Below, in pieces: positions 1 to 64,000 of a stretch of DNA of 64,000 nt. Position numbers and translations under genes: made by a program. The DNA lies in contig NZ_PGTZ01000011.1 in the NCBI RefSeq assembly GCF_002798015.1, forward strand, positions 62,001 to 126,000, given 5' to 3'. Below the pieces are notes generated by a model. It was not told the origin of the DNA. It worked only from the letters and a program-made list of their open reading frames with translations, and searched no databases. This stretch comes from Luteimicrobium subarcticum (lineage in GTDB: Bacteria; Actinomycetota; Actinomycetes; Actinomycetales; Cellulomonadaceae). Positions within the stretch are counted from its first letter, which is position 1; each line of letters starts with the position of its first letter.

Positions 1-540
1 GCGGACGTAGAGGAGGCCGGCCCACCAGTAGAGGGCGACTCCCCAGGCGGCGCAGGCGGCGCCGATGACGAGGGCGACGGTGCCGACGGGTCCGTCGACC
101 TGGGCGAGCAGGAGGAGCGGGAAGGCGTACATGAGGGCGAAGGTGGCGGCTTTGCCGATGAAGTTGACGGGGAGGGGCCCGTAGCCGCGTCGGGCGAGGG
201 CGGGCAGGTAGCAGGCGAGCAGGATGTCGCGGCCGACGATGAGGGCGACGAGCCACCAGCCGATGACGTCGCGCCAGGCGAGGCCGACGAGGGTGACGAG
301 GATGAACAGTCGGTCGGCGGCGGGGTCGAGCATCTGGCCGAGCTTGCTGGTCTGGTGGAAGCGTCGGGCGATGACGCCGTCGAGCCAGTCGGTGGCTCCG
401 GAGACGGCGAGGACGGCGACGGCCCAGATGTCGTGGTGGCCGACGATGAGGACGGCGAAGACGGGCACGAGGAGGAGTCGTGCCAGGCTGATGAGGTTCG
501 GGACCGTCCAGACCCGCGTGCTCACGTCGTCGTCGGTCAC
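1..540 (-). CDS. CDP-alcohol phosphatidyltransferase family protein (3' end beyond the window)
   Basis: Integral membrane enzyme that joins a CDP-activated lipid to an alcohol during phospholipid synthesis. The frame reads from a GTG at 538-540 to base 1 without a stop, so 180 residues are visible and the C-terminus is missing. Around residues 45-70 it carries the complete family signature D-G-x2-A-R-x8-G-x3-D-x3-D (read as DG, AR, G, then DPAAD), which binds the metal ions and the CDP group. Hydrophobic segments follow that would form the membrane helices. The alcohol acceptor (glycerol phosphate, inositol phosphate or other) cannot be decided from this part. The start is supported by a -10-like TACACT six bases upstream, which suggests a leaderless mRNA. 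The gene is divergent from deaD. Confidence 0.9.
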   Translation of the reverse strand, partial: MTDDDVSTRVWTVPNLISLARLLLVPVFAVLIVGHHDIWAVAVLAVSGATDWLDGVIARRFHQTSKLGQMLDPAADRLFILVTLVGLAWRDVIGWWLVALIVGRDILLACYLPALARRGYGPLPVNFIGKAATFALMYAFPLLLLAQVDGPVGTVALVIGAACAAWGVALYWWAGLLYVR

Positions 541-546
541 GGGGTC

Positions 547-552
547 AGTGTA
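547..552 (-). promoter_or_regulatory. -10 hexamer (TACACT) of the CDP-alcohol transferase gene
   Basis: TACACT on the minus strand lies exactly six bases before the GTG start at 540. This places the transcription start on or next to the start codon, as in leaderless actinobacterial mRNAs. No Shine-Dalgarno sequence is present. Confidence 0.55.
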
Positions 553-618
553 CGAGGACGAGGGTGTGTGCCCGGACACGTGTGACGGCGGCCACGGCGG
601 GGTGCGGTGCCGGGCGGG

Positions 619-624
619 TAGGAT
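619..624 (+). promoter_or_regulatory. putative -10 hexamer (TAGGAT) for deaD
   Basis: TAGGAT fits the actinobacterial TANNNT pattern and is the best -10 candidate upstream of the helicase gene. It implies an untranslated leader of about 170 nt before the ATG at 802. Long leaders are common for cold-shock DEAD-box helicase genes. The -35 region is not convincing. Confidence 0.4.
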
Positions 625-664
625 GAGGGCGACTTCTTTTCGCAGTCGTCGCAGACCCGTTCTG

Positions 665-805
665 GTGCGCCCGTCGTGGCGCGTGCAGGTCGCAGCTTCC
701 GCAGGGCCCTCTCGGGGCCGCGGGCCGGCCTCGTTCTCTCGTGTGGGTGACGCGACAGCGGCCACCGTCGCATGCGATCCCCCGAACGAACGGTTCTGCA
801 CATGA
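665..805 (+). other. possible leader ORF overlapping the deaD start
   Basis: An open frame, arginine-rich at its beginning, runs through the deaD leader from a GTG at 665 (an ATG at 623 overlaps the presumed -10 and would probably not be transcribed). It ends with TGA at 803-805, overlapping the ATG of deaD at 802 in the ATGA arrangement used for translational coupling. There is no recognisable domain and no strong Shine-Dalgarno sequence, so it may be chance. Confidence 0.2.
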
Positions 806-2661
806 CCATGCCTGCCAGCGCGCCCGCGAGCGCCCCCCTTTCTGCTGCTGAGCCGTCGGCGTCGGCTGCGACGACGACGAAGGCCGCGGCGAAGACGTCC
901 TTCAAGGATCTCGGACTGCCTGCCGCTCTGCTGGAGGCGGTGGAGGCGCTCGGTTTCGAGACGCCGTCGCCGATCCAGGCGGAGGCCATCCCGGCGCTGC
1001 TGTCGGGGCGTGACATCACGGGTGTCGCGCAGACCGGCACGGGCAAGACGGCGGCGTTCGGGCTGCCGCTGCTGGCGCGGGTGGACGCGGGGCTGCGGGC
1101 CACGCAGGCGCTGGTGCTGACGCCGACGCGTGAGCTGGCGATGCAGGTGGCGGACGCGATCGAGAGCTTTGCGCGCACCACCCCGGGCATCGAGGTCATC
1201 TCGGTGTACGGGGGGTCGCCGTACCTGCCGCAGCAGCGGGCGCTGCAGCGGGGGGCGCAGGTCGTGGTGGGCACGCCGGGTCGTGTGATCGACCACCTGG
1301 AGCGCGGGTCGTTGAAGCTCGACGGGATCCGGTTCCTCGCGCTGGACGAGGCGGACGAGATGCTGCGGATGGGCTTCGCGGAGGACGTCGAGAAGATCTT
1401 CGGGTTCGCGCCGCGCACGGGCCGTCAGGTCGCCCTGTTCTCGGCGACGATGCCGGAGCCGATCCGCCGGGTCGCGCAGCACCACCTGGACAACCCGGTG
1501 GAGATCGCGGTGGCGCGGCAGTCGTCCACGGTGACGAGCGTGCGCCAGACGTATGCGATCGTGCCGTTCCGCCACAAGGCGGGCTCGCTGGTGCGGGTGC
1601 TGCAGACGTCGGACGCGGACGCGGCGATCGTGTTCTGCCGGACGCGCGGTGCGGCGGAGGAGGTCGGCACGGCGCTCATCGAGCGCGGTATCGCGGCGGC
1701 GACGATCTCGGGCGACGTGGCGCAGAAGGACCGCGAGAAGATCGTGGAGCGGCTGCGCTCGGGTCAGGTGGACGTGCTGGTCGCCACGGACGTCGCGGCG
1801 CGCGGCCTGGACGTGGACCGCATCGGCCTGGTCGTGAACTTCGACCTGCCTGGCGAGCCGGAGGCGTACGTGCACCGCATCGGTCGCACGGGTCGCGCGG
1901 GCCGGTCGGGCGAGGCCCTGAGCTTCGTGACGCCGCACGAGCGGGGGCGGCTGCGCCAGATCGAGCGGACGACGCGGACCCCTCTCGAGGAGGTCGCGAT
2001 CCCGTCGCCGGCGGAGGTCTCGGCGCACAAGGTCAAGAAGATGCTCGGCGACGTCGCGGAGCGGCACGAGGCGGGTCGCCTGGACCTGTACGTGAACCTG
2101 GTGCGCGAGCACCTGGCGGAGCACGAGGACGTCGACGCGGTCGAGCTCGCCGCGACCCTCGCCGCCCTGTTCGTCGGTGACCGGGGTCCCCGGTCCCGCG
2201 AGGCGCTCGCGGCCGAGGAGGAGGCGGCGGAGCTGGCCGCCGCGGCACGCCGGGCGCACCGCGAGGACGACGGGCGCCGCGACGGGCGGCACCGCCACTC
2301 CCCCGCGTCGGACGCCGACGGGCGGGGCCGGCGGGACGCCCGCGGCCCCCGCGACGGGGCACGTGACGGCGCGCGCGGGATCCGTCGTGACCCGGTCGGC
2401 ACCCGGTACCGGGTCGCGGTGGGTCACAAGCACGGCGTGCAGCCGCGCGGCATCGTGGGCGCCCTGACGCACGAGGGCGGCCTGTCCGGCAAGGACCTCG
2501 GGAAGATCGACATCTTCCCGCACTTCTCGCTGGTGGACATCGCGACGCCGCTCGACGAGCCGGCGCTCGAGCGGATCGGCCGGGCCCGCGTGGGCGGCCG
2601 GGCGCTGCGCATCACGATCGACGAGGGTGCACCGGCGCCGCGGCGCCGCCCGCAGGACTGA
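802..2661 (+). CDS. deaD: DEAD-box ATP-dependent RNA helicase with C-terminal DbpA-type RNA-binding domain
   Basis: Cytoplasmic ATP-dependent RNA helicase that unwinds structured RNA in ribosome assembly, mRNA turnover and cold adaptation. The protein is about 619 residues from the ATG at 802 (other ATGs in frame at 772 and 808). The N-terminal core shows in order the Q motif (PSPIQ), Walker A (AQTGTGKT), PTREL, TPGR, the DEAD box (LDEADEM) and SAT. The second RecA domain has ARGLD and HRIGRTGRAGR. An acidic/arginine-rich, probably disordered linker follows. The last 75 residues or so match the DbpA RNA-binding fold (VGHKHGV, IGxIDIFPHFSLVD). This layout is that of DeaD/CsdA rather than the shorter RhlE group. 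A strong hairpin follows the stop codon. Confidence 0.95.
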   Translation: MTMPASAPASAPLSAAEPSASAATTTKAAAKTSFKDLGLPAALLEAVEALGFETPSPIQAEAIPALLSGRDITGVAQTGTGKTAAFGLPLLARVDAGLRATQALVLTPTRELAMQVADAIESFARTTPGIEVISVYGGSPYLPQQRALQRGAQVVVGTPGRVIDHLERGSLKLDGIRFLALDEADEMLRMGFAEDVEKIFGFAPRTGRQVALFSATMPEPIRRVAQHHLDNPVEIAVARQSSTVTSVRQTYAIVPFRHKAGSLVRVLQTSDADAAIVFCRTRGAAEEVGTALIERGIAAATISGDVAQKDREKIVERLRSGQVDVLVATDVAARGLDVDRIGLVVNFDLPGEPEAYVHRIGRTGRAGRSGEALSFVTPHERGRLRQIERTTRTPLEEVAIPSPAEVSAHKVKKMLGDVAERHEAGRLDLYVNLVREHLAEHEDVDAVELAATLAALFVGDRGPRSREALAAEEEAAELAAAARRAHREDDGRRDGRHRHSPASDADGRGRRDARGPRDGARDGARGIRRDPVGTRYRVAVGHKHGVQPRGIVGALTHEGGLSGKDLGKIDIFPHFSLVDIATPLDEPALERIGRARVGGRALRITIDEGAPAPRRRPQD

Positions 2662-2676
2662 CGCACGGGGCAGGGC

Positions 2677-2717
2677 CACGAGGGGCCGCGACGCAGCACG
2701 CGTCGCGGCCCCTCGTG
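2677..2717. terminator. bidirectional hairpin terminator between deaD and the convergent PH-domain gene
   Basis: Perfect 17-bp inverted repeat (arms 2677-2693 and 2701-2717, left arm beginning CACGAGGGG) with a 7-nt loop. It lies 15 nt after the deaD stop and 25 nt beyond the end of the convergent gene, so it can serve both. There is no long U-tract, which is usual for GC-rich actinobacteria. Confidence 0.8.
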
Positions 2718-2742
2718 CGTCTCCGGCCCTCGCGTCGGGGCG

Positions 2743-3219
2743 TCACGGTGCCCGGTCGGGCGCCTCCCCGTGCAGCGCGACGAGGCGGGCGAGACGGTTC
2801 GCGTCGCGGACCCCGCGCGCGCCGTCGGCGCGCTGCACCGCCATGACGGCGAGGGTGGTCCCGTCCGCGAGGTCGAGCACCACCCAGGGGTCGGCGGGCG
2901 CGAACCGGACGGCCACGACCTCCGCCCACTCGAGGCGGCGCCGGTGCACGACGTTGCGCACGGTCAGACCGTCCGGGGTGGGGCGCGCGGACGTGTTGAC
3001 GAGCAGCTCGAGGAACCACGCACCGAGCAGACCCACGACGACGATCGCGACCCGCTGCCCGCTGTCGAAGCCGGTCTGGCGGGCCGCGAGCGCCACGAAC
3101 GCGCACCCGCCGACGAGGACGGTCGCGGTCAGGGCGCCGGCGAACAGGGCGAACCGGGGCCGGAACGGCGCGTACAGCCACGCGTCGGCCGGGCGGTCGG
3201 TGTGCGGCGTGACTCTCAC
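2743..3219 (-). CDS. PH-domain membrane protein (bacterial PH type, DUF2581-like)
   Basis: Small protein of 158 residues with two hydrophobic segments near the N-terminus (about residues 25-50 and 58-80). A soluble part follows that has the pattern of bacterial pleckstrin-homology domains, including ARPTPDGLTVRN and a W-x-E-V-xxVRF strand pair followed by VVLDLADG. Such proteins are common next to hisE-hisG in actinobacteria, but no biochemical role is established. The start is a GTG at 3219. GGAG lies directly against it, so the true start is uncertain. The gene follows hisG on the same strand after a gap of 93 nt and converges with deaD. Confidence 0.7.
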   Translation of the reverse strand: MRVTPHTDRPADAWLYAPFRPRFALFAGALTATVLVGGCAFVALAARQTGFDSGQRVAIVVVGLLGAWFLELLVNTSARPTPDGLTVRNVVHRRRLEWAEVVAVRFAPADPWVVLDLADGTTLAVMAVQRADGARGVRDANRLARLVALHGEAPDRAP

Positions 3220-3312
3220 CTCCGGCGCGCGGCGGATGCCGCGCTCCCCTTCAGGCTGTCACGGTGCGGGTGCCCACGCCGGGGCGGCACCGCGCGCCGC
3301 CGGTGCGGGGGT

Positions 3313-4161
3313 TCAGAGCCGGCAGGCGTGGATGGACGTCACGAGGATCGCCCGGGCTCCCAGGTCGTACAGGGAGTCCATGACCTGGTTGGTGCGGGAG
3401 CGCGGCACCATCGCACGCACCGCGGCCCATGAGCTGTCGTGCAGCGGCGAGACGGTGGGCGACTCGAGGCCGGGGGTGATCGCGACGGCCTGCTCGACGA
3501 GGTCGACCGGGCAGTCGTAGTCCATGAGGACGTACTCGCGGGCCGTCAGGACGCCCTGGAGGCGGCGGGTCAGGACCTCGAGCCCGGCGGGGGCGTCGTG
3601 GTCGGCGCGGCGGATCAGGACGGCTTCGGAGCGCAGCAGCGGCTCGCCGAAGACTTCCATGCCGGCGGCGCGCAGGGTGGTGCCGGTCTCGACGACGTCC
3701 GCGATGACGTCGGCGACGCCGAGGCGGACGGACGACTCGACGGCGCCGTCGAGGCGGACCACGGCCGACGGCTGGACGCCGTGCTCGCGCAGGTAGCCGC
3801 CCACGAGCACCGGGTAGGAGGTGGCGACACGCCGGCCCGCGATCCCGGCGAGGTCCTCGGTGGTGCCCACGGGGGCCGCGAACCGGAAGGTGGAGCGGGC
3901 GAACCCGAGGGGCAGGTGCTCGACGGCGTCTGCACCGGAGTCGATCATGAGGTCGCGGCCGGTGATGCCGACGTCGACGGTGCCCGCCCCGACGTACACG
4001 GCGACGTCACGGGGTCGCAGGAAGAAGAACTCGACGTCGTTGTCGGGGTCGGCGAGCACGAGCTCGCGCGGGTCGCGGCGCTGGCGGTAGCCGGCTTCGC
4101 GGAGCATGGCGGCTGCGGGTTCGGACAGGGATCCCTTGTTGGGGACGGCGATGCGGAGCAC
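3313..4161 (-). CDS. hisG: ATP phosphoribosyltransferase, long form (HisG)
   Basis: Catalyses the first step of histidine synthesis, joining PRPP and ATP to give phosphoribosyl-ATP. It is a cytoplasmic enzyme feedback-inhibited by histidine. At 282 residues it is the long, hexameric HisG form with a C-terminal ACT-like regulatory domain, so no HisZ partner is needed. The N-terminus reads [12 protein letters not shown], and the periplasmic-binding-like core contains VGITGRD and the PRPP loop region [13 protein letters not shown]. The C-terminal domain begins near residue 205. The GTG at 4161 is chosen because it fits the family start and has GAGGAA upstream. The longer open frame reading in from 4368 is not needed. 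hisE lies 80 nt upstream on the same strand, so the two form a unit for steps 1 and 2. Confidence 0.95.
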
Positions 4162-4241
4162 GGTGATTCCTCGGTCAGGGTGCGGGGGCGGGACGTCGTG
4201 CGCGGCGGTCGCGCGCCGGCCGGGCCGGGTGCGGACGCCGC

Positions 4242-4505
4242 TCACAGATGGCGGTACACGTCCTGCAGGGTGAGCCCCTTGGCGACCATGAGCACCTGCA
4301 GGTGGTACAGGAGCTGGGAGATCTCTTCGGCCGCGGCGGTGTCGGACTCGTACTCGGCGGCCATCCACACCTCGGCGGCCTCCTCGACGATCTTCTTGCC
4401 GATGGCGTGCACCCCGGCGTCGAGCTCCTTGACGGTGCCGGAGCCCTCGGGGCGTGTCCGGGCCTTGTCGGACAGCTCGGCGAACAGGTCCTCGAACGTC
4501 TTCAC
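4242..4505 (-). CDS. hisE: phosphoribosyl-ATP pyrophosphatase (HisE)
   Basis: Second step of histidine synthesis: hydrolyses phosphoribosyl-ATP to phosphoribosyl-AMP and pyrophosphate in the cytoplasm. The 87-residue protein is of normal length for a stand-alone HisE. It shows the MazG-like helical pattern, with the acidic metal-binding helix [10 protein letters not shown] and a later E-I[10 protein letters not shown] helix. The GTG start at 4505 has no Shine-Dalgarno sequence but has TAGCCT seven bases upstream, so the mRNA is probably leaderless. It leads the hisE-hisG unit. The ribH terminator separates it from the riboflavin operon upstream. Confidence 0.95.
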
Positions 4506-4512
4506 GCCGTCC

Positions 4513-4518
4513 AGGCTA
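4513..4518 (-). promoter_or_regulatory. -10 hexamer (TAGCCT) of hisE
   Basis: TAGCCT seven bases before the GTG start at 4505. It fits the leaderless promoter pattern seen at a dozen other genes in this window. Confidence 0.6.
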
Positions 4519-4535
4519 GCGGGCGCGGCGGGTGG

Positions 4536-4573
4536 GCGGGCGCACGGTCCGGTCCTCGGGACTGTGCGCCCGC
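4536..4573 (-). terminator. hairpin terminator of the riboflavin operon
   Basis: Arms 4536-4550 and 4558-4573 pair over about 15 bp (GCGGGCGCAC against GTGCGCCCGC plus further pairs including one G-U and a one-base bulge). The hairpin starts a few bases after the ribH stop and lies just upstream of the hisE promoter, so it should insulate the two units. Confidence 0.65.
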
Positions 4574-4578
4574 GACGG

Positions 4579-5043
4579 TCAGACGCCGCGCAGGGCGACG
4601 GCGGTCGCGACGGCCGCCTCGGCCGCCTCGGCGCCCTTGTCCTCGTGCGAGCCCTCGAGGCCGGCCCGGTCGAGCGCCTGCTCGATCGTGTCGCAGGTGA
4701 GCACGCCGAAGCCGACGGGCTTGCCGGTGCGCACCGCGACGTCGGTCAGGCCCAGGGTGGCGGCCTGGCACACGTACTCGAAGTGGGGTGTGCCGCCGCG
4801 CACCACGACGCCGAGCGCGACGACCGCGTCGGACGTCCCCGCGGCGCGCGCCGCGGCGACCGTCAGCTCGAACGTGCCCGGGACGCGGATCTCGCGCACG
4901 TCCGTCACGTTCGCGGCCGCGAGCGCCCGGCGGGCGCCCGCGAGGAGGCCGTCCATGACCTCGGTGTGCCAGGACGCGGCGATCAGGGTGACGTGCAGGC
5001 CCTGGCCGTCGGTGTGGATGGTGGGTGCTCCGGCGCCGCTCAT
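4579..5043 (-). CDS. ribH: 6,7-dimethyl-8-ribityllumazine synthase (RibH)
   Basis: Condenses 5-amino-6-ribitylaminouracil with 3,4-dihydroxy-2-butanone 4-phosphate to make the lumazine precursor of riboflavin. The enzyme usually forms a 60-mer or pentamer in the cytoplasm. The 154-residue length is typical. Recognisable elements are ASWHTEV near residue 23, the [11 protein letters not shown] substrate loop, [17 protein letters not shown] with the catalytic His region, and [12 protein letters not shown]. The ATG at 5043 overlaps the ribBA stop by four bases (ATGA), so the last gene of the rib operon is translationally coupled to ribBA. A longer open frame entering from upstream only reads through ribBA in another frame. 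Confidence 0.97.
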
Positions 5044-6368
5044 GCGGGGTCCTCCTGCGTGTCGTGGGTGCTGTCGTGCGTGCTGTCGTGGCTGGTGTCG
5101 TGCTCGAGGGTGAGCGCGTGGCCCATGTGCTGCGCCTTGGTGCGCAGGTACGCGTCGTTGTAGACGGACCGGCCGACCTCGAGGCGACGGGTGCGCGGGA
5201 CGTCGATGCCGCTGGCGGTCAGCCCGGTGGTCTTGGCGGGGTTGTTGGTGAGGAGCTCGACCTGGTGCAGGCCGAGGTCGGCGAGGATGGCGGCGGCGGC
5301 GCCGTACTCGCGCCGGTCGGCGGGCCACCCGAGCTCGAGGTTCGCCTGGACGGTGTCGAGGCCTGCGTCCTGCAGGGCGTAGGCGTGCACCTTGGCGAGC
5401 AGGCCGATGCCGCGTCCTTCGTGGCCGCGCAGGTACACGATCGCGCCGCCCTCGCGCACGACGGTCCGCATGGCCTCGTGGAGCTGGGGGCCGCAGTCGC
5501 AGCGCAGCGAGCCGAACGCGTCGCCGGTGAGGCACTCGGAGTGGACGCGCACGACGGGCACGTCGGCGGGCTCCAGGGGGGCGTTCGCAGGCACGAGGGC
5601 GACGTGCTCGGCGCCGGTGCGCAGGTCGCGGTACCCGTGCACGCGGAAGTGCCCGTGCTCGGTCGGCAGGAACGCGTGCGTGGTGGCGCGCACGCGGGGC
5701 CGGGCCGCCTCGGCCCCGCCGTCGGCGGCGTCCGCGGTGTCGACGACGGGGTCGTGCTCGCGGCGCCACGCGACGAGGTCCGCGATGGTGATGACGAGCA
5801 GCCCGGCCTGGGCGGCCAGGCCGGCGGCGTCGCCGAGGCGCATCATGCGGCCGTCGTCGTGGACGAGCTCGGCGATCGCGCCGACCTCCCCCACGCCGGC
5901 GAGACGGCACAGGTCGACCGCGGCCTCGGTGTGGCCGCCGCGGTGCAGCACACCACCGGGGACGGCCCGCAGCGGCAGGACGTGGCCCGGTCGGATGAGG
6001 TCGGTGGCACCGCTGGCGGTGTCCGCGAGGACGTGCAGGGTGCGGGTGCGGTCGTCGGCCGAGATGCCGGTGGTGACGCCCGTCGCGGCGTCCACCGTGA
6101 CGGTGTAGGCGGTCCGGCGCGGGTCCTGGGACTGCGGGACCATCAGCGGCAGGTCGAGGGCGTCGGCACGGGCCGCGGGCATGGGCGCGCACAGGTAGCC
6201 GCTGGAGTGCCGGATCGTCCAGGCCACCCACTCGCTGGTGGCGCTCTGCGCGGCCAGGACGACGTCGACCTCGTTCTCGCGCTCGGGGTTGTCGGCGACG
6301 AGGACGGGGCGCCCGGCGCGGATCTCGGCGAGCGCGTCCTCGATCGACGCGAGGCGGACGTCGTTCAT
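5040..6368 (-). CDS. ribBA: bifunctional 3,4-dihydroxy-2-butanone-4-phosphate synthase / GTP cyclohydrolase II (RibBA)
   Basis: Supplies both entry branches of riboflavin synthesis: the four-carbon unit from ribulose 5-phosphate and the pyrimidine from GTP. In the N-terminal half the substrate/metal loop reads [11 protein letters not shown] instead of the usual DDEDRENEGD. The D, R, E, E and D positions that matter for catalysis remain, and [15 protein letters not shown] supplies the metal-binding His. The C-terminal cyclohydrolase half has the zinc cysteines [14 protein letters not shown] and GHEGRGIGL. The protein is 442 residues. Its last 20 residues are a low-complexity tail of repeated H-D-(S/T) tetrapeptides encoded by a tandem DNA repeat. 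Both ends overlap neighbours by four bases (ribE, ribH). Confidence 0.96.
5056..5102. repeat. tandem 12-nt repeat encoding the RibBA C-terminal tail
   Basis: About four imperfect 12-nt units sharing the core GTCGTG. They encode [16 protein letters not shown] just before the ribBA stop. The motif is related to the repeat at the end of ribE. Confidence 0.7.
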
Positions 6369-7072
6369 GCGTGGGCCTCCTGCGTGTCGTCCTGCGTGTC
6401 GTCCTGCGCGGACGGGTCGGCGGTGACGGCCGCGGAGTGGCGGCCGGTCGCGGACCCCTGGGCGAGCCGGGTGACGTGCCGTTCGACGTACTTCGACAGG
6501 ACGTCGACCTCGAGGTTGACGAGGTCGGCCGCGCCGAGGCGCCCCAGGGTGGTGTCGGCGAGCGTGGTCGGGATGAGGGAGACGCCGAACGCGTCGTCGG
6601 CGACCCAGGTGACCGTGAGGGACACGCCGCTGACGGTGACGGAGCCCTTCTCGGCGAGGTACCGGGTGACGCTCTCGTCGGCGGCGACCGTCACGTCGTC
6701 CCAGCGAGGTCCGGGGCGGCGCTCGCGGATCGTGCCGACGCCGTCCACGTGACCCTGGACGACGTGGCCGCCGAGCCGGGTGTCGGCGCGCACGGCCCGC
6801 TCGAGGTTCACGGGTGCGCCGGGTGCGAGCTTCTCGAGGGCGGTGCGGCGCAGCGACTCCGGCATGACGTCCGCGGTGAACGTGCCCACGTCGTCGCCGG
6901 TGCCGAGCGACGTGACGGTCAGGCAGACGCCGTCGACGGCGATCGAGTCACCGTGCCGGGCGTCGGACGCCACGAGGGGGCCGGACACGGTGAGCACGGC
7001 GTCGGCCTCGGGGCCGTCGGGGAACGCGATGTCGACGACGTGGCCGACCTCTTCGACGATGCCGGTGAACAT
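6365..7072 (-). CDS. ribE: riboflavin synthase, alpha chain (RibE)
   Basis: Final riboflavin step: dismutates two 6,7-dimethyl-8-ribityllumazine molecules into riboflavin and the pyrimidine precursor. It is a cytoplasmic trimer. The 235 residues contain two internally homologous barrel domains. The first opens with the invariant [10 protein letters not shown] and has VDGVCLTV. The second has [12 protein letters not shown] and GVSLTV. Beyond the usual family length of about 200 residues there is a low-complexity tail ending [12 protein letters not shown], encoded by a tandem 12-nt repeat. The ATG at 7072 follows the ribD stop by one base, and the stop overlaps ribBA by four. Confidence 0.95.
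6381..6408. repeat. tandem 12-nt repeat at the 3' end of ribE
   Basis: The unit TGCGTGTCGTCC occurs twice in direct succession (6381-6404), followed by a partial copy. It encodes the repeated DDTQ of the RibE tail. Confidence 0.8.
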
Positions 7073-7073
7073 G

Positions 7074-8249
7074 TCAGACCTCCTGGGCCGGTGCGGGTCG
7101 GGTGGGGCGGGGAGTCGTGGGGGGGTCGGCGGCACGGACGACCGTGAGGACGTCGTCGCCGAGCGGCATGACCTGGTGGGGGTGGAAGCGGGGGGCGCCG
7201 GCCAGGGTGGCGACGCCGAAGGCCTCGGTCGCGGACCGGCCGGCGCCGAGCAGGACGGGCGCGGCGTAGTGGTGGACCTCGTCGACGACCCCCGCGGCGA
7301 GGAACGCGGCCGCGAGGCGCGGTCCGCCCTCGACGACGAGCGTGCGGACCTCGCGCCCGGCCAGCGCGGCGAGGACCTCGGCGACGTCGTGGGTGGGCAG
7401 TGCGACGAGCTCACCGCCGGGGCCGTGCAGCGCGGCGTCCGGGGGCACGGCACGGCGGCCCACGACGACGCGCAGCGGCTGGTGGTCCGTGAGCGACCCG
7501 TCCGGGCGGCGCGCCGTGAGGGACGGGTCGTCGGCGGCGACCGTCCCGGTGCCGACCGCGATCGCGTCGACGCGGGCGCGGACCTCGTGGGCGTGCTCGC
7601 GCGCGGCCGCGCCCGTGATCCACCGGCTCGTGCCGTCCGCGGCGGCGACCCGTCCGTCCAGCGTGGTCGCGAGCTTGAGGATCACGTACGGGCGCCCGGA
7701 CGCGGCGGACGCGAGCCACGCGTGGTTCAGCTCGGCCGCCCCGCCGTGGGGCACCAGGGCGGCGGGCACGCCGCGCGAGCGCAGGTACGCCGCTCCGCCG
7801 GCAGCCGTCGGGTTCGGGTCCGCGACCGCGTAGACGACCTCGGCGACGCCGGCGTCCGCGAGCGCCACGGAGCAGGGTCCGGTGCGTCCGGTGTGGTTGC
7901 AGGGTTCGAGGGTGACCACGGCGGTGGCGCCGCGCACGTCGACCCCGGCCTCGCGGGCGCGTGCGAGGGCGTCGGCCTCGGCGTGCGGGGTGCCGGCGCC
8001 GCGGTGGTACCCCTCGGCGAGGACGACGCGGGAGGGGGTCGAGCCGGTGCCGTCCCTGCTGACCCTGCTGTCCGTAGGGGCGAGCAAGACGCACCCGACG
8101 CGCGGGTTGGGGCCGTGCGCGGGGCCGCGGGCGGCGAGCGCGACGGCCCGGTCGAACCAGGGGGCGAACCAGGGGGCGAACGCGGCGGCGAGCGTCGCGG
8201 CGGCGGGGTCGGCGCGGGACGCGTCAGGCGGGGGTGCTGCGGTGGTCAA
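7074..8249 (-). CDS. ribD: bifunctional diaminohydroxyphosphoribosylaminopyrimidine deaminase / 5-amino-6-(5-phosphoribosylamino)uracil reductase (RibD)
   Basis: Catalyses the deamination and NADPH-dependent reduction that follow GTP cyclohydrolase II in riboflavin synthesis. The N-terminal cytidine-deaminase-like domain has PNPRVGCVL, the zinc/proton-shuttle motif HAEADAL and the zinc motif PCNHTGRTGPC. The C-terminal reductase (DHFR-like) domain begins around residue 165 with RPYVILKLATTLDGRVA and includes DDPSLTARRP and VEGGPRLAAAFL. I chose the TTG at 8249 (391 residues) because GGAGGG lies just upstream. A GTG at 8276 would add nine residues. It is the first gene of the rib operon, about 100 nt downstream of the FMN riboswitch. 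Confidence 0.94.
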   Translation of the reverse strand: MTTAAPPPDASRADPAAATLAAAFAPWFAPWFDRAVALAARGPAHGPNPRVGCVLLAPTDSRVSRDGTGSTPSRVVLAEGYHRGAGTPHAEADALARAREAGVDVRGATAVVTLEPCNHTGRTGPCSVALADAGVAEVVYAVADPNPTAAGGAAYLRSRGVPAALVPHGGAAELNHAWLASAASGRPYVILKLATTLDGRVAAADGTSRWITGAAAREHAHEVRARVDAIAVGTGTVAADDPSLTARRPDGSLTDHQPLRVVVGRRAVPPDAALHGPGGELVALPTHDVAEVLAALAGREVRTLVVEGGPRLAAAFLAAGVVDEVHHYAAPVLLGAGRSATEAFGVATLAGAPRFHPHQVMPLGDDVLTVVRAADPPTTPRPTRPAPAQEV

Positions 8250-8353
8250 CGTCCCTCCGGTGCTCGTGCGGCGCACGGCGCTCCGGGGACGTGCGGGGCG
8301 CCACGACGGCGCACCAGCACCCGGGAACCCTGTGGAGGGTCCCCGTCACGCGT

Positions 8354-8483
8354 CTTCTCCCATCCGGACTCTCACCGTCGGTCCTGGAGTTCCACCAGGT
8401 CAACCGGGCGCTCTGCCGCCGGGGCGGAGGGCGCACGGGTCGCGGACTGTCACCGCCGGCTCGGAATTTCACCGACCCCGAAG
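8354..8483 (-). promoter_or_regulatory. FMN riboswitch (RFN element) controlling the rib operon
   Basis: The minus-strand sequence contains the conserved RFN blocks in order: GGTCGGTGAAATTCCG, CGGCGGTGACAGTCCGCGAC, a variable arm, a TTGACCTGGTGGAACTCCAG-like arm and CGGTGAGAGTCCGGATGGGAG. CTTC (8480-8483) and GAAG (8354-8357) close the P1 helix. FMN binding is known to switch such leaders off. About 100 nt of GC-rich, hairpin-forming sequence separate it from ribD and would form the expression platform. In GC-rich actinobacteria this usually acts by masking the ribosome-binding site, but the mode cannot be fixed by eye. Confidence 0.97.
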
Positions 8484-8503
8484 CACGTGCTCACCACCAT
8501 GGT

Positions 8504-8523
8504 GCCACGACGTGGGTCGTGGC
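8504..8523 (-). terminator. hairpin downstream of rpe, upstream of the rib leader
   Basis: GCCACGAC (8504-8511) pairs with GTCGTGGC (8516-8523) around a GTGG loop. It lies about 50 nt after the rpe stop on the same strand and before the riboswitch, so it probably ends rpe transcription. There is no U-tract. Confidence 0.5.
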
Positions 8524-8574
8524 CGGGCACCGTGAGGCGTGCGTCCCGTCACGTGGACGGGCGTGAACTGCGCG

Positions 8575-9243
8575 CTACGGGTGCACGTGGGCGCTCGCGA
8601 GCGCCCGCAGGGTCTCGATCTCCGCGGGGACGTCGTCCGCCCCGTACACGGCGGACCCGGCGACGAAGACGTCGGCGCCGGCGTCGGCGGCCCGCTCGAT
8701 CGTGGACCGGGAGACGCCGCCGTCCACCTGGACCCACACGTCGAGGCCCGCCGCGGACACGGCCTCGCGGGTGCGGCGGATCTTCGGGAGGGTGCCCTCG
8801 ATGAAGGACTGGCCGCCGAACCCGGGCTCGACGGTCATGATGAGCACCATGTCGACCTCGGCGAGCAGGTCGACGAACGGCTCGATCGGGGTGGCGGGCC
8901 GCAGCGCGAGCCCGGCGCGCGCGCCGAGGCGGCGCAGCTCACGGGCGAGGCGCACGGGCGCCTGGGCGGCCTCCGCGTGGAACGTGACGGACTGCGCGCC
9001 GGCCTCCGCGAACGCGGGGGCCCACCGGTCGACGTCCGCGATCATGAGGTGCGTGTCGATGGGGACGGGCGAGACCTGCGCGAGCCGCTCCACGACGGGC
9101 AGCCCGATCGTCAGGTTGGGCACGAAGTGGTTGTCCATGACGTCCACGTGCGCCCAGTCCGCGGTCGCGATCTTGTGCAGGTCGCGCTCGAGGTTCGCGA
9201 AGTCGGCGGACAGGATGCTCGGGGAGATCTGTGCGGACGGCAT
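8575..9243 (-). CDS. rpe: ribulose-phosphate 3-epimerase (Rpe)
   Basis: Interconverts ribulose 5-phosphate and xylulose 5-phosphate in the pentose phosphate pathway. It is a cytoplasmic metal-dependent TIM-barrel enzyme. The 222-residue length is normal. Landmarks are [13 protein letters not shown] at the start, the metal-binding [12 protein letters not shown] segment, D-x-[15 protein letters not shown] and VDGGVS, together with the phosphate loop [12 protein letters not shown]. It lies directly upstream of the riboflavin operon, whose RibBA uses ribulose 5-phosphate, but a hairpin and a separate leader lie between them. A TACGCT hexamer six bases before the ATG suggests a leaderless mRNA. 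Confidence 0.97.
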
Positions 9244-9249
9244 GGGCCC

Positions 9250-9255
9250 AGCGTA
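9250..9255 (-). promoter_or_regulatory. -10 hexamer (TACGCT) of rpe
   Basis: TACGCT lies six bases before the rpe ATG. No Shine-Dalgarno sequence is visible, which fits leaderless initiation. Confidence 0.6.
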
Positions 9256-9268
9256 GGGCGCGCCCGGG

Positions 9269-10867
9269 TCAGCGGCGGCGCAGCAGCGTCAGGTGCATCG
9301 CGTCCGTGCCGTGCACGTGCGGCCACAGCTGCACGTCGGTGCGGTCCGCGAGCGGGATCCCGGCGCCCGCGACCTCGCGCACCGCGGCGGCGGCGTCGAG
9401 CCGCTCCACGTCGTCGCGGCGGCGCAGCACGTCGTCCACCACCGCGCGGGTCTCCGCGAGGTGCGGGGAGCACGTCACGTACGCGACCACTCCGCCGGGG
9501 CGCACGGCGTCGAGGGCGCTGGCGAGCAGCTCGCGCTGCAGCGCGGCGAGACCGGCGAGGTCCTGCGGGGTGCGGCGCCAGCGCGACTCCGGGCGCCGGC
9601 GCAGCGCGCCCAGCCCCGTGCAGGGCGCGTCGACGAGCACCCGGTCGTAGGAGGCGGGCTCCTGCTCGCCGACGAGGCGTCCGTCGCCCGTGCGGACCTC
9701 CTCGACGGCGTCGCGCACCGCGCGCACGGACCGCTCGACGAGGCGGGCGCGGTGCGGCGCGACCTCGTTCGCGACCAGCCGCGCACCGCGCTGCAGCGCG
9801 AGGGCGCCGAGCAGGGCGCTCTTGCCGCCCGGGCCGGCGCACAGGTCGAGCCAGCGCTCCCCGGGCGCGTCCGCCGCGTCCCCGGAGGCACCCCGAGGGT
9901 CCGGGTCGAGGGTCGGGGTGACCATCGCGAGGGTGACGAGCTGGCTGCCCTCGTCCTGCACGCCGACACGGCCCTCGGCCACGCCGGGGACGTCCGCGGG
10001 GTCGGAGCCGGGCAGGACGAGCGCGGTGGGCGTCCAGCGTCCCGCCGCGGGGCGGGGTCCGCGCCCGCCCGGGCCGCCCTGGGCGTCCACTCCGCGCACG
10101 GAGTCCGCGACCTCGACCCGGTCGGCCAGTCCCGGGCGCACCACGAGGGTCACGCGGGGGGCCACGTTGTCGGCCTCGAGCAGCCCGGGCAGGTCGTCGG
10201 CCGGGTAGCCGTTCGAGGTCAGGGCGTCGCGCAGCGCCCGGACGACCCACGCCGGGTGGCTCTGCGTGGCCGCGAGCGCGGTCGTCTCGTCGGGCGCGGA
10301 CGCACGCAGCTCGTCGAGCCAGGCGTCCAGCTCGCGCTCGCTGACGCGTCGCAGGACCGCGTTGACGAACTGCGAGGGGCCGGCGCCGATCTGGTCGCGC
10401 ACCAGGGCGACCGTCTCCGAGACGGCGGCGTGCCCGGGCACCCGCATCCCGAGGAGCTGGTGGGCGCCGAGGCGCAGCGCGTCCAGGACGGGTGCGTCGA
10501 TCTCGGCGAGGGGCCGGGACGAGCAGCGCGACAGCACCGCGTCGTAGCGGCCGCGCAGCCGCAGGGTGCCGTAGGCGAGCTCGGTCGCGAACGCGGCGTC
10601 CCTGCCCCGTACGCCGCGCTCGCGCAGCATCGGGGGCAGGACCAGGTTCGCGTAGGCGTCGGAGTGGTCGACCTGGCGCAGCACGTCGAACGCCGCCGTG
10701 CGCGCGGGGTCGGACCGCTTGCCGCGCTGGGACGGCGCCTGCGCCGACGCGCCCCGGTCGCCGCGCGCACGGGCGGCGCCGCGCTGGCGCCCGCGGTGGT
10801 CGCGCCGGTCGTCGCCCCCCTGGTCGCGGCGGAGCTCGCCGCCTCGGCCACCCGTCCGCCCGCTCAC
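9269..10867 (-). CDS. rsmB: 16S rRNA (cytosine-967 C5)-methyltransferase (RsmB/Sun)
   Basis: Methylates 16S rRNA using S-adenosylmethionine. The 532-residue protein starts with a basic, low-complexity stretch of about 60 residues rich in Arg and Gly. A NusB-like RNA-binding domain follows ([13 protein letters not shown] to about residue 200), then the Rossmann methyltransferase. The SAM loop is [14 protein letters not shown]. The two family cysteines are in [15 protein letters not shown] (motif IV) and VTCSPH (motif VI). The GTG at 10867 overlaps the fmt stop by four bases, and the open frame upstream of it is only fmt read in another frame. The fmt-rsmB order is the common bacterial one. Confidence 0.93.
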
Positions 10868-11820
10868 GCCGACGCTCCCACGGTCGCCGGGGCCGCACCG
10901 AGCACCGTCGTGTCGTCGAGGCGGGCGCCGCGCGCCCAGTCGGCCGCGACCATCTGCTTCTTGCCCACGGGCGAGACCTCCCCGAGCTCGACGGCGTGCG
11001 TGGCGGTCCCCACCAGCACCTCCCGCTTGCCGGCGCGCACCTGCCCGGGGTCGAGGTCGGTGACGTCGGGGCGTGGCTTCACCGGCCCGAGCCCGAGCCG
11101 CGTGCCGTCGGGCAGGGTCGTCCACGCGCCCGGCGCGGGCGTGCAGGCCCGCACCCGGCGGTCGACCCCGAGGGCCGGGTGCGTCCACACGACGTGCGCG
11201 TCGTCGGCCGTGAGCTTGGGGGCCAGGCTCACCCCCTCGGCGGGCTGGGCCGCGGGCGTCGCGGTCCCGTCCTCGAGGGCGCCCAGCGACGCGAGCAGCA
11301 ACGGCGTGCAGGCGGTCGACAGACGCTCGAGGAGCGCGCCCGAGGTGTCGCGCGGGCGGACCGTCTCCGTCATCGTGCCGAGGACGGGCCCGGTGTCGAG
11401 CCCCTCCTCCAGCAGGAACGTCGACACGCCCGTGACCTCGTCGCCCGCGAGCACCGCACGCTGCACGGGAGCCGCACCACGCCACGCGGGCAGGACCGAG
11501 AAGTGCACGTTGACCCAGCCGTGCGGGACGGCGTCCAGCACGTCGCGGCGCAGGATCTCCCCGTACGCGACGACGACCGCCGCGTCGACGCCCAGGTCGC
11601 GGACCCGGTCGGCGAAGCCCTCCGTGCGCGGCCGGTCGGTGATGACCGGCAGGCCGGCGGCCTCGGCACGCACCCGCACCGGGCTGGGACGCAGCGAGCG
11701 TCCGCGGCCTGCGCGGGCGTCCGCACGCGTCAGGACGGCGACGACCTCGTGGTGGGACGCGAGGAGCGCCTCCAGGGACGGGACGGCGACGTCGGGGGTC
11801 CCGGCGAAGAGGAGGCGCAT
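10864..11820 (-). CDS. fmt: methionyl-tRNA formyltransferase (Fmt)
   Basis: Formylates initiator Met-tRNA with 10-formyltetrahydrofolate, giving the fMet-tRNA used to start translation. The 318-residue length is normal. The N-terminal catalytic domain has LLFAGTPDVAVPSLEALL, the folate/catalytic segment NVHFSVLPAWRGAAPVQ (Asn and His of the active site) and GLDTGPVL with the catalytic Asp. The C-terminal tRNA-binding OB-like domain follows from about residue 205. It is coupled by four-base overlap to rsmB. A TAGACT hexamer seven bases upstream of the ATG implies a leaderless transcript. Confidence 0.96.
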   Translation of the reverse strand: MRLLFAGTPDVAVPSLEALLASHHEVVAVLTRADARAGRGRSLRPSPVRVRAEAAGLPVITDRPRTEGFADRVRDLGVDAAVVVAYGEILRRDVLDAVPHGWVNVHFSVLPAWRGAAPVQRAVLAGDEVTGVSTFLLEEGLDTGPVLGTMTETVRPRDTSGALLERLSTACTPLLLASLGALEDGTATPAAQPAEGVSLAPKLTADDAHVVWTHPALGVDRRVRACTPAPGAWTTLPDGTRLGLGPVKPRPDVTDLDPGQVRAGKREVLVGTATHAVELGEVSPVGKKQMVAADWARGARLDDTTVLGAAPATVGASA

Positions 11821-11827
11821 GCCGGTG

Positions 11828-11833
11828 AGTCTA
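11828..11833 (-). promoter_or_regulatory. -10 hexamer (TAGACT) of fmt
   Basis: TAGACT ends seven bases before the fmt ATG at 11820. It is a leaderless-type promoter position. Confidence 0.6.
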
Positions 11834-11896
11834 GTTGGCGGGCCCGGACCGGGCGGGTGCGGCCGCTCGGCGGTCGTGCTCGGGGGCGTGCTCCGC

Positions 11897-11928
11897 GTTC
11901 AGGCGGAGGTTCAGGTTCAGGTTCAGGT
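11897..11928. repeat. GGTTCA tandem repeat in the fmt/HAD intergenic region
   Basis: GGTTCA occurs three times in direct succession at 11908-11925, preceded by GTTCAGG at 11897 and followed by GG. Just beyond, at 11942-11953, GTGAA and TTCAC form a short inverted repeat. The whole 195-nt gap lies between the HAD fusion stop and the fmt promoter. No coding signal was seen. Confidence 0.6.
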
Positions 11929-12015
11929 GGAAGGTCAAGGTCGTGAACCTTCACCCTCGGGTCGAAGGTCAGGCCGGGCGGGTGACGTCCCCCGGGACGG
12001 GCGGGCGGGCGGGCA

Positions 12016-13896
12016 TCAGGGTGCACCCTCGACGAGGCCGAGGTCCGCGAGCGTCGCGCGGAGGTCCGTCGCGCCGGTGAACCGCACGGCCCGGAAGCCC
12101 AGCGCGGCCGCCGCCTCGACGTTCGCCGCCGCGTCGTCGACGAACACGGTGCGGGCGGGAACGAGCCCGAACCGGTCGACGGCGACGCGGAACATCGCCG
12201 GGTCCGGCTTCGCGACACCCTCGTGCCCCGAGACCACCACCCCCTCGAGCAGCCCGATCGCCGGTGCGGCGGGCACCGCGTGCCGGAACAGGTCGCCGGA
12301 CCAGTTCGTCAGCCCGACCAGCCGGACGCCGCGCTCGCGCAGCTCCGCGACGAGCTCCGGGGTCCCGGGGACCGGACCGCGCAGCGCCGCCGGGAAGCGG
12401 GCGACGTACCAGTCCATGAGTGCCACGTGCTCGGGCGCGGAACGGGTCACGTCGGCCCGCAGCGCGTCCCACGTCGGGGCGCGGTCGAGCCGGCGGTTCA
12501 GGTCGACGAACGGTCCCCCGAGGAACGCGTCGAGCTCCGACGCGCTCACGCCGGGCGCGCCCGCGAGCGCGCCGCGCGGGTCCCACCCGACCAGCACCTG
12601 ACCGAGGTCGAACAGGACGGTGTCGCACCGGGCGTCCTCGGCGGACGGGACGGGCGCGTCGGCAGTGCGCGGGGGGTCGTGGTCGGTTCGGCTCACGTCC
12701 TCGTCATGCCGGGGAGCGTCCGTGCGCGGCCGCCACAGGGCGTGCAGCACGACGCCGGCGGCCAGGGCCCAGAACGCGGCGCCGATCCCGCCGACGGTCA
12801 CGCCGGAGGCCGCGACGACGAACGTCACGACGGCGCTCGCGCGGCCCCGCTCGTCGCGCAGCGCCCCCGTGAGAGCCGCGCCGAGCGTCCCGAGGAGCGC
12901 GAGCCCGGCGGCGCTCTCCACGAGCCCGGCGGGCGCGGCCGCCACGAGAGCGGCCACGGCACCCGAGGCGACCGCGAGCACCAGGTACGCCCACCCGGCC
13001 GTCGTCGCGGCACGCCACCGGCGGGCGGGGTCGCGGCCGGCGTCCGGGCCGGCGGCGAGCGCTGCCGTGATCGCCGCGAGGTTCACGGCGTGCGCCCCGA
13101 ACGGCGCTCCCAGGGCGGTCGCCGCGCCCGTCCACCCCAGGGTGCCCCGCCACGGGACCCGGTAGCCGAACGACGCCATGACCGCGGCGCCGGGGACGTT
13201 CTGCGACGCGGTCGTCACGACGAACAGCGGGACCGCGAGGCCGACGACCGCCTGCCAGGTGAGCGTCGGCGTGGTCCACACGAGCCGCGGGACGAGGTCA
13301 GCCGCGGCGACGTCGTGGCCGGGCGGCGCGAGCCACCCCGTGGTCGCGGAGAGCGCGACGAGTCCGAGCGCGAGCACGAGCGCCGCGGGAGTCGCCCAGC
13401 GTGGCGCGCACCGCGTCAGCACCACCCACACGACGACCACCGGTGCCACGACGGCGGGCGACACCGTCAGCCCGTGCACCGGGGCGACGCACAGCGGCAG
13501 GAGGACGCCCGCGAGCATCGCCTGCGCGACGGACGCCGGGATGCGTGCCACCAGCGCGCCGAGGAGCGGCCACAACCCGGACGCGGCGAGGAGGAGGCCG
13601 GTGACCGCGAACGCGCCGACGGCGGCGGGCCAGCCGCCGTGCACGGCAGTGGCACCGGCGAGCAGGGCCGCCCCGGGGGTCGACCACGCGAGCGTGACCG
13701 GCATCCGGTGCCGCCGGCTGAGCCAGACCATCCCGACGCCCTGGGCGACGCACAGCGCGAGCAGGCCGGAGGCCGCCTGCTCGCGCGTGGCGCCGACCGT
13801 CCGCAGGCCGGCGAGGACGACCGCGAACGTGCTCGAGAAACCGACGAGCGCCGTGACGAGCCCCGCGACGACCGCGCGACGGCGGTCGTCGCTCAC
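12016..13896 (-). CDS. BenE-family membrane transporter fused to a HAD-family (YihX-like) hydrolase
   Basis: One uninterrupted 626-residue frame. Residues 1 to about 385 are a polytopic membrane protein of the BenE benzoate:H+ symporter family, hydrophobic throughout, with QNVPGAAVMASFGYRVP and the motif FGAHAVNLAAITAAL. After a charged linker, residues 400-626 form a HAD phosphatase of the FDLGxVL subfamily: FDLGQVLVGWD near 429, GLTNWS, AKPDPAMF and VFVDDAAANVEAA. The GTG at 13896 overlaps the priA stop by four bases. No stop separates the two parts. A GTG at 12696 (residue 401) could start the hydrolase alone. I infer a fusion, but a recent stop loss is possible. The substrate is unknown. 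Confidence 0.75.
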   Translation of the reverse strand: MSDDRRRAVVAGLVTALVGFSSTFAVVLAGLRTVGATREQAASGLLALCVAQGVGMVWLSRRHRMPVTLAWSTPGAALLAGATAVHGGWPAAVGAFAVTGLLLAASGLWPLLGALVARIPASVAQAMLAGVLLPLCVAPVHGLTVSPAVVAPVVVVWVVLTRCAPRWATPAALVLALGLVALSATTGWLAPPGHDVAAADLVPRLVWTTPTLTWQAVVGLAVPLFVVTTASQNVPGAAVMASFGYRVPWRGTLGWTGAATALGAPFGAHAVNLAAITAALAAGPDAGRDPARRWRAATTAGWAYLVLAVASGAVAALVAAAPAGLVESAAGLALLGTLGAALTGALRDERGRASAVVTFVVAASGVTVGGIGAAFWALAAGVVLHALWRPRTDAPRHDEDVSRTDHDPPRTADAPVPSAEDARCDTVLFDLGQVLVGWDPRGALAGAPGVSASELDAFLGGPFVDLNRRLDRAPTWDALRADVTRSAPEHVALMDWYVARFPAALRGPVPGTPELVAELRERGVRLVGLTNWSGDLFRHAVPAAPAIGLLEGVVVSGHEGVAKPDPAMFRVAVDRFGLVPARTVFVDDAAANVEAAAALGFRAVRFTGATDLRATLADLGLVEGAP

Positions 13897-16025
13897 GCGA
13901 TCTCCTGCGGGTCGACCTGGACGCGCACGCTGCCGGACTCGTTGCGCGCGCTGCGGACCGCGAGCGACGCCGCGAGCTCGCGCGCGAGCTCGGGCCCCTG
14001 GTCCCACGCGACCCGCACGAGGACGCGCACGGTCCGGGCGAGGGACGGGGCGAGCGTCCCGTCGCCCTCGTCGTCCAGCTCGACGGGCCCGAGCACCGCG
14101 TCCCCGGTGGCCAGGGTCACCCGCGACACCACGGCGGTCACCGCCGCCCGGTCCCCGGTGACCGACGCCATCCGGACCGCCGGCGGCAGCCCGAGCTCGC
14201 CGATCACGTCGAGCTCGCGGTCCGCGAACCCCGCGGGGTCCCAGCGCACGAGGGCGTCCGTGGGCGTCGGTGCCGCGTCGCCGACCAGCAGCACGCGTCC
14301 GCCCTGCGCCGCCGGACGGACGAGGGCCGCGGCGGCCAGCCAGCGGGCGAGCGCCCCCTGCTCGACGCCCAGGCCCTCGTGGCGTGTGCTCGCCTCGGCG
14401 TCCAGGAGCAGGGCGCACCCGTACCCTCCCTCGGCGACCGGCTCGGCCCCGGGGGTCGCGACGACCAGCACCGGTCGCCCGGGCACGACGTCCACGATCC
14501 CCCGCCCCGCGTTCGAGACCCGGACGGCCGCGAGCGGGAACGCCCGGCCGAGCTCCTCGGCGGTGCGGTCCGTCCCCACGCTGACCGCGCGCAGGGCGCG
14601 CCCCCCGCACTCGTCGCACGACCAGCCGGTGGCGAGGCGCCCGCACCAGCCGCAGCGCGGGTCCTCGCGCCCCGCCACCAGGGCGAGCGGCCCGTGGCAC
14701 TCGGTGCAGCGGGCCGGGGTGCGGCACCGCGAGCACGCGACCACGGGCACGTAACCCCGGCGCGGCACCTGGACGAGCACGGGGCCGTCCTCGAGGGCCT
14801 CGCGCACCGCCCGGAACGCGGCCCCCGGCAGACGGGCGGCCGCGGCCGCACCCTCGCGGGCGAGCGCCTCGGACGTCAGCGCGGACACCCGTGGCGCCGC
14901 GGCGCGCACGGTGGCCCGGTCGGCCGAGACGTCGCGCGCGAAACCGCGCCGCACGAGCGCCTGCGTCGTCGTCGTGCGGGACGTCGACCCCACCACGAAC
15001 GCGCAGCCCGCGAGCTCCGAGCGCAGCGCCAGCACCTCCCGGGTGTGCGGGTAGGGTGCGCGCTGGTCCCGGTGGGCCTCGTCGCCGTCGTCCCAGCACA
15101 CGGCGAGCCCGAGGTCGTGCACCGGCGCGAACGCGGCGGCCCGGGTGCCGATCGCGACCCGCGCCTCGCCGCGCAGCACGGCCAGGAACTGCCCGTACCG
15201 GGCCGAGGGGCCGTCGTCGGCGAGGAGCTGCGCGACGTCGCCGCCGTGCGCCGGCGTCCAGGCACGCAGCCCCCGGGCGTCGAGCGCGCGTGCCAGACGT
15301 GCGACGTCGCGGGCGTCCGGCAGGACCACGAGGACGCCCTGGCCGCCGTCGTGCGCCGCCCGGACCAGGTCGCCGAGCGCGGCCGACCAGTGGGTGCCGG
15401 ACGCGACGAGCGGGTCGGCGCCGGGCAGCGCGGTCCAGGCGGCGCGGACCCCGCGACCGGCGGCGACGTGACCGAGCAGCGCTCCCCCGCCCCGGTACGC
15501 CGCCCACGCGTTCGCGTTCGCGCTCGCGTCCGGTTCCGCGCCGGGCTCGTCCGGCCCGTCGGACGGTGCCGGGCGCTCGCGGCGCTCGACCGCCTGGTGC
15601 CGCGGCGGCACCGCGAGCCGCAGGACGTCCGCGAGGGTTCCGGCGTACCGGTCCGCGACGGCGCGGGCGAGCCGCAGCACGTCGGGAGTGAGCACCTGCT
15701 CGGACGACACGACCCGGCGCAGCGGGACGAGGCGCCCCGCGTAGTCCGTCTCGGCGACGCGCTCGACGAGGTAGCCGCCGACCTCCTGCGCGCCGAAGCG
15801 CGCCTTGATGCGCACGCCCGGCTGCGCGTCCGCGTCCATGGTGGCCGGCACGAGGTAGTCGAAGACCTGGTCCAGGTGCGCGGGCTGGAGGTCGAGCACG
15901 ACCCGCGCGACCGGCAGGTGCTCGGCGAGCGCGGCGCCCCCCTCGGCGCGGCGCCGCGACGGGGCGCGAGACGCGCCGACCGCGTCCAGTCCGGGCAGCG
16001 TGAGCTGTTCGTCCTGGGTGGTCAC
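13893..16025 (-). CDS. priA: primosomal protein N' (PriA), helicase motifs degenerate
   Basis: Replication-restart protein that recognises stalled forks. The 710-residue protein has the PriA N-terminal 3'-DNA-binding domain (LDQVFDYLVPATM, KARFGAQEVGGYLVE) and the zinc-binding insert. That insert contains CSRCRTPARCTEC and CGWCGRLATGWSCDEC, so all eight zinc cysteines are present. However, the Walker A lysine loop (GxxGSGKT) expected near residue 210 is absent, and Walker B is reduced to CWDDGDEAH. Actinobacterial PriA proteins are often annotated as probably lacking helicase activity, and this one fits that. The role is likely structural loading of the primosome. The GTG start at 16025 is the family-sized start. 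The following BenE-HAD gene overlaps by four bases. Confidence 0.88.
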   Translation of the reverse strand: MTTQDEQLTLPGLDAVGASRAPSRRRAEGGAALAEHLPVARVVLDLQPAHLDQVFDYLVPATMDADAQPGVRIKARFGAQEVGGYLVERVAETDYAGRLVPLRRVVSSEQVLTPDVLRLARAVADRYAGTLADVLRLAVPPRHQAVERRERPAPSDGPDEPGAEPDASANANAWAAYRGGGALLGHVAAGRGVRAAWTALPGADPLVASGTHWSAALGDLVRAAHDGGQGVLVVLPDARDVARLARALDARGLRAWTPAHGGDVAQLLADDGPSARYGQFLAVLRGEARVAIGTRAAAFAPVHDLGLAVCWDDGDEAHRDQRAPYPHTREVLALRSELAGCAFVVGSTSRTTTTQALVRRGFARDVSADRATVRAAAPRVSALTSEALAREGAAAAARLPGAAFRAVREALEDGPVLVQVPRRGYVPVVACSRCRTPARCTECHGPLALVAGREDPRCGWCGRLATGWSCDECGGRALRAVSVGTDRTAEELGRAFPLAAVRVSNAGRGIVDVVPGRPVLVVATPGAEPVAEGGYGCALLLDAEASTRHEGLGVEQGALARWLAAAALVRPAAQGGRVLLVGDAAPTPTDALVRWDPAGFADRELDVIGELGLPPAVRMASVTGDRAAVTAVVSRVTLATGDAVLGPVELDDEGDGTLAPSLARTVRVLVRVAWDQGPELARELAASLAVRSARNESGSVRVQVDPQEIA

Positions 16026-16105
16026 GCGCTCATCCCATCACGAACCACCCGCACGACCGTTCGCGCCGGCGTGCGGGTGGCTCGCTGTCAGGGGTGTCGA
16101 GGCCG

Positions 16106-17338
16106 TCAGACCGCGGCGCGCAGCGCGTCGGCGCGGTCGGTCCGCTCCCACGTCAGGGCGTCGAGGTCGCGCCCGAAGTGCCCGTAGGCCGCCGTGCGGC
16201 GGTAGATCGGGCGCAGCAGGTCGAGGTCGCGGATGATCGCGGCGGGCCGCAGGTCGAAGACCTCCTGGATCGCCGCGGTGATGCGGTCGACCGGCACGGT
16301 CTCGGTGCCGAACGTCTCGACGTACAGGCCCACGGGGTGCGCCTTGCCGATCGCGTACGCGACCTGGACCTCGCAGCGCCGGGCGAGGCCCGCGGCGACG
16401 ACGTTCTTGGCGACCCAGCGCATCGCGTACGCGGCCGAGCGGTCGACCTTCGACGGGTCCTTGCCCGAGAAGGCTCCGCCGCCGTGGCGGGCCATGCCGC
16501 CGTACGTGTCGACGATGATCTTGCGGCCCGTGAGCCCGGCGTCGCCCTTGGGCCCACCGATCACGAACTTGCCCGTCGGGTTGACGTAGACGTTCTTCGG
16601 GGCACCGAGGCGGGTGCCGTCGGCGAGCTCGAGCGCGTCGAGGACCACGTCGACGACCTCGGTGCGCACGAGGCGGTGCAGGGCGTCCTCGGTGACGTCC
16701 TCGTCGTGCTGCGTGGAGACGACGACCGTCTCGATGCCGACGGGCCGGTCGCCGTCGTACGCGACGGTCACCTGGGTCTTGCCGTCGGGGCGCAGCCCGG
16801 GCACGGTGCCGTCGCGACGCACCGCGGTGAGGCGCTCGGCGAGGCGGTGCGCGAGCCAGATCGGCAGCGGGAGCAGGCTCGGGGTGTCGTCGCACGCGTA
16901 GCCGAACATGAGCCCCTGGTCGCCGGCGCCCTGCGCATCGAGCGGGTCGACGTCGGTCGTGTCGTCGCGGTGCTCGAGCGACTTGTCGACGCCCTGCGCG
17001 ATGTCCGGGGACTGCTGGCCGATCGACACGGACACACCGCACGACTCGCCGTCGAAGCCGATCGCGGACGACGTGTAGCCGATCTCGTTGACGACGCGGC
17101 GCACGACCTGCGGGATCTCGACGTACGCCTCGGTGGTGACCTCGCCGGCGACGTGCACGAGCCCGGTGGTCACCATGGTCTCGACGGCGACGCGCGCGGA
17201 CGGGTCCTGCTCGAGGATCGCGTCGAGGATGGCGTCGGAGATCTGGTCGCACACCTTGTCGGGGTGCCCCTCGGTGACGGACTCGGAGGTGAACAGGCGC
17301 AGGCCTGTCGTGGCGGGTGTCGAGGGCGCGGGACTCAT
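16106..17338 (-). CDS. metK: S-adenosylmethionine synthetase (MetK)
   Basis: Makes S-adenosylmethionine from methionine and ATP; cytoplasmic, Mg2+ and K+ dependent. The 410-residue protein has all family signatures: [21 protein letters not shown] near the N-terminus, [42 protein letters not shown] and the glycine-rich [19 protein letters not shown] loop. I use the ATG at 17338; upstream in-frame starts lack support. TAGCCT lies seven bases before this ATG, indicating a leaderless mRNA. SAM from this enzyme serves the neighbouring RsmB-type methyltransferases, but there is no operon link. Confidence 0.97.
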
Positions 17339-17345
17339 ACCGGCC

Positions 17346-17351
17346 AGGCTA
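17346..17351 (-). promoter_or_regulatory. -10 hexamer (TAGCCT) of metK
   Basis: TAGCCT ends seven bases before the metK ATG at 17338. The same hexamer and spacing are found at hisE. Confidence 0.6.
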
Positions 17352-17395
17352 CAAGCGACCACCACGGATGTCCGCATCACGGACGGACGATTTCG

Positions 17396-18652
17396 TCAGG
17401 CGAGACGCTTCGCGACGAGGTCCCACACCGCGTGCGCCACCTCGTCCTTCGACCCGTGCGCCGTCGCGACCACGTCGCCGGCCGCGTCGAGCACCGTCAC
17501 GTCGTTGTCGTCCGTGCCGAAGCCGCGTCCGCCGCCCACCGCGTTGACGACCACGAGGTCGGCGCCCTTGCGCCGCGCCTTGGCCCGGCCGTGGTCGAGC
17601 ACGTCACCGTCCGCGTCACCGGTCTCCGCGGCGAAGCCCACGACGACCTGCCCCGCGCGCAGCCGGTCGGTCGCGAGCTCGCGCAGGATGTCGGGGTTCT
17701 CGACCAGCTCGATCGGCGCGGGGGCCCGCCCGGGAACCTTCTTGATCTTGGCGTCCGGCGCGTGCGCCGGACGGAAGTCGGCGACCGCGGCCGCCATCAC
17801 GACGACGTCCGCGTCCGACGCCGCCGCGCGCACCGCGGTGCGCAGCTCCGCCGTCGTCACGACCGGCACGTACGTGCCCACACCCTCGGGCGGCAGCGCG
17901 AGGTTGGCGCCCACCAGGACGACCTCGGCGCCGCGTGCGCGGGCCGCGCGCGCCAGGGCGACGCCCTGCTTGCCGCTCGAGGAGTTGCCGAGGAACCGCA
18001 CCGGGTCGATGGGCTCACGGGTGCCGCCGGCGGACACCACGACCACGCGCCCCTCGAGGTCGCGCACCGTGCCGGTCCGCGGTCGGGCGCCGGGAGCGCC
18101 GTCCGTGCCGTCAGGGTTCGACGACGGGCGCCCGGCGACGCCCAGCGCGAACCGGACGACGTCCTCGGGCTCCGGCAGGCGACCCGGGCCGGTGTCGGCG
18201 CCCGTCAGGCGCCCCGAGTCGGGGTCCAGGACGTGCACGCCGCGCTCGCGCAGCGTCGCCACGTTCGCGACGGTCGCGGGGTGCTCCCACATCTCGGTGT
18301 GCATGGCCGGGGCCATGACGACGGGGCAGCGCGCGGTGAGCAGCGTCGCCGTCAGCAGGTCGTCCGCGCGGCCGGTGGCGGCCCGCGCGAGCAGGTCCGC
18401 CGTCGCGGGGACCACGACGACCAGGTCGGCGCCCTTCCCGAGCGCCACGTGGGCCACACCGGGCACGTCGTCGAAGACGGTCGTGCTCACCGGCTCGCCC
18501 GACAGCGCCTCCCACGTGGGAGCACCGACGAACCGCAGCGCAGCCTCGGTCGGCACCACACGCACCGCGTGCCCCTGCTCACGCAGGAGCCGCAGCACCA
18601 GGACGGCCTTGTAGGCCGCGATGCCGCCGGAGACGCCGAGGACGATGCGCAC
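17396..18652 (-). CDS. coaBC: bifunctional phosphopantothenoylcysteine decarboxylase / phosphopantothenate-cysteine ligase (CoaBC)
   Basis: Two consecutive steps of coenzyme A synthesis. The 418-residue protein begins with the flavoprotein decarboxylase domain ([13 protein letters not shown], then [18 protein letters not shown] and the active-site strand APAMHTEMW, a variant of PxMNxxMW). After a linker of about 25 residues the ligase domain starts around 190 with [20 protein letters not shown], followed by ADFRP and the K-x-KK motif KIKK. Length is typical of actinobacterial CoaBC (Dfp). It follows rpoZ on the same strand after a gap of 44 nt, the usual gmk-rpoZ-coaBC-metK cluster. Confidence 0.96.
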
Positions 18653-18696
18653 GGGAGGGCAGACGGGAGAGCCGCGGTGGACTGGGCAGCCTGGCG

Positions 18697-18987
18697 TCAG
18701 AGCGCGGGCTGCTCGTCCTCGGCGGCGGTCTCGGTCTCCGTCATGGTGAGCAGGCCTTCGTTGATCTCGCGCAGCGCGATCGACAGCGGCTTCTCCTGCG
18801 GGCGGGCCTCGACGAGCGGGCCGACGTTCTCGAGCAGGCCCTCGTTGAGCTGCGAGTAGTACGAGTTGATCTGACGGGCGCGCTTCGCGCCGTAGATCAC
18901 GAGCGCGTACTTCGAGTCGGCACGCTCGAGCAGGGCGTCGATCGGCGGGTCGGTGATGCCCTCGGGGGCAGCGACAGTTCCGGACAC
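18697..18987 (-). CDS. rpoZ: RNA polymerase omega subunit (RpoZ)
   Basis: Small subunit that helps fold and hold beta' in RNA polymerase. The 96-residue protein starts [26 protein letters not shown]. The core omega pattern is present: the [16 protein letters not shown] helix, then a tail with [15 protein letters not shown]. Actinobacterial omegas have this longer N-terminus. The GTG at 18987 is preceded by AGGAGG at good spacing. A longer open frame entering from upstream is gmk read in another frame. The gene sits between gmk and coaBC, its standard place. Confidence 0.95.
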
Positions 18988-19015
18988 AGAGTCCTCCTGT
19001 GTGGTCAGCGGGGTG

Positions 19016-19043
19016 TGATCAGTGGTGATCAGTGTGGTGATCA
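19016..19043. repeat. three TGATCA palindromes in the rpoZ leader
   Basis: TGATCA at 19016, 19026 and 19038, each within a repeated CACTGATCAC-like context on the minus strand. They occupy the gmk-rpoZ gap just upstream of the rpoZ Shine-Dalgarno sequence. Confidence 0.55.
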
Positions 19044-19064
19044 GTGGGGGTTCGAGAGACCATT

Positions 19065-19667
19065 CTACGCGGTGACGGGCGTGAGCCCCATGACCGCCAC
19101 GAGCTCGTCGGTCGCGCGGTGGACCTCGTCGTTCACGATGGTCCGGTCGAACTCGCTCTCGGCGGCGAGCTCGACGCGCGCCGTGCTCAGCCGGCGCTCC
19201 TGCTCCTCGGGGGTCTCGGTGCCGCGGCCGACGAGCCGGCGGACCATCTCGTCCCAGCTCGGCGGCGCCAGGAACACGAAGAACGCGTCGGTCGTGGCGT
19301 CGCGCACCTGGCGCGCACCCTGCAGGTCGATCTCGAGGAGCACCGGGACGCCCGCGGCCAGGCGCTGCTCGACCGGACCGCGAGGCGTGCCGTACCGGTT
19401 GCGACCGTGCACGACCGCCCACTCCAGCATGTCGCCGTGGGCGACCATGTCGTCGAACTCGGCGTCCGACACGAACAGGTAGTGCACCCCGTCGACCTCG
19501 CCGGGCCGCGGGGCACGCGTCGTCGCGGACACGGACAGCCAGACCTGCGGGTACCGGGCACGGACGTCGGCCGACACCGTCCCCTTGCCCACGGCGGTGG
19601 GACCCGCGAGGACCGTCAGACGAGCCGGGTGCGAGGGGGTGGGGGTTGAAGCAGTGATGTCAGCCAA
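19065..19667 (-). CDS. gmk: guanylate kinase (Gmk)
   Basis: Phosphorylates GMP to GDP with ATP. The 200-residue protein has the P-loop [10 protein letters not shown] near residue 20 (the family form is usually GPSGVGKGT, so Thr and Ala replace Ser and Gly). It also has [22 protein letters not shown] for GMP binding, [13 protein letters not shown], and the lid arginines near [18 protein letters not shown]. The start is taken as the TTG at 19667, which overlaps the mihF stop by eight bases; no ATG or GTG lies closer to the P-loop. The next gene downstream is rpoZ. mihF-gmk-rpoZ-coaBC-metK is the conserved actinobacterial order. Confidence 0.95.
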
Positions 19668-19971
19668 ACCTCTCGATGAGTGCTTTCGCCTGGTGCGGCC
19701 CGAGGCCACGCACGCGGCGGGTCTCGGCGATCCCGACCTCCTCCATGATCGCACGCGCCTTGACCTTGCCGACGCCGGGCAGGGACTCCAGGAGCGCGAC
19801 GACCTTGAGCTTGCCGATCACGTCGTCCTTCTGGCCCTGCTCGATCACCTCGGCCAGCGAGCCCTTGGAGTACTTCAGGCGGTTCTTCACCTCCGCCCGC
19901 GCGCGGCGCGCAGCCGCAGCCTTCTCGAGGGCCGCGGCGCGCTGTTCAGGGGTGAGGGTCGGAAGTGCCAC
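19660..19971 (-). CDS. mihF: integration host factor, actinobacterial type (mIHF)
   Basis: Nucleoid-associated DNA-bending protein specific to actinobacteria, unrelated to the HU/IHF fold of proteobacteria. The 103 residues begin [23 protein letters not shown], a helical basic arm. A helix-two-turn-helix with [18 protein letters not shown] follows and ends in [10 protein letters not shown]. This matches the mycobacterial and Streptomyces proteins closely in length and order. The GTG at 19971 matches the family start; another GTG three codons upstream is possible. A good promoter lies at 20023-20051. gmk follows with a short overlap. Confidence 0.94.
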
Positions 19972-20022
19972 GGTGGTCACCCTTCGAGGACGGTGGTTGC
20001 CGGTCGGCATGTGCTTCCCTCG

Positions 20023-20051
20023 AACGTAACCAGGCCACCTCTGACCTGCAA
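20023..20051 (-). promoter_or_regulatory. promoter of mihF-gmk (TTGCAG-17-TACGTT)
   Basis: On the minus strand TTGCAG (20046-20051) and TACGTT (20023-20028) are separated by exactly 17 bases, about 50 nt upstream of the mihF start. It is one of the clearest sigma-70-type promoters in the window. Confidence 0.65.
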
Positions 20052-20093
20052 CGCCAGGCGGAAGGTCGCGGCTTTCGTCACCATCCCGACCGG

Positions 20094-20962
20094 TCAGCCG
20101 CGCAGGGCCGCGGCGGCCTCGTCGGACGCGGTGCGAGCCGCCGACCGCAGGGCCGCGACGTCAGGACCGGCCCGCAGGACGCCGCGCGAGGACGACGCGA
20201 GGACCTGGCGGCGCGCCGTGCCGAAGACCTCGGCGAGCTCACGCGCACCCGCGCCCTGCGCCCCCACACCCGGGGCGAGCAGCGGCCCGTTGACCGCGGC
20301 GAGGTCGGTGCCGGTCCGCGCCGCGGCGTCACCGATGGTGGCACCCACGACGAGGCCGATCGAGCCGAGCGTCTCGGCGTCCGCGTTGAGGGCAGCCGCG
20401 TGCGCGGCCATCCGTGCGGCCACCGTCGCGCCGGCGTCGAGGGTGCGCGCGTGCTGGACCTCGTGCCCCTCGGGGTTCGAGGTGAGGCACAGCACGAACA
20501 GGCCGCGGCCGGTCGCGCGGGCGAGCTCCACCGCGGGGTCGAGCGACCCGAACCCGAGGTAGGGCGAGACGGTCAGCGCGTCGGCCGCGAGGGGCGAACC
20601 GTCACGCAGGAACGCCTCGGCGTACGCCGACATGGTCGACCCGATGTCGCCGCGCTTGGCGTCCATCACGACGAGCGTGCCCGCGGCCGTGGCGGCGGCC
20701 ACGACCTCCTCGAGCGCCGCGACGCCGCGCGAGCCGTGCCGCTCGAAGAACGCTGCCTGCGGCTTGACGGCCGCGACGCGTCCTCCGACGGCCTCCACCA
20801 CGCGCAGCCCGAACTCGCGCAGCCCGGCGGCGTCGTCCGTCAGGCCCCAGGCGTCGAGCAGGCCCGCGTGCGGGTCGATGCCGACGCACAGCGGACCGTG
20901 GTCGTCCATGGCCGCGGCGAGACGCGCACCGAAGGGTGCGCGCCCCGCCGCCGGCGCCGCGG

Positions 20963-20966
<4 letters not shown>
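20094..20966 (-). CDS. pyrF: orotidine 5'-phosphate decarboxylase, long actinobacterial type (PyrF)
   Basis: Last step of UMP synthesis: decarboxylates OMP. At 290 residues it belongs to the longer type (about 270-290 residues) found in mycobacteria and relatives. The substrate and catalytic segments are [30 protein letters not shown], and [19 protein letters not shown], which holds the catalytic Lys/Asp triad [20 protein letters not shown] follows, and APGVGAQG closes the phosphate site. The GTG at 20966 overlaps the carB stop by four bases, so pyrF is the coupled last gene of the pyr operon. Confidence 0.96.
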
Positions 20967-24292
<3,326 letters not shown>

Positions 24293-24296
24293 GGGA

Positions 24297-25571
24297 TCAG
24301 CTCTCCTGCTCGGTCGTGGTGGAGGTGGCGCGCGTCCGGTGCGTGCTCATGAGGTCGAGGAAGCGGTCGAACAGGTACGACGCGTCGTGCGGTCCGGCCG
24401 CGGCCTCGGGGTGGTACTGGACGGAGAAGGCGGGCAGGTCGAGCGCCTCGAGGCCCTCGACGACCTGGTCGTTGAGGCCCACGTGGGACACGCGGACCCG
24501 GCCGAACCGGCCGCCGTCGAACGGCGCGACGGGCTCGCCGTCGAGGGGCGCGTCCACGGCGAACCCGTGGTTGTGCGCGGTGACCTCGACCTTGCCGGTC
24601 GTGCGGTCCATGACCGGCTGGTTGATGCCGCGGTGCCCGTACGCGAGCTTGTACGTGCCGAAGCCCAGCGCGCGGCCGAAGATCTGGTTGCCGTAGCAGA
24701 TCCCGAAGTAGGGGATCCTGCGGTCGAGGACGGCGCGGAGCAGCTCGACCTCGGTGGTCGCGGCGCCCGGGTCGCCGGGCCCGTTCGAGAAGAACACCCC
24801 GTCGGGCTCGAGCGCCTCGACCTCCTCGATCGTGGTCGTGGCCGGCACGACGTGCACGCGCACACCGCGCTCGGCGAGCCGGTACGGCGTCATGGCCTTG
24901 ATGCCGAGGTCGACGGCGACGACCGTCGCGACGGGCTCGGAGCCCGCGTGCTCGCCGAGCGGCTCGACCGTGTACGCCTCGTCGACGCTCACCTCGGCGG
25001 CGAGGGCCGCGCCCTCCATCTGCGGCGCGGACCGCACCTCGGCCACGAGGTCGTCCGTCGTGCGGCGCACGCCGTCGCGGTACAGGGCGTCGCCCGAGAA
25101 GATGCCCGCGCGCATGACGCCCAGCTCGCGCAGGTGGCGGGTCAGCGCCCGCGTGTCGACGTCGCTGATGCCGACGACGCCCTGCGCGGCGAGCTCCGCG
25201 TCGAGCGAGCGGTCCGCGCGCCAGCTCGAGAACCGCCGCGCGGGGTCGCGCACCACGTACCCCGACACCCAGATGCGACCCGACTCCGGGTCCTCGTCGT
25301 TGACCCCGGTGTTGCCGATGTGGGGGGCCGTCATGACGACGATCTGCCGGTGGTACGACGGGTCGGTCAGGGTCTCCTGGTAGCCGGTCATGCCGGTGTT
25401 GAAGACGATCTCGCCGACGGTGGTGCCGCGCGCGCCGTACGCGCGCCCGCGGCTCGTGCGCCCGTCCTCGAGGACGAGCAGCGCCGTGCCGTCCGCAGCG
25501 TCGGCGGGGGCGGTCGTCGCGGTTCCGGTCGAGGCGGTGCCCACCGTGGTGTCCGTGGTCGCTGTGCTCAC
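24297..25571 (-). CDS. carA: carbamoyl-phosphate synthase small subunit (CarA)
   Basis: Glutaminase subunit that hydrolyses glutamine and channels ammonia to CarB. The 424 residues begin with a Thr/Ala-rich stretch of about 28 residues that is not conserved. The CarA N-terminal domain follows ([41 protein letters not shown]). The class I glutamine amidotransferase domain has SNGPGDP, the nucleophile in [14 protein letters not shown] (commonly GICLGHQ) and the His/Glu pair in [12 protein letters not shown]. The GTG at 25571 overlaps the preceding membrane-protein gene by four bases. Confidence 0.97.
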
Positions 25572-26101
25572 TGCTTCTCCTCCGTCGTGGACGCGGTCTC
25601 GTCGCGCAGGGCGCGCACCGCGTCGACCAGCACGGCCCGGTCGCCCGGGTGCTGGGTCCTCAGTCCAGTGTCCAGGGTGGCGCCGGGCGCCTCCCAGGTG
25701 ACGACCACGAGGCCGTCCTTGCCGACGAACTTGCCGGCCATGCCCGGGCTCGTGGTGACGTCGACGAGCCGGTCCGCGGGGACGAACACGTCGTGGGCGC
25801 CCTCCCGCGTGATCAGCACACCCGTGTCGAAGACCTGGGCGACCGCGCGCGAGCGGTAGCCGAGGTCGTGGGCGGCGACCCGGTCGAGCCAGTCCCCCGC
25901 CGTCGTGCTCGACACGTACACGCCGGCGATCTCGCCGGTGCGCGTCGTGCCGAGGTCACCGGTGGCCGGGACGGGCGGCAGGTCGGGCACGAGGGCCGCG
26001 CCGCGGCGCTCGCGATGCCTCCAGCCGCGCCACATGATGACGAACAGCGCGATCCCGATGACGATCCAGATCCCGACCGCGACGGGCATGGGCAGGTTCA
26101 T
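25568..26101 (-). CDS. membrane-anchored PH-like protein of the pyr operon
   Basis: A 177-residue protein with one N-terminal membrane segment (about residues 6-25, followed by basic RGWRHRERR, so the rest probably faces the cytoplasm). The soluble part contains [28 protein letters not shown], the strand [21 protein letters not shown] and [12 protein letters not shown] recognise it as the conserved actinobacterial protein found between pyrC and carA, predicted to have a PH-like fold. Its function is not established. It overlaps both neighbours by four bases, which makes co-translation with the pyrimidine enzymes almost certain. Confidence 0.8.
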
Positions 26102-27428
26102 CGTGCCGCTCCCACCGTCTCGACGGGCGCACCGTCGAGCACGGTGGCCCGGCCGCGCAGGAACGTCGCGACGACGCGTCCCGGCAGCTCGTGCCCGGCG
26201 AACGGCGTGTTGACGCTCGCGGTCTGCTGCTGCGCGCCGTCGACCGTGCGCACCGCGGCCGGGTCGACGAGCACGAGGTTCGCGGGCTCGCCGACCTCGA
26301 GCGGGCGTCCCTGCGCGTGCTCACCGGTGTCGATGCGGCCGATGCGCGCCGGGTTGGTCGACATGACCCGGGCGACGTCCGCCCACGTCATGCGGCCCGT
26401 GTCGACCATCGTCTGCTGCACGACCGACAGGGCGGTCTCGAGGCCGGTCATGCCGAACGCGGCCGCCGCCCACTCGCAGTCCTTGTCCTCGCGGGCGTGC
26501 GGGGCGTGGTCGGTCGCGACGATGTCGATCGTCCCGTCCGCCAGGCCCTCGCGGACCGCGTCGACGTCCGCCTGGGTGCGCAGGGGCGGGTTGACCTTGA
26601 ACCGCGGGTCGTAGCCGCGTGCGAGCTCGTCGGTCAGGATCAGGTGGTGCGGCGTGACCTCGGCGGTGACGTCGATGCCGCGGCCCTTGGCCCAGCGCAC
26701 GAGCTCGACCGAGCCGGCGGTGGACAGGTGGCACACGTGCAGGCGCGAGCCGACGTGCTCCGCGAGCAGGACGTCGCGCGCGATGATCGCCTCCTCCGCG
26801 ACCGCGGGCCAGCCCTGCAGGCCGACCTCGGCGGACACGACGCCCTCGTTCATCTGCGCGCCCTCGGTGAGGCGCGGCTCCTGGGCATGCTGCGCGACGA
26901 CCCCGTCGAACGCCTTGACGTACTCGAGGGCGCGGCGCATGAGGACCGGGTCCCACACGCACTTGCCGTCGTCGGAGAACACGCGCACGCGCGCGGCGGA
27001 GTGCGCCATCGCGCCGAGCTCGGCGAGCTGCTCGCCCGCCAGGCCGACGCTCACCGCGCCGACCGGGTGCACGTCGACCCAGCCGGCGTCACGACCGAGG
27101 CGCCACACCTGCTCGACGACCCCGGCGGTGTCCGCGACGGGCGTCGTGTTCGCCATCGCGTGCACGGCGGTGAACCCGCCCGCGGCCGCGGCCCGGGTGC
27201 CCGACGCGATCGTCTCGGTGTCCTCGCGGCCCGGCTCGCGCAGGTGCGTGTGCAGGTCGACGAGACCGGGGAGGGCGACGAGCCCGTCGGCCTCGATCAC
27301 GACGGTGCCCTCGGGCAGGCCGTCCGTGTCGATCGTGTCCTCGATCCGGCGGATCGCGCCGTCCTGCAGGAGCAGGTCGGCCGGGTCGCCGCCCAGCGGG
27401 CGGACGCCGCGCAGGAGGTACGTGGTGC

Positions 27429-27432
<4 letters not shown>
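26098..27432 (-). CDS. pyrC: dihydroorotase (PyrC)
   Basis: Third step of pyrimidine synthesis: cyclises carbamoyl aspartate to dihydroorotate. The 444-residue protein is a class I, zinc-dependent amidohydrolase. The metal site opens with [39 protein letters not shown] and [11 protein letters not shown] provide further His ligands, and [12 protein letters not shown] the catalytic Asp. [11 protein letters not shown] is the substrate strand. The ATG at 27432 gives the expected N-terminus ([14 protein letters not shown]). It overlaps pyrB by four bases. Confidence 0.97.
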
Positions 27433-29035
<1,603 letters not shown>

Positions 29036-29282
29036 GAACGTCGGCATATGCGCGATGTGGGGTGACGCGAGGCCTTGCTCAGGGTGGGGGCGCCGTGCGC
29101 CACCGTCCGGCAGTCTACCGGAGGCGACGCACGCGCCCCGTCGCCCCCGGCGCGAGGTGGCTCACATCACGGCCGCGACGGCCCGTCGGGGGCAGCACGG
29201 CACCAGGACGCGTCGTAGGTGTCGAAGCGCGGGCGCGGATGCGGGCGTCGTCGTCCGGGACGTGGCTGCGTCCCGCACGACG
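29036..29282. other. intergenic region between the pyr leader and the nusB terminator
   Basis: About 250 nt without a credible gene. It must contain the pyr operon promoter on the minus strand, but no -10/-35 pair stands out; GCATATGCC near 29043-29051 is a weak candidate. Nothing else was seen. Confidence 0.4.
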
Positions 29283-29315
29283 CGCGCCCCCGTCCCAGGA
29301 GGGGGCGGGGGCGCG
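29283..29315 (-). terminator. hairpin terminator of the efp-nusB unit
   Basis: Perfect 10-bp arms CGCGCCCCCG (29283-29292) and CGGGGGCGCG (29306-29315). Further C/G pairing inside extends the stem around an AGGA loop. It lies 27 nt beyond the nusB stop. Confidence 0.75.
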
Positions 29316-29341
29316 GGTGCGGGTGCAGTCGTGCCGTGCGG

Positions 29342-29791
29342 TCAGGCGTCGTCGGAGCCTGCGGGCTCCGCGGATGCGGCCGGCTCGGCGAGACCGAGGT
29401 CGGCGATCCGGGCGAGCAGACCGTTGACGAAGGCGGGCGACTCGTCGGTCGACAGGGACTTCGCGAGGCCGGTGGCCTCGTCGAGCGTGACAGCGGCCGG
29501 GACGTCGGCGTTGAACACGATCTCCCAGACCCCGGCGCGCAGGATCGCGCGGTCGACCGCGGGCATGCGCTCGAGCGTCCAGCCGTGCGAGTACGTCTCG
29601 AGCAGCTCGTCGATGCGCTCGCGCTGGGCGTCCACGCCCTCGACGATCTCGACCGCGTACTGCGGCAGGCTCGTCTGGGTGCCCGGGACGGCGACCCGCT
29701 GGCTGAGCATGGTCACGGGCGGGACGCCGCGCTGGTCCGCCTCGAAGAGGACGTCGACCGCGCGCTTGCGCGCCTTGGTACGGGCGCCCAC
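29342..29791 (-). CDS. nusB: transcription antitermination factor NusB
   Basis: RNA-binding helical protein that, with NusE/S10, forms rRNA antitermination complexes. The 149 residues start GARTKARKRAVDVLFEADQRG, the typical arginine-rich RNA-contact helix. The family core YSHGWTLERMPAVDRAILRAGVWEI is present, followed by VPAAVTLDEATGLAKSLSTDESPAFVNGLLARI. Length and order are standard. It follows efp by one base, forming an efp-nusB unit ended by the hairpin at 29283-29315. Confidence 0.96.
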   Translation of the reverse strand: MGARTKARKRAVDVLFEADQRGVPPVTMLSQRVAVPGTQTSLPQYAVEIVEGVDAQRERIDELLETYSHGWTLERMPAVDRAILRAGVWEIVFNADVPAAVTLDEATGLAKSLSTDESPAFVNGLLARIADLGLAEPAASAEPAGSDDA

Positions 29792-29792
29792 G

Positions 29793-30356
29793 TCAGTCGT
29801 TCACGCGGCCCAGGTACGACCCGTCGCGGGTGTCGACCTTGACCTTGGTGCCCGACTCGAGGAACAGCGGCACCTGGATCTGCGCGCCGGTCTCGAGGGT
29901 CGCGGGCTTGGTGCCGCCGGTCGAGCGGTCGCCCTGCAGGCCCGGCTCGGTGTACGTGACCTCGAGGACCACGGACGCGGGGAGCTCGATGAACAGCGGG
30001 ACGCCGTCGTGCGTCGCGACGATCGCGTTCTGGTTCTCGAGCATGTAGTCGGACGCACCGCCCACGACGGCCGTGGAGACCGGGAGCTGGTCGTACGTGA
30101 CGGTGTCCATGAAGATGAAGTCGTCGCCGTCGTTGTACAGGTACTGCATGTCGCGCTTGTCGACGTTCGCGGTCTCGATCTTGGAGCCGGCGTTGAACGT
30201 CTTGTCGACCACCTTGCCCGAGAGCACGTTCTTGAGCTTGGTGCGGACGAACGCGCCGCCCTTGCCCGGCTTGACGTGCTGGAACTCGATCACGGTCCAG
30301 AGCTGACCGTCGAGGTTCAGCACGGTGCCGTTCTTGATGTCGTTGGTGGTCGCCAC
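29793..30356 (-). CDS. efp: translation elongation factor P (EF-P)
   Basis: Relieves ribosome stalling at polyproline stretches by acting next to the P-site tRNA. The 187 residues contain the three beta-barrel domains of EF-P. The tip loop of domain I reads [16 protein letters not shown], with Lys at the position modified or contacted in other species; actinobacterial EF-P is thought to work unmodified. The start is a GTG at 30356 with GGAAAG upstream. nusB follows after one base. Several neighbours encode proline-rich proteins, for instance the DUF349 protein at 61953, that could need EF-P, but that is only a general remark. Confidence 0.97.
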
Positions 30357-30410
30357 GATCTGCTTTCCGGTCGGGGGAGGTCGGTGGGCCCGCTGCGGGG
30401 CCAGTCGATC

Positions 30411-30887
30411 CTACCCGACGTGCCCGAGGGCCCACAGGCCGAGCCAGCCGACGAACCCGGCCCAGACGAGCGAGGCGAGCGTCCCGACGACGAACCGCTC
30501 CGAGACGCCGGGGTTGTCGCGCAGCTCGGGGTACCGGCCGAGGCCCTTGATCGCGACGATCACCGCGACCCCTGCGGCGAACCCCGCGAGGACGCACCCG
30601 GTCACGGCGAGGCGTTCGAGGACGCCGATCCAGGTGCCGCCGCGCAGCGCGAGCACTGCGGCGGGGCTCGTCGGGCTGTCCGGCGTGCCGGCGTCGGCTG
30701 CCGGTGCGTCCACCTCGTGGTCGAGAGGCGGAGCGGCGCTCGCCGCGTGGGCCGCGTCCGCCTCCGCGCCGCCGGTGCGGGCCGCAGCCCGCAGGATCGC
30801 GGGCACCAGCCAGAGGCCGCCGAGCACGCTGAGGACGAGCGAACCGACGGCGACGCCCGCGGTCGCGAGCACCTCTCCGGCGCTCAC
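30411..30887 (-). CDS. small membrane protein partner of the SatD-like regulator
   Basis: A 158-residue protein with an N-terminal membrane helix (about residues 5-35), an acidic Ala/Pro-rich loop (about 40-78), and two more hydrophobic segments (about 90-113 and 130-156). The segment between these, KGLGRYPELRDNPGVSERFVVGTLAS, is distinctive and resembles the membrane proteins encoded beside satD-type genes in other actinobacteria. I do not know its function. It lies 10 nt after the satD gene on the same strand, so the two are almost certainly co-transcribed. The efp gene follows. Confidence 0.6.
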   Translation of the reverse strand: MSAGEVLATAGVAVGSLVLSVLGGLWLVPAILRAAARTGGAEADAAHAASAAPPLDHEVDAPAADAGTPDSPTSPAAVLALRGGTWIGVLERLAVTGCVLAGFAAGVAVIVAIKGLGRYPELRDNPGVSERFVVGTLASLVWAGFVGWLGLWALGHVG

Positions 30888-30897
30888 GGGGTCACGC

Positions 30898-31545
30898 TCA
30901 CGACCGGTCAGCCTCCTGGAGCAGCCGGGCCGCGAGCGGACGTGCCGCGGCCTCTTCGGGCCACATGCTAGCGAGGAGACGCTGGCTCACGGCCTGCTGC
31001 GACACGCCGAGGTCGCGGGCCAGGTCACCCTGGGTGGCACCCGCGCGGGCGAGGCGGTCGACGACCTCCCAGCCCGCGTCGGTGCGCCGCGCGACGACGG
31101 CTCCGAGCAGGACGAGCAGCGCCTCGGCGTCGCGGGCGGCACGCTCCCAGGCCGGCGGGCCGTCCCCTCCCCCGCTGCCGGCATCCAGTCCGAGTTCTAC
31201 CGCGATGCGCGCTGCCCCCGGCCGCCGCTTGGCACGTTCCACGGCGTCGCGTGCGGCGAGGTAGGCGGGTCCGCGTGCCGCGCGCGTCGAGCCGGGCAGC
31301 GGCGTGTCGACCCCGCCGACGCCGATCCCGACGCTCCAGCGCCCGTCCCGGACGACCTGCAGCACGGTGTCGACGACGAGCGCGGCGTCGTCGAGGAGGG
31401 CTTGCGCCTCGTCGCCGACGGTCCGTTCGAGGGGGAGGACGACGCCGTCGCCGGGCCGGGCGATGCGTTCGTGCGCGGAGAGGAGCTCGGGCACGAGGTC
31501 GGTGCCGCGGCGGCTCCGGCGCTGGTCGACGGTCAGGACGAACAT
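30898..31545 (-). CDS. SatD-family protein with C-terminal helix-turn-helix
   Basis: A 215-residue protein. The N-terminal 140 residues have the SatD pattern: FVLTVDQRRSRRG, ERTVGDEAQALLDDAALVVDTVLQVVRDGRWSVGIGVGGV, and PLPGSTRAARGPAYLAARDAVERAK. The C-terminal part holds a clear helix-turn-helix, GATQGDLARDLGVSQQAVSQRL. SatD was named in streptococci for growth in acid; its biochemical role is not known. The helix-turn-helix and the paired inverted repeats over its own promoter suggest an autorepressor. The ATG at 31545 lies six bases after TAGGCT, so the mRNA is probably leaderless. It is encoded with a small membrane protein. Confidence 0.8.
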   Translation of the reverse strand: MFVLTVDQRRSRRGTDLVPELLSAHERIARPGDGVVLPLERTVGDEAQALLDDAALVVDTVLQVVRDGRWSVGIGVGGVDTPLPGSTRAARGPAYLAARDAVERAKRRPGAARIAVELGLDAGSGGGDGPPAWERAARDAEALLVLLGAVVARRTDAGWEVVDRLARAGATQGDLARDLGVSQQAVSQRLLASMWPEEAAARPLAARLLQEADRS

Positions 31546-31596
31546 GCGACAAGCCTATGCGCTTGTCGCATCGAGCACAAGCGCCAGGGCTTGTCG
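31544..31596 (-). promoter_or_regulatory. satD promoter with two inverted-repeat operators
   Basis: Promoter on the minus strand: -35 TTGTGC (31575-31580), 17-bp spacer, -10 TAGGCT (31552-31557), six bases, then the ATG. Operator 1 spans 31544-31571: perfect 11-bp arms ATGCGACAAGC and GCTTGTCGCAT around six bases, covering the -10 and the start codon. Operator 2 spans 31577-31594: ACAAGC-N6-GCTTGT, covering the -35. Both share ACAAGC-N6-GCTTGT, and their centres are 28 bp apart. Confidence 0.75.
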
Positions 31597-31602
31597 GGGT
31601 GT

Positions 31603-32067
31603 CTACGCCGTCGCAGGCTTGTCCGCCGCCAGCCGCCCCGCGATCGCCGCGAGGGCCAGCCGGTACGAGTCGAACCCGAACCCGGCGACCGTCCCCGTCG
31701 CCACCGGACCGACGACCGAGGTGTGCCGGAACTCCTCGCGAGCCATCGGGTTCGAGATGTGCACCTCGACGAGCAGCAGGCCCGCCCTCGTGACCTGGGC
31801 CGCCGCGTCGCGCAGCGAGTACGAGTAGTGCGTGAACGCCGCGGGGTTGAGCACGACGTGCGCCCCGGCGTCGACCGCCTCGTGCAGCCAGCGCACGATC
31901 TCGGCCTCGTCGTCCGTCTGCCGCACCTCCGCGTCGAGGCCGGACTCCCCCGCCCAGGCGGTGGCGCGCTCGCGCAGGTCGTCGAACGACAGAGCGCCGT
32001 AGACGTCCGGCTCCCGGACACCGAGCCGGCCGAGGTTGGGTCCGTTGAGGATCAGCACGCGCGTCAT
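31603..32067 (-). CDS. aroQ: 3-dehydroquinate dehydratase, type II (AroQ)
   Basis: Third step of the shikimate pathway: dehydrates 3-dehydroquinate to 3-dehydroshikimate. The 154-residue protein is the small dodecameric type II enzyme. It starts VLILNGPNLGRLGVREPDVYG, with the active-site Arg and flexible-loop Tyr. LNPAAFTHYSYSLRDA and the catalytic His motif VEVHISNPMAREEFRHTS follow. Normally aroQ lies close to aroB; here it is separated by about 6.6 kb of accessory genes, while aroC-aroKB and aroE lie further on. TAGGCT seven bases before the ATG suggests a leaderless mRNA. Confidence 0.96.
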   Translation of the reverse strand: MTRVLILNGPNLGRLGVREPDVYGALSFDDLRERATAWAGESGLDAEVRQTDDEAEIVRWLHEAVDAGAHVVLNPAAFTHYSYSLRDAAAQVTRAGLLLVEVHISNPMAREEFRHTSVVGPVATGTVAGFGFDSYRLALAAIAGRLAADKPATA

Positions 32068-32074
32068 GGCTGGC

Positions 32075-32080
32075 AGCCTA
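32075..32080 (-). promoter_or_regulatory. -10 hexamer (TAGGCT) of aroQ
   Basis: TAGGCT ends seven bases before the ATG at 32067. It has the same leaderless spacing as metK and hisE. Confidence 0.6.
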
Positions 32081-32146
32081 GGCGACGGGCGTGCGCGGGC
32101 GCGTCCACAGTCCGCCGACCGCGTCCCATGGCGCTCTCCCAGCCCC

Positions 32147-32152
32147 TACGAT
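32147..32152 (+). promoter_or_regulatory. -10 hexamer (TACGAT) of the MFS transporter gene
   Basis: TACGAT is followed by six bases and the GTG at 32159, a leaderless-type promoter. No Shine-Dalgarno sequence is present. Confidence 0.6.
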
Positions 32153-32158
32153 GCCCGG

Positions 32159-33679
32159 GTGAGCACCCCCGACGAGGTGGCGACGACGCCGCCCACCGGC
32201 ACGTCCCGGCACGCCTCGAACCCGGAGGACGGCGACGGCGCGGTGCCCGCGACCGGCCGCGCCGCCCGCGGCCAGGTCGCGGCCTGGGCGCTGTGGGACT
32301 GGGGGTCGGCCGCCTTCAACGCGGTCGTCACGACGTTCGTGTTCACCCGCTGGATCACCAGCGACACGTTCGTCGAGGCCGGCGTCACCGACGTCGACCA
32401 CGTCACGGCGCAGCACTCCGCCTGGCTGGGGTGGGGGCTGTCGGTCGCCGGCGTGCTCGTCGCCCTGCTGGCCCCCGCGCTCGGCACGCTCGCGGACGCG
32501 TCCGGCCGGCGCAAGCCCTGGCTCGCGGCGAGCACCGGGCTGACCGTCGCGACCATGGTCGGGATGTTCTTCGTGCAGCCCGTCCCCGGGTCGCTGTCGC
32601 ACGCCGTCGTGCTCGGGGTCGCCCTGCTCTCCGCGGGCAACGTGTTCTTCGAGCTGGGTTCGGTCGCGTACAACGCGCTGCTGCTGCAGATCTCCACACC
32701 GCGGACCATCGGCCGCATCAGCGGGCTCGGGTGGGGCGCGGGCTACGTCGGCGGCATCGTCCTGCTCCTGATCCTCTTCGTGGGGTTCATCAACCCGGAC
32801 GTCGGCTGGTTCGGCGTCACGGACGCGCACGGCATGGACGTCCGCGTGAGCATCCTGCTCTCGGCCGTGTGGTTCGCCGTGTTCGCGATCCCCGTGCTCG
32901 CCGTGGTGCGGGAGCGCGCGACCGGGCGGCCCGCGACCGGGCAGGCCGCGGAGGCGCCGTCGAGCGTCGCCCCGCGCGGTCTGCGCCGGCTCGCGGACGC
33001 GTACCGGCGCCTCGCCGCCGACGTCGTCCGGCTGTGGCGTACCGACCGCAACCTGCTCGGCTACCTCGTCGCCAGCGCCGTCTACCGCGACGGTCTCGCG
33101 GGCGTGTTCACGTTCGGCGCTGTGATCGCGTCCGGCACGTTCGGCTTCAGCGACAGCGAGGTCATCGTGTTCGCCATCGCCGCGAACGTCGTCGCCGGCC
33201 TGTGCACGGTCGGTGCCGGCTGGCTCGACGACCGGGTCGGACCGCGGCGTGTGGTCGTGACGTCGCTCGCCGGGATCGTCGTCGCGGGCCTCGCGGTGTT
33301 CGTCCTGCACGACGGCGGCACGCGCGCGTTCTGGGTGTGCGGGCTCGCGCTGTGCGCGTTCGTCGGACCGGCGCAGTCGGCCAGCCGCGCCCTGCTCGCA
33401 CGGCTCAGCACTCCCGGGCACGAGACCGAGACCTTCGGCCTCTACGCCACGACCGGTCGCGCCGCGAGCTTCCTCGCACCGCTCGCGTTCTCGACCGTGG
33501 TCGCGGCGACCGGGCACCAGTACTGGGGCATCGTCGGGATCGTGGCGGTCGTGGGCGTGGGTCTCGTCCTGCTGCTGCTCGTGCGGTTCCCGGCGGGTCG
33601 TGGCGTCGACGGCCACCTTGACGTGGCGAGTGACGTGGCAGGCGACGTCGTGCCTGAGGGGGCAGGTGAGGTGGCGTGA
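32159..33679 (+). CDS. MFS transporter of the UMF1 (Atg22-like) family
   Basis: Polytopic inner-membrane permease of 506 residues with a soluble N-terminus of about 35 residues. The family-typical opening AAWALWDWGSAAFNAVVTTFVF, the loop GTLADASGRRKPWLAAS (an MFS motif A variant) and FFELGSVAYNALLLQI all point to UMF1/Atg22-type permeases, whose bacterial substrates are unknown. About 12 hydrophobic segments can be traced, with a cytoplasmic loop around residues 255-290. The C-terminus is acidic. I use the GTG at 32159; the frame further upstream overlaps aroQ and lacks support. It overlaps the next gene by four bases, giving a three-gene plus-strand operon. Confidence 0.85.
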   Translation: MSTPDEVATTPPTGTSRHASNPEDGDGAVPATGRAARGQVAAWALWDWGSAAFNAVVTTFVFTRWITSDTFVEAGVTDVDHVTAQHSAWLGWGLSVAGVLVALLAPALGTLADASGRRKPWLAASTGLTVATMVGMFFVQPVPGSLSHAVVLGVALLSAGNVFFELGSVAYNALLLQISTPRTIGRISGLGWGAGYVGGIVLLLILFVGFINPDVGWFGVTDAHGMDVRVSILLSAVWFAVFAIPVLAVVRERATGRPATGQAAEAPSSVAPRGLRRLADAYRRLAADVVRLWRTDRNLLGYLVASAVYRDGLAGVFTFGAVIASGTFGFSDSEVIVFAIAANVVAGLCTVGAGWLDDRVGPRRVVVTSLAGIVVAGLAVFVLHDGGTRAFWVCGLALCAFVGPAQSASRALLARLSTPGHETETFGLYATTGRAASFLAPLAFSTVVAATGHQYWGIVGIVAVVGVGLVLLLLVRFPAGRGVDGHLDVASDVAGDVVPEGAGEVA

Positions 33680-34725
33680 GCGGACCCGCGCTGGTGGTCG
33701 GCGCCGCCGTCTCCTCTCGTCTCCCCGCCTGGGAGGACGACGCCCTTCTCGACGGATACCGCAGCGTGACCCTCACTGCGGGTGCCGCGTCGCAGCCCCC
33801 GGATCGCCGTGACGGCGCGGGCGCTCCCGTCCTGACCGTCGTCCGTCCGGCCACCACGCCCGCGCGCCCGCGCGGTGTGGTGGTGCACGTCCACGGGTAC
33901 AACGACTACTTCTTCCAGACGCACCTGGTCGACGCGCTCGGAGCCGCGGGCTGGGCGTTCCTCGCGGTCGACGTCCGGCGTGCCGGACGGTCCCTGCGGC
34001 CCGGCGACGTACCCCACTACACCGACGACCTCGCCGAGCCCGCACGCGACCTGGCGACCGCGGTCGCGCTCGCCCGCACGCTGCACCCGGGACTCCCGGT
34101 GGTCGTGCACGCGCACTCCACGGGCGGGCTCGTCGCCGCCCTGTGGGCCCACTCCGTGCGGGGCTCCTCGGTCCCGGCGACCGGTCCGGTCGACGCGCTG
34201 GTGCTGGACAGCCCGTTCCTCGACCTGCGCGCGTCGTGGGCGGTGCGCACCCTCGGCACGTCCGTCGTCGACCTCGCGGCCCCCTACCGCCCGCTCGCGG
34301 TGCTGGCCACGGGCACGTCCTGGTACGCCACGCACCTGCTCGCCGCGAACGGTGGACGGTGGGACTTCGACCCCACGCTCAAGCGTCCCGACGGCGTCCC
34401 CGTCCGGATGGGGTGGCTGCGCGCGGTGCGTCGCGGGCAGTCCCGCGTCGTGCGCGGGCTGGAGATCGACGTGCCGGTCCTGGTGGCGCGGTCGGCGCGG
34501 TCGGGCGCCGACACCCCCGACAACCCGGGGCTCGACCGCGAGGACACGGTGCTGGACGTCCGGTCGATCGCGCGGCTCGGCCCACGGCTCGGCCCGCACG
34601 TGGACGAGCTGGTGGTCGACGGCGGGGTGCACGACCTGACGCTGTCCGCGGACGAGCCTCGGCGGGCCTACCTCGACGGCATGCTCGGCTGGCTCGACGC
34701 CCAGCTCCCCCGGACCGGCCGGTGA
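33676..34725 (+). CDS. alpha/beta hydrolase (serine aminopeptidase/monoacylglycerol-lipase-like)
   Basis: A soluble 349-residue hydrolase. The oxyanion strand reads VVVHVHGYNDYFFQTHLVDAL. The nucleophile elbow is HAHSTGGLVAAL, with Ser in an A-H-S-T-G context in place of the usual G-x-S-x-G. The acid is probably in the PVLVARSARSGADTPDN region, and the base is in DGGVHDLTLS near residue 315. The family handles acylglycerols and similar esters; the substrate here is not known. The neighbouring glycerophosphodiester phosphodiesterase makes a role in lipid breakdown plausible. GTG start at 33676 and GTGA overlap at both ends show tight coupling. Confidence 0.85.
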   Translation: MSGPALVVGAAVSSRLPAWEDDALLDGYRSVTLTAGAASQPPDRRDGAGAPVLTVVRPATTPARPRGVVVHVHGYNDYFFQTHLVDALGAAGWAFLAVDVRRAGRSLRPGDVPHYTDDLAEPARDLATAVALARTLHPGLPVVVHAHSTGGLVAALWAHSVRGSSVPATGPVDALVLDSPFLDLRASWAVRTLGTSVVDLAAPYRPLAVLATGTSWYATHLLAANGGRWDFDPTLKRPDGVPVRMGWLRAVRRGQSRVVRGLEIDVPVLVARSARSGADTPDNPGLDREDTVLDVRSIARLGPRLGPHVDELVVDGGVHDLTLSADEPRRAYLDGMLGWLDAQLPRTGR

Positions 34726-35516
34726 CGGACGCCCCGCGCGGGCGCACCGGCTCGCCGTACCTGGAGGTCCCGTTCGTGGCGCTCGCCCACCGGGGCTTCT
34801 CGCTCGACGGGCTCGAGAACTCGATGGTCGCGTTCGCCGCAGCGCGCGACCTCGGCTTCCGGTACGTCGAGACGGACGCGCACGCCACGGCCGACGGTGT
34901 CGCGGTCGCGCTGCACGACGCCACGCTCGACCGGACCACGACCGCGCACGGGCAGGTGCGCGACCTGCCCTGGTCGGTCGTGCGCGCGGCCCGGATCGGC
35001 GGGCGCGAGCCGGTGCCGCTGCTCGAAGACCTGCTCGGGGCGTGGCCCGACCTGCGGGTCAACGTGGACGTGAAGGCCGACGGGGCCGTGGCGCCCGTGG
35101 CGGCGGCGATCGAGCGCACCGGGGCGCACGAGCGCGTGTGCGTCACGTCCTTCTCGGCCCGCCGCCGGCGTCGCACGGTCGCGCTGCTCTCGCGTCCCGT
35201 CACGACGTCGGCAGGTCAGGCGGAGGTCGCGGCGTTCGTCGTCGGGGCGCGCCTGCGGGCTCCTGGCCGGCCGGTGGTGCGCACCGCGCTGCGCGACGTC
35301 GACGCCCTCCAGGTGCCGGAGCGGTCGGGTCCGCTGACGGTCGTCGACGTGCGCACGCTCGCGGCCGCGCACGACGCCGGCCGCGTGGTGCACGTGTGGA
35401 CGGTCGACGACCCCGACGACATGCACCGGCTCATTGACCTGGGCGTCGACGGGATCGTGACGAACCGCGCCGACCTGCTGCGTGCGGTGCTCGTCGACCG
35501 AGGACTGTGGACGTGA
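34722..35516 (+). CDS. glycerophosphodiester phosphodiesterase family protein (GDPD)
   Basis: Hydrolyses glycerophosphodiesters from phospholipid turnover to glycerol 3-phosphate and an alcohol. The 264-residue TIM-barrel protein shows FVALAHRGFSLDGLENSM with the catalytic His-Arg, the metal ligands ETDAHATADGVAVALHDATLDR (ExD...HD), NVDVKADG, and the C-terminal HVWTVDDPDDMHRLIDLGVDGIVTNR. There is no signal peptide, so it is cytoplasmic. The GTG at 34722 overlaps the hydrolase stop. The 3' end overlaps the convergent histidine-kinase frame by 86 bases. The GDPD C-terminus looks complete, so the overlap is due to extension of the kinase. Confidence 0.93.
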   Translation: MTDAPRGRTGSPYLEVPFVALAHRGFSLDGLENSMVAFAAARDLGFRYVETDAHATADGVAVALHDATLDRTTTAHGQVRDLPWSVVRAARIGGREPVPLLEDLLGAWPDLRVNVDVKADGAVAPVAAAIERTGAHERVCVTSFSARRRRRTVALLSRPVTTSAGQAEVAAFVVGARLRAPGRPVVRTALRDVDALQVPERSGPLTVVDVRTLAAAHDAGRVVHVWTVDDPDDMHRLIDLGVDGIVTNRADLLRAVLVDRGLWT

Positions 35517-36828
35517 GCTCCCAGCCAGTCGACGGGCAGCCGGCCCGCACGATCTGAGAGATCCCCGGTGGATCAGCCCCGGTGGGCACGGACGCGCTCA
35601 GCGCGACACCGTCGCCGAGCACGGACTCGATCGTGAGGGTTCCCCCGACGCGATTCAGCCGGGCACGCATCCCGGCGAGGCCGTAGCGGTCCGGCGCCAA
35701 GGTCGCGAGACCGTCGAGGTCCCCGGCGCCGATCCCGACGCCGTCGTCCCGCACGTCCAGGAGCACGACGTCGGGAAGGTACGTGAGCGTGACGGCTGCC
35801 CGTGACGCGCGGGCATGCTTCGCGACGTTGGTGAGCGCCTCCTGCGCCACCCGGAACAGGACGGCTTCGGTCTCGTCGGGCAGCGGCCGCGCCGTGCCGG
35901 TGACCTCGACGTGCGCCGTGGTGCCCGAGCCGCACGCCCAGTCCGCCGCGTGCTCGGTGAGCGCGACCGCGAGCGTCGCGCGTTCGAGCTGCTCGGGACG
36001 CAGCGCGCGGACCGACCGCCGCGCCTCGGCGAGGCTCTCGCGCGCGAGGGCTCGCGCCCGGTCGAAGTGCGCGCTGCGCACCGCGGCGTCGCACGCACCG
36101 TCCGCCGCCTCGAGCTGGGTCACGATGCCGGCGAGCCCTTGGGCGAGCGTGTCGTGGATCTCCCCGGCGAGCCGCTGCCGCTCGTCGCGCACGCCCGCCT
36201 CGCGGGCCTGCACCACGAGCTGCGCGTGGAGGCCGGCGTTCTCCGTGATCGCCGCCTCGAGCCGGGCGTTCGCCTCCGCGAGCTCCCCGTTGCGCTGGAC
36301 GCCGCGCTCGATGATCACGTAGAGGCTGACGCTGATGCCGTAGTTGACGGCGGCGACGAGCAGGCACGTGAGCCAGCTCGCGACGTCGTCCGGGTAGCCG
36401 CCCGTCTGCGAGGCCGCGAGGACGAAGGCCACGGGAGCGACGCACCACGGCAACCACCGACGCGGTACGCGCTCGTCCGCGACGACGAAGCCCGTCCACG
36501 CGAACACGGCGAACCATGGGTTGAGCGCGACGAGGAGCGCCGCGAACGCCACGTGGACGACGAAGACGGCGAGGTCCCCCGCGACGCCGTGGCGGCGAGC
36601 CCGCTGCGGCACCAGAACCACCCAGACGGCCACCGCCGCGGCGACCGCCAGCGCCGTCCGCAGCTGGTGCGGGGTCCCGTACCCGGCCCGCGCGGAGATC
36701 GTCGCGAGGAGCGACGAGACCGCGAGGGTCGGCAGGAGGAGACGACGGCCGACCCTGTCGAGGCGCGCGCGCCACGGGTCCTCGGACCCGGACGATCGGT
36801 CGGCCACGGCCTCGGCACGATGGTTCAT
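35431..36828 (-). CDS. orphan sensor histidine kinase (NarL/DesK type), abnormal C-terminal tail
   Basis: Membrane sensor kinase of 465 residues. Five or six hydrophobic segments lie between residues 28 and 175. A coiled coil and the HisKA_3 phosphoacceptor follow (RDERQRLAGEIHDTLAQGLAG, His about 225). The HATPase domain has the N box AQEALTNVAKHA, the G boxes DDGVGIG and GLAGMRARL, and ends near residue 410. The remaining 50 or so residues are unlike any kinase and partly antisense to the glycerophosphodiesterase gene. Such kinases normally precede a LuxR-type response regulator; none follows, and the neighbour is convergent. It lies 13 nt after an ABC-2 permease, so it probably belonged to an ABC-transporter two-component unit. 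Confidence 0.85.
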   Translation of the reverse strand: MNHRAEAVADRSSGSEDPWRARLDRVGRRLLLPTLAVSSLLATISARAGYGTPHQLRTALAVAAAVAVWVVLVPQRARRHGVAGDLAVFVVHVAFAALLVALNPWFAVFAWTGFVVADERVPRRWLPWCVAPVAFVLAASQTGGYPDDVASWLTCLLVAAVNYGISVSLYVIIERGVQRNGELAEANARLEAAITENAGLHAQLVVQAREAGVRDERQRLAGEIHDTLAQGLAGIVTQLEAADGACDAAVRSAHFDRARALARESLAEARRSVRALRPEQLERATLAVALTEHAADWACGSGTTAHVEVTGTARPLPDETEAVLFRVAQEALTNVAKHARASRAAVTLTYLPDVVLLDVRDDGVGIGAGDLDGLATLAPDRYGLAGMRARLNRVGGTLTIESVLGDGVALSASVPTGADPPGISQIVRAGCPSTGWELTSTVLGRRAPHAAGRRGSSRSRRRPGQ

Positions 36829-36841
36829 GGGGACGATCGTG

Positions 36842-37636
36842 TCATTCCCACCGGAAGGTGCGGAGTGCGACACCCGTGCAGGCGACGGTCCAGCCCACCA
36901 GCACGAGGAGGCTCGGCGCCGGCGGCCAGCGGCCGTCGACCGTCGCCTGCACCGCCCGGACGCCTGCACCGAGCGGCGTCCAGTCGCTCACGGTGCGAAG
37001 ACCCGACGGCATCGACGCGCGGGGGACCCACAGGCCGGCGAAGAACATCAGCGGAAAGAACAGCAGGGTCGACCAGGCGTTGGCGGCCCGGCCGCTCGGG
37101 GTGAGCGCCGCCACCACCACCCCCAGCCCGGTCACTGCCGTTCCCACCAGCGCGAGCGCCAGGACGAAGCCGAGGAACCGTGCAGGCGCGTCGACGTCGT
37201 ACGCGACGACACCCACGACCAGGAGGACGACCGAGACGACCACCCCGAGTCCGGCGTAGATCGTGGCCTGCGCGCCGAGCAGCCGGCCCGGCGACACGGG
37301 GGTCGTGGAGAGACGGCGCAGGATCCCCTTCTCCCGGTACCCCGCGAGCACGGGCGGCATGAGCGTCACGACGCTGATGCACAAAGAGAACATCATGAGG
37401 ATCGGCAGGTACGTGTCGAGGACGCTCGCTGCGCCGAGGCCGGGCTGCGGTGCGCGGGTGCCCGGGACCGCGCCCAGCACCACGAGACCGCCGAGCGGGA
37501 GGAAGGCCGACCAGAAGACCGCCGCGCCGGAGCGCCAGGCGAGACGCGCTTCGCTGCCCAGCAGCCGGCCGAAGACGCGGGCCGAGGAGGCACGGGCCGG
37601 ATCGAGGGGCCGCGGCAGGAGGGTGGGCGTCGTCAT
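36842..37636 (-). CDS. ABC-2 type transporter permease
   Basis: Membrane half of a two-gene ABC exporter. The 264-residue protein has six hydrophobic segments and the ABC-2 layout: a first helix after about 35 residues, FSLCISVVTLMPPVLAGYREKGILRRLSTTPVSP (the cytoplasmic coupling region typical of DrrB-like permeases) and SGRAANAWSTLLFFPLMFFAGLWVP near the end. Homologues export antibiotics, lipids or cell-envelope components; the substrate here is unknown. The ATG at 37636 overlaps the ATPase stop by four bases. The long open frame upstream of it is the ATPase in another frame. Confidence 0.9.
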   Translation of the reverse strand: MTTPTLLPRPLDPARASSARVFGRLLGSEARLAWRSGAAVFWSAFLPLGGLVVLGAVPGTRAPQPGLGAASVLDTYLPILMMFSLCISVVTLMPPVLAGYREKGILRRLSTTPVSPGRLLGAQATIYAGLGVVVSVVLLVVGVVAYDVDAPARFLGFVLALALVGTAVTGLGVVVAALTPSGRAANAWSTLLFFPLMFFAGLWVPRASMPSGLRTVSDWTPLGAGVRAVQATVDGRWPPAPSLLVLVGWTVACTGVALRTFRWE

Positions 37637-38634
37637 GGTCGCTCCTGGGTGGTGGTCGTGGTCGTGACCGGGTCGGGGGTAGCAAGAGGGTCGTGCCCGC
37701 CGACGAGTGCGAGGAAGGCGTCGTCGAGGTCGGGTTGCAGCACGCGGAGCCCTTCGGCCACCACACCCGCGCGGGCGAGCGCGCTGACGACCGCCCCGAG
37801 CACGTCGCCCGTGCCGGCCACGCGCAGCTCGGCGCCGCGCCGTACGACATCGGCGACGGGGTCGAGCCGCGCGAGCAGCGACTCGTCGAAGGGCTGCGAC
37901 GGACGGAAACGCAGCTCCTGCCGCGTGCCGAGCCGGTCCACGAGCCCCGCCGGGGTGTCGACCGCGACGACGCGACCCGCGTCGATCACGGCGAGCCGGT
38001 CGCACAGGCGCTCGGCCTCCTGCATGAAGTGGGTGACAAGGAGCACGGTGACCCCACGCTCGCGCACCCGCTCGACGAGGTCCCAGGTCTCGCGCCGCGC
38101 CGCAGGGTCGAGCCCGGTCGTGAGCTCGTCGAGGATCGCGACACGCGGGTTGCCGACGAGGGCGAGCGCGATCGACAACCGCTGCTGCTGCCCCCCGGAG
38201 AGGCTGCCGAACCGGGTCCGGAGGCTCGGCCCGAGACCGAGCACGTCGACGAGCTCGCGCCAGTCGGCCGGGGACGGGTAGAACGACGCGTAGAGGGCGA
38301 GCGCCTCGCGCACCGTGAGCTTTGCGGGGAGCTCAGCCTCCTGGAGCTGGACGCCCACCTGCGAGCGGATCGCGGCCCGGTCGCGCAGAGGGTCGAGGCC
38401 GAGCACCCGGACGGTGCCGCCATCACGTCGCCGCAGGCCCGAGACGCACTCGACGGTGGTCGTCTTGCCCGACCCGTTGGGGCCGAGGATGCCGAAGATC
38501 TCGCCGTCGTCGACGGCAAGACTGACGTCGACGACGGCTCGCGTGGCGCCGTACGACTTGGCGAGATGGTCGATCTCGACGACGGCGGACGGGGGTCGGG
38601 ACGGGGTGTGCACGGACTGCGGGGTGGGTGGCAT
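37633..38634 (-). CDS. ABC transporter ATP-binding protein (DrrA-like)
   Basis: Nucleotide-binding subunit of the exporter formed with the adjacent permease. The 333 residues contain Walker A GPNGSGKTTT (about residues 46-55), the Q-loop near QVGVQLQEAEL, the signature SLSGGQQQRLSIA, Walker B VAILDELTTGLDPAARR and the H-loop THFMQEA. The C-terminal 90 residues form the extra domain seen in drug-exporter ATPases (DUF4162-like). Walker B is followed by ELTTGLD, where EPTTGLD is more common. The ATG at 38634 has GAGAGGAAG upstream. It forms an operon with the permease and the histidine kinase. Confidence 0.92.
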   Translation of the reverse strand: MPPTPQSVHTPSRPPSAVVEIDHLAKSYGATRAVVDVSLAVDDGEIFGILGPNGSGKTTTVECVSGLRRRDGGTVRVLGLDPLRDRAAIRSQVGVQLQEAELPAKLTVREALALYASFYPSPADWRELVDVLGLGPSLRTRFGSLSGGQQQRLSIALALVGNPRVAILDELTTGLDPAARRETWDLVERVRERGVTVLLVTHFMQEAERLCDRLAVIDAGRVVAVDTPAGLVDRLGTRQELRFRPSQPFDESLLARLDPVADVVRRGAELRVAGTGDVLGAVVSALARAGVVAEGLRVLQPDLDDAFLALVGGHDPLATPDPVTTTTTTQERP

Positions 38635-38717
38635 GGGGCTTCCTCTCGGTCGCCTCCAGCCTCCGGCTTCCGCGCATCCGCCCGCATCGGCCGGCCGGTT
38701 GCGGTGGTGGTCGATGC

Positions 38718-38752
38718 GGTGGACCCGGGAGTCCACCGATCGGTGGACTCCC
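38718..38752. promoter_or_regulatory. long palindrome with alternating GGTGGAC/GTCCACC half-sites
   Basis: Bases 38727-38752 are a perfect 26-bp palindrome (half GGGAGTCCACCGA). An additional GGTGGAC at 38718-38724 forms a second inverted repeat with GTCCACC at 38731-38737. It lies four bases beyond the aroKB stop and 84 nt upstream of the ABC ATPase start. It could be a terminator stem or, given the three half-sites and the lack of a loop, an operator. Confidence 0.6.
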
Positions 38753-38755
38753 GCT

Positions 38756-41753
<2,998 letters not shown>

Positions 41754-41866
41754 GCTGCAATCCTCCCACGGGCCCGCCGAGCGCCCGCGCGCGTTCCGCG
41801 AGATGAAACGGCGACGGGGCACCCCGCGATGTGTCGCGGAGCACCCCGTCGTGGACGAGCCGGTCG

Positions 41867-42283
41867 TCAGCAGACGACGCGACGGACGCCGTCGTGGGTG
41901 GCGAAGTGCAGCACCGAGGCGGTCGCAGGTCCGTAGAAGCCGTCGGCCGTGACGTGCTCCTTGCCCTGGGCGTACTTGAGGGCTGCCTTCGTGGCCGGGC
42001 CGTACGACCCGTCGGTCGCAATGTCACGGTCGTAGCAGAGCACGAGCGCGAGCTGGAGCGCGTAGACGCCGTCGTTGTCAGCGCCCGGGGCCATGTAGCA
42101 CGACGTGATGTAGCTCGACCCCGAGTGGTACGCGGGCTTGATCGCCTGCCCGACCGCACCGCCGTACGAGTCGTTGCAGGTGTAGGTCGCGGCGGATGCC
42201 GAGGTGGCTGCCGCCACGCCCGGAGCGGCGAGCGCGGCCGTCGTGGCGAGGACGGTGACGAGCCGACGGACGGAGTGCTTCAT
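41867..42283 (-). CDS. secreted peptidoglycan-binding-like protein, paralogue A
   Basis: Exported 138-residue protein. Residues 1-32 form a Sec signal peptide: basic KHSVRR, a hydrophobic stretch, then ATSASA-A as cleavage site. The mature part contains two copies of the (D/A)G-x-YGPAT motif ([16 protein letters not shown] and [13 protein letters not shown]), as in PG_binding_1 domains. Four cysteines (CNDSYGG, CYMA, CYDR and the last residue) match those of the neighbour at 42449, so two disulphides are likely. There is no catalytic domain. The ATG at 42283 has AAAGGGGAA upstream. It is probably a small cell-wall-associated protein, with the role unknown. Confidence 0.75.
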
Positions 42284-42302
42284 GCGTGTTCCCCTTTGCT
42301 CG

Positions 42303-42324
42303 AGCTCGTCACCGGTGACGAGCT
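42303..42324. promoter_or_regulatory. 22-bp palindrome in the leader of paralogue A
   Basis: A perfect palindrome with half AGCTCGTCACC lies 20-41 nt upstream of the ATG at 42283, before the Shine-Dalgarno sequence. In RNA it would form a hairpin in the leader; as DNA it could be an operator. Confidence 0.5.
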
Positions 42325-42358
42325 GGATGTCACAAATCATCCGTGATGTGCCTGATGC

Positions 42359-42397
42359 ACGTTACGTAACGTATATCGCAGCCCCGCGAACAATCAA
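42359..42397 (-). promoter_or_regulatory. putative promoter of paralogue A with ACGTTAC palindrome
   Basis: On the minus strand TTGATT (42392-42397) and TACGTT (42368-42373) are 18 bases apart; TATACG (42370-42375) is the alternative -10. A perfect 14-bp palindrome with half ACGTTAC (42359-42372) overlaps the -10 and likely start site, a plausible operator. Confidence 0.5.
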
Positions 42398-42448
42398 GCG
42401 GTCCGCGTGTGTCGTGCGCGAGCGACGTCGGCTCCCCGTGCCGGTCCG

Positions 42449-42880
42449 TCAGAGGCAGGCTTGGCCCTTGACGAGCCACGGGAAGAGCGGGAAGAGGATC
42501 CGCACGGCGGTCTCCGGGCCATAGAGGCCGTCGTCGTCGACCTTGAGCTTGCGCTGCGCGACCTTGAGCGCCGCGGCGGTCTTGGGCCCGTAGACCCCGT
42601 CGATGACAAGGTCGTCCTGGTCGTAGCAGATCGCGAGGGCCGCCTGCAGGCGCTTGATCGCGACAGGCTCTCCCCGCGTCGAGGACATGTAGCACGCGTA
42701 CGTGCGCCTGTCGTAGGTGGGCTGCGGGTGGCTGCCGTCGGACGCCGCGACGACCGAGTCGCACGAGTAGCCCACGGCGGACGCCGGTGTCGCGGTCAGC
42801 AGACCGGCCGCGAGCAGGGCCACCATGGCGGTGAGGACGGCGGCCAGACGCCGCACGGACCGGATCGAAGACATGTTCAT
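42449..42880 (-). CDS. secreted peptidoglycan-binding-like protein, paralogue B
   Basis: Exported 143-residue protein, tandem paralogue of the gene at 41867. The signal peptide spans about 35 residues (SSIRSVRR, hydrophobic core, then TPASA-V). The mature protein has cysteines at CDSVV, CYMS, CYDQ and ACL, the same four positions as paralogue A. It also has the two DGxYGP motifs, DGVYGPKTAAALKVAQRK and DGLYGPETAVRI. The ATG at 42880 has GGGGAG upstream. Each paralogue has its own promoter. No enzyme domain is present. The pair probably coats or binds the cell wall; the ligand is not proven. Confidence 0.75.
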   Translation of the reverse strand: MNMSSIRSVRRLAAVLTAMVALLAAGLLTATPASAVGYSCDSVVAASDGSHPQPTYDRRTYACYMSSTRGEPVAIKRLQAALAICYDQDDLVIDGVYGPKTAAALKVAQRKLKVDDDGLYGPETAVRILFPLFPWLVKGQACL

Positions 42881-42964
42881 CGGTACTCCCCTGGTTCGGA
42901 GCCCGTCCTCGTCGACGGGCCGAGATCCCCGTTTCATCCGATGAGGGTTGAACGAGGCTTTACG

Positions 42965-42993
42965 AACCTAGTGGGTGATTTGCGGCAGGACAA
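42965..42993 (-). promoter_or_regulatory. promoter of paralogue B (TTGTCC-17-TAGGTT)
   Basis: On the minus strand TTGTCC (42988-42993) and TAGGTT (42965-42970) are separated by 17 bases, about 80 nt upstream of the ATG at 42880. Confidence 0.6.
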
Positions 42994-43069
42994 CCCGGTC
43001 GCGGGGAGCTCCGTGCGTCGGTGTCCACAGGCAGGCGAGCCGATCCTCACGACGACGCCCCGGAGCCGT

Positions 43070-43075
43070 TAGGTT
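43070..43075 (+). promoter_or_regulatory. -10 hexamer (TAGGTT) of the prepilin peptidase gene
   Basis: TAGGTT is followed by six bases and the GTG start at 43082, the leaderless arrangement. Confidence 0.6.
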
Positions 43076-43081
43076 GGCCGC

Positions 43082-43672
43082 GTGACCGTGACTCGCGCCC
43101 TGCTCCCAGAGCGTGCCGGGCTGCTGGCCCGCGCCCTCGGCGAGCTGCACCGAGGCGGCGTCGTCGGCGTCACGCTGGGCGTGCTCGCAGCGGTCGTCAC
43201 CGGTCGGGCGACGTGGTCGGCGCCGGTCGTCGGAGCCGTGGTGCTGGTGGCGTTCGTGAGCGGTCCGCTGGCGGTGGTCGACGCGCGCACCCGCCGGCTC
43301 CCCGACACGATCACCCTGCCGTCGATCGCCCTGACCGCGATCCTGGTGGTCGTCCCGAGCCTCGTCGCGGGGCAGCAGGCAGCGGCCGTCCGCGCCCTCG
43401 TGGGTGCGGCGGCCGCTGCCGGGCTGCATCTCGTGCTCTGGTACGTCGGCGCGGGGATCGGCCTCGGCGACGTGAAGCTCGTCGCGCTCCTCGGCCTGCC
43501 GCTGGCGTGGTACGGATGGTCGACCCTGCTCGGCGGGCTGTTCGTCGGCTACCTGCTCGGCGGGCTCTGGGCCGTCGGCCTGGTCGTCACGCGCCGCGCC
43601 GGCATGCGCGCGACGATCCCCTTCGGTCCGTTCCTCGTCGCGGGGTGGTTCGTCGCGACGCTGTCGACCTGA
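43082..43672 (+). CDS. A24-family prepilin peptidase, short form without methylase domain
   Basis: Membrane aspartyl protease that cleaves type IV prepilin-like leader peptides. The 196-residue protein has six or seven hydrophobic segments and both catalytic aspartates: the first in VDARTRRLPDTIT (about residue 68), the second in the GxGD-type motif GIGLGDVKLVALLG (about residue 128). It lacks the N-terminal cysteine-rich N-methyltransferase domain of PilD, as is usual for short actinobacterial enzymes of the Tad/Flp type. No pilin or tad genes are in the window. In mycobacteria a similar gene also sits beside aroE. Confidence 0.88.
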   Translation: MTVTRALLPERAGLLARALGELHRGGVVGVTLGVLAAVVTGRATWSAPVVGAVVLVAFVSGPLAVVDARTRRLPDTITLPSIALTAILVVVPSLVAGQQAAAVRALVGAAAAAGLHLVLWYVGAGIGLGDVKLVALLGLPLAWYGWSTLLGGLFVGYLLGGLWAVGLVVTRRAGMRATIPFGPFLVAGWFVATLST

Positions 43673-43724
43673 GCGAGCGCGACGGCGGCTCGCCGGGGAT
43701 CTACCGGCAGCTCAGGACCGTGAC

Positions 43725-44591
43725 TCAGCGGGCGGCGAGCGACTCGCCCAGGGCCGCGTCCATGGCGTCGAGGGGGCCGGGACGGCCCGTCATGAGCCGA
43801 ACCTGCTCGGAAGCCTGGTGCAGCAGCATGCGCTCGCCGTCGACCGCCACCCCGCCCGCGGCCGCCCACGCGTCCGAGAGCGGGCTGCGGCGCGGGTCGT
43901 ACGCCACGTCGAGCAGCACCCCCGCGACTGCGCGGTCGGCGAGAGCGGGGACCAAGAAGTCAGCGGCGCCGGGCGGAAGCGTCGAGACGAGGACCGCGTG
44001 CCCGGCGAGCGTGCTGGGCGCCTCGTCCAGCGGCACGAACGACGGCTGCACGCCGAGCCGCTCCGCCACGGCGGCGAGGTCCGCCGTCCTGGCGATCGAC
44101 CGCGCGTACACCGTCGGGGCCTCGCACCCGAGCCGCTGCAGGGCCGCGAGGGTCGACGCGGCGGTCGCCCCGGCGCCGAGCACCGCGGCGTCGGAGACCT
44201 CGGTGCCTCCGTCGACACCGGCGTCACGGAAGCCCTCGCGCAGCGCCTCGACCACGCCGTGGACGTCCGTGTTGAAGCCCCAGGAGACGCGCTTCTTCTT
44301 CTCCCGCGTGAACACCACCGTGTTGACCGAGCGCAGGTCGGCGGCGAGCGGCTCCACCTCGTCGAGCAGCCCGATCACCGTCTGCTTGAGCGGCATGGTG
44401 AGGCTCAGGCCGGCGAAGTCGTCGTCCAGGTCACGCAAGAGGTAGTAGAGCTGCTCGGACGTCACGTCCTGACGCCCGTAGCTCCACCCGTCCAGTCCGA
44501 GCGCCTGGTACGCCGCAGCGTGCAGCAGAGGCGACAGCGAGTGCTCCACGGGGTGTCCGACAACTGCCGCCCGACGGCACGCTCGGGGCAT
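43725..44591 (-). CDS. aroE: shikimate dehydrogenase (AroE)
   Basis: Fourth step of the shikimate pathway: reduces 3-dehydroshikimate with NADPH. The 288 residues show the substrate site VVGHPVEHSLSPLLHAAAYQ, the catalytic Lys in LSLTMPLKQTV, GFNTDVHGVVEAL with the catalytic Asp, and the Rossmann loop AVLGAGATAASTLAAL. The NADP-loop basic residue is YARSIART. The ATG at 44591 shares one base with the mltG stop, so the genes are coupled. The order aroE-mltG-ruvX-alaS is the standard actinobacterial cluster. Confidence 0.95.
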   Translation of the reverse strand: MPRACRRAAVVGHPVEHSLSPLLHAAAYQALGLDGWSYGRQDVTSEQLYYLLRDLDDDFAGLSLTMPLKQTVIGLLDEVEPLAADLRSVNTVVFTREKKKRVSWGFNTDVHGVVEALREGFRDAGVDGGTEVSDAAVLGAGATAASTLAALQRLGCEAPTVYARSIARTADLAAVAERLGVQPSFVPLDEAPSTLAGHAVLVSTLPPGAADFLVPALADRAVAGVLLDVAYDPRRSPLSDAWAAAGGVAVDGERMLLHQASEQVRLMTGRPGPLDAMDAALGESLAAR

Positions 44592-45751
44592 CAGCCCTTC
44601 CCCGGGTTGGCAGCCTGCCAGGCACGAAGCTTGGCGACGTTCAGATCGTGATCGTGCTTGTTGGATGCGAACAAGGTCTTGCCGGTGTCGAGGTTGACCG
44701 CAGTCCAGAACATCAGGTCACCGGTCGCCGGCTTGACGACAGCCTCGACGGCGGACCGTCCCGGCGAGGCGATCGGCCCCGGCGGCAGGCCGGTGAGCAC
44801 GTAAAGGTTGTACTTGTTGTTGGCATCCGCCTTGTCGGCGTTCGTCAGCTCGGTGCCGGACTTGCCCGCGCCGTAGGCCACCGCGGCATCGATCCCGAGC
44901 GTCCAGCCCTGCTTGAGACGATTGTTGATCACCTCTGCCATCTTCGGTTGATCGGCCGGAACCTTGGCCTCGCGCTCGATCATGGATGCCTTGATCAGTA
45001 CGTCCTGCTGCTCCGAGGCCGGGACCTTGAGGTCCTTCAGCTCCGTCTTCGTCTGCGCCACCATCTGGCTGAGGATGTCGGTCGCCGTGACACCGGGGTC
45101 GAACGAGTACGTGGCCGGGTAGAGCCAGCCCTCGTAGTTCTTCTTCGCGACGGCAGGGAGCCCGGTGGCCTTCGTGTTCTTCATCGCCTTGGTGAAGTCC
45201 GACCGGGGAATCCCCGCGACGGTGCTCGCGCGGTCGAGGATCTGGTCGACGGTGAAGCCCTCGGGGATGGTGAGGACGGTCGACACGCGGCCGGTCTGCG
45301 CGGCGAGCAGCGCGACGACGTCCGACGCCTTCATCTGCGTGCGCAGCGTGTACACGCCGGGCTGGATGCCGGCGGCTGCCGGGTTCGCCTTGTACGCGTC
45401 GGTGAACGCCTTGGTGCTGGCGACGACGTCGTCGGCGACGAGGGTCCGGGCGATCGCAGCGCCCGTGTCACCCTTCTCGATCGTCACGTCGACCGACCCG
45501 GTGCCCGGCCCCGCGTAGTCCTTCGCCTCGGACCCGAGGTGGAAGCCGTCGACGCCCGGCAGGACCTTGTCGTAGACGAACCAGCCGGCGCCGCCCACGA
45601 CGAGGAGCGCGAGGAACAGGACCGCGGTCCGACGGCGCCGACGACGGCGACGCTGCGCCGCGGTGACCCGCTGGGTGCGGCGCTGCGCGCTGCGCGACCG
45701 AGGGGGCTGCGGCGTCTGCGTCGGCGCGGGGGCCGAGAAGAGGTCCGTCAT
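44591..45751 (-). CDS. mltG: endolytic murein transglycosylase (MltG)
   Basis: Membrane-anchored enzyme that cleaves nascent glycan strands and may end their polymerisation. The 386-residue protein has a cytoplasmic N-terminus of about 40 residues that is very rich in arginine, one membrane helix (about 43-60), an extracellular LysM-like subdomain and the YceG/MltG catalytic domain. The catalytic Glu is in IKASMIEREAKVPADQP, and the conserved end motif is YNLYVLTGLPPGPIASPG. Start ATG at 45751. It sits between ruvX and aroE. Confidence 0.94.
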   Translation of the reverse strand: MTDLFSAPAPTQTPQPPRSRSAQRRTQRVTAAQRRRRRRRRTAVLFLALLVVGGAGWFVYDKVLPGVDGFHLGSEAKDYAGPGTGSVDVTIEKGDTGAAIARTLVADDVVASTKAFTDAYKANPAAAGIQPGVYTLRTQMKASDVVALLAAQTGRVSTVLTIPEGFTVDQILDRASTVAGIPRSDFTKAMKNTKATGLPAVAKKNYEGWLYPATYSFDPGVTATDILSQMVAQTKTELKDLKVPASEQQDVLIKASMIEREAKVPADQPKMAEVINNRLKQGWTLGIDAAVAYGAGKSGTELTNADKADANNKYNLYVLTGLPPGPIASPGRSAVEAVVKPATGDLMFWTAVNLDTGKTLFASNKHDHDLNVAKLRAWQAANPGKG

Positions 45752-45787
45752 GCTCTCCTGCCTTGTCGGGCGTCCGGCGTCGGGACG

Positions 45788-46261
45788 CTATGTCGTGACG
45801 AGCTCCCCCGTGCGGGCACCGGCACGACGCTCCGCGTCGAGGGCACCTTGGAGGATGATAACCGCCGCCACCTGGTCGACCACAGACCGCTGCTTGCGGC
45901 CGGGTCGACCCGCGGCCTGCATGGACCGGTGCGCGCTGACCGTCGACATCCGTTCGTCGACGAGGTGCACCGGGACCGGCGCGACCGCGCGGGCAACCTG
46001 GACAGCGTACTCGCGGGCCGAGGCGGCGGCGGCACCCTCGGCCCCCGACAGGTGCCGCGGCAGCCCGACGTACACAACACGTGCACCGCGCTCGCGTACC
46101 TCGTCCACGACACGCGCGACGTCGGTCGCGCCGGCCATGTCGCGTGCGAGCGTCTCGACGGGTGTCGCGACGAGCCCGTCGGGGTCGCTCACCGCGACCC
46201 CGACGCGCACCGAGCCGACGTCGAGCGCCAGCCGCGGTCCGCGTTCGATGCCGTCCGTCAC
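45788..46261 (-). CDS. ruvX: putative Holliday junction resolvase / pre-16S rRNA nuclease (RuvX, YqgF)
   Basis: RNase H-fold nuclease, implicated in 16S rRNA 5' end maturation and in Holliday junction resolution in mycobacteria. The 157-residue protein has the acidic residues in RLALDVGSVRVGVAVSDPDG, then VYVGLPRHLSG, VHLVDERMSTVSA and the final Asp in VVDQVAAVIILQ. Length is typical. Its ATG region overlaps the alaS stop by four bases, the usual alaS-ruvX-mltG order. Confidence 0.93.
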   Translation of the reverse strand: MTDGIERGPRLALDVGSVRVGVAVSDPDGLVATPVETLARDMAGATDVARVVDEVRERGARVVYVGLPRHLSGAEGAAAASAREYAVQVARAVAPVPVHLVDERMSTVSAHRSMQAAGRPGRKQRSVVDQVAAVIILQGALDAERRAGARTGELVTT

Positions 46262-48966
46262 GACCGGGTCGCCACCGCGTCCACGACGGCCTGCAGCGCG
46301 GCAGGCACGGCGCCCGCGTCGGTGCCGCCGCCCTGGGCCAGGTCGTCCTTGCCGCCCCCGCCGCCGCCGAGCACGCCCGACGCGGCGCGCACGAGCGCAC
46401 CCGCCTTCACGCCGGCGTCACGGGCGCCCGCGTTGGTCGCGACCACGACGACCGGTCGACCCTTGCTCGTCCCCGCGACCGCGACGGCGGCCGGCGCGGA
46501 GTCGCCCAGGCGGGACCGCACGTCGAGCACGAGGGCTCGCAGGTCGTCCGCGGACGCCACGTCACCGGCGTCGTGCGTCACGACCCGGACGCCCTCCGCG
46601 TCCACCGCGGAACCGGCGAGCGTGCCGGCCGCAGCGAGCAGCTGCGCCTGGCGCACGCCGGCGAGCTCCTTCTCGACGTCCTTGAGGCGCGAGACGAGCG
46701 AGGACACCCGCTCCCCCAGCTCGTCCGGGCGCGCGCCCAGGATCTGGGTCAGCTGCCCGACGAGCGCGTGCTCCTTGGCCTGGAAGCCGTACGCGCCGTC
46801 GCCGACGAGCGCCTCGACACGCCGGACACCCGACCCGACGGACGCCTCACCGAGCAGTGCGACACGGCCGATCTGCCCCGACTGCTGGACGTGCGTGCCG
46901 GCGCACAGCTCGCGCGACCAGTCGCCGCCGATGGAGACCACGCGCACACGGTCGCCGTACTTCTCGCCGAACAGGGCCATGGCACCGAGCTCGCGGGCCT
47001 CCGCGATCGGCATGACCTGGTCGGTGACGTCGAGGTTCTCGGCGAGCTGCTCGTTGACGCGCTCCTCGATCTCGGCGAGGGCGGACGAAGGCACCGCACC
47101 CGGCGAGCGGAAGTCGAAGCGCACGCGGCTCGGCGCGTTCTCCGACCCCGCCTGCGTGCGGTCCGGGCCGACGATCTCGTGGAGCGCCTTGTGGATCATG
47201 TGCGTCGCCGAGTGGGCGCGGCTGATCGCCTTGCGGCGGGCCCTGTCGATCTCCGCGGTGCCGCAGTCCTCGAGCGTCACGGTGCCCTCGACCAGGCGAC
47301 CGCGGTGCACCGACAGTCCCTTCACCGGCCGCTGGACGTCGTCGACCTCGACCGTCGCGCCGCCGTCGAGGACGATCGTGCCCTGGTCGGCGAGCTGACC
47401 GCCGGCCTCGGCGTAGAACGGGGTGCGGTCCAGCACGACCTCGACGTCCGCGGGCGCGTTCGCCGTGGGCGCGGGCACGCCGTCGACGAGCAGACCCACG
47501 ACGCGCACCGGGGCCGTCAAGTCGGTGTACCCGAGGAACTCGACGGGAGCTGTGAGCTCCTTGTCGATCGCCTCGTAGGCACGCAGGTCGGCGTGGCCCG
47601 TCTTCTTGGCGAGCGCGTCGGCGCGCGCGCGGCGCTTCTGCTCGGCCATGAGGTCGCGGAACGCCTTCTCGTCGACCGCGACACCCTGCTCGGCCGCCAT
47701 CTCCAGCGTCAGGTCGATCGGGAAGCCGTACGTGTCGTGCAGCGCGAACGCCTCCGAGCCGCCGAGCAGCGCACCTCCGGCGCCCGCGGAGCTCTTCGCG
47801 CGACGGACCGCGGTGTCGAGGATCGTCGTGCCCTGCGCGAGCGTGCGCCGGAACGCCTCCTCCTCCGCGTACGCGACGTCGCTGATGCGACGGAAGTCGG
47901 TCTCGACCTCGGGGTAGGACGCCTTCATCGCCTCCATGGAGACGGGCAGCAGCGACGGCAGCGCCACCTCGTCGACGCCCAGCAGGCGCACGGACCGCAC
48001 GGCACGGCGGATCAGCCGGCGCAGCACGTACCCGCGGCCCTCGTTCGACGGCCGGACGCCGTCGCCGATCACCATGAGGGCCGAGCGGACGTGGTCCGCG
48101 ATGACGCGCATGCGCACGTCGTCCTCGTGGTCCGCGCCGTAGCGGCGTCCGCTGAGCTCCTGCACGCGCTCGATGACGGGGAAGACCTCGTCGATCTCGT
48201 ACAGGTTCTGCTTGTCCTGCAGGAGGTAGGCGACGCGCTCGAGGCCCGCACCCGTGTCGATGCTCTTGTGCTCGAGCTCGCCGAGGAGCGGGTAGTCCTT
48301 GCCCGTGCCCTCGCCGCGCAGGAACTGGTCGAACACCAGGTTCCAGATCTCGATGTAGCGGTCCTCGGCGCGCGGGTCGCCCGGCCACTCGGGCACCGCG
48401 CCGCGCAGCGCCTCGGGGCCGAACTCCGGGCCGCGGTCGTAGTGCCACTCCGCGCACGGGCCGGCCGGGCCCGGCTGGCCCGTGTCCCAGAAGATCTCGC
48501 CGCGGGGCAGGCGGACGATCCGCGACGGGTCGAAGCCGATGCCCTTCGTGAGCGCGTCGTACGACTCGTCGTCCTGGTCCCAGATCGTGACCCAGAGGCG
48601 CGACCCGTCGAAGCCGTACCCGCCCTCGGCCTGCGAGGTCGTCAGGAGCTCCCACGCGAAGGCGATGGCCTCCTGCTTGAAGTAGTCGCCGAACGAGAAG
48701 TTCCCGTTCATCTGGAAGAACGTGCCGTGGCGCGTCGTGCGCCCGACGTTGTCGATGTCGTTCGTCCGGATGCACTTCTGCACGCTCGCGGCGCGCGGCC
48801 AGGGCGCCTCCTGCGACCCCAGGATGTACGGGATGAACGGGACCATGCCCGCGATCGTGAACAGGATCGAGGGGTCCGGCGACACCAGCGGGACGCTGGG
48901 CACGATGGCGTGGTCCTTCGACTCGAAGTAGTCGAGCCAACGCTTGCGGATCTCGGCGGTGCGCAT
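46258..48966 (-). CDS. alaS: alanyl-tRNA synthetase (AlaS)
   Basis: Charges tRNA-Ala. The 902 residues contain the class II catalytic core with motif 1 region FTIAGMVPFIPYILG, RTNDIDNVGRTTRHGTFFQMNGNFSFGDYFK and GAGLERVAYLLQ. The editing domain has zinc-site residues in SRAHSATHMIHKAL (HxxxH) and CAGTHVQQSGQIG. A C-terminal DHHA1/C-Ala domain ends the protein. Start ATG at 48966 with GAAGGA upstream, right after a run of 8-bp tandem repeats. It overlaps ruvX by four bases. Confidence 0.98.
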   Translation of the reverse strand: MRTAEIRKRWLDYFESKDHAIVPSVPLVSPDPSILFTIAGMVPFIPYILGSQEAPWPRAASVQKCIRTNDIDNVGRTTRHGTFFQMNGNFSFGDYFKQEAIAFAWELLTTSQAEGGYGFDGSRLWVTIWDQDDESYDALTKGIGFDPSRIVRLPRGEIFWDTGQPGPAGPCAEWHYDRGPEFGPEALRGAVPEWPGDPRAEDRYIEIWNLVFDQFLRGEGTGKDYPLLGELEHKSIDTGAGLERVAYLLQDKQNLYEIDEVFPVIERVQELSGRRYGADHEDDVRMRVIADHVRSALMVIGDGVRPSNEGRGYVLRRLIRRAVRSVRLLGVDEVALPSLLPVSMEAMKASYPEVETDFRRISDVAYAEEEAFRRTLAQGTTILDTAVRRAKSSAGAGGALLGGSEAFALHDTYGFPIDLTLEMAAEQGVAVDEKAFRDLMAEQKRRARADALAKKTGHADLRAYEAIDKELTAPVEFLGYTDLTAPVRVVGLLVDGVPAPTANAPADVEVVLDRTPFYAEAGGQLADQGTIVLDGGATVEVDDVQRPVKGLSVHRGRLVEGTVTLEDCGTAEIDRARRKAISRAHSATHMIHKALHEIVGPDRTQAGSENAPSRVRFDFRSPGAVPSSALAEIEERVNEQLAENLDVTDQVMPIAEARELGAMALFGEKYGDRVRVVSIGGDWSRELCAGTHVQQSGQIGRVALLGEASVGSGVRRVEALVGDGAYGFQAKEHALVGQLTQILGARPDELGERVSSLVSRLKDVEKELAGVRQAQLLAAAGTLAGSAVDAEGVRVVTHDAGDVASADDLRALVLDVRSRLGDSAPAAVAVAGTSKGRPVVVVATNAGARDAGVKAGALVRAASGVLGGGGGGKDDLAQGGGTDAGAVPAALQAVVDAVATRS

Positions 48967-48973
48967 GGTGTCC

Positions 48974-49010
48974 TTCAGGAGTTCAGGAGTTCAGGAGTTC
49001 AGGAGTTCAG
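48974..49010. repeat. octanucleotide tandem repeat in the alaS leader
   Basis: TTCAGGAG repeated four times exactly (48974-49005) plus a partial fifth copy, 8-44 nt upstream of the alaS ATG. On the mRNA strand the unit is CTCCTGAA; the last copy runs into the Shine-Dalgarno sequence GAAGGA. Confidence 0.9.
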
Positions 49011-49038
49011 TGCTCTGGCAGTCAGGGGCGGGTCGCGC

Positions 49039-49404
49039 TCAGAAGAACGCGTAACCGCTGTCGGGGTCGTCCGGGTCCTGCGGCAGGTCGGCCTCGTCGG
49101 GCGCGTGGAAGGCAGCTCCGGGACGCGCTCCCCGGGCCTGGGCAGCACGGACCGCGGCGGGGTCGGGCTGGCCGTCGGCGAGGAGCATCGCCTCGAGCTC
49201 GGCCTCCCGTTCGGCGCGTGCGACACGGAACTCGTCGGCGAACGTGGCGACGAAGCCGCGCGCCCGCTCCTGGGCGTCGCCGAGCCGGTCGCCCGCCTGG
49301 TCGACGAGGTGCGTCGGGGCGTAGCGCCGCACGACCTTGCGGCCCTCGCGCACGACGACCACGGTCACGACGACTCCCACGCCCACCCAGAAGAGGCGCC
49401 TCAC
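49039..49404 (-). CDS. DUF6167 family membrane protein
   Basis: A 121-residue protein with one N-terminal membrane helix (about residues 4-20), then a charged, helical cytoplasmic part (ATFADEFRVARAEREAELEAMLLADGQPDP) and an acidic tail. It matches the conserved actinobacterial family DUF6167 found between a DUF948 gene and alaS. The function is unknown. GTG start at 49404 overlaps the DUF948 stop by four bases, so the two are coupled and probably work together at the membrane. Confidence 0.75.
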   Translation of the reverse strand: MRRLFWVGVGVVVTVVVVREGRKVVRRYAPTHLVDQAGDRLGDAQERARGFVATFADEFRVARAEREAELEAMLLADGQPDPAAVRAAQARGARPGAAFHAPDEADLPQDPDDPDSGYAFF

Positions 49405-49802
49405 CGCACGCCGCCGGCACGCTCGGACGTGGTCGACGCCGACGCCGTACGCCGACCCGAGGCCGTTGCGAAGGCACGCCGCACGCCGTAGCTGAACGCC
49501 GCGACCTTGACGAGGGGTCGGCCGACCGTCGCCGCATACAGCGCGGTGAGCGCGGAGACGTTCTCGGAGACCTGCGCGGCGGCCGTCGTGACGACGTCGA
49601 CCTTCTCGAGCTGGCCGTTGGCGGACGTGAGCGCCGTGGCGGCCTCGTCGAGGATCGGCAGGGAGTGGTCGGTGAGCTGCTTGACCGACGACCGGGTCTC
49701 GTCGAAGACCTTGCCGAGCTTGAGCAGCGGCAGCGCGAGCACACCGACCAGCAGGACGAACGCGATCGCGGCGATCAACCCTGCGACGTCACCGACGGAC
49801 AT
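49401..49802 (-). CDS. DUF948 domain membrane protein
   Basis: A 133-residue protein with one N-terminal membrane segment (VAGLIAAIAFVLLVGVLALPLL), then a long helix with heptad character: GKVFDETRSSVKQLTDHSLPILDEAATAL and LEKVDVVTTAAAQVSENVSAL. This is the DUF948 pattern of a membrane-anchored coiled coil. The ATG at 49802 has GAGGGAG upstream; an ATG at 49814 is less likely. Function unknown. It is encoded with DUF6167 upstream of alaS. Confidence 0.8.
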   Translation of the reverse strand: MSVGDVAGLIAAIAFVLLVGVLALPLLKLGKVFDETRSSVKQLTDHSLPILDEAATALTSANGQLEKVDVVTTAAAQVSENVSALTALYAATVGRPLVKVAAFSYGVRRAFATASGRRTASASTTSERAGGVR

Positions 49803-49877
49803 GTGCTCCCTCATCTCTGCGTGGCCGGGCTCCGAGCAGCCGCACGGACCCTTGCGGAACCTTACCCGGACGCACGA

Positions 49878-49922
49878 ACGCCCCGCGCAGCACCACCAGG
49901 ACGGCAGGCTGCGGCGGGGCGT
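49878..49922 (-). terminator. hairpin terminator of rpsD
   Basis: ACGCCCCGC-GCAGC (from 49878) pairs with GCTGCGGCGGGGCGT (to 49922) with a single bulge, giving about 14 bp, 22 nt beyond the rpsD stop. Confidence 0.7.
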
Positions 49923-49943
49923 CCGTCGCGGGCGACGAGGACG

Positions 49944-50570
49944 TCAGCGGGCGTAGTACTCGACGACCAGCTGGACCTCGCAGGTCACGGGGACCTCGGC
50001 GCGCTTGGGGCGGCGCACCAGCTGCGACGACAGCTTCTCGAGCTGGACCTCGAGGTAGCCCGGGACCGCCGGGAGCACGTCGCGGTGGGCACCGGCAGCG
50101 GCGACCTGGAACGGCGTGGTGGCCTGGCTCTTCGGCTTGACCTGGAGGGTCTGGCCCGGCTTCACCTTGAAGGAGGGGCGGTCGACGATCTTGCCGTCGA
50201 CGAGGATGTGACGGTGGGTCACGGCCTGGCGCGCCTGCAGGATGGTGCGGGCGAAGCCGGAGCGCAGCACGAGGGCGTCGAGACGGGTCTCGAGGTTCTC
50301 GACGAGCGCCTCACCGGTCAGACCCTTGTCCTTGCGGGCCTCCTCGTACGCACGAGCCATCTGCTTCTCGCGGAGCGCGTACTGCGCACGCAGACGCTGC
50401 TTCTCGCGCAGACGGACCGCGTAGTCGGACTCGGTGCGGCGGCGGGCGCGGCCGTGCTCGCCGGGCGGGTAGGGGCGCTTCTCGAAGTGCTTGACGGCCT
50501 TCGGGGTCAGGGCGATGCCGAGCGCACGGCTCAGACGCACCTGACGGCGCGAACGGGTCACAGAGGACAC
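49944..50570 (-). CDS. rpsD: 30S ribosomal protein S4 (RpsD)
   Basis: Primary 16S rRNA-binding protein of the small subunit. The 208 residues begin [20 protein letters not shown]. They contain the S4 domain ([47 protein letters not shown]) and end EYYAR. The N-terminal zinc cysteines of some S4 proteins are absent, so this is the zinc-free form. The gene stands alone here, not with rpsM-rpsK-rpoA, as is usual in many actinobacteria. Start codon at 50570 with a GAAGGA-like Shine-Dalgarno sequence. Confidence 0.98.
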
Positions 50571-50775
50571 GGTGGTTCCTTCTCTTCCTGTCGTGGAATC
50601 TGAACGTCGCAGCCGGGCACGTCACGCGCCCGGTGCTGGACCAGCCGACGGGCTCCCGCTCCAGACCGCTGCTCACGCCGGGCGAGAGAGAGGTTCTGGC
50701 AGGTGCCGCAGGGCCGAGGTCCCAGGGTTGATGCAAAGGATCATGCATCGGTCGTCCACGCGGGACAACCCCCCT

Positions 50776-50781
50776 AGCCTA
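50776..50781 (-). promoter_or_regulatory. putative -10 hexamer (TAGGCT) for rpsD with a 200-nt leader
   Basis: TAGGCT on the minus strand is the best -10 in the gap between rarA and rpsD. It would give a leader of nearly 200 nt. Autoregulation through such a leader would suit a ribosomal protein, but no known motif is recognised. Confidence 0.35.
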
Positions 50782-50799
50782 CCAGAGCGAGGTCTCTCC

Positions 50800-52224
50800 T
50801 CAGTCCCGCGAGCCGGTCTCCCCGGCCCCGCCCGCACCCCGCAGGATCTGCCGCACGCGCTCGACCCGCTCCCCCACGGCCCGCTCGTATCCCCGGTCGG
50901 TGGGCGTGTAGTAGCGCCGGCCGGCCAGCTCGTCGGGAAGGTACTGCTGCGCCGCCACCGCGTGCGGGGCGTCGTGCGCGTACACGTACCCGCCGCCGTG
51001 CCCGAGCTTCTCGGCGCCGGCGTAGTGCGCGTCGCGCAGGTGCGCGGGCACGACACCGATGCGCCCCGCCCGGACGTCCGCCAGCGCGGCGTCCACGCTC
51101 AGGTACGCGGCGTTCGACTTCGGCGCCGTCGCCAGGTGCACGACGGCCTCCGCGAGGACGATTCGTCCTTCCGGCATGCCGATGAGCTGGACCGCCTGGG
51201 CGGCCGCGACAGCGGTCTGCAGCGCCGACGGGTCGGCCATGCCGACGTCCTCGGCCGCCGAGATCACCAGGCGGCGCGCGATGAAGCGCGGGTCCTCGCC
51301 CGCCGCGACCATGCGTGCCAGGTAGTGCAGCGCGGCGTCGACGTCGGAGCCACGGATCGACTTGATGAACGCCGACACGACGTCGTAGTGCTGGTCGCCG
51401 TCCCGGTCGTACCGGACCGCCGCGACGTCGATCGCCCGCTCCATCGTGGGGACGTCCACCATCGGGACGTCGCCGGTGGCCCCCGAGGACGCGCGCGACC
51501 CGTCGTCCGACAGTGCGGCGCCCGCCGCCGCCTCGAGGACCGTGAGCGCCTTGCGCGCGTCACCGCCCGCGACCCGCAGCAGGTGGTCGAGCGCGTCGTC
51601 GTCGAGCGTCACCGCTGCCCCCAGGCCGCGCTCGTCCACCACGGCCCGTTCGACGAGCGCCCGCACGTCGTCGCCGGTGAGCGGCTCGAGCGTCAGCAGA
51701 AGCGAGCGGGACAGCAGCGGCGCGTTCACCGAGAAGCTCGGGTTCTCCGTCGTCGCCGCGACGAGCGTCACCCACCGGTTCTCGACGCTCGGCAGGAGCG
51801 CGTCCTGCTGCGTCTTCGAGAACCGGTGCACCTCGTCCACGAACAGGACGGTCTCCTCGCCGCCCGCGACCAGCCGCCGGCGCGCGTCCTCGACGACCGT
51901 CCGCACCTCCTTGACGCCTGCCGTCACCGCCGACAGCTCCACGAACCGGCGCCCGGACGACCGGGCCACCAGGTAGGCGAGCGTCGTCTTGCCCGTTCCG
52001 GGCGGTCCCCACAGCACGACGGACGACGGCGCCGCGCGGGACGCGTCCGCGGGCTCGACCAGGCGCCGCAACGGCGACCCGGGGCGCAGCAGGTGCGCCT
52101 GTCCGACGACCTCGCCCAGGTCACGGGGGCGCATGCGCACTGCGAGGGGCGCCGACGCCGGCACCGCCGGGAGCCCCGACGTGTCGCGCGCCGACGCGTC
52201 GAAGAGGTCACCGAGCACGTCCAC
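50800..52224 (-). CDS. rarA: replication-associated recombination ATPase (RarA/MgsA)
   Basis: AAA+ ATPase related to clamp loaders, acting at stalled replication forks. The 474-residue protein has the RarA opening [18 protein letters not shown], Walker [16 protein letters not shown], Walker [21 protein letters not shown], sensor 1 [11 protein letters not shown] and the arginine finger PLLSRSLLL. The C-terminal tetramerisation region has [25 protein letters not shown] and [12 protein letters not shown]. The GTG at 52224 lies six bases after TACGCT, a leaderless-type promoter. In many genomes rarA precedes rpsD as here. It is divergent from the MMPL gene. Confidence 0.95.
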
Positions 52225-52230
52225 GCCTCG

Positions 52231-52236
52231 AGCGTA
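52231..52236 (-). promoter_or_regulatory. -10 hexamer (TACGCT) of rarA
   Basis: TACGCT ends six bases before the GTG at 52224. Leaderless spacing. Confidence 0.6.
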
Positions 52237-52295
52237 CGCACCGCGGACGACATCCCCGCACCGCCGCGGGGTCCCGCCCGCCCCCGCGGATCTGG

Positions 52296-52301
52296 GATGC
52301 T
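52296..52301 (+). promoter_or_regulatory. -10 hexamer (GATGCT) of the MMPL gene
   Basis: GATGCT followed by seven bases and GTG at 52309. The same hexamer stands before the PPOX gene at 57910. An ATG inside it (52297) is an alternative start but would leave no promoter. Confidence 0.45.
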
Positions 52302-52308
52302 GACCCTC

Positions 52309-54558
52309 GTGTTCGCAAGACTCGGCCGTCTCGTCGCCCGCCGCCCCCGGCGCACCCTGTTCGTCTGGCTCGTCGTCGCCGTGGGGTGCTACCTCCTCGC
52401 GACGCTCGGCGTGGGCGGCGGTGGGGCGCTGTTCGACCGCGTCGACTCCGGTGCGCCCGAGGTCGCCGGGTCCGAGAGCGCGCAGGGCGCCGCGCTGCTG
52501 AACGAGCACAGCGCCGACGGCGGTTCCGTCACGCTCCTCGTCGGCAACGCCCCACCCACGACCAAGGGCATGGGCACCGCCCTGTCGGGCCTGCACGACG
52601 ACCTGCAGGCCATCCCCGGCGTCGACAGCGTCATCGACCCGTTCGTGCTGCCCGACGGCGCGTCGTCGCCCGCCGCCAGACCGCTCATCGCGCGCGACAA
52701 GGACGGCTTCATCGTCGTGGTCGACCTCGCCGACGGGCTCACCCCGGACGAGCGTGCGGCGGCCCGCGACGCCGTCGTCGACCGGCTGCGCGACACCGGC
52801 ACGGACCTCGCGGACGTCGCCCCGGACGCGACCCTGCTCGTCGGCAACGACAACCTGACGGTCAGCGCCATCACGCAGCAGCTCGAGGACGACCTGCGCA
52901 CCGGCGAGGCCGTCGCGCTGCCCGTCGCGCTCGTCATCATGGTGCTGGTCTTCGGCGGCTTCCTCGCCGCGTCGATGCCGATCGTGGGGGCGCTCGCGTC
53001 CATCGGCACCGGCTTCGGCGTGCTGTACGCCATGACGACGTTCATGGACGTCGACGCGACCGTCATCAACGTCGTCACCGTGCTCGGGATCGGCCTCTCG
53101 ATCGACTACGGGCTGCTCGTCGTCTCCCGGTTCCGCGAGGAGATCGCGCGGCGGCTCGCCGACGACGACACCCCCCGCACGCGCCGCCGCGCGAGCCCGG
53201 TGCGCGACGCGCTCGTCGCGACCCTCGAGACCGCCGGGAAGACCGTCGCCTTCTCCGCCGTGACGGTCGCGATCTCGGTCGCGTCGCTCGCCGTGTTCAA
53301 GCCGGAGCTCATGCGCGCGATCGGCATCGCGGGGACCGCCGTGATCCTCCTCGCGGTCGCCAGCGCGCTCACCCTCGTCCCGTCCCTGCTCGCCATGAGC
53401 GGGACGCGGCTCGCGCGCCCCGGCGTGCTCGGTCGCATCCCCGGGATCCGTTCCGTCCTGCGCCGCACGTCCGACGTGACGTCCGACCACGGGGTCTTCT
53501 CGCGTCTCGCCGGGCGCGTCCAGCGGCACCCGCTGCTCGTGATGGTCGGCTGCCTCGCGGTGCTCGGACTCCTCGCGGCACCCGCGCTCGGGCTCCAGCT
53601 GCGCAACTCCGGCATCGAGCTGCTGCCCACGTCGTCCGAGCCGCGGCAGTTCGTCTCAGCGCTCTCCGAGCAGTACCCGGGCGCCCGCAGCCCCGAGGTC
53701 CAGGTCGTCGTGGTCGGCTCCGCGGACGACGCGAAGGCGCTCGCCACGCAGCTCGCCGAGATCGACGGCGTCACGTCGGTCGACGCCCCGCAGACCGCCG
53801 GCGACGTCACGCTCCTGGGGGTGCGGACCGAGGCCACCGACCCCGGGGCCCAGGAGGTCGTCGACGTCGTCCACGCCGCACGCGCGCTCCGGGACGACGG
53901 CACGACCGCGACCTACTACGTCATCGGGCAGGCAGCGGGGCAGATCGACTTCGCGACGGCGCTCGGGGACCGCGTGTGGTGGGCCGTCGGCATCGTCGCG
54001 GTCGCCACGCTCGTGCTGCTGTTCCTCATGACCGGGTCCGTCGTGCTGCCGGTCAAGGCACTCCTGACCAACGCGATCTCCCTGTTCGCGTCGCTCGGTG
54101 TGCTGGTGTGGGTGTTCCAGGAGGGTCACCTGTCCGGCCTGCTCGGGTTCACGAGCGCCGGCGGCATCGAGATCTACGTGGTCGCGCTCGTCGTCGCGTT
54201 CGCGTTCGGGCTCGCGATGGACTACGAGGTCTTCCTCATCTCGCGCATCAAGGAGATCCACGACTCCGGCGTGCCGACCCGCGAAGCCGTTCAGCTCGGC
54301 CTGCAGCGGTCGGGCCGCATCATCACGAGCGCGGCCCTCATCATCGTGGTCGTGTTCGCCGGGTTCGCCGCCGGCAAGCTGCTGGTGACGAAGGAGATCG
54401 GGTTCGCGCTCGCGATCGCCGTGATCATCGACGCGACGATCGTCCGGATGCTCCTCGTCCCCGCGACGATGACCGTCCTCGGACGGGCGAACTGGTGGGC
54501 GCCCCGGTTCCTGCGGCGCATCACCGACCACACCGCGGTGCGCGGGCTGCGCGGCTGA
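52309..54558 (+). CDS. MMPL-family RND transporter
   Basis: Polytopic membrane exporter of 749 residues from the GTG at 52309. It has the duplicated RND layout: one helix, a large extracytoplasmic loop and five clustered helices, repeated. The proton-relay Asp/Tyr pairs are in [19 protein letters not shown] (first half) and [17 protein letters not shown] (second half), both typical of MMPL/HpnN-like proteins. Homologues export lipids, siderophores or drugs; the substrate here is unknown. The truncated globin gene follows 32 nt downstream with its own promoter, so a functional link is not established. Confidence 0.92.
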
Positions 54559-54577
54559 CCGGATCGCCGAACGGGCG

Positions 54578-54583
54578 TAGCGT
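54578..54583 (+). promoter_or_regulatory. -10 hexamer (TAGCGT) of the globin gene
   Basis: TAGCGT followed by seven bases and the GTG at 54591; leaderless-type spacing in the short gap after the MMPL gene. Confidence 0.5.
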
Positions 54584-54590
54584 CTGTCCC

Positions 54591-55520
54591 GTGGACGCCG
54601 AGCACCGCGGCAGCGTGTTCGACGCCGTCGGCGGTGCGCCGGCGGTGCTCGCGCTCGCACGCGCCTGGCACGCCCGGTGCGTCGCCGACCCGGAGGCGTC
54701 GCACCCGTTCACGCGTCAGACGCTGCACCCGCACCACGCGCAGCGGCTCGCCGCCTACTGGGGCGAGATGCTGGGCGGCCCGCCGGACTACACCGCGTCG
54801 CTCGGCACGGAGGCCGACATCGTCCGGACCCACTCGGGCAACGGGCCCCACGACACGCTCGACGCCGCCGCGCTCCGATGCTTCGTCGCCGCGATGGACG
54901 ACGCCGAGCTCCCGGACGACCCCGCCCTCCGGGACAGCCTCACCCGGTGGTTCGCGTGGTCGAACGAGCTCGTGAACCACGGCTGGGAGCATTCGCGAGA
55001 CGTCCCCGAGGACCTGCGTCTGGCCCGCTGGGGCTGGGAGGGACCTGTCGACGACCGCGGCCACGGCACGGTGTTCGACGCAGCGGGCGGCACGGCCACG
55101 ATGCTGGCGCTCGCGCAGGCCTGGCACGACCGGTGCGTGGCCGACCCGGTCGCCGCGCCCGCGTTCGCGGAAGAGGCGCCCGACTCGGAGCACGTGGTCC
55201 GGCTAGCGGCCTTCTGGGGCGAGATGCTCGGCGGACCCGCCGCCTATCGCGAGCAGTACGGGTCGGACGCCGACGTCGTGCGCGGCCACTGCGGCAACGG
55301 CCCGCACGAAGCGGTCGACCAGGTCGTCCGTCGGTGCTTCGCGGAGGCGCTCGACGACGTGGGTGTCACCGACCGTCGGCTCCACGACACGCTGGCGCGA
55401 TGGTTCGCGTGGTCCAACGACCTCGTCAACCACGGGTGGGAGCGCCCTGCGGACGTCCCCGACGACCTCCGCCTGCCGCGGTGGAGCTGGGACGGACCGA
55501 TCAGCCCGGAGGAGGCGTGA
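54591..55520 (+). CDS. tandem two-domain truncated-haemoglobin-like protein
   Basis: A cytoplasmic protein of 309 residues made of two similar globin-like domains (about residues 7-155 and 158-305). Each begins VFDA-x-GG and has AWH-x-RCVADP, the segment RLAA-(Y/F)-WGEMLGGP and a later WFAWSN-x-LVNHGWE. The likely haem-ligating proximal His is in RTHSGNGPH (about 81) and RGHCGNGPH (about 233), placed by comparison with group II truncated haemoglobins such as GlbO. The usual Trp at G8 is not obvious. Group II members bind O2/NO; the role here is not known. GTG start at 54591; no stop separates the halves. Confidence 0.75.
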   Translation: MDAEHRGSVFDAVGGAPAVLALARAWHARCVADPEASHPFTRQTLHPHHAQRLAAYWGEMLGGPPDYTASLGTEADIVRTHSGNGPHDTLDAAALRCFVAAMDDAELPDDPALRDSLTRWFAWSNELVNHGWEHSRDVPEDLRLARWGWEGPVDDRGHGTVFDAAGGTATMLALAQAWHDRCVADPVAAPAFAEEAPDSEHVVRLAAFWGEMLGGPAAYREQYGSDADVVRGHCGNGPHEAVDQVVRRCFAEALDDVGVTDRRLHDTLARWFAWSNDLVNHGWERPADVPDDLRLPRWSWDGPISPEEA

Positions 55521-55995
55521 GGTCCCAGTTCTCCACGCTGTGCCCGACCTCGAAGGCCAGCCGACGGTAGAGCGAGTGCACCCGGGTGTTGCCGGACCAC
55601 GTCCCGAGGGTGACGACCGCGCCGCGCTCGACCGCGTCTGCGCACACCCTCGGCGCGGACGCCGTACCGGGAGGTACGCGGGTCGCCCGGCCGGTGCGAG
55701 CTGGTCGCGTTGGCGGCAGGGCCGAGCCCGTCGACCGCGGCGGGAGCTGCGTCGCCCGTCCCACGGGTCAGGACCGCGCGGACGAGGGGGACCTCGGTGC
55801 GCACGCGCACGACCAGGGCACCGAGGGCGTCCGGCTGCCCCACGCCGACGGCGAGGGGTCCGCGGGGACCGTCCAGCAGGTCGACGACCGCGCCGACGGC
55901 CTCGACCCGCCGGAGCAGGTCGAGGCCGTCACCGCGGTGCTCGAGGAACGGGTGCACACCCGTGCCGGCCGTCGGCCCTGTCTCGGGCTGGTCAC
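55501..55995 (-). pseudogene. degenerate GNAT acetyltransferase (frame-disrupted)
   Basis: Reading the minus strand, a GTG at 55995 overlaps the aspS stop in the usual GTGA manner, but the protein-like signal jumps frames. One frame carries HPFLEHRGDGLDLLRRVEAV (from 55957) and LALGALVVRVRTEVPLVRAVL-like sequence. Another frame carries the C-terminal end VTLGTWSGNTRVHSLYRRL and AFEVGHSVENWD up to the stop at 55501. The second part matches the end of GNAT N-acetyltransferases. The acetyl-CoA loop (R/Q-x2-G-x-G/A) is not intact in any frame. Probably a decayed gene of the aspS transcript, or several sequencing errors. Confidence 0.5.
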
Positions 55996-57788
55996 GCCTC
56001 CGGCTGCGCCGGGGCGCTCGTCGCCGGTGCGGCAGGCTTCGCGTCGACGCCCGCCTCCTTGCGCTGCTGTGCCGTGATGGGCGCAGGAGCCGCGGTCAGC
56101 GGGTCGAAGCCGCCGCCCGACTTCGGGAACGCGATGACGTCGCGGATCGAGTCGGACTGCGTGAGCAGCGCGACGATGCGGTCCCAGCCGAACGCGATGC
56201 CGCCGTGCGGCGGAGCACCGAACGCGAAGGCGTCGAGCAGGAAGCCGAACTTCTCCTGCGCCTCGTCTCCCCGGATGCCCATGACGTCGAAGACGCGCTC
56301 CTGGACGTCACGGCGGTGGATACGGATCGAGCCGCCACCGATCTCGTTCCCGTTGCAGACGATGTCGTAGGCGTAGGCCAGCGCGTTCGCCGGGTCCTCC
56401 TCGAACCTGTCGATCCACTCCGGGGTCGGGCTCGTGAAGGCGTGGTGGACCGCGGTCCACGCACCCTCGCCGACGGCCACGTCGTCGTCCTCGCCGGTCG
56501 GCTTGAACAGGGGGGCGTCGACGACCCACACGAACGCCCAGGCGTCCTCGTCGATCATGCCGGTGCGCTTGGCGATCTCGAGGCGTGCGGCGCCCAGCAG
56601 TCCGCGCGACTCGGTGACCTTGCCGGCGGCGAAGAACACGGCGTCGCCCGGGTTCGCGCCGGTGGCCTCGCGCAGGCCGTCCCGCTCAGCGTCGGACAGG
56701 TTCTTGGCGACCGGGCCGCCGAGGGTGCCGTCGTCCGCGAACGTCACGTACGCGAGGCCCTTGGCGCCGCGCTGCTTCGCCCACTCCTGCCACGCGTCGA
56801 ACTGGCGGCGCGGCTGCGACGCCCCGCCCGGCATGACGACCGCGCCGACGTACGGCGCCTGGAACACGCGGAACGGCGTCTCGGCGAAGTACTCCGTGAG
56901 CTCGACCAACGGGTTGCCGAAGCGCAGGTCGGGCTTGTCCGAGCCGTACAGGCGCATCGCGTCGGCGAACGTCATACGCGGGATCGGCGTCTCGATCTTG
57001 TAGCCGATGAGGTCCCACAGCGCCACGAGGATCTGCTCGCCGAGCGCGATCACGTCCTCCTGGTCGACGAAGCTCATCTCGACGTCGAGCTGCGTGAACT
57101 CGGGCTGACGGTCCGCGCGGAAGTCCTCGTCGCGGTAGCAGCGCGCGATCTGGTAGTAGCGCTCCATGCCCGAGACCATGAGGAGCTGCTTGAAGAGCTG
57201 CGGCGACTGCGGCAGCGCGTACCAGCTGCCAGGCGCGAGGCGCGCGGGGACCAGGAAGTCGCGGGCGCCCTCCGGCGTCGAACGGGTCAGCGTCGGCGTC
57301 TCGATCTCGACGAAGTCCTGCGCGTCGAGCACGCGACGGGCGGCCTGGCTGGCCTTGGCGCGCAGGCGCAGGGCCTGCGCGGGCTTCGGACGACGCAGGT
57401 CGAGGTAGCGGTGCTTGAGACGCGCCTCCTCGCCGATGACCTCGGTGCCCTCGAGCGCCGTCGAGACCTGGAACGGCAGCGGCGCGGACTCGTTGAGAAC
57501 GACGACGTCGCGCGCGACGACCTCGATCTCGCCAGTCGGAAGGTTCGGGTTCGCGTTGCCCTCGGGGCGCTGCGAGACCTCACCGGTGACCTGCAGGACG
57601 AACTCCGCGCGCAGCGGGTGCGCCACCGACTCGTCGCGGATGACCACCTGGGCGATACCCGACGCGTCACGCAGGTCGATGAAGGCCACTCCCCCGTGAT
57701 CACGGCGCCGGTCCACCCAGCCCGTGAGCGTGACGGTCTGACCGATGTCGGCGGCGCGCAACGAGCCGGCCGTGTGGGTGCGGAGCAC
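55992..57788 (-). CDS. aspS: aspartyl-tRNA synthetase (AspS)
   Basis: Charges tRNA-Asp (in many actinobacteria also tRNA-Asn, as the non-discriminating form; this cannot be decided by eye). The 598 residues begin with an OB-fold anticodon-binding domain ([21 protein letters not shown]). The class II core follows: [40 protein letters not shown] (motif 2), [11 protein letters not shown], the bacterial GAD insert, and motif 3 [14 protein letters not shown]. The C-terminus has an Ala/Pro-rich tail. GTG start at 57788 with AAAGGA upstream. Confidence 0.97.
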
Positions 57789-57909
57789 GGAGGGTCCTTT
57801 CGGGGTGGTGAGGGTCGCGCCGACGGCCGTCCTCTGCGAGGAGGGACAGGTGTCGTGGGCGCCGTCCGAGTCTAGTCGGTCGCCACGGCGGGGCGCCCCC
57901 CACTGGTGC

Positions 57910-57915
57910 GATGCT
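57910..57915 (+). promoter_or_regulatory. -10 hexamer (GATGCT) of the PPOX gene
   Basis: GATGCT followed by six bases and the ATG at 57922, a leaderless-type position. Confidence 0.45.
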
Positions 57916-57921
57916 GGGCGC

Positions 57922-58391
57922 ATGCCTCGAACCATCGCCACGAACACCCGCGTCGACCGCGACGCGCTCGTCGACTTCCTTCGCTCGCGCCACGACGGCG
58001 TCCTCGTCACCGCGCGTGCCGACGGCTCCCCTCAGCTGTCCCCGGTGACGTTCGGGGTCGACGCGGCCGCCGCGTCGTCGTCTCGACATATCCGGAACGC
58101 GCGAAGGTGCACAACCTGCGCCGCGACCCGCGGGCGTCGTTCCTCGCGCTCGGCGACGACTTCGGCGACGCCTGGGTGCAGGTCGACGGGACGGCCGAGG
58201 TGCTGGACGTGCCCGACTCCGTCGAGCCGCTCGTCGAGTACTACCGCGCTGCCGCGGGCAAGGAGCACCCGGACTGGGACGAGTACCGGGCCGCGATGGT
58301 CGAGCAGGGCAAGTCCGTCGTGCGGATCACGATCGACCGCTGGGGACCGATCGCGACGGGCGGCTTCCCCGCGCGTCTCGCGAACGACTGA
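57922..58391 (+). pseudogene. frameshifted PPOX-class (F420-dependent type) oxidoreductase
   Basis: From the ATG at 57922 the frame reads [21 protein letters not shown] and [19 protein letters not shown], the N-terminal half of a small split-barrel PPOX protein. Around 58065-58080 the frame is lost. The C-terminal half continues in a different frame as VVVSTYPERAKVHNLRRDP, FLALGDDFGDAWVQVDG and so on to the stop at 58391. The total of 470 bases is not a multiple of three, as expected from one single-base deletion (or two-base insertion) in the GC-only run GCGGCCGCCGCG. The family binds flavin or F420. Both halves look well conserved, so the lesion is recent or a sequencing error. Confidence 0.75.
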
Positions 58392-58412
58392 CCGGGCGCA
58401 CTCCTCCGGCCG

Positions 58413-59453
58413 TCAGAAGAGCGCTGGCTGACGCTCACCGGGCTGGTCGTGCACGGCCTCCCCGCCTGCGGGACGCTCGCGAACGCCCCATCGCCGGCCC
58501 GGTTCCTCGCCCTGGTCCAGCCCGTGCTTGCGAACGAGTGGCGCAGCACGGTCGGCCAGCCAGCGCTGGTAGTCGCGCGACGCGTACGCCCGGTCGCCGT
58601 AGACCCGCCGGTACCCGTCGACGAGGTCGGGCCGGTACCCGGCGAGCCACTCGAGGTACCACTCCCGCGCGCCGGACCGGAGGTGCAGCGGCAGGACGGT
58701 CACCCGGGACGCACCGGCGGCGGCCACCTCCCGGAGCATCGCGTCCAGGTGCGCCGTCGAGTCCGTGAGCCACGGCAGGACGGGCGCGAGCATGACGTGG
58801 CAGCGCAGCCCCGCGTCGACGACCGCGCGGACGAGGTCGAGCCGGGCGCGCGGCGACGGCGTGCCCGGCTCGACGGCCAGGTGCAGCTCCTCGTCGAGCG
58901 TCGTCATGGACACGCCCACCCCGACGTCCACCTGCTCCGCCGCGTCCTGCAGGGCGGGCAGGTCGCGGCGCAGCAGCGTGCCCTTCGTGAGGATCGAGAA
59001 GGGCGTGCCAGACGACGCGAGCGCGTCGATCACGCCCGGCATGAGCCGGTAGCGCCCCTCGGCGCGCTGGTACGGGTCGGTGTTGGTGCCGAGTGCGACG
59101 TGCTCACGCTGCCAGGACGGGCGCGCGAGCTCGGCGCGCAGGACCTCCACGAGGTTGACCTTCACCACGAGCTGCCGGTCGAAGTCCTCCCCCGTGTTCA
59201 GGTCGAGGTACCGGTGGGTGCCGCGGGCGAAGCAGAACGTGCAGCGGTGACCGCACCCCCGGATCGGGTTGACCGTCCAGCGGAACGGGACGTGCGACGC
59301 CGCCGGGACGTGCGACAACGCCGACCGGCACGTCACCTCGTGGAACGTCGTGCCCGCGAACTCCGGGGTGCGCACGGTGCGGACGAACCCGGCGCGCCGC
59401 AGCCCGGGCAGTGCGCCGTCGTCGGCGCCGAGGGTCTGACCGTCCCATCGCAT
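58413..59453 (-). CDS. radical SAM protein, SplB/Rv2578c-like
   Basis: Iron-sulphur, SAM-dependent radical enzyme of 346 residues. The cluster motif is CGHRCTFC (C-x3-C-x2-C), preceded by WTVNPIRG and followed by FARGTHRYLDLN. SAM-contact strands are present (LGTNTDPYQRAEGRYRLM, ILTKGTLLRRDL, VSMTTLDEEL). This is the Rv2578c family, distantly similar to spore photoproduct lyase; its reaction is not known. A perfect LexA box lies seven bases before the ATG at 59453, so it should be induced by DNA damage. It is next to hisS, as in mycobacteria. Confidence 0.9.
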   Translation of the reverse strand: MRWDGQTLGADDGALPGLRRAGFVRTVRTPEFAGTTFHEVTCRSALSHVPAASHVPFRWTVNPIRGCGHRCTFCFARGTHRYLDLNTGEDFDRQLVVKVNLVEVLRAELARPSWQREHVALGTNTDPYQRAEGRYRLMPGVIDALASSGTPFSILTKGTLLRRDLPALQDAAEQVDVGVGVSMTTLDEELHLAVEPGTPSPRARLDLVRAVVDAGLRCHVMLAPVLPWLTDSTAHLDAMLREVAAAGASRVTVLPLHLRSGAREWYLEWLAGYRPDLVDGYRRVYGDRAYASRDYQRWLADRAAPLVRKHGLDQGEEPGRRWGVRERPAGGEAVHDQPGERQPALF

Positions 59454-59460
59454 GACCTGA

Positions 59461-59478
59461 TTCGAACACGTGTTCGAA
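59461..59478 (-). promoter_or_regulatory. LexA (SOS) box upstream of the radical SAM gene
   Basis: Perfect 18-bp palindrome with half TTCGAACAC. It contains the actinobacterial/Gram-positive SOS consensus (TCGAAC-N4-GTTCGA) without mismatch, starting eight bases upstream of the ATG at 59453. It also lies 34 nt beyond the hisS stop. Confidence 0.85.
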
Positions 59479-59511
59479 CGGCGGTCAAGCGCGACACCCG
59501 GCCCGCGCGCG

Positions 59512-60915
59512 TCAGCCCGCCGCGACCACCGAGGGCCACCGGTCGCGGTCCGCCGGCGACCACGTCGCGGGGTCGGCCTCGACCTGCTCGCCCGAGCGGA
59601 TGTCCTTGACCTGGTGGGTGGTCTCGGTGCCGTCCGCGGTGACACCCGCGGGGAACCACACGAACGGGATGCCGCGCCGGTCGGCGTAGCGGATCTGCTT
59701 GCCGAACTTCGCGGCGCTCGGCGCGACGTCCACGGGGATGCCGCGGGCGCGCAGCGCCGCGGCGACCGCGTCGGACGCCTCGCGGTGCGTCTCGTCCATG
59801 ACGGCGACCAGGACCGCCGACGGCACGGAACGCGTCGCACGGACCAGGTCGGCAGACAGCAGCCGCGACACGAGCCGCGAGACCCCGATGGACAGACCGA
59901 CGCCCGGGTACGTGTTCGCGCCGTCGGACGCGAGCGTGTCGTACCGCCCGCCCGAGCAGATCGACCCGAGCTGCTCGTGGCCGACGAGCACGGTCTCGTA
60001 GACGGACCCCGTGTAGTAGTCGAGGCCGCGCGCGATCTTGAGGTCGGCGACGACCACGCCGGGCGCGCGGCGTGCGGCGGCGTCGATCAGCGCGCCCAGC
60101 TCGGCGAGCCCGGTCTCCAGCAGCTCGGTGCGGGCACCGTGCGCGTCGGCGAGCGTGCCGACACGGTCGACCACCGACGCGTCGTCCCCGCTGATCGCCG
60201 CGAGGTCGAGGCAGGCCGCGGCCTGCTCGGCCGTGGCGCCGGCCTCGGCGACGAGGAGCCCGGCGACCGCGTCCCGCCCGATCTTGTCGAGCTTGTCGAT
60301 GCTCCGCAGCACCGCCTCGACATCGTCCAGCCCGAGCCCGCGGTAGAAGCCCTCGGCGACCTTGCGGTTGTTCACCAGGATGCGGACGGGCGGTACCCCG
60401 ATCTCGCGCAGCGCACCCAACGCCTCCGCCATGACGAGCGGCAGCTCGACCTCGAAGTGGTACGGCAGCTCGCCCGCGCCCACGACGTCGATGTCGGCCT
60501 GCACGAACTCGCGGAACCGGCCGTCCTGCGGCCGCTCGCCCCGCCACACCTTCTGGATCTGGTAGCGCTTGAACGGGAAGGCCAGGTGCCCCGCGTTCTC
60601 CAGCACGTACCGCGCGAACGGCACGGTCAGGTCGAAGTGGAGCCCGAGCTGCTTCTCACCCCGGGTCGACCCCTCCGCCGCAGCGGTGTCGGAGTCGCTA
60701 CCGGCCTCCTCCTGCAGCCGGCGCAGGACGTAGACCTCCTTGGAGGTCTCCCCCTTGCGCAGCAGCTGGTCGAGGGGCTCGACCGCGCGGGTCTCGATGC
60801 CCGCGAAGCCGTGCAGCTCGAAGGTGCGCCGCAACGTGTCGAGCACGTGCTGCTCGACGACGCGTCCCGCGGGGAGCCATTCGGGAAAACCTGACAGAGG
60901 GGTGGGTCGTGCCAT
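59512..60915 (-). CDS. hisS: histidyl-tRNA synthetase (HisS)
   Basis: Charges tRNA-His. The 467-residue class II synthetase starts PLSGFPEWLPAGRVVEQHVLD. It has motif 2 FKRYQIQKVWRGERPQDGRFREFVQADIDVVG, the histidine-binding LKIARGLDYYTGSVYETV (HisA loop), SICSGGRYDTL, motif 3 VGLSIGVSRLVSRLL and a C-terminal anticodon-binding domain (AVMDETHREASDAVAAALRARG). The ATG at 60915 has GGGAGGA upstream. A hairpin separates it from the MBL-fold gene, and a LexA box follows its stop. Confidence 0.96.
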   Translation of the reverse strand: MARPTPLSGFPEWLPAGRVVEQHVLDTLRRTFELHGFAGIETRAVEPLDQLLRKGETSKEVYVLRRLQEEAGSDSDTAAAEGSTRGEKQLGLHFDLTVPFARYVLENAGHLAFPFKRYQIQKVWRGERPQDGRFREFVQADIDVVGAGELPYHFEVELPLVMAEALGALREIGVPPVRILVNNRKVAEGFYRGLGLDDVEAVLRSIDKLDKIGRDAVAGLLVAEAGATAEQAAACLDLAAISGDDASVVDRVGTLADAHGARTELLETGLAELGALIDAAARRAPGVVVADLKIARGLDYYTGSVYETVLVGHEQLGSICSGGRYDTLASDGANTYPGVGLSIGVSRLVSRLLSADLVRATRSVPSAVLVAVMDETHREASDAVAAALRARGIPVDVAPSAAKFGKQIRYADRRGIPFVWFPAGVTADGTETTHQVKDIRSGEQVEADPATWSPADRDRWPSVVAAG

Positions 60916-60936
60916 GGGGACGATCCTCCCAGACCT

Positions 60937-60977
60937 CGGACGACCCCTGCGCGCGCATTTCGCAGCCCGGTCGTCCG
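60937..60977 (-). terminator. hairpin between the MBL-fold gene and hisS
   Basis: Outer arms CGGACGACC (60937-60945) and GGTCGTCCG (60969-60977), inner arms CTGCG (60947-60951) and CGCAG (60961-60965). It starts 10 nt after the MBL gene stop, so a terminator for that gene is most likely. A hisS leader structure is the alternative. Confidence 0.6.
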
Positions 60978-60986
60978 GTGGCGCCC

Positions 60987-61736
60987 CTACGGACGCAGGA
61001 ACGGGTTGGCGGCGAGCTCACGCGCCACCGTCGTCTCCGGTCCGTGCCCCGGCAGCACCGTCCACCGCGGGTCGAGGCCGCGGACGACGTCCCGCAGCGT
61101 GGCCGTCATGCGGTCCCCGTCGCCGCCCGGCAGGTCGGTCCGCCCCACGGTCCCGGCGAACAGCACGTCGCCGGTGAGGACGACGTCACCGACGCGCAGC
61201 AGCACCGACCCGGGCGTGTGCCCCGGCGCGGGCAGCACCTCGACGACCAGGTCGTCGTAGCGCAGCGTCACCGGACCGTCCAGCACGACCGTGCGGGACA
61301 CCGGGACCGCGGGGCCGGCGCCCGACGCGGCGAACGCGGCGGCGAACGCTCCCCCGACCGCCGCCGCGGCCGAGCCAGGACCGGCCCCCGTCAGCGCCGC
61401 CGGCGGTGCGACCGCCGCGGCCTCGTCGTCCGCGTGCACCACGAGCGGGACGTCCAGTGCCGCGCACAGCGTCCCCGCGTCCCACGTGTGGTCCGGGTGC
61501 CCGTGCGTGACCAGGACCGCGCGCACGTCCAGACCGTCGGCGTCGACGAGCTCGAGCACACGCTCCGCGACACCCACGCCCGGGTCCACGACGACCGTCG
61601 CCGCCCCCCTCGCACCGCGCGCCGCGACCACGTAGCACGTCGCGCCGAAGACCGGTGAGACCACACCGTGCACCCGCACGGGAGCGCCACCCTGCACCCC
61701 GTCGTCGTTCTGCGCCACCGCGTCCCCGTCGTCCAT
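60987..61736 (-). CDS. MBL-fold metallohydrolase (glyoxalase II-like)
   Basis: Zinc-dependent hydrolase of 249 residues. The metal motif is VTHGHPDHTWD (HxHxDH). Further ligands are in LPAPGHTPGSVLLRV (His), LTGDVLFAGTVGRTD (bridging Asp) and LPGHGPETT (last His). The central part has an Ala-rich insert of about 40 residues. Similar proteins are annotated as glyoxalase II-like; the substrate may be a thioester but is not proven. It lies upstream of hisS, the same pairing as Rv2580c-Rv2581c. ATG start at 61736. Confidence 0.88.
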   Translation of the reverse strand: MDDGDAVAQNDDGVQGGAPVRVHGVVSPVFGATCYVVAARGARGAATVVVDPGVGVAERVLELVDADGLDVRAVLVTHGHPDHTWDAGTLCAALDVPLVVHADDEAAAVAPPAALTGAGPGSAAAAVGGAFAAAFAASGAGPAVPVSRTVVLDGPVTLRYDDLVVEVLPAPGHTPGSVLLRVGDVVLTGDVLFAGTVGRTDLPGGDGDRMTATLRDVVRGLDPRWTVLPGHGPETTVARELAANPFLRP

Positions 61737-61831
61737 GCCCGCACCTTCTCACGGGCCACGCCGTGATCGGATCGTTACGCGAATGCGCCGCGCAGCGCGA
61801 TTTCGCTCGGTGCCGAACGGTCCTGCCTGCC

Positions 61832-61837
61832 TAGACT
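61832..61837 (+). promoter_or_regulatory. putative -10 hexamer (TAGACT) of the DUF349 gene
   Basis: TAGACT on the plus strand, giving a leader of about 110 nt before the GTG at 61953, which has its own GGAG. The -35 is not clear. Confidence 0.4.
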
Positions 61838-61952
61838 GGCTGACGGCCGTGCCTTGCGAGGATCGGCCGAGTCCTTCGTCCGGCACCCGCCGGACCGTCG
61901 ATGGCCCACCGGCACGTGCTGCGGCGGGTCACCAAGCAGGAGTGGAGACGCC

Positions 61953-63533
61953 GTGAGCGAGACGCATCCCAGCCCGGAGCAGGCCCCCGAGGAGACGGTC
62001 GAGACCGTCACCCCCGACGAGGCAGCGACGGCACCCGCGGCGCCCGAGGTCGAGACCGACACCCCCGAGCCCGAGCCTGAGCCGGCCGTCGAGCCCGAGG
62101 AGAGCGCCGCCCCGGCGCCCGCCCCCCGACCCGCGCCGCGCCCCGGCCCCCGCCCGGGACCGCGCCCCGGCCCCCGACCCGCTGCTCCCGCGACCACCGG
62201 GAACGACGCCGACGCCGCTCCCGCACCGGTGCCGCACCACGATGTCGCTCCCCTGCCGGTGGTCGACGACACCGCCGCGATCGCCACCGCCACCACGTTC
62301 GGGCGCGTCGACGAGGACGGCACGGTCTACGTCCGCGAGAACGCGGGCGAGCGCGCGGTCGGCCAGTTCCCCGGCGTCGACGACGAGCAGGCGCTCAGCC
62401 TGTACATCCGCCGCTACCTCGACCTGCAGGCCAAGGTCTCGCTCTTCGAGGCACGCCTCAACCAGAGCGACCTGTCCGTCCGTGAGATCGACAGCACCCT
62501 CGCCAAGCTCCGCGAGGAGACCGCCGAGCCCGCCGCCGTCGGCGACCTCGACGCCCTGCGCGCCGGCGTCGAGAAGGTCGCCGCCGACGCCGCCCAGCAC
62601 CGCGAGCGGCTCGACCAGGAGCGGACGGTCGCCCGGACCGCCGCCGTCGAGGCACGCACCGCCATCGTCGAGCGGGCCGAGGCGCTCGCGGAGAGCGACC
62701 CGGCGCGCGTGCAGTGGAAGGCGGCCGGCGAGGAGCTCCGCGGCCTCCTGGACTCCTGGAAGACCGCGCAGCACGACGGTCCCCGGCTCGACCGGCCCAC
62801 CGAGGACGCCCTCTGGAAGCGGTTCAGCCACGCACGCACGGCGTTCGACCGGGCCCGCCGGCACTACTTCGCCGATCTCGAGCAGCGCAACTCCGAGGCG
62901 CGCAGCGTGAAGGCGGCGATCGTCGAAGAGGCCGAGAAGCTCTCGTCGAGCACCGAGTGGGGGGCCACCGCGGCGGACTACCGCGATCTCATGGCCCGCT
63001 GGAAGGCCGCCGGGCGTGCCAGCCGCAAGGACGACGACGCCCTGTGGGCACGCTTCCGTGCCGCCCAGGACACCTTCTTCCAGGCGCGTGACGCGGAGAA
63101 CGCCGCACTCGACACGGAGTACGAGGCCAACCTCGCCGTCAAGGAACAGCTCCTCGCCGAGGCGGAGAAGCTCGTGCCCGTGAAGGACCTGGCGGCCGCC
63201 AAGTCCGCCCTGCGCGACATCCACGACCGGTGGGAGGAGGCCGGCAAGGTTCCTCGCGCCGACATCCAGCGGGTCGAGGCTCGTCTCCGCGCGGTCGAGA
63301 CGGCCGTGCGCTCGGCCGAGGACGCCGAGTGGACGCGGTCGAACCCCGAGACGCGGGCCCGCGCCGAGGGTGCGCTCAGCCAGCTCGAGAGCGCGATCGC
63401 GGGCCTCGAGGCCGACCTCGCGGCGGCGGAGCAGTCCGGGGACGACCGCAAGGCGTCCGAGGCCCGTGCGGCGCTCGACGCCCGGCGTGCCTGGCTCGAG
63501 CAGGTGTCGAAGGCTGCGGAGGAGTCCCGCTGA
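61953..63533 (+). CDS. DUF349 domain protein with proline-rich N-terminus
   Basis: A 526-residue, mostly helical cytoplasmic protein. The first 120 residues are acidic and proline-rich, with repeated PRPG units. From about 130 there is a small beta segment (FGRVDEDGTVYVRENAGERAVGQFPG), followed by several DUF349 repeats with the W-K-x-AG pattern (VQWKAAGEELRGLLDSWK, LMARWKAAGRASRKDDDALWARFRAAQDTF, IHDRWEEAGKVPR) and a final coiled coil. DUF349 proteins are widespread in actinobacteria; their function is not known. GTG start at 61953 with GGAG five bases upstream. A strong terminator follows. Confidence 0.9.
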   Translation: MSETHPSPEQAPEETVETVTPDEAATAPAAPEVETDTPEPEPEPAVEPEESAAPAPAPRPAPRPGPRPGPRPGPRPAAPATTGNDADAAPAPVPHHDVAPLPVVDDTAAIATATTFGRVDEDGTVYVRENAGERAVGQFPGVDDEQALSLYIRRYLDLQAKVSLFEARLNQSDLSVREIDSTLAKLREETAEPAAVGDLDALRAGVEKVAADAAQHRERLDQERTVARTAAVEARTAIVERAEALAESDPARVQWKAAGEELRGLLDSWKTAQHDGPRLDRPTEDALWKRFSHARTAFDRARRHYFADLEQRNSEARSVKAAIVEEAEKLSSSTEWGATAADYRDLMARWKAAGRASRKDDDALWARFRAAQDTFFQARDAENAALDTEYEANLAVKEQLLAEAEKLVPVKDLAAAKSALRDIHDRWEEAGKVPRADIQRVEARLRAVETAVRSAEDAEWTRSNPETRARAEGALSQLESAIAGLEADLAAAEQSGDDRKASEARAALDARRAWLEQVSKAAEESR

Positions 63534-63586
63534 CCGGGACGACCTGAGCGGTCTGCCGCACGGCCGACCCGCTGCTCTCCCGGTCT

Positions 63587-63620
63587 GCGCGCCGCCTCTG
63601 TGTCCACAGGGGCGGCGCGC
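63587..63620 (+). terminator. hairpin terminator of the DUF349 gene
   Basis: A stem of about 16 bp: GCGCGCCGCC (63587-63596) with GGCGGCGCGC (63611-63620), continued by CTGTG (63598-63602) with CACAG (63605-63609), tiny loop. Followed by ACCTTTCCC. One of the best terminators in the window. Confidence 0.85.
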
Positions 63621-63659
63621 ACCTTTCCCCCGGAACCTCGTTGCGCCACGATGTTCCCT

Positions 63660-64000
63660 GTGACAGCACCGGTTCAGGACGCCCCCGAGACCGCCCCCGC
63701 ACGCCCCGTCCTCTACCTGCCGGAGGACGTCGGCGGGACGGTGGCCTGGGACTGTCTCGTCCGCGACGGCGGCCTCGTCCCGGTGCACGGTCGGGCCGCG
63801 CGCCCCGCCACGACACCCGACTCCACCGAGATCCGGATGCGGGCGGTCAGCCCGTTCGTCCCCGGGTCCACGATCGTCGCCGGCCCCACCGCGGCGTGGG
63901 TGCACGTCGGAGGCGTGTCGCCGCGCACCCTCCACGTGGTCCACCGCAGCGGGACGCACCGCCCCCGTGCCCCGCAGGGGGTGCGGGTGCGTCAGGCGAT
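63660..64000 (+). CDS. AbiEi/DUF559-like protein, N-terminal part (runs off the window)
   Basis: An open frame from a GTG at 63660 to the window end, 113 residues visible. After a Pro/Ala-rich start it reads VLYLPEDVGGTVAWDCLVRDGGLVPVHG, then AVSPFVPGSTIVAGPTAAWVHVGG and TLHVVHRSGTHRP. The pattern (a gene-activity statement AAWVHVGG, then a P-x-x-LHVV strand and an arginine-rich turn) recalls the N-terminal region of actinobacterial AbiEi-like/DUF559 proteins. The C-terminal nuclease or nucleotidyltransferase-linked part cannot be seen. Identity is tentative; the coding nature is fairly clear. Confidence 0.45.
   Translation, partial: MTAPVQDAPETAPARPVLYLPEDVGGTVAWDCLVRDGGLVPVHGRAARPATTPDSTEIRMRAVSPFVPGSTIVAGPTAAWVHVGGVSPRTLHVVHRSGTHRPRAPQGVRVRQA

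Follow-up and report, generated by a model that had tools for sequence, protein, structure and literature searches.

The satD gene of Luteimicrobium subarcticum lies in a 64,000 nucleotide stretch of contig NZ_PGTZ01000011.1 (the window) and is preceded by inverted repeats that run across its promoter, which raises the question of what reads these repeats and with what effect on the gene. The repeat array, its conservation and uniqueness, its covariation with the SatD protein, the gene pair to which satD belongs and the predicted fold of the protein were all computed here.

The promoter proposed by a sequence-only reading of the window was present on the minus strand as TTGTGC, 17 bp, TAGGCT, 6 bp and ATG (Table 1). 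The 6 bp gap between the -10 element and the start codon fits the leaderless transcript that this reading had also suggested, and the start of satD is probably leaderless. A sigma-70 consensus scan of the window gave no match at the satD promoter, the -35 and -10 of which are imperfect. Both of the repeats described earlier were recovered: the inverted repeat with 11 bp arms is perfect (31544-31554/31561-31571) and a second ACAAGC-N6-GCTTGT is found at 31577-31594, 28 bp from the first. Their description as two discrete operators, centred on the -35 and the -10, had to be given up. The satD strand (GACAAG cctgcgac ggcgta gacacccc GACAAG ccctggcg CTTGTG ctcgatgc GACAAG cgcatagg CTTGTC gc ATG) instead contains one array, in which a 6 bp half-site (CTTGNN or NNCAAG; GACAAG or CTTGTC in the window) recurs every 14 bp in alternating orientation across the promoter. 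As the half-site unit repeats and alternates in this way, the two "operators" are overlapping readings, or possible pairings, of a single array. The window array consists of five or more half-sites, and the step at 31604-31609, between the half-sites at 31590 and 31618, is degenerate. One half-site takes in the last two letters of the -10, and another lies almost exactly on the -35.

Table 1. Features of the satD locus, in window coordinates.
Feature	Position	Strand	Remarks
Membrane protein gene, downstream of satD	30411..30887	-	motif LRGGxxIGxLER...KGLGR..EL...ERFxIGTLAS
satD, 215-aa protein	30898..31545	-	N-terminal nucleotide-cyclase/palm-like domain about 1-120; C-terminal HTH
satD start codon ATG	31543..31545	-	6 bp after -10
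Half-site GACAAG (CTTGTC on satD strand)	31548..31553	+	overlaps end of -10
-10 element TAGGCT of satD	31552..31557	-	family consensus T 80%, A 99%, G, N, C 85%, T 100%
Half-site CTTGTC (GACAAG on satD strand)	31562..31567	+	in -35/-10 spacer
-35 element TTGTGC of satD	31575..31580	-	nearly coincides with half-site 31576-31581; TTG kept 96-100%
Half-site CACAAG (CTTGTG on satD strand)	31576..31581	+	on -35
Half-site CTTGTC (GACAAG on satD strand)	31590..31595	+	upstream of -35
Half-site CTTGTC	31618..31623	+	28 bp (two steps) further upstream, in register, inside aroQ 3' end

Analysis of the whole 3.63 Mb genome revealed exact ACAAGC-N6-GCTTGT at three places, two of which are at the satD promoter; the third is inside a nadC-like coding frame and was taken as a chance occurrence. 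With the pattern this rare in the genome, the repeats at satD are not accidental. The three-half-site pattern ACAAG-N8-CTTGT-N10-ACAAG matched this genome exactly at satD only. In 222 genomes of the family Cellulomonadaceae the exact A-class pair CTTGAT-N8-ATCAAG was present at 48 places, of which 43 lie immediately upstream of satD. The other five were isolated single sites in unrelated settings and formed no array. With the pair concentrated in this way upstream of satD, SatD looks like the regulator of one local target.

SatD relatives are widespread in the family: 182 of the 222 genomes, from 24 of 25 genera, have one, and Luteimicrobium xylanilyticum (NZ_CP045529) is among the species that do (locus L261). 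The check suggested earlier, a search for the literal ACAAGC-N6-GCTTGT upstream of satD homologues, failed at all 29 other loci (0/29) because the letters of the half-sites differ between species; the ACAAGC sequence is specific to the window species, whereas the array itself is conserved. For the comparison of homologues the CTTG/CAAG core was used in place of the exact repeat, and the region upstream of satD was read in 110 family species with the array scored by its TTG core alone. The best score for four half-sites at a 14 bp step was 10-12 of 12 in 106 of the 110 species; coding controls reached at most 7 and shuffles at most 9. Of the 110 loci, 69 had a run of three exact CTTG/CAAG half-sites spaced at step 14, and each of the other steps from 8 to 21 gave such a run in 0 or 1 locus. 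In 96 of 100 aligned species the array lay 36 or 37 bp from the start codon, and in the family alignment a TAGNCT -10 was found at a constant position, about 17 bp downstream of the -35. Elsewhere in the class the array is present in different versions. Some of the more distant homologues of SatD, L201, L217 and L220 among them, had no CTTG-type array and carried other upstream sequences. L201, L213, L217, L220, L221 and L223 make up a subfamily with the recognition helix SQSAVSQR, upstream of which TTAGGTAATTTCCTAATG-like palindromes replace the CTTG arrays; these are perhaps another operator code.

That SatD has a helix-turn-helix, as had been read from its sequence, was borne out at its C-terminus by matches of HTH families to residues 159-190 and by the AF2 model (pLDDT 93.7). 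The recognition helix comprises residues 183-192 and includes Q183, Q184, S187 and Q188. HTH_3 scored 15.1 bits against a cut-off of 23, and MarR_2, Sigma70_r4 and others likewise remained below their cut-offs, so that by sequence the domain does not fall within the HTH_3/434-like (lambda-type Cro/CI) families. The nearest solved sequence was a designed 434-type protein (1sq8, E 0.076), with the QQ...Q of which Q183, Q184 and Q188 align.

The letters of the half-sites were compared with this helix in 151 species of the class that have the array; half-sites were located by the TTG core alone and residues are numbered as in the window SatD, 183 being the first of the recognition helix. Read as NCAAG, the half-site has three main versions, ACAAG, TCAAG and GCAAG. 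Residue 183 and half-site base 5 were concordant in 150 of the 151 species: Gln183 was present in all 45 ACAAG species and Arg183 in all 21 GCAAG species, whereas 84 of 85 TCAAG species had another residue (Glu, Ala, Val, Pro, Lys, Asp or Thr). The one discordant species has a poor array. Counted by half-site, Gln183 occurred with A in 177/179 and Arg183 with G in 73/83. At the opposite end of the half-site, GTTG replaced CTTG in 7/7 species with Lys or Arg at residue 188; among the 144 species with neither, it was found in one and was absent from the other 143. This covariation, in 150/151 and 7/7 species, is computed evidence for a feature expected of an autoregulating HTH repressor, namely an operator in the promoter of its gene that is read by the recognition helix of the protein. 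Gly187 accompanied a relaxed fourth half-site base (T in 23/76 versus 3/466) and may itself relax this base. In L159-L184, which are of the R183/G187 type, the upstream half-sites mix CTTGC and CTTTC.

The window species (Gln183 with ACAAG) and its congeners L015 and L016 (Ala183 with TCAAG) are on opposite sides of one switch. A tree built from the N-domain only has 7 changes of operator class and 6 of residue class. Paired independent changes at residue 183 were in the same direction 5 times and once (all branches) and never opposite; at residue 188, five of six starred pairs were in the same direction, one was without a difference and none was opposite. Strongly supported branches carry few of the switches, one in one analysis and two T~Q, one C~R and six at residue 188 in the other, and for this reason the sign test remains above 0.05 for each trait alone. 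The strength of the covariation lies in the agreement of the two positions with ordinary HTH chemistry, in which Gln pairs with A and Arg with G. As the half-site letters co-vary with its recognition helix, SatD itself is tied to these sites.

The N-terminal part of SatD provides a candidate for a signal. The fold of residues 1-150 in the model is like those of class III adenylyl cyclases and GGDEF domains, the best match being Rv1264 (1y10_D; Z 8.7, rmsd 2.2 over 108 residues), with a further match to the 6eib GGEEF domain (Z 8.1); this palm fold was seen in the model only, with Foldseek E-values of 0.015 and above. A BFVD fold search returned nothing useful, and a PDB sequence search returned no SatD relative. 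Residues D7, R41, T42, G44, D45 and E46 were invariant in 58 SatD sequences. An hhalign comparison with cyclases of relatives gave a weak profile match of 36 columns only, in the stretch RTVGDE~KTIGDA, with D45 aligned to the cyclase GD; D7 was placed against the metal-binding aspartate of the cyclases by fold range only. The predicted cyclase/GGDEF fold makes a nucleotide-responsive repressor plausible.

The gene downstream of satD, 10 bp away in the window, encodes a membrane protein with predicted helices at residues 3-50, 75-100, 104-123 and 126-157. Under a strict pattern, a partner with the conserved C-terminal motif follows satD in at least 142 of 176 loci, the partner alignment contains invariant columns, and the satD stop codon overlaps the partner start (ATGA or GTGA) in 124 of 176. 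A similar membrane protein gene accompanies satD at the more distant loci L310 and L313. The pair is therefore conserved and often overlapping, in keeping with the earlier view of satD and the membrane gene as a unit. Searches of the partner against Pfam and NCBIfam gave no match, and a presumed link to DUF3307 received no support from Pfam. On the same (minus) strand, satD begins 57 bp after the end of aroQ. The gene order at 26098-32067 (-) is aroQ, satD, membrane partner, efp, nusB, pyrR, pyrB and pyrC; these neighbours were named by the look of their sequences, and aroQ alone was checked by Pfam. As the satD pair is located between aroQ and efp-nusB, read-through from the satD promoter could reach efp.

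The proposal that SatD acts on its own operon agrees with the presence of the array upstream of nearly all homologues, with nothing array-like elsewhere in its own genome and with the helix covariation. Because the array letters change together with the DNA-reading helix of SatD, it is very probable that the gene pair is under the control of SatD, and the computed evidence that SatD binds its own promoter is strong. Autorepression is the best reading, as both the -35 and the -10 of the probably leaderless promoter are overlapped by half-sites; we infer both binding and repression from covariation and position. We consider it likely, with some confidence, that SatD works as a one-component regulator, bound to the array in the promoter of its gene, and shuts off the leaderless operon of satD and the membrane protein gene. 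The C-terminal HTH would read NCAAG half-sites, with residue 183 reading the first base and residue 188 the opposite end, and several SatD monomers would occupy alternating half-sites 14 bp apart, on the -35, in the spacer, at the end of the -10 and near the start codon. By coating its own promoter SatD would block RNA polymerase at the leaderless start and turn the satD-membrane protein operon off, a negative autoregulation with one local target. The signal for occupancy would probably come through the nucleotide-cyclase-like domain, perhaps with the membrane partner; for release of SatD, the palm domain suggests a nucleotide and the partner a membrane signal, both by inference.

SatD could also bind the array and activate the operon, or act both ways, with the palm domain or the partner switching the mode. 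The array does continue beyond the -35 into upstream DNA (31590, 31618) that could accommodate an activator, the imperfect hexamers missed by the sigma-70 scan would suit an activated promoter, and a site that covers the promoter could serve activation at another concentration; but the half-sites that are best conserved fall on the -35, in the spacer and on the end of the -10 at a fixed phase, the usual position for occlusion, and we consider activation or a dual mode quite unlikely. Unlikely too is a reading in which the palm domain works as a nucleotidyl cyclase or oligonucleotide synthase with signalling to the membrane partner as its main output, the HTH only limiting its expression. The invariant residues, the likeness in fold to Rv1264 and GGDEF enzymes and the nearly constant presence of the partner all favour such an enzyme, whereas the profile match is weak and the Asn and Arg of the cyclase GxxVNxAxR appear to be replaced by L96 and D100 (GPAYLAARD aligned by eye with GPSVNLAARL). 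This reading is compatible with autoregulation by SatD.

Ownership of the sites by another regulator, for example HspR, is very improbable. The A-class pair CTTGAT-N8-ATCAAG resembles the HspR HAIR element, which we take to be CTTGAGT-N7-ACTCAAG, but in 150 of 151 species the half-site letters follow the recognition helix of SatD itself, the T- and C-class arrays are unlike HAIR, and the 14 bp alternating array is found at satD and not genome-wide. Membership in a HspR/HAIR regulon was rejected, as spacing and letters differ from the assumed element in all three array classes. Least credible of all is that the inverted repeats are RNA or DNA structure, namely a leader hairpin, an attenuator or the aroQ terminator. 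A hairpin of the 11 bp arms is conceivable, and the end of aroQ is close by on the upstream side; against this, the last repeat would fall upstream of or at the transcript start, Rfam and terminator scans at the repeats gave no Rfam match and no terminator, and a fixed 14 bp alternating step that covaries with protein residues is unexpected for a hairpin.

SatD proteins are classified in Pfam as PF16264, named after Streptococcus mutans satCDE. The window SatD matched this family over residues 38-118 (E 2.2e-5) with 24.6 bits, under the gathering score of 29, and with 22.3 bits, also below cut-off, in a genome search. The locus has the D..GS and VGDE motifs, the C-terminal HTH and the membrane partner gene of the family, and distant members above the Pfam cut-off share D(I/V)V.S(R/K), the G-D-E motif and the C-terminal HTH. 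The papers found describe no operator or DNA binding for the SatD family, and no regulatory study of SatD or DUF3307 was found. In Streptococcus pyogenes, satD is reported to be essential in tested strains yet present in about 71% of genomes (PMC11323703). A repressor restraining a harmful membrane partner would make satD essential where present yet accessory, and the pattern fits a repressor or antidote of such a partner.

The phage 434 repressor resembles SatD in its recognition helix Q-Q-x-x-x-Q, its ACAA-type half-sites and its multiple sites over its own promoter. It differs in having 14 bp operators with separate spacers, whereas SatD half-sites follow a uniform alternating 14 bp step, and SatD carries a cyclase-like domain instead of the C-terminal domain of the repressor. 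Wharton and Ptashne are said to have made, in 1987, a 434 mutant of new specificity by changing Gln28 to Ala, and the natural A183 with TCAAG mirrors that change. With class III cyclases and GGDEF proteins (Rv1264, Ma1120) SatD shares the model fold of residues 1-150 and the KTIGD / RTVGDE motif; it differs in its weak sequence similarity, in the apparent lack of cyclisation-stabilising residues and in the fused HTH.

For a family that has no assigned molecular role, this provides a concrete target site, a DNA-recognition code that single substitutions could test, and a domain predicted to be of ligand type. Natural switches between ACAAG, TCAAG and GCAAG have occurred repeatedly, even within Luteimicrobium, and offer a clear example of a putative repressor that has changed in step with its operator. 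More tentatively, SatD proteins might be a large unrecognised class of repressors that respond to nucleotides: a palm domain of cyclase/GGDEF type would bind or make a nucleotide and so control how SatD assembles cooperatively along the 14 bp alternating array, which in turn would set the amount of a membrane effector encoded alongside satD, and the recognition helix would have evolved a readable code with repeated natural specificity switches.

A search of a phage collection found no SatD, and a plasmid search gave two weak SatD records. A 1 Mb Arthrobacter plasmid carries a SatD relative (NZ_AP024649.1:107771-108304) that is 38.6% identical and has no annotated gene in the table. Some genomes encode a second, distant SatD-type gene (L312 and L196 in G247, L208 in G468, L198 in G571), about 1 kb from the first satD, with the motifs D.VGSR, TVGDE and ISASAVSQ and, upstream, an apparently different palindromic array.

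Follow-up and report, generated by a model that had tools for sequence, protein, structure and literature searches.

A perfect palindrome stands directly in front of a radical SAM gene in the 64 kb stretch of DNA analyzed here (the window), which raises two questions: whether it is a LexA operator (SOS box), and what the enzyme encoded behind it does. We consider it highly probable that the palindrome is a LexA operator set within the promoter of a probably single-gene, likely leaderless SOS unit, and that the product is an enzyme folded like spore photoproduct lyase, with damaged DNA or a damage product as its most likely substrate.

The palindrome, its gene, and similar sites in the genome

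The putative operator (59461..59478) is a perfect 18-nt palindrome, TTCGAACACGTGTTCGAA; on the plus strand it reads ttcgaacacgtgttcgaa (ttcgaacac|gtgttcgaa) and is identical to its own reverse complement. Exactly 7 bases (59454-59460) separate it from an ATG on the minus strand (59453-59451). The initial annotation had reported a perfect palindrome seven bases from a start codon, and direct reading of these positions bore this out. The gene that begins there (58413..59453, minus strand) encodes a 346-aa Rv2578c family radical SAM protein with the cluster motif C67-x3-C71-x2-C74, as assigned from the open reading frame, profile matches, and a structural model. The protein scored 509.4 bits against the NCBIfam model of the Rv2578c family (NF038135, cut-off 430) and 57.3 bits against the Pfam radical SAM superfamily (PF04055, cut-off 29.5). 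It shares with the Rv2578c family the MRW start and the CX3CX2C motif but differs in the residue just before the third cluster cysteine, which is Y in 51 of 52 sequences and F only in the window protein. The label SplB/Rv2578c-like given earlier therefore holds on both counts, since the protein passed NF038135 and has spore photoproduct lyase (SplB) as its closest solved structure.

Upstream on the same strand lies hisS, encoding histidine-tRNA ligase (59512..60915, minus strand), and downstream lies a convergent pyridoxamine 5'-phosphate oxidase-like gene (57906..58391, plus strand), both assigned from open reading frames and profile matches. Because hisS ends at 59512 and the downstream neighbor is convergent, the radical SAM gene looks like a single-gene unit that excludes hisS and has its promoter within the 58 bp after it. 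A role of the box for hisS itself was ruled out; the palindrome lies past the hisS stop codon on the same strand.

The window site matches all 12 positions of the actinobacterial LexA regulon box, TCGAACN4GTTCGA. When the longer pattern TTCGAACN4GTTCGAA was searched with up to two mismatches, the window contained a single match, compared with a mean of 0.05 per dinucleotide shuffle. That 5 of 100 shuffles of the window held at least one such match is the one point in favor of a palindrome arisen by chance, an explanation to which we give practically no weight: the genome-wide scan that the initial annotation had called for found TCGAACN4GTTCGA at five places in the 3.63 Mb genome and the reversed control pattern at none, and the position of the box is kept across genera, as described below.

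Two of the other sites in this genome stand before imuA' and a HEPN-dinB pair. One 14-mer core lies 34 bp before imuA' (NF058630). Another perfect box, on contig C1 near 71184 (locus L005), ends 22 bp before a candidate ATG of a HEPN protein gene (PF18726) with a SAV_6107-like product; TTGACA stands just upstream of this box and the gene directly precedes dinB, so that the sequence allows the HEPN-dinB pair to be considered possibly SOS-controlled. No gene was assigned to the remaining two of the five sites, one near the L18 ribosomal protein gene and the other close to where a UvrA-like gene ends. Both lexA (258 bits) and recA (573 bits) were found in the genome, each with a near-perfect CGAACN4GTTCG upstream.

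Conservation of the box and layout of the probable promoter

We compared 80 actinobacterial loci, the best 80 of 584 by protein similarity, which represented 29 genera, were rich in Mycobacteriales, and did not include M. tuberculosis itself. The best box within 50 bp of the start matched at least 9 of 12 positions in 80/80 of these loci and at least 10 of 12 in 73/80; the threshold of 9 was reached in 0/77 windows placed 350-400 bp upstream and in 3.1% of shuffles. All 12 positions were perfect in 30 of the best 80 of 584 loci, including 18 of the 21 mycobacterial ones, and all 21 mycobacterial loci scored at least 10. The distance to the start was nearly fixed, with the 16-mer ending 7, 8, or 9 bp before it in 6, 53, and 21 of the same loci, respectively. 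Among 29 genomes of the same class, which overlap the 80-locus set in at least two cases (L050 and L097) and from which the window's own locus (L124) was left out, at least 9 of 12 positions matched within 100 bp in 29/29 (far windows, 7/29; shuffles, 6.1%), and the perfect core GAACN4GTTC was present near the start in 24/29, versus 0/29 far windows. Because it is conserved in relatives, the comparison of sequences says that the site is functional.

Deeper in the phylum, 60 regions hand-picked among the matches listed were inspected, with bit scores of ~394-496 (L133-L172), 287-380 (L173-L178), and 102-244 (L179-L192). Genes closer to Rv2578c carried a perfect GAACN4GTTC near the start in 37/40 and 6/6 regions (43/46 sampled), the three closer members without a perfect core being L149, L155, and L159; in contrast, it was found near the start of 0/14 of the remoter relatives sampled. 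In two families (f27 and f38), lexA had GAACN4GTTC in 4/4 cases, and the motif was absent from 3/3 remote radical SAM relatives looked at. In eight genomes of a third family (f19), GAACN4GTTC was absent from 8 radical SAM and 13 lexA-type genes. An AAACN4GTTT-like site was present at 7/13 of these lexA-type genes (L232-L238, L240-L244, and L249) and at 0/8 of the radical SAM genes; judged by its sequence, it is perhaps a shifted LexA motif. Four plasmid-borne actinobacterial copies were also fetched. Those of Nonomuraea and Streptomyces had a perfect core and that of Arthrobacter had one change, while the copy on Tsukamurella tyrosinosolvens plasmid 21 (L208) had GAAC-N5-GTTC, with one extra base between the arms and with -10-like and -35-like parts remaining. 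In this Tsukamurella record, the radical SAM gene lies downstream of hisS with one gene between; the window has the same order.

When the window and the 80 loci were aligned on the box, promoter-like elements appeared at constant offsets. TTGAC begins eleven bases upstream of the box, and TG occupies box positions 9-10. Box position 17 is T in 95% of rows, and its mirror position is A in only 38%. TTGACA was matched in 5 or 6 of 6 positions at the fixed offset in 50/80 loci, compared with 0.8% of shuffles. Among the same best 80 of 584 loci, the T closing the -10 was present in 76 and the TG in 67, and the -10 stood 5-7 nt from the start codon in all 80. For the window we accordingly assign, from the sequence and the conserved offset, a putative -35 element TTGACC (59483..59488, minus strand) 17 nt before the -10, and, from the sequence and the conserved T and TG, a putative extended -10 element TGT-TCGAAT (59460..59468, minus strand) with 8 of its 9 bases inside the box. 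The ATG (59451..59453, minus strand) follows 6 nt past the putative -10, so it is probably a leaderless start, given its sequence and the spacing in relatives. Against this layout, the window -10 has only 4/6 matches to TATAAT, and a simple promoter scan, which demands A at -10 position 2, found 0 promoters. A trade-off between -35 and -10 strength was considered and dropped: at nine loci whose -10 starts with TCT, the -35 scores ranged from 1 to 5 with no clear trend.

For this organism we infer LexA binding, induction, the transcription start, and the reaction as follows. In undamaged cells, LexA bound to the palindrome would stand directly in the way of RNA polymerase: in a promoter composed of TTGACC, a 17-nt spacer, and TGT-TCGAAT, the operator takes up the greater part of the spacer together with the -10 region, so that only the last -10 base lies outside the box. 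DNA damage would activate RecA, LexA would cleave itself, and the radical SAM gene would be switched on. Transcription would most likely start at or very near the ATG, giving a leaderless mRNA, and this would account for the short, fixed distance from box to start. The right arm of the box would serve at once as half operator and as -10, which would explain why it is kept better than the left. The radical SAM enzyme made from the gene shares its fold with spore photoproduct lyase and most likely acts on damaged DNA or a damage product. The operator-in-promoter layout thus offers a reason for the fixed distance between box and start codon.

The window mRNA is probably leaderless, judging from these distances. 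Such a start would not be strange in the phylum, since M. tuberculosis LexA is, according to the available text of one report, translated from a leaderless mRNA (PMC2897130). A different arrangement was seen in a family that we guess to be Streptomyces-like (f6), in which 10/11 loci have 30-33 bp, and the eleventh 66 bp, between the end of the 16-mer and the start, with a GAGG-type ribosome-binding site between box and start; in a Streptomyces locus (L218), the box lies 43 bp before the start and a ribosome-binding site of the GAGG type is present too.

The better conservation of the right arm would also be expected if the palindrome were kept only as a promoter element, and the motif bound by E. 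coli ArsR has been reported to look like the SOS box of mycobacteria (2021 paper, PMC8151990, available part), which would fit reading by another regulator. We regard both versions as improbable. The left arm, which a promoter would not need, is strongly conserved too across the window and the 80 loci; in this genome, a box of the same type is found at lexA, recA, imuA', and dinB; and in proteobacterial relatives its place is taken by the LexA motif of the respective group. A LexA operator within the promoter remains the preferred reading.

Agreement with local LexA motifs and the published record

The proteobacterial relatives belong to the PA0069 family (NF033668), whose model all six of the proteobacterial proteins tested passed; with 208 bits, the window protein falls short of its cut-off (360), and PA0069 is a sister family. 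Its genes resemble the window gene in having SOS-type boxes, namely the alpha LexA box at 10/12 loci and an E. coli-type box in Aeromonas. The alpha loci comprised 11 that were hand-picked and a twelfth that was fetched later, several being close relatives. A perfect GTTCN7GTTC lay upstream in 9/11 (control windows, 0/33; shuffles, 0.7%) and was present at the twelfth; the loci without it were Pseudorhodobacter, with 7/8 positions, and Methylobacterium bullatum. In Aeromonas caviae, CTGTATATATAAACAG was found 12-15 bp before the candidate starts of the radical SAM gene, and CTGTATAAAAAGACAG at lexA. A Sphingomonas plasmid with the radical SAM gene also bears a lexA with two alpha boxes. At the Legionella adelaidensis gene, none of the three box types was found, nor was a lexA on the plasmid record. 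Wherever the radical SAM gene had a box and the lexA accompanying it in its genome or record was inspected (our own genome, G007, G037, G118, G167, Aeromonas, and Sphingomonas), the motifs at the two genes agreed, in 7/7 cases. A Gemmatirosa locus (L212) was left out of the box scoring.

That SplB-like radical SAM genes can be under SOS control has already been reported in several phyla, according to the available parts of the following papers. A 2012 survey found splB to be SOS-controlled in alpha- and beta-Proteobacteria and did not observe this in gamma-Proteobacteria (PMC3323433); the Aeromonas box is a single exception to the latter statement. SplB-like genes were tied to SOS gene neighborhoods in 2013 (PMC3765255). 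In 2020, a radical SAM protein was placed in the core Gram-positive SOS regulon, in a set including M. tuberculosis and Leifsonia, and another in the Balneolaeota SOS regulon (PMC7739468). A 2021 paper listed SplB in Bacteroidetes SOS networks, with SOS regulation in several species (PMC8565304). In Streptomyces venezuelae, ChIP-seq placed a LexA site at the radical SAM gene vnz_31145, whose expression increases 20-fold under mitomycin C (PMC9380542); the site given, TCGACCGTTCGCTC at -61, differs from the box that we observed in the Streptomyces-like loci. A 2026 paper advised caution in calling the Streptomyces Rv2578c-family gene SplB, the RMSD being over 4 Å (PMC12924846).

Like the window gene, these published SplB or radical SAM genes have LexA-type boxes; the operator-in-promoter layout is not described for them in the available parts of the papers, and their subfamily may differ. 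Our literature search, from whose reach two likely primary sources fell outside, returned no paper naming Rv2578c together with LexA and none linking PA0069 with LexA. For the mycobacterial homologue, which the initial annotation placed among LexA targets, it thus gave no confirmation; however, all 21 mycobacterial loci compared here scored at least 10 of 12 for the box, and the 2020 set whose core regulon holds a radical SAM protein includes M. tuberculosis. The layout was likewise not found described in the parts of the literature consulted, and we claim no priority for it. What this analysis adds is the putative promoter layout, the reach of the conservation into the phylum, the difference from remoter relatives, and the match to the local LexA motifs. 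The earlier prediction of damage-inducible expression is strongly supported at the sequence level by the conservation of the box, by the other genomic boxes, and by the published SplB-like genes.

Fold and likely function of the enzyme

The AlphaFold2 model of the window protein (pLDDT 83, pTM 0.82) had spore photoproduct lyase (PDB 4fhc, 4k9r, and others) as its nearest solved structure, with Z 20.5 compared to 15.7 for the next family. The match covered nearly the whole chain (Foldseek E 1.4e-10) at an identity of 13-16%; lower-Z matches included the other radical SAM folds of lipoyl synthase and RlmN. A sequence search of the PDB with the single protein gave no match up to E 0.1, and only a profile built from 52 members gave a match to spore photoproduct lyase, a weak one at E 0.01-0.03.

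The conserved residues differ from those of spore photoproduct lyase. The only invariant cysteines were C67, C71, and C74, each in 52/52 sequences, the next most frequent cysteine occurring in 36/52. In contrast to spore photoproduct lyase, for which Cys141 of the Bacillus subtilis enzyme is proposed as hydrogen donor in the available text of PMC9850924, the family of the window protein is without a fourth invariant cysteine. Moreover, the position of Tyr98, which the alignment to 4k9r (Y98F) sets immediately behind the third cysteine of the cluster, is F in 49 of 52 sequences and Y in 3. Because neither the fourth cysteine nor Tyr98 is conserved, the model-based comparison suggests that the enzyme shares the fold of spore photoproduct lyase but probably not its exact chemistry. 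The Rv2578c family is widespread and is not simply to be equated with spore photoproduct lyase.

The box had earlier been taken as support for a DNA-repair role of this family. Box and fold do favor such a role, but the box does not prove it and the residues of spore photoproduct lyase chemistry are not conserved; a DNA-repair role is what we infer for the Rv2578c-family enzyme. It is possible, though less likely in our judgment, that LexA controls the gene and that the enzyme, without repairing DNA, modifies RNA or else a nucleotide or metabolite required once damage has occurred. The restriction of invariant cysteines to the three of the cluster motif in the 52 sequences is compatible with this, as are the lower-Z matches to lipoyl synthase and RlmN. 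On the other hand, the DNA-repair enzyme spore photoproduct lyase is the nearest fold by ~5 Z units over nearly the whole chain, and SOS-type boxes of different sequence stand at the gene in different phyla. We therefore retain damaged DNA or a damage product as the most likely substrate. Damage control that is deeply conserved, with LexA motifs differing from group to group, gives good reason to test the family as a DNA-repair enzyme.

A broader proposal, which we offer as speculation, is that Rv2578c/PA0069 enzymes belong to the core of SOS repair throughout the bacteria, acting on a lesion other than the spore photoproduct and without a conserved hydrogen-donor cysteine; that LexA proteins with at least three unrelated motifs have each adopted the gene; and that in Actinobacteria the operator has fused with a leaderless -10. 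If this were true, repressor, polymerase, and ribosome start would converge on one short site.

Several observations concern the wider family. Several members give a match roughly twice as long as usual within a single open frame (for example, G257:C1:2919019-2920992 and G149:C195:1117-3102), a length that suggests an insert of the intein type; a model of the Rv2578c family with an intein exists in NCBIfam. A Priestia plasmid relative is a 271-aa protein, which we considered a possible spore photoproduct lyase. Selenomonas ruminantium plasmid pSRC6 (L216) encodes radical SAM mobile pair protein B, which is distantly related, together with its partner A and a MarR-type regulator, and these genes adjoin one annotated as chloramphenicol acetyltransferase. 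Distant radical SAM relatives were also present in eight phage or virus records of a phage collection (H92-H99), including Acidianus bicaudaviruses and phages from human faeces.
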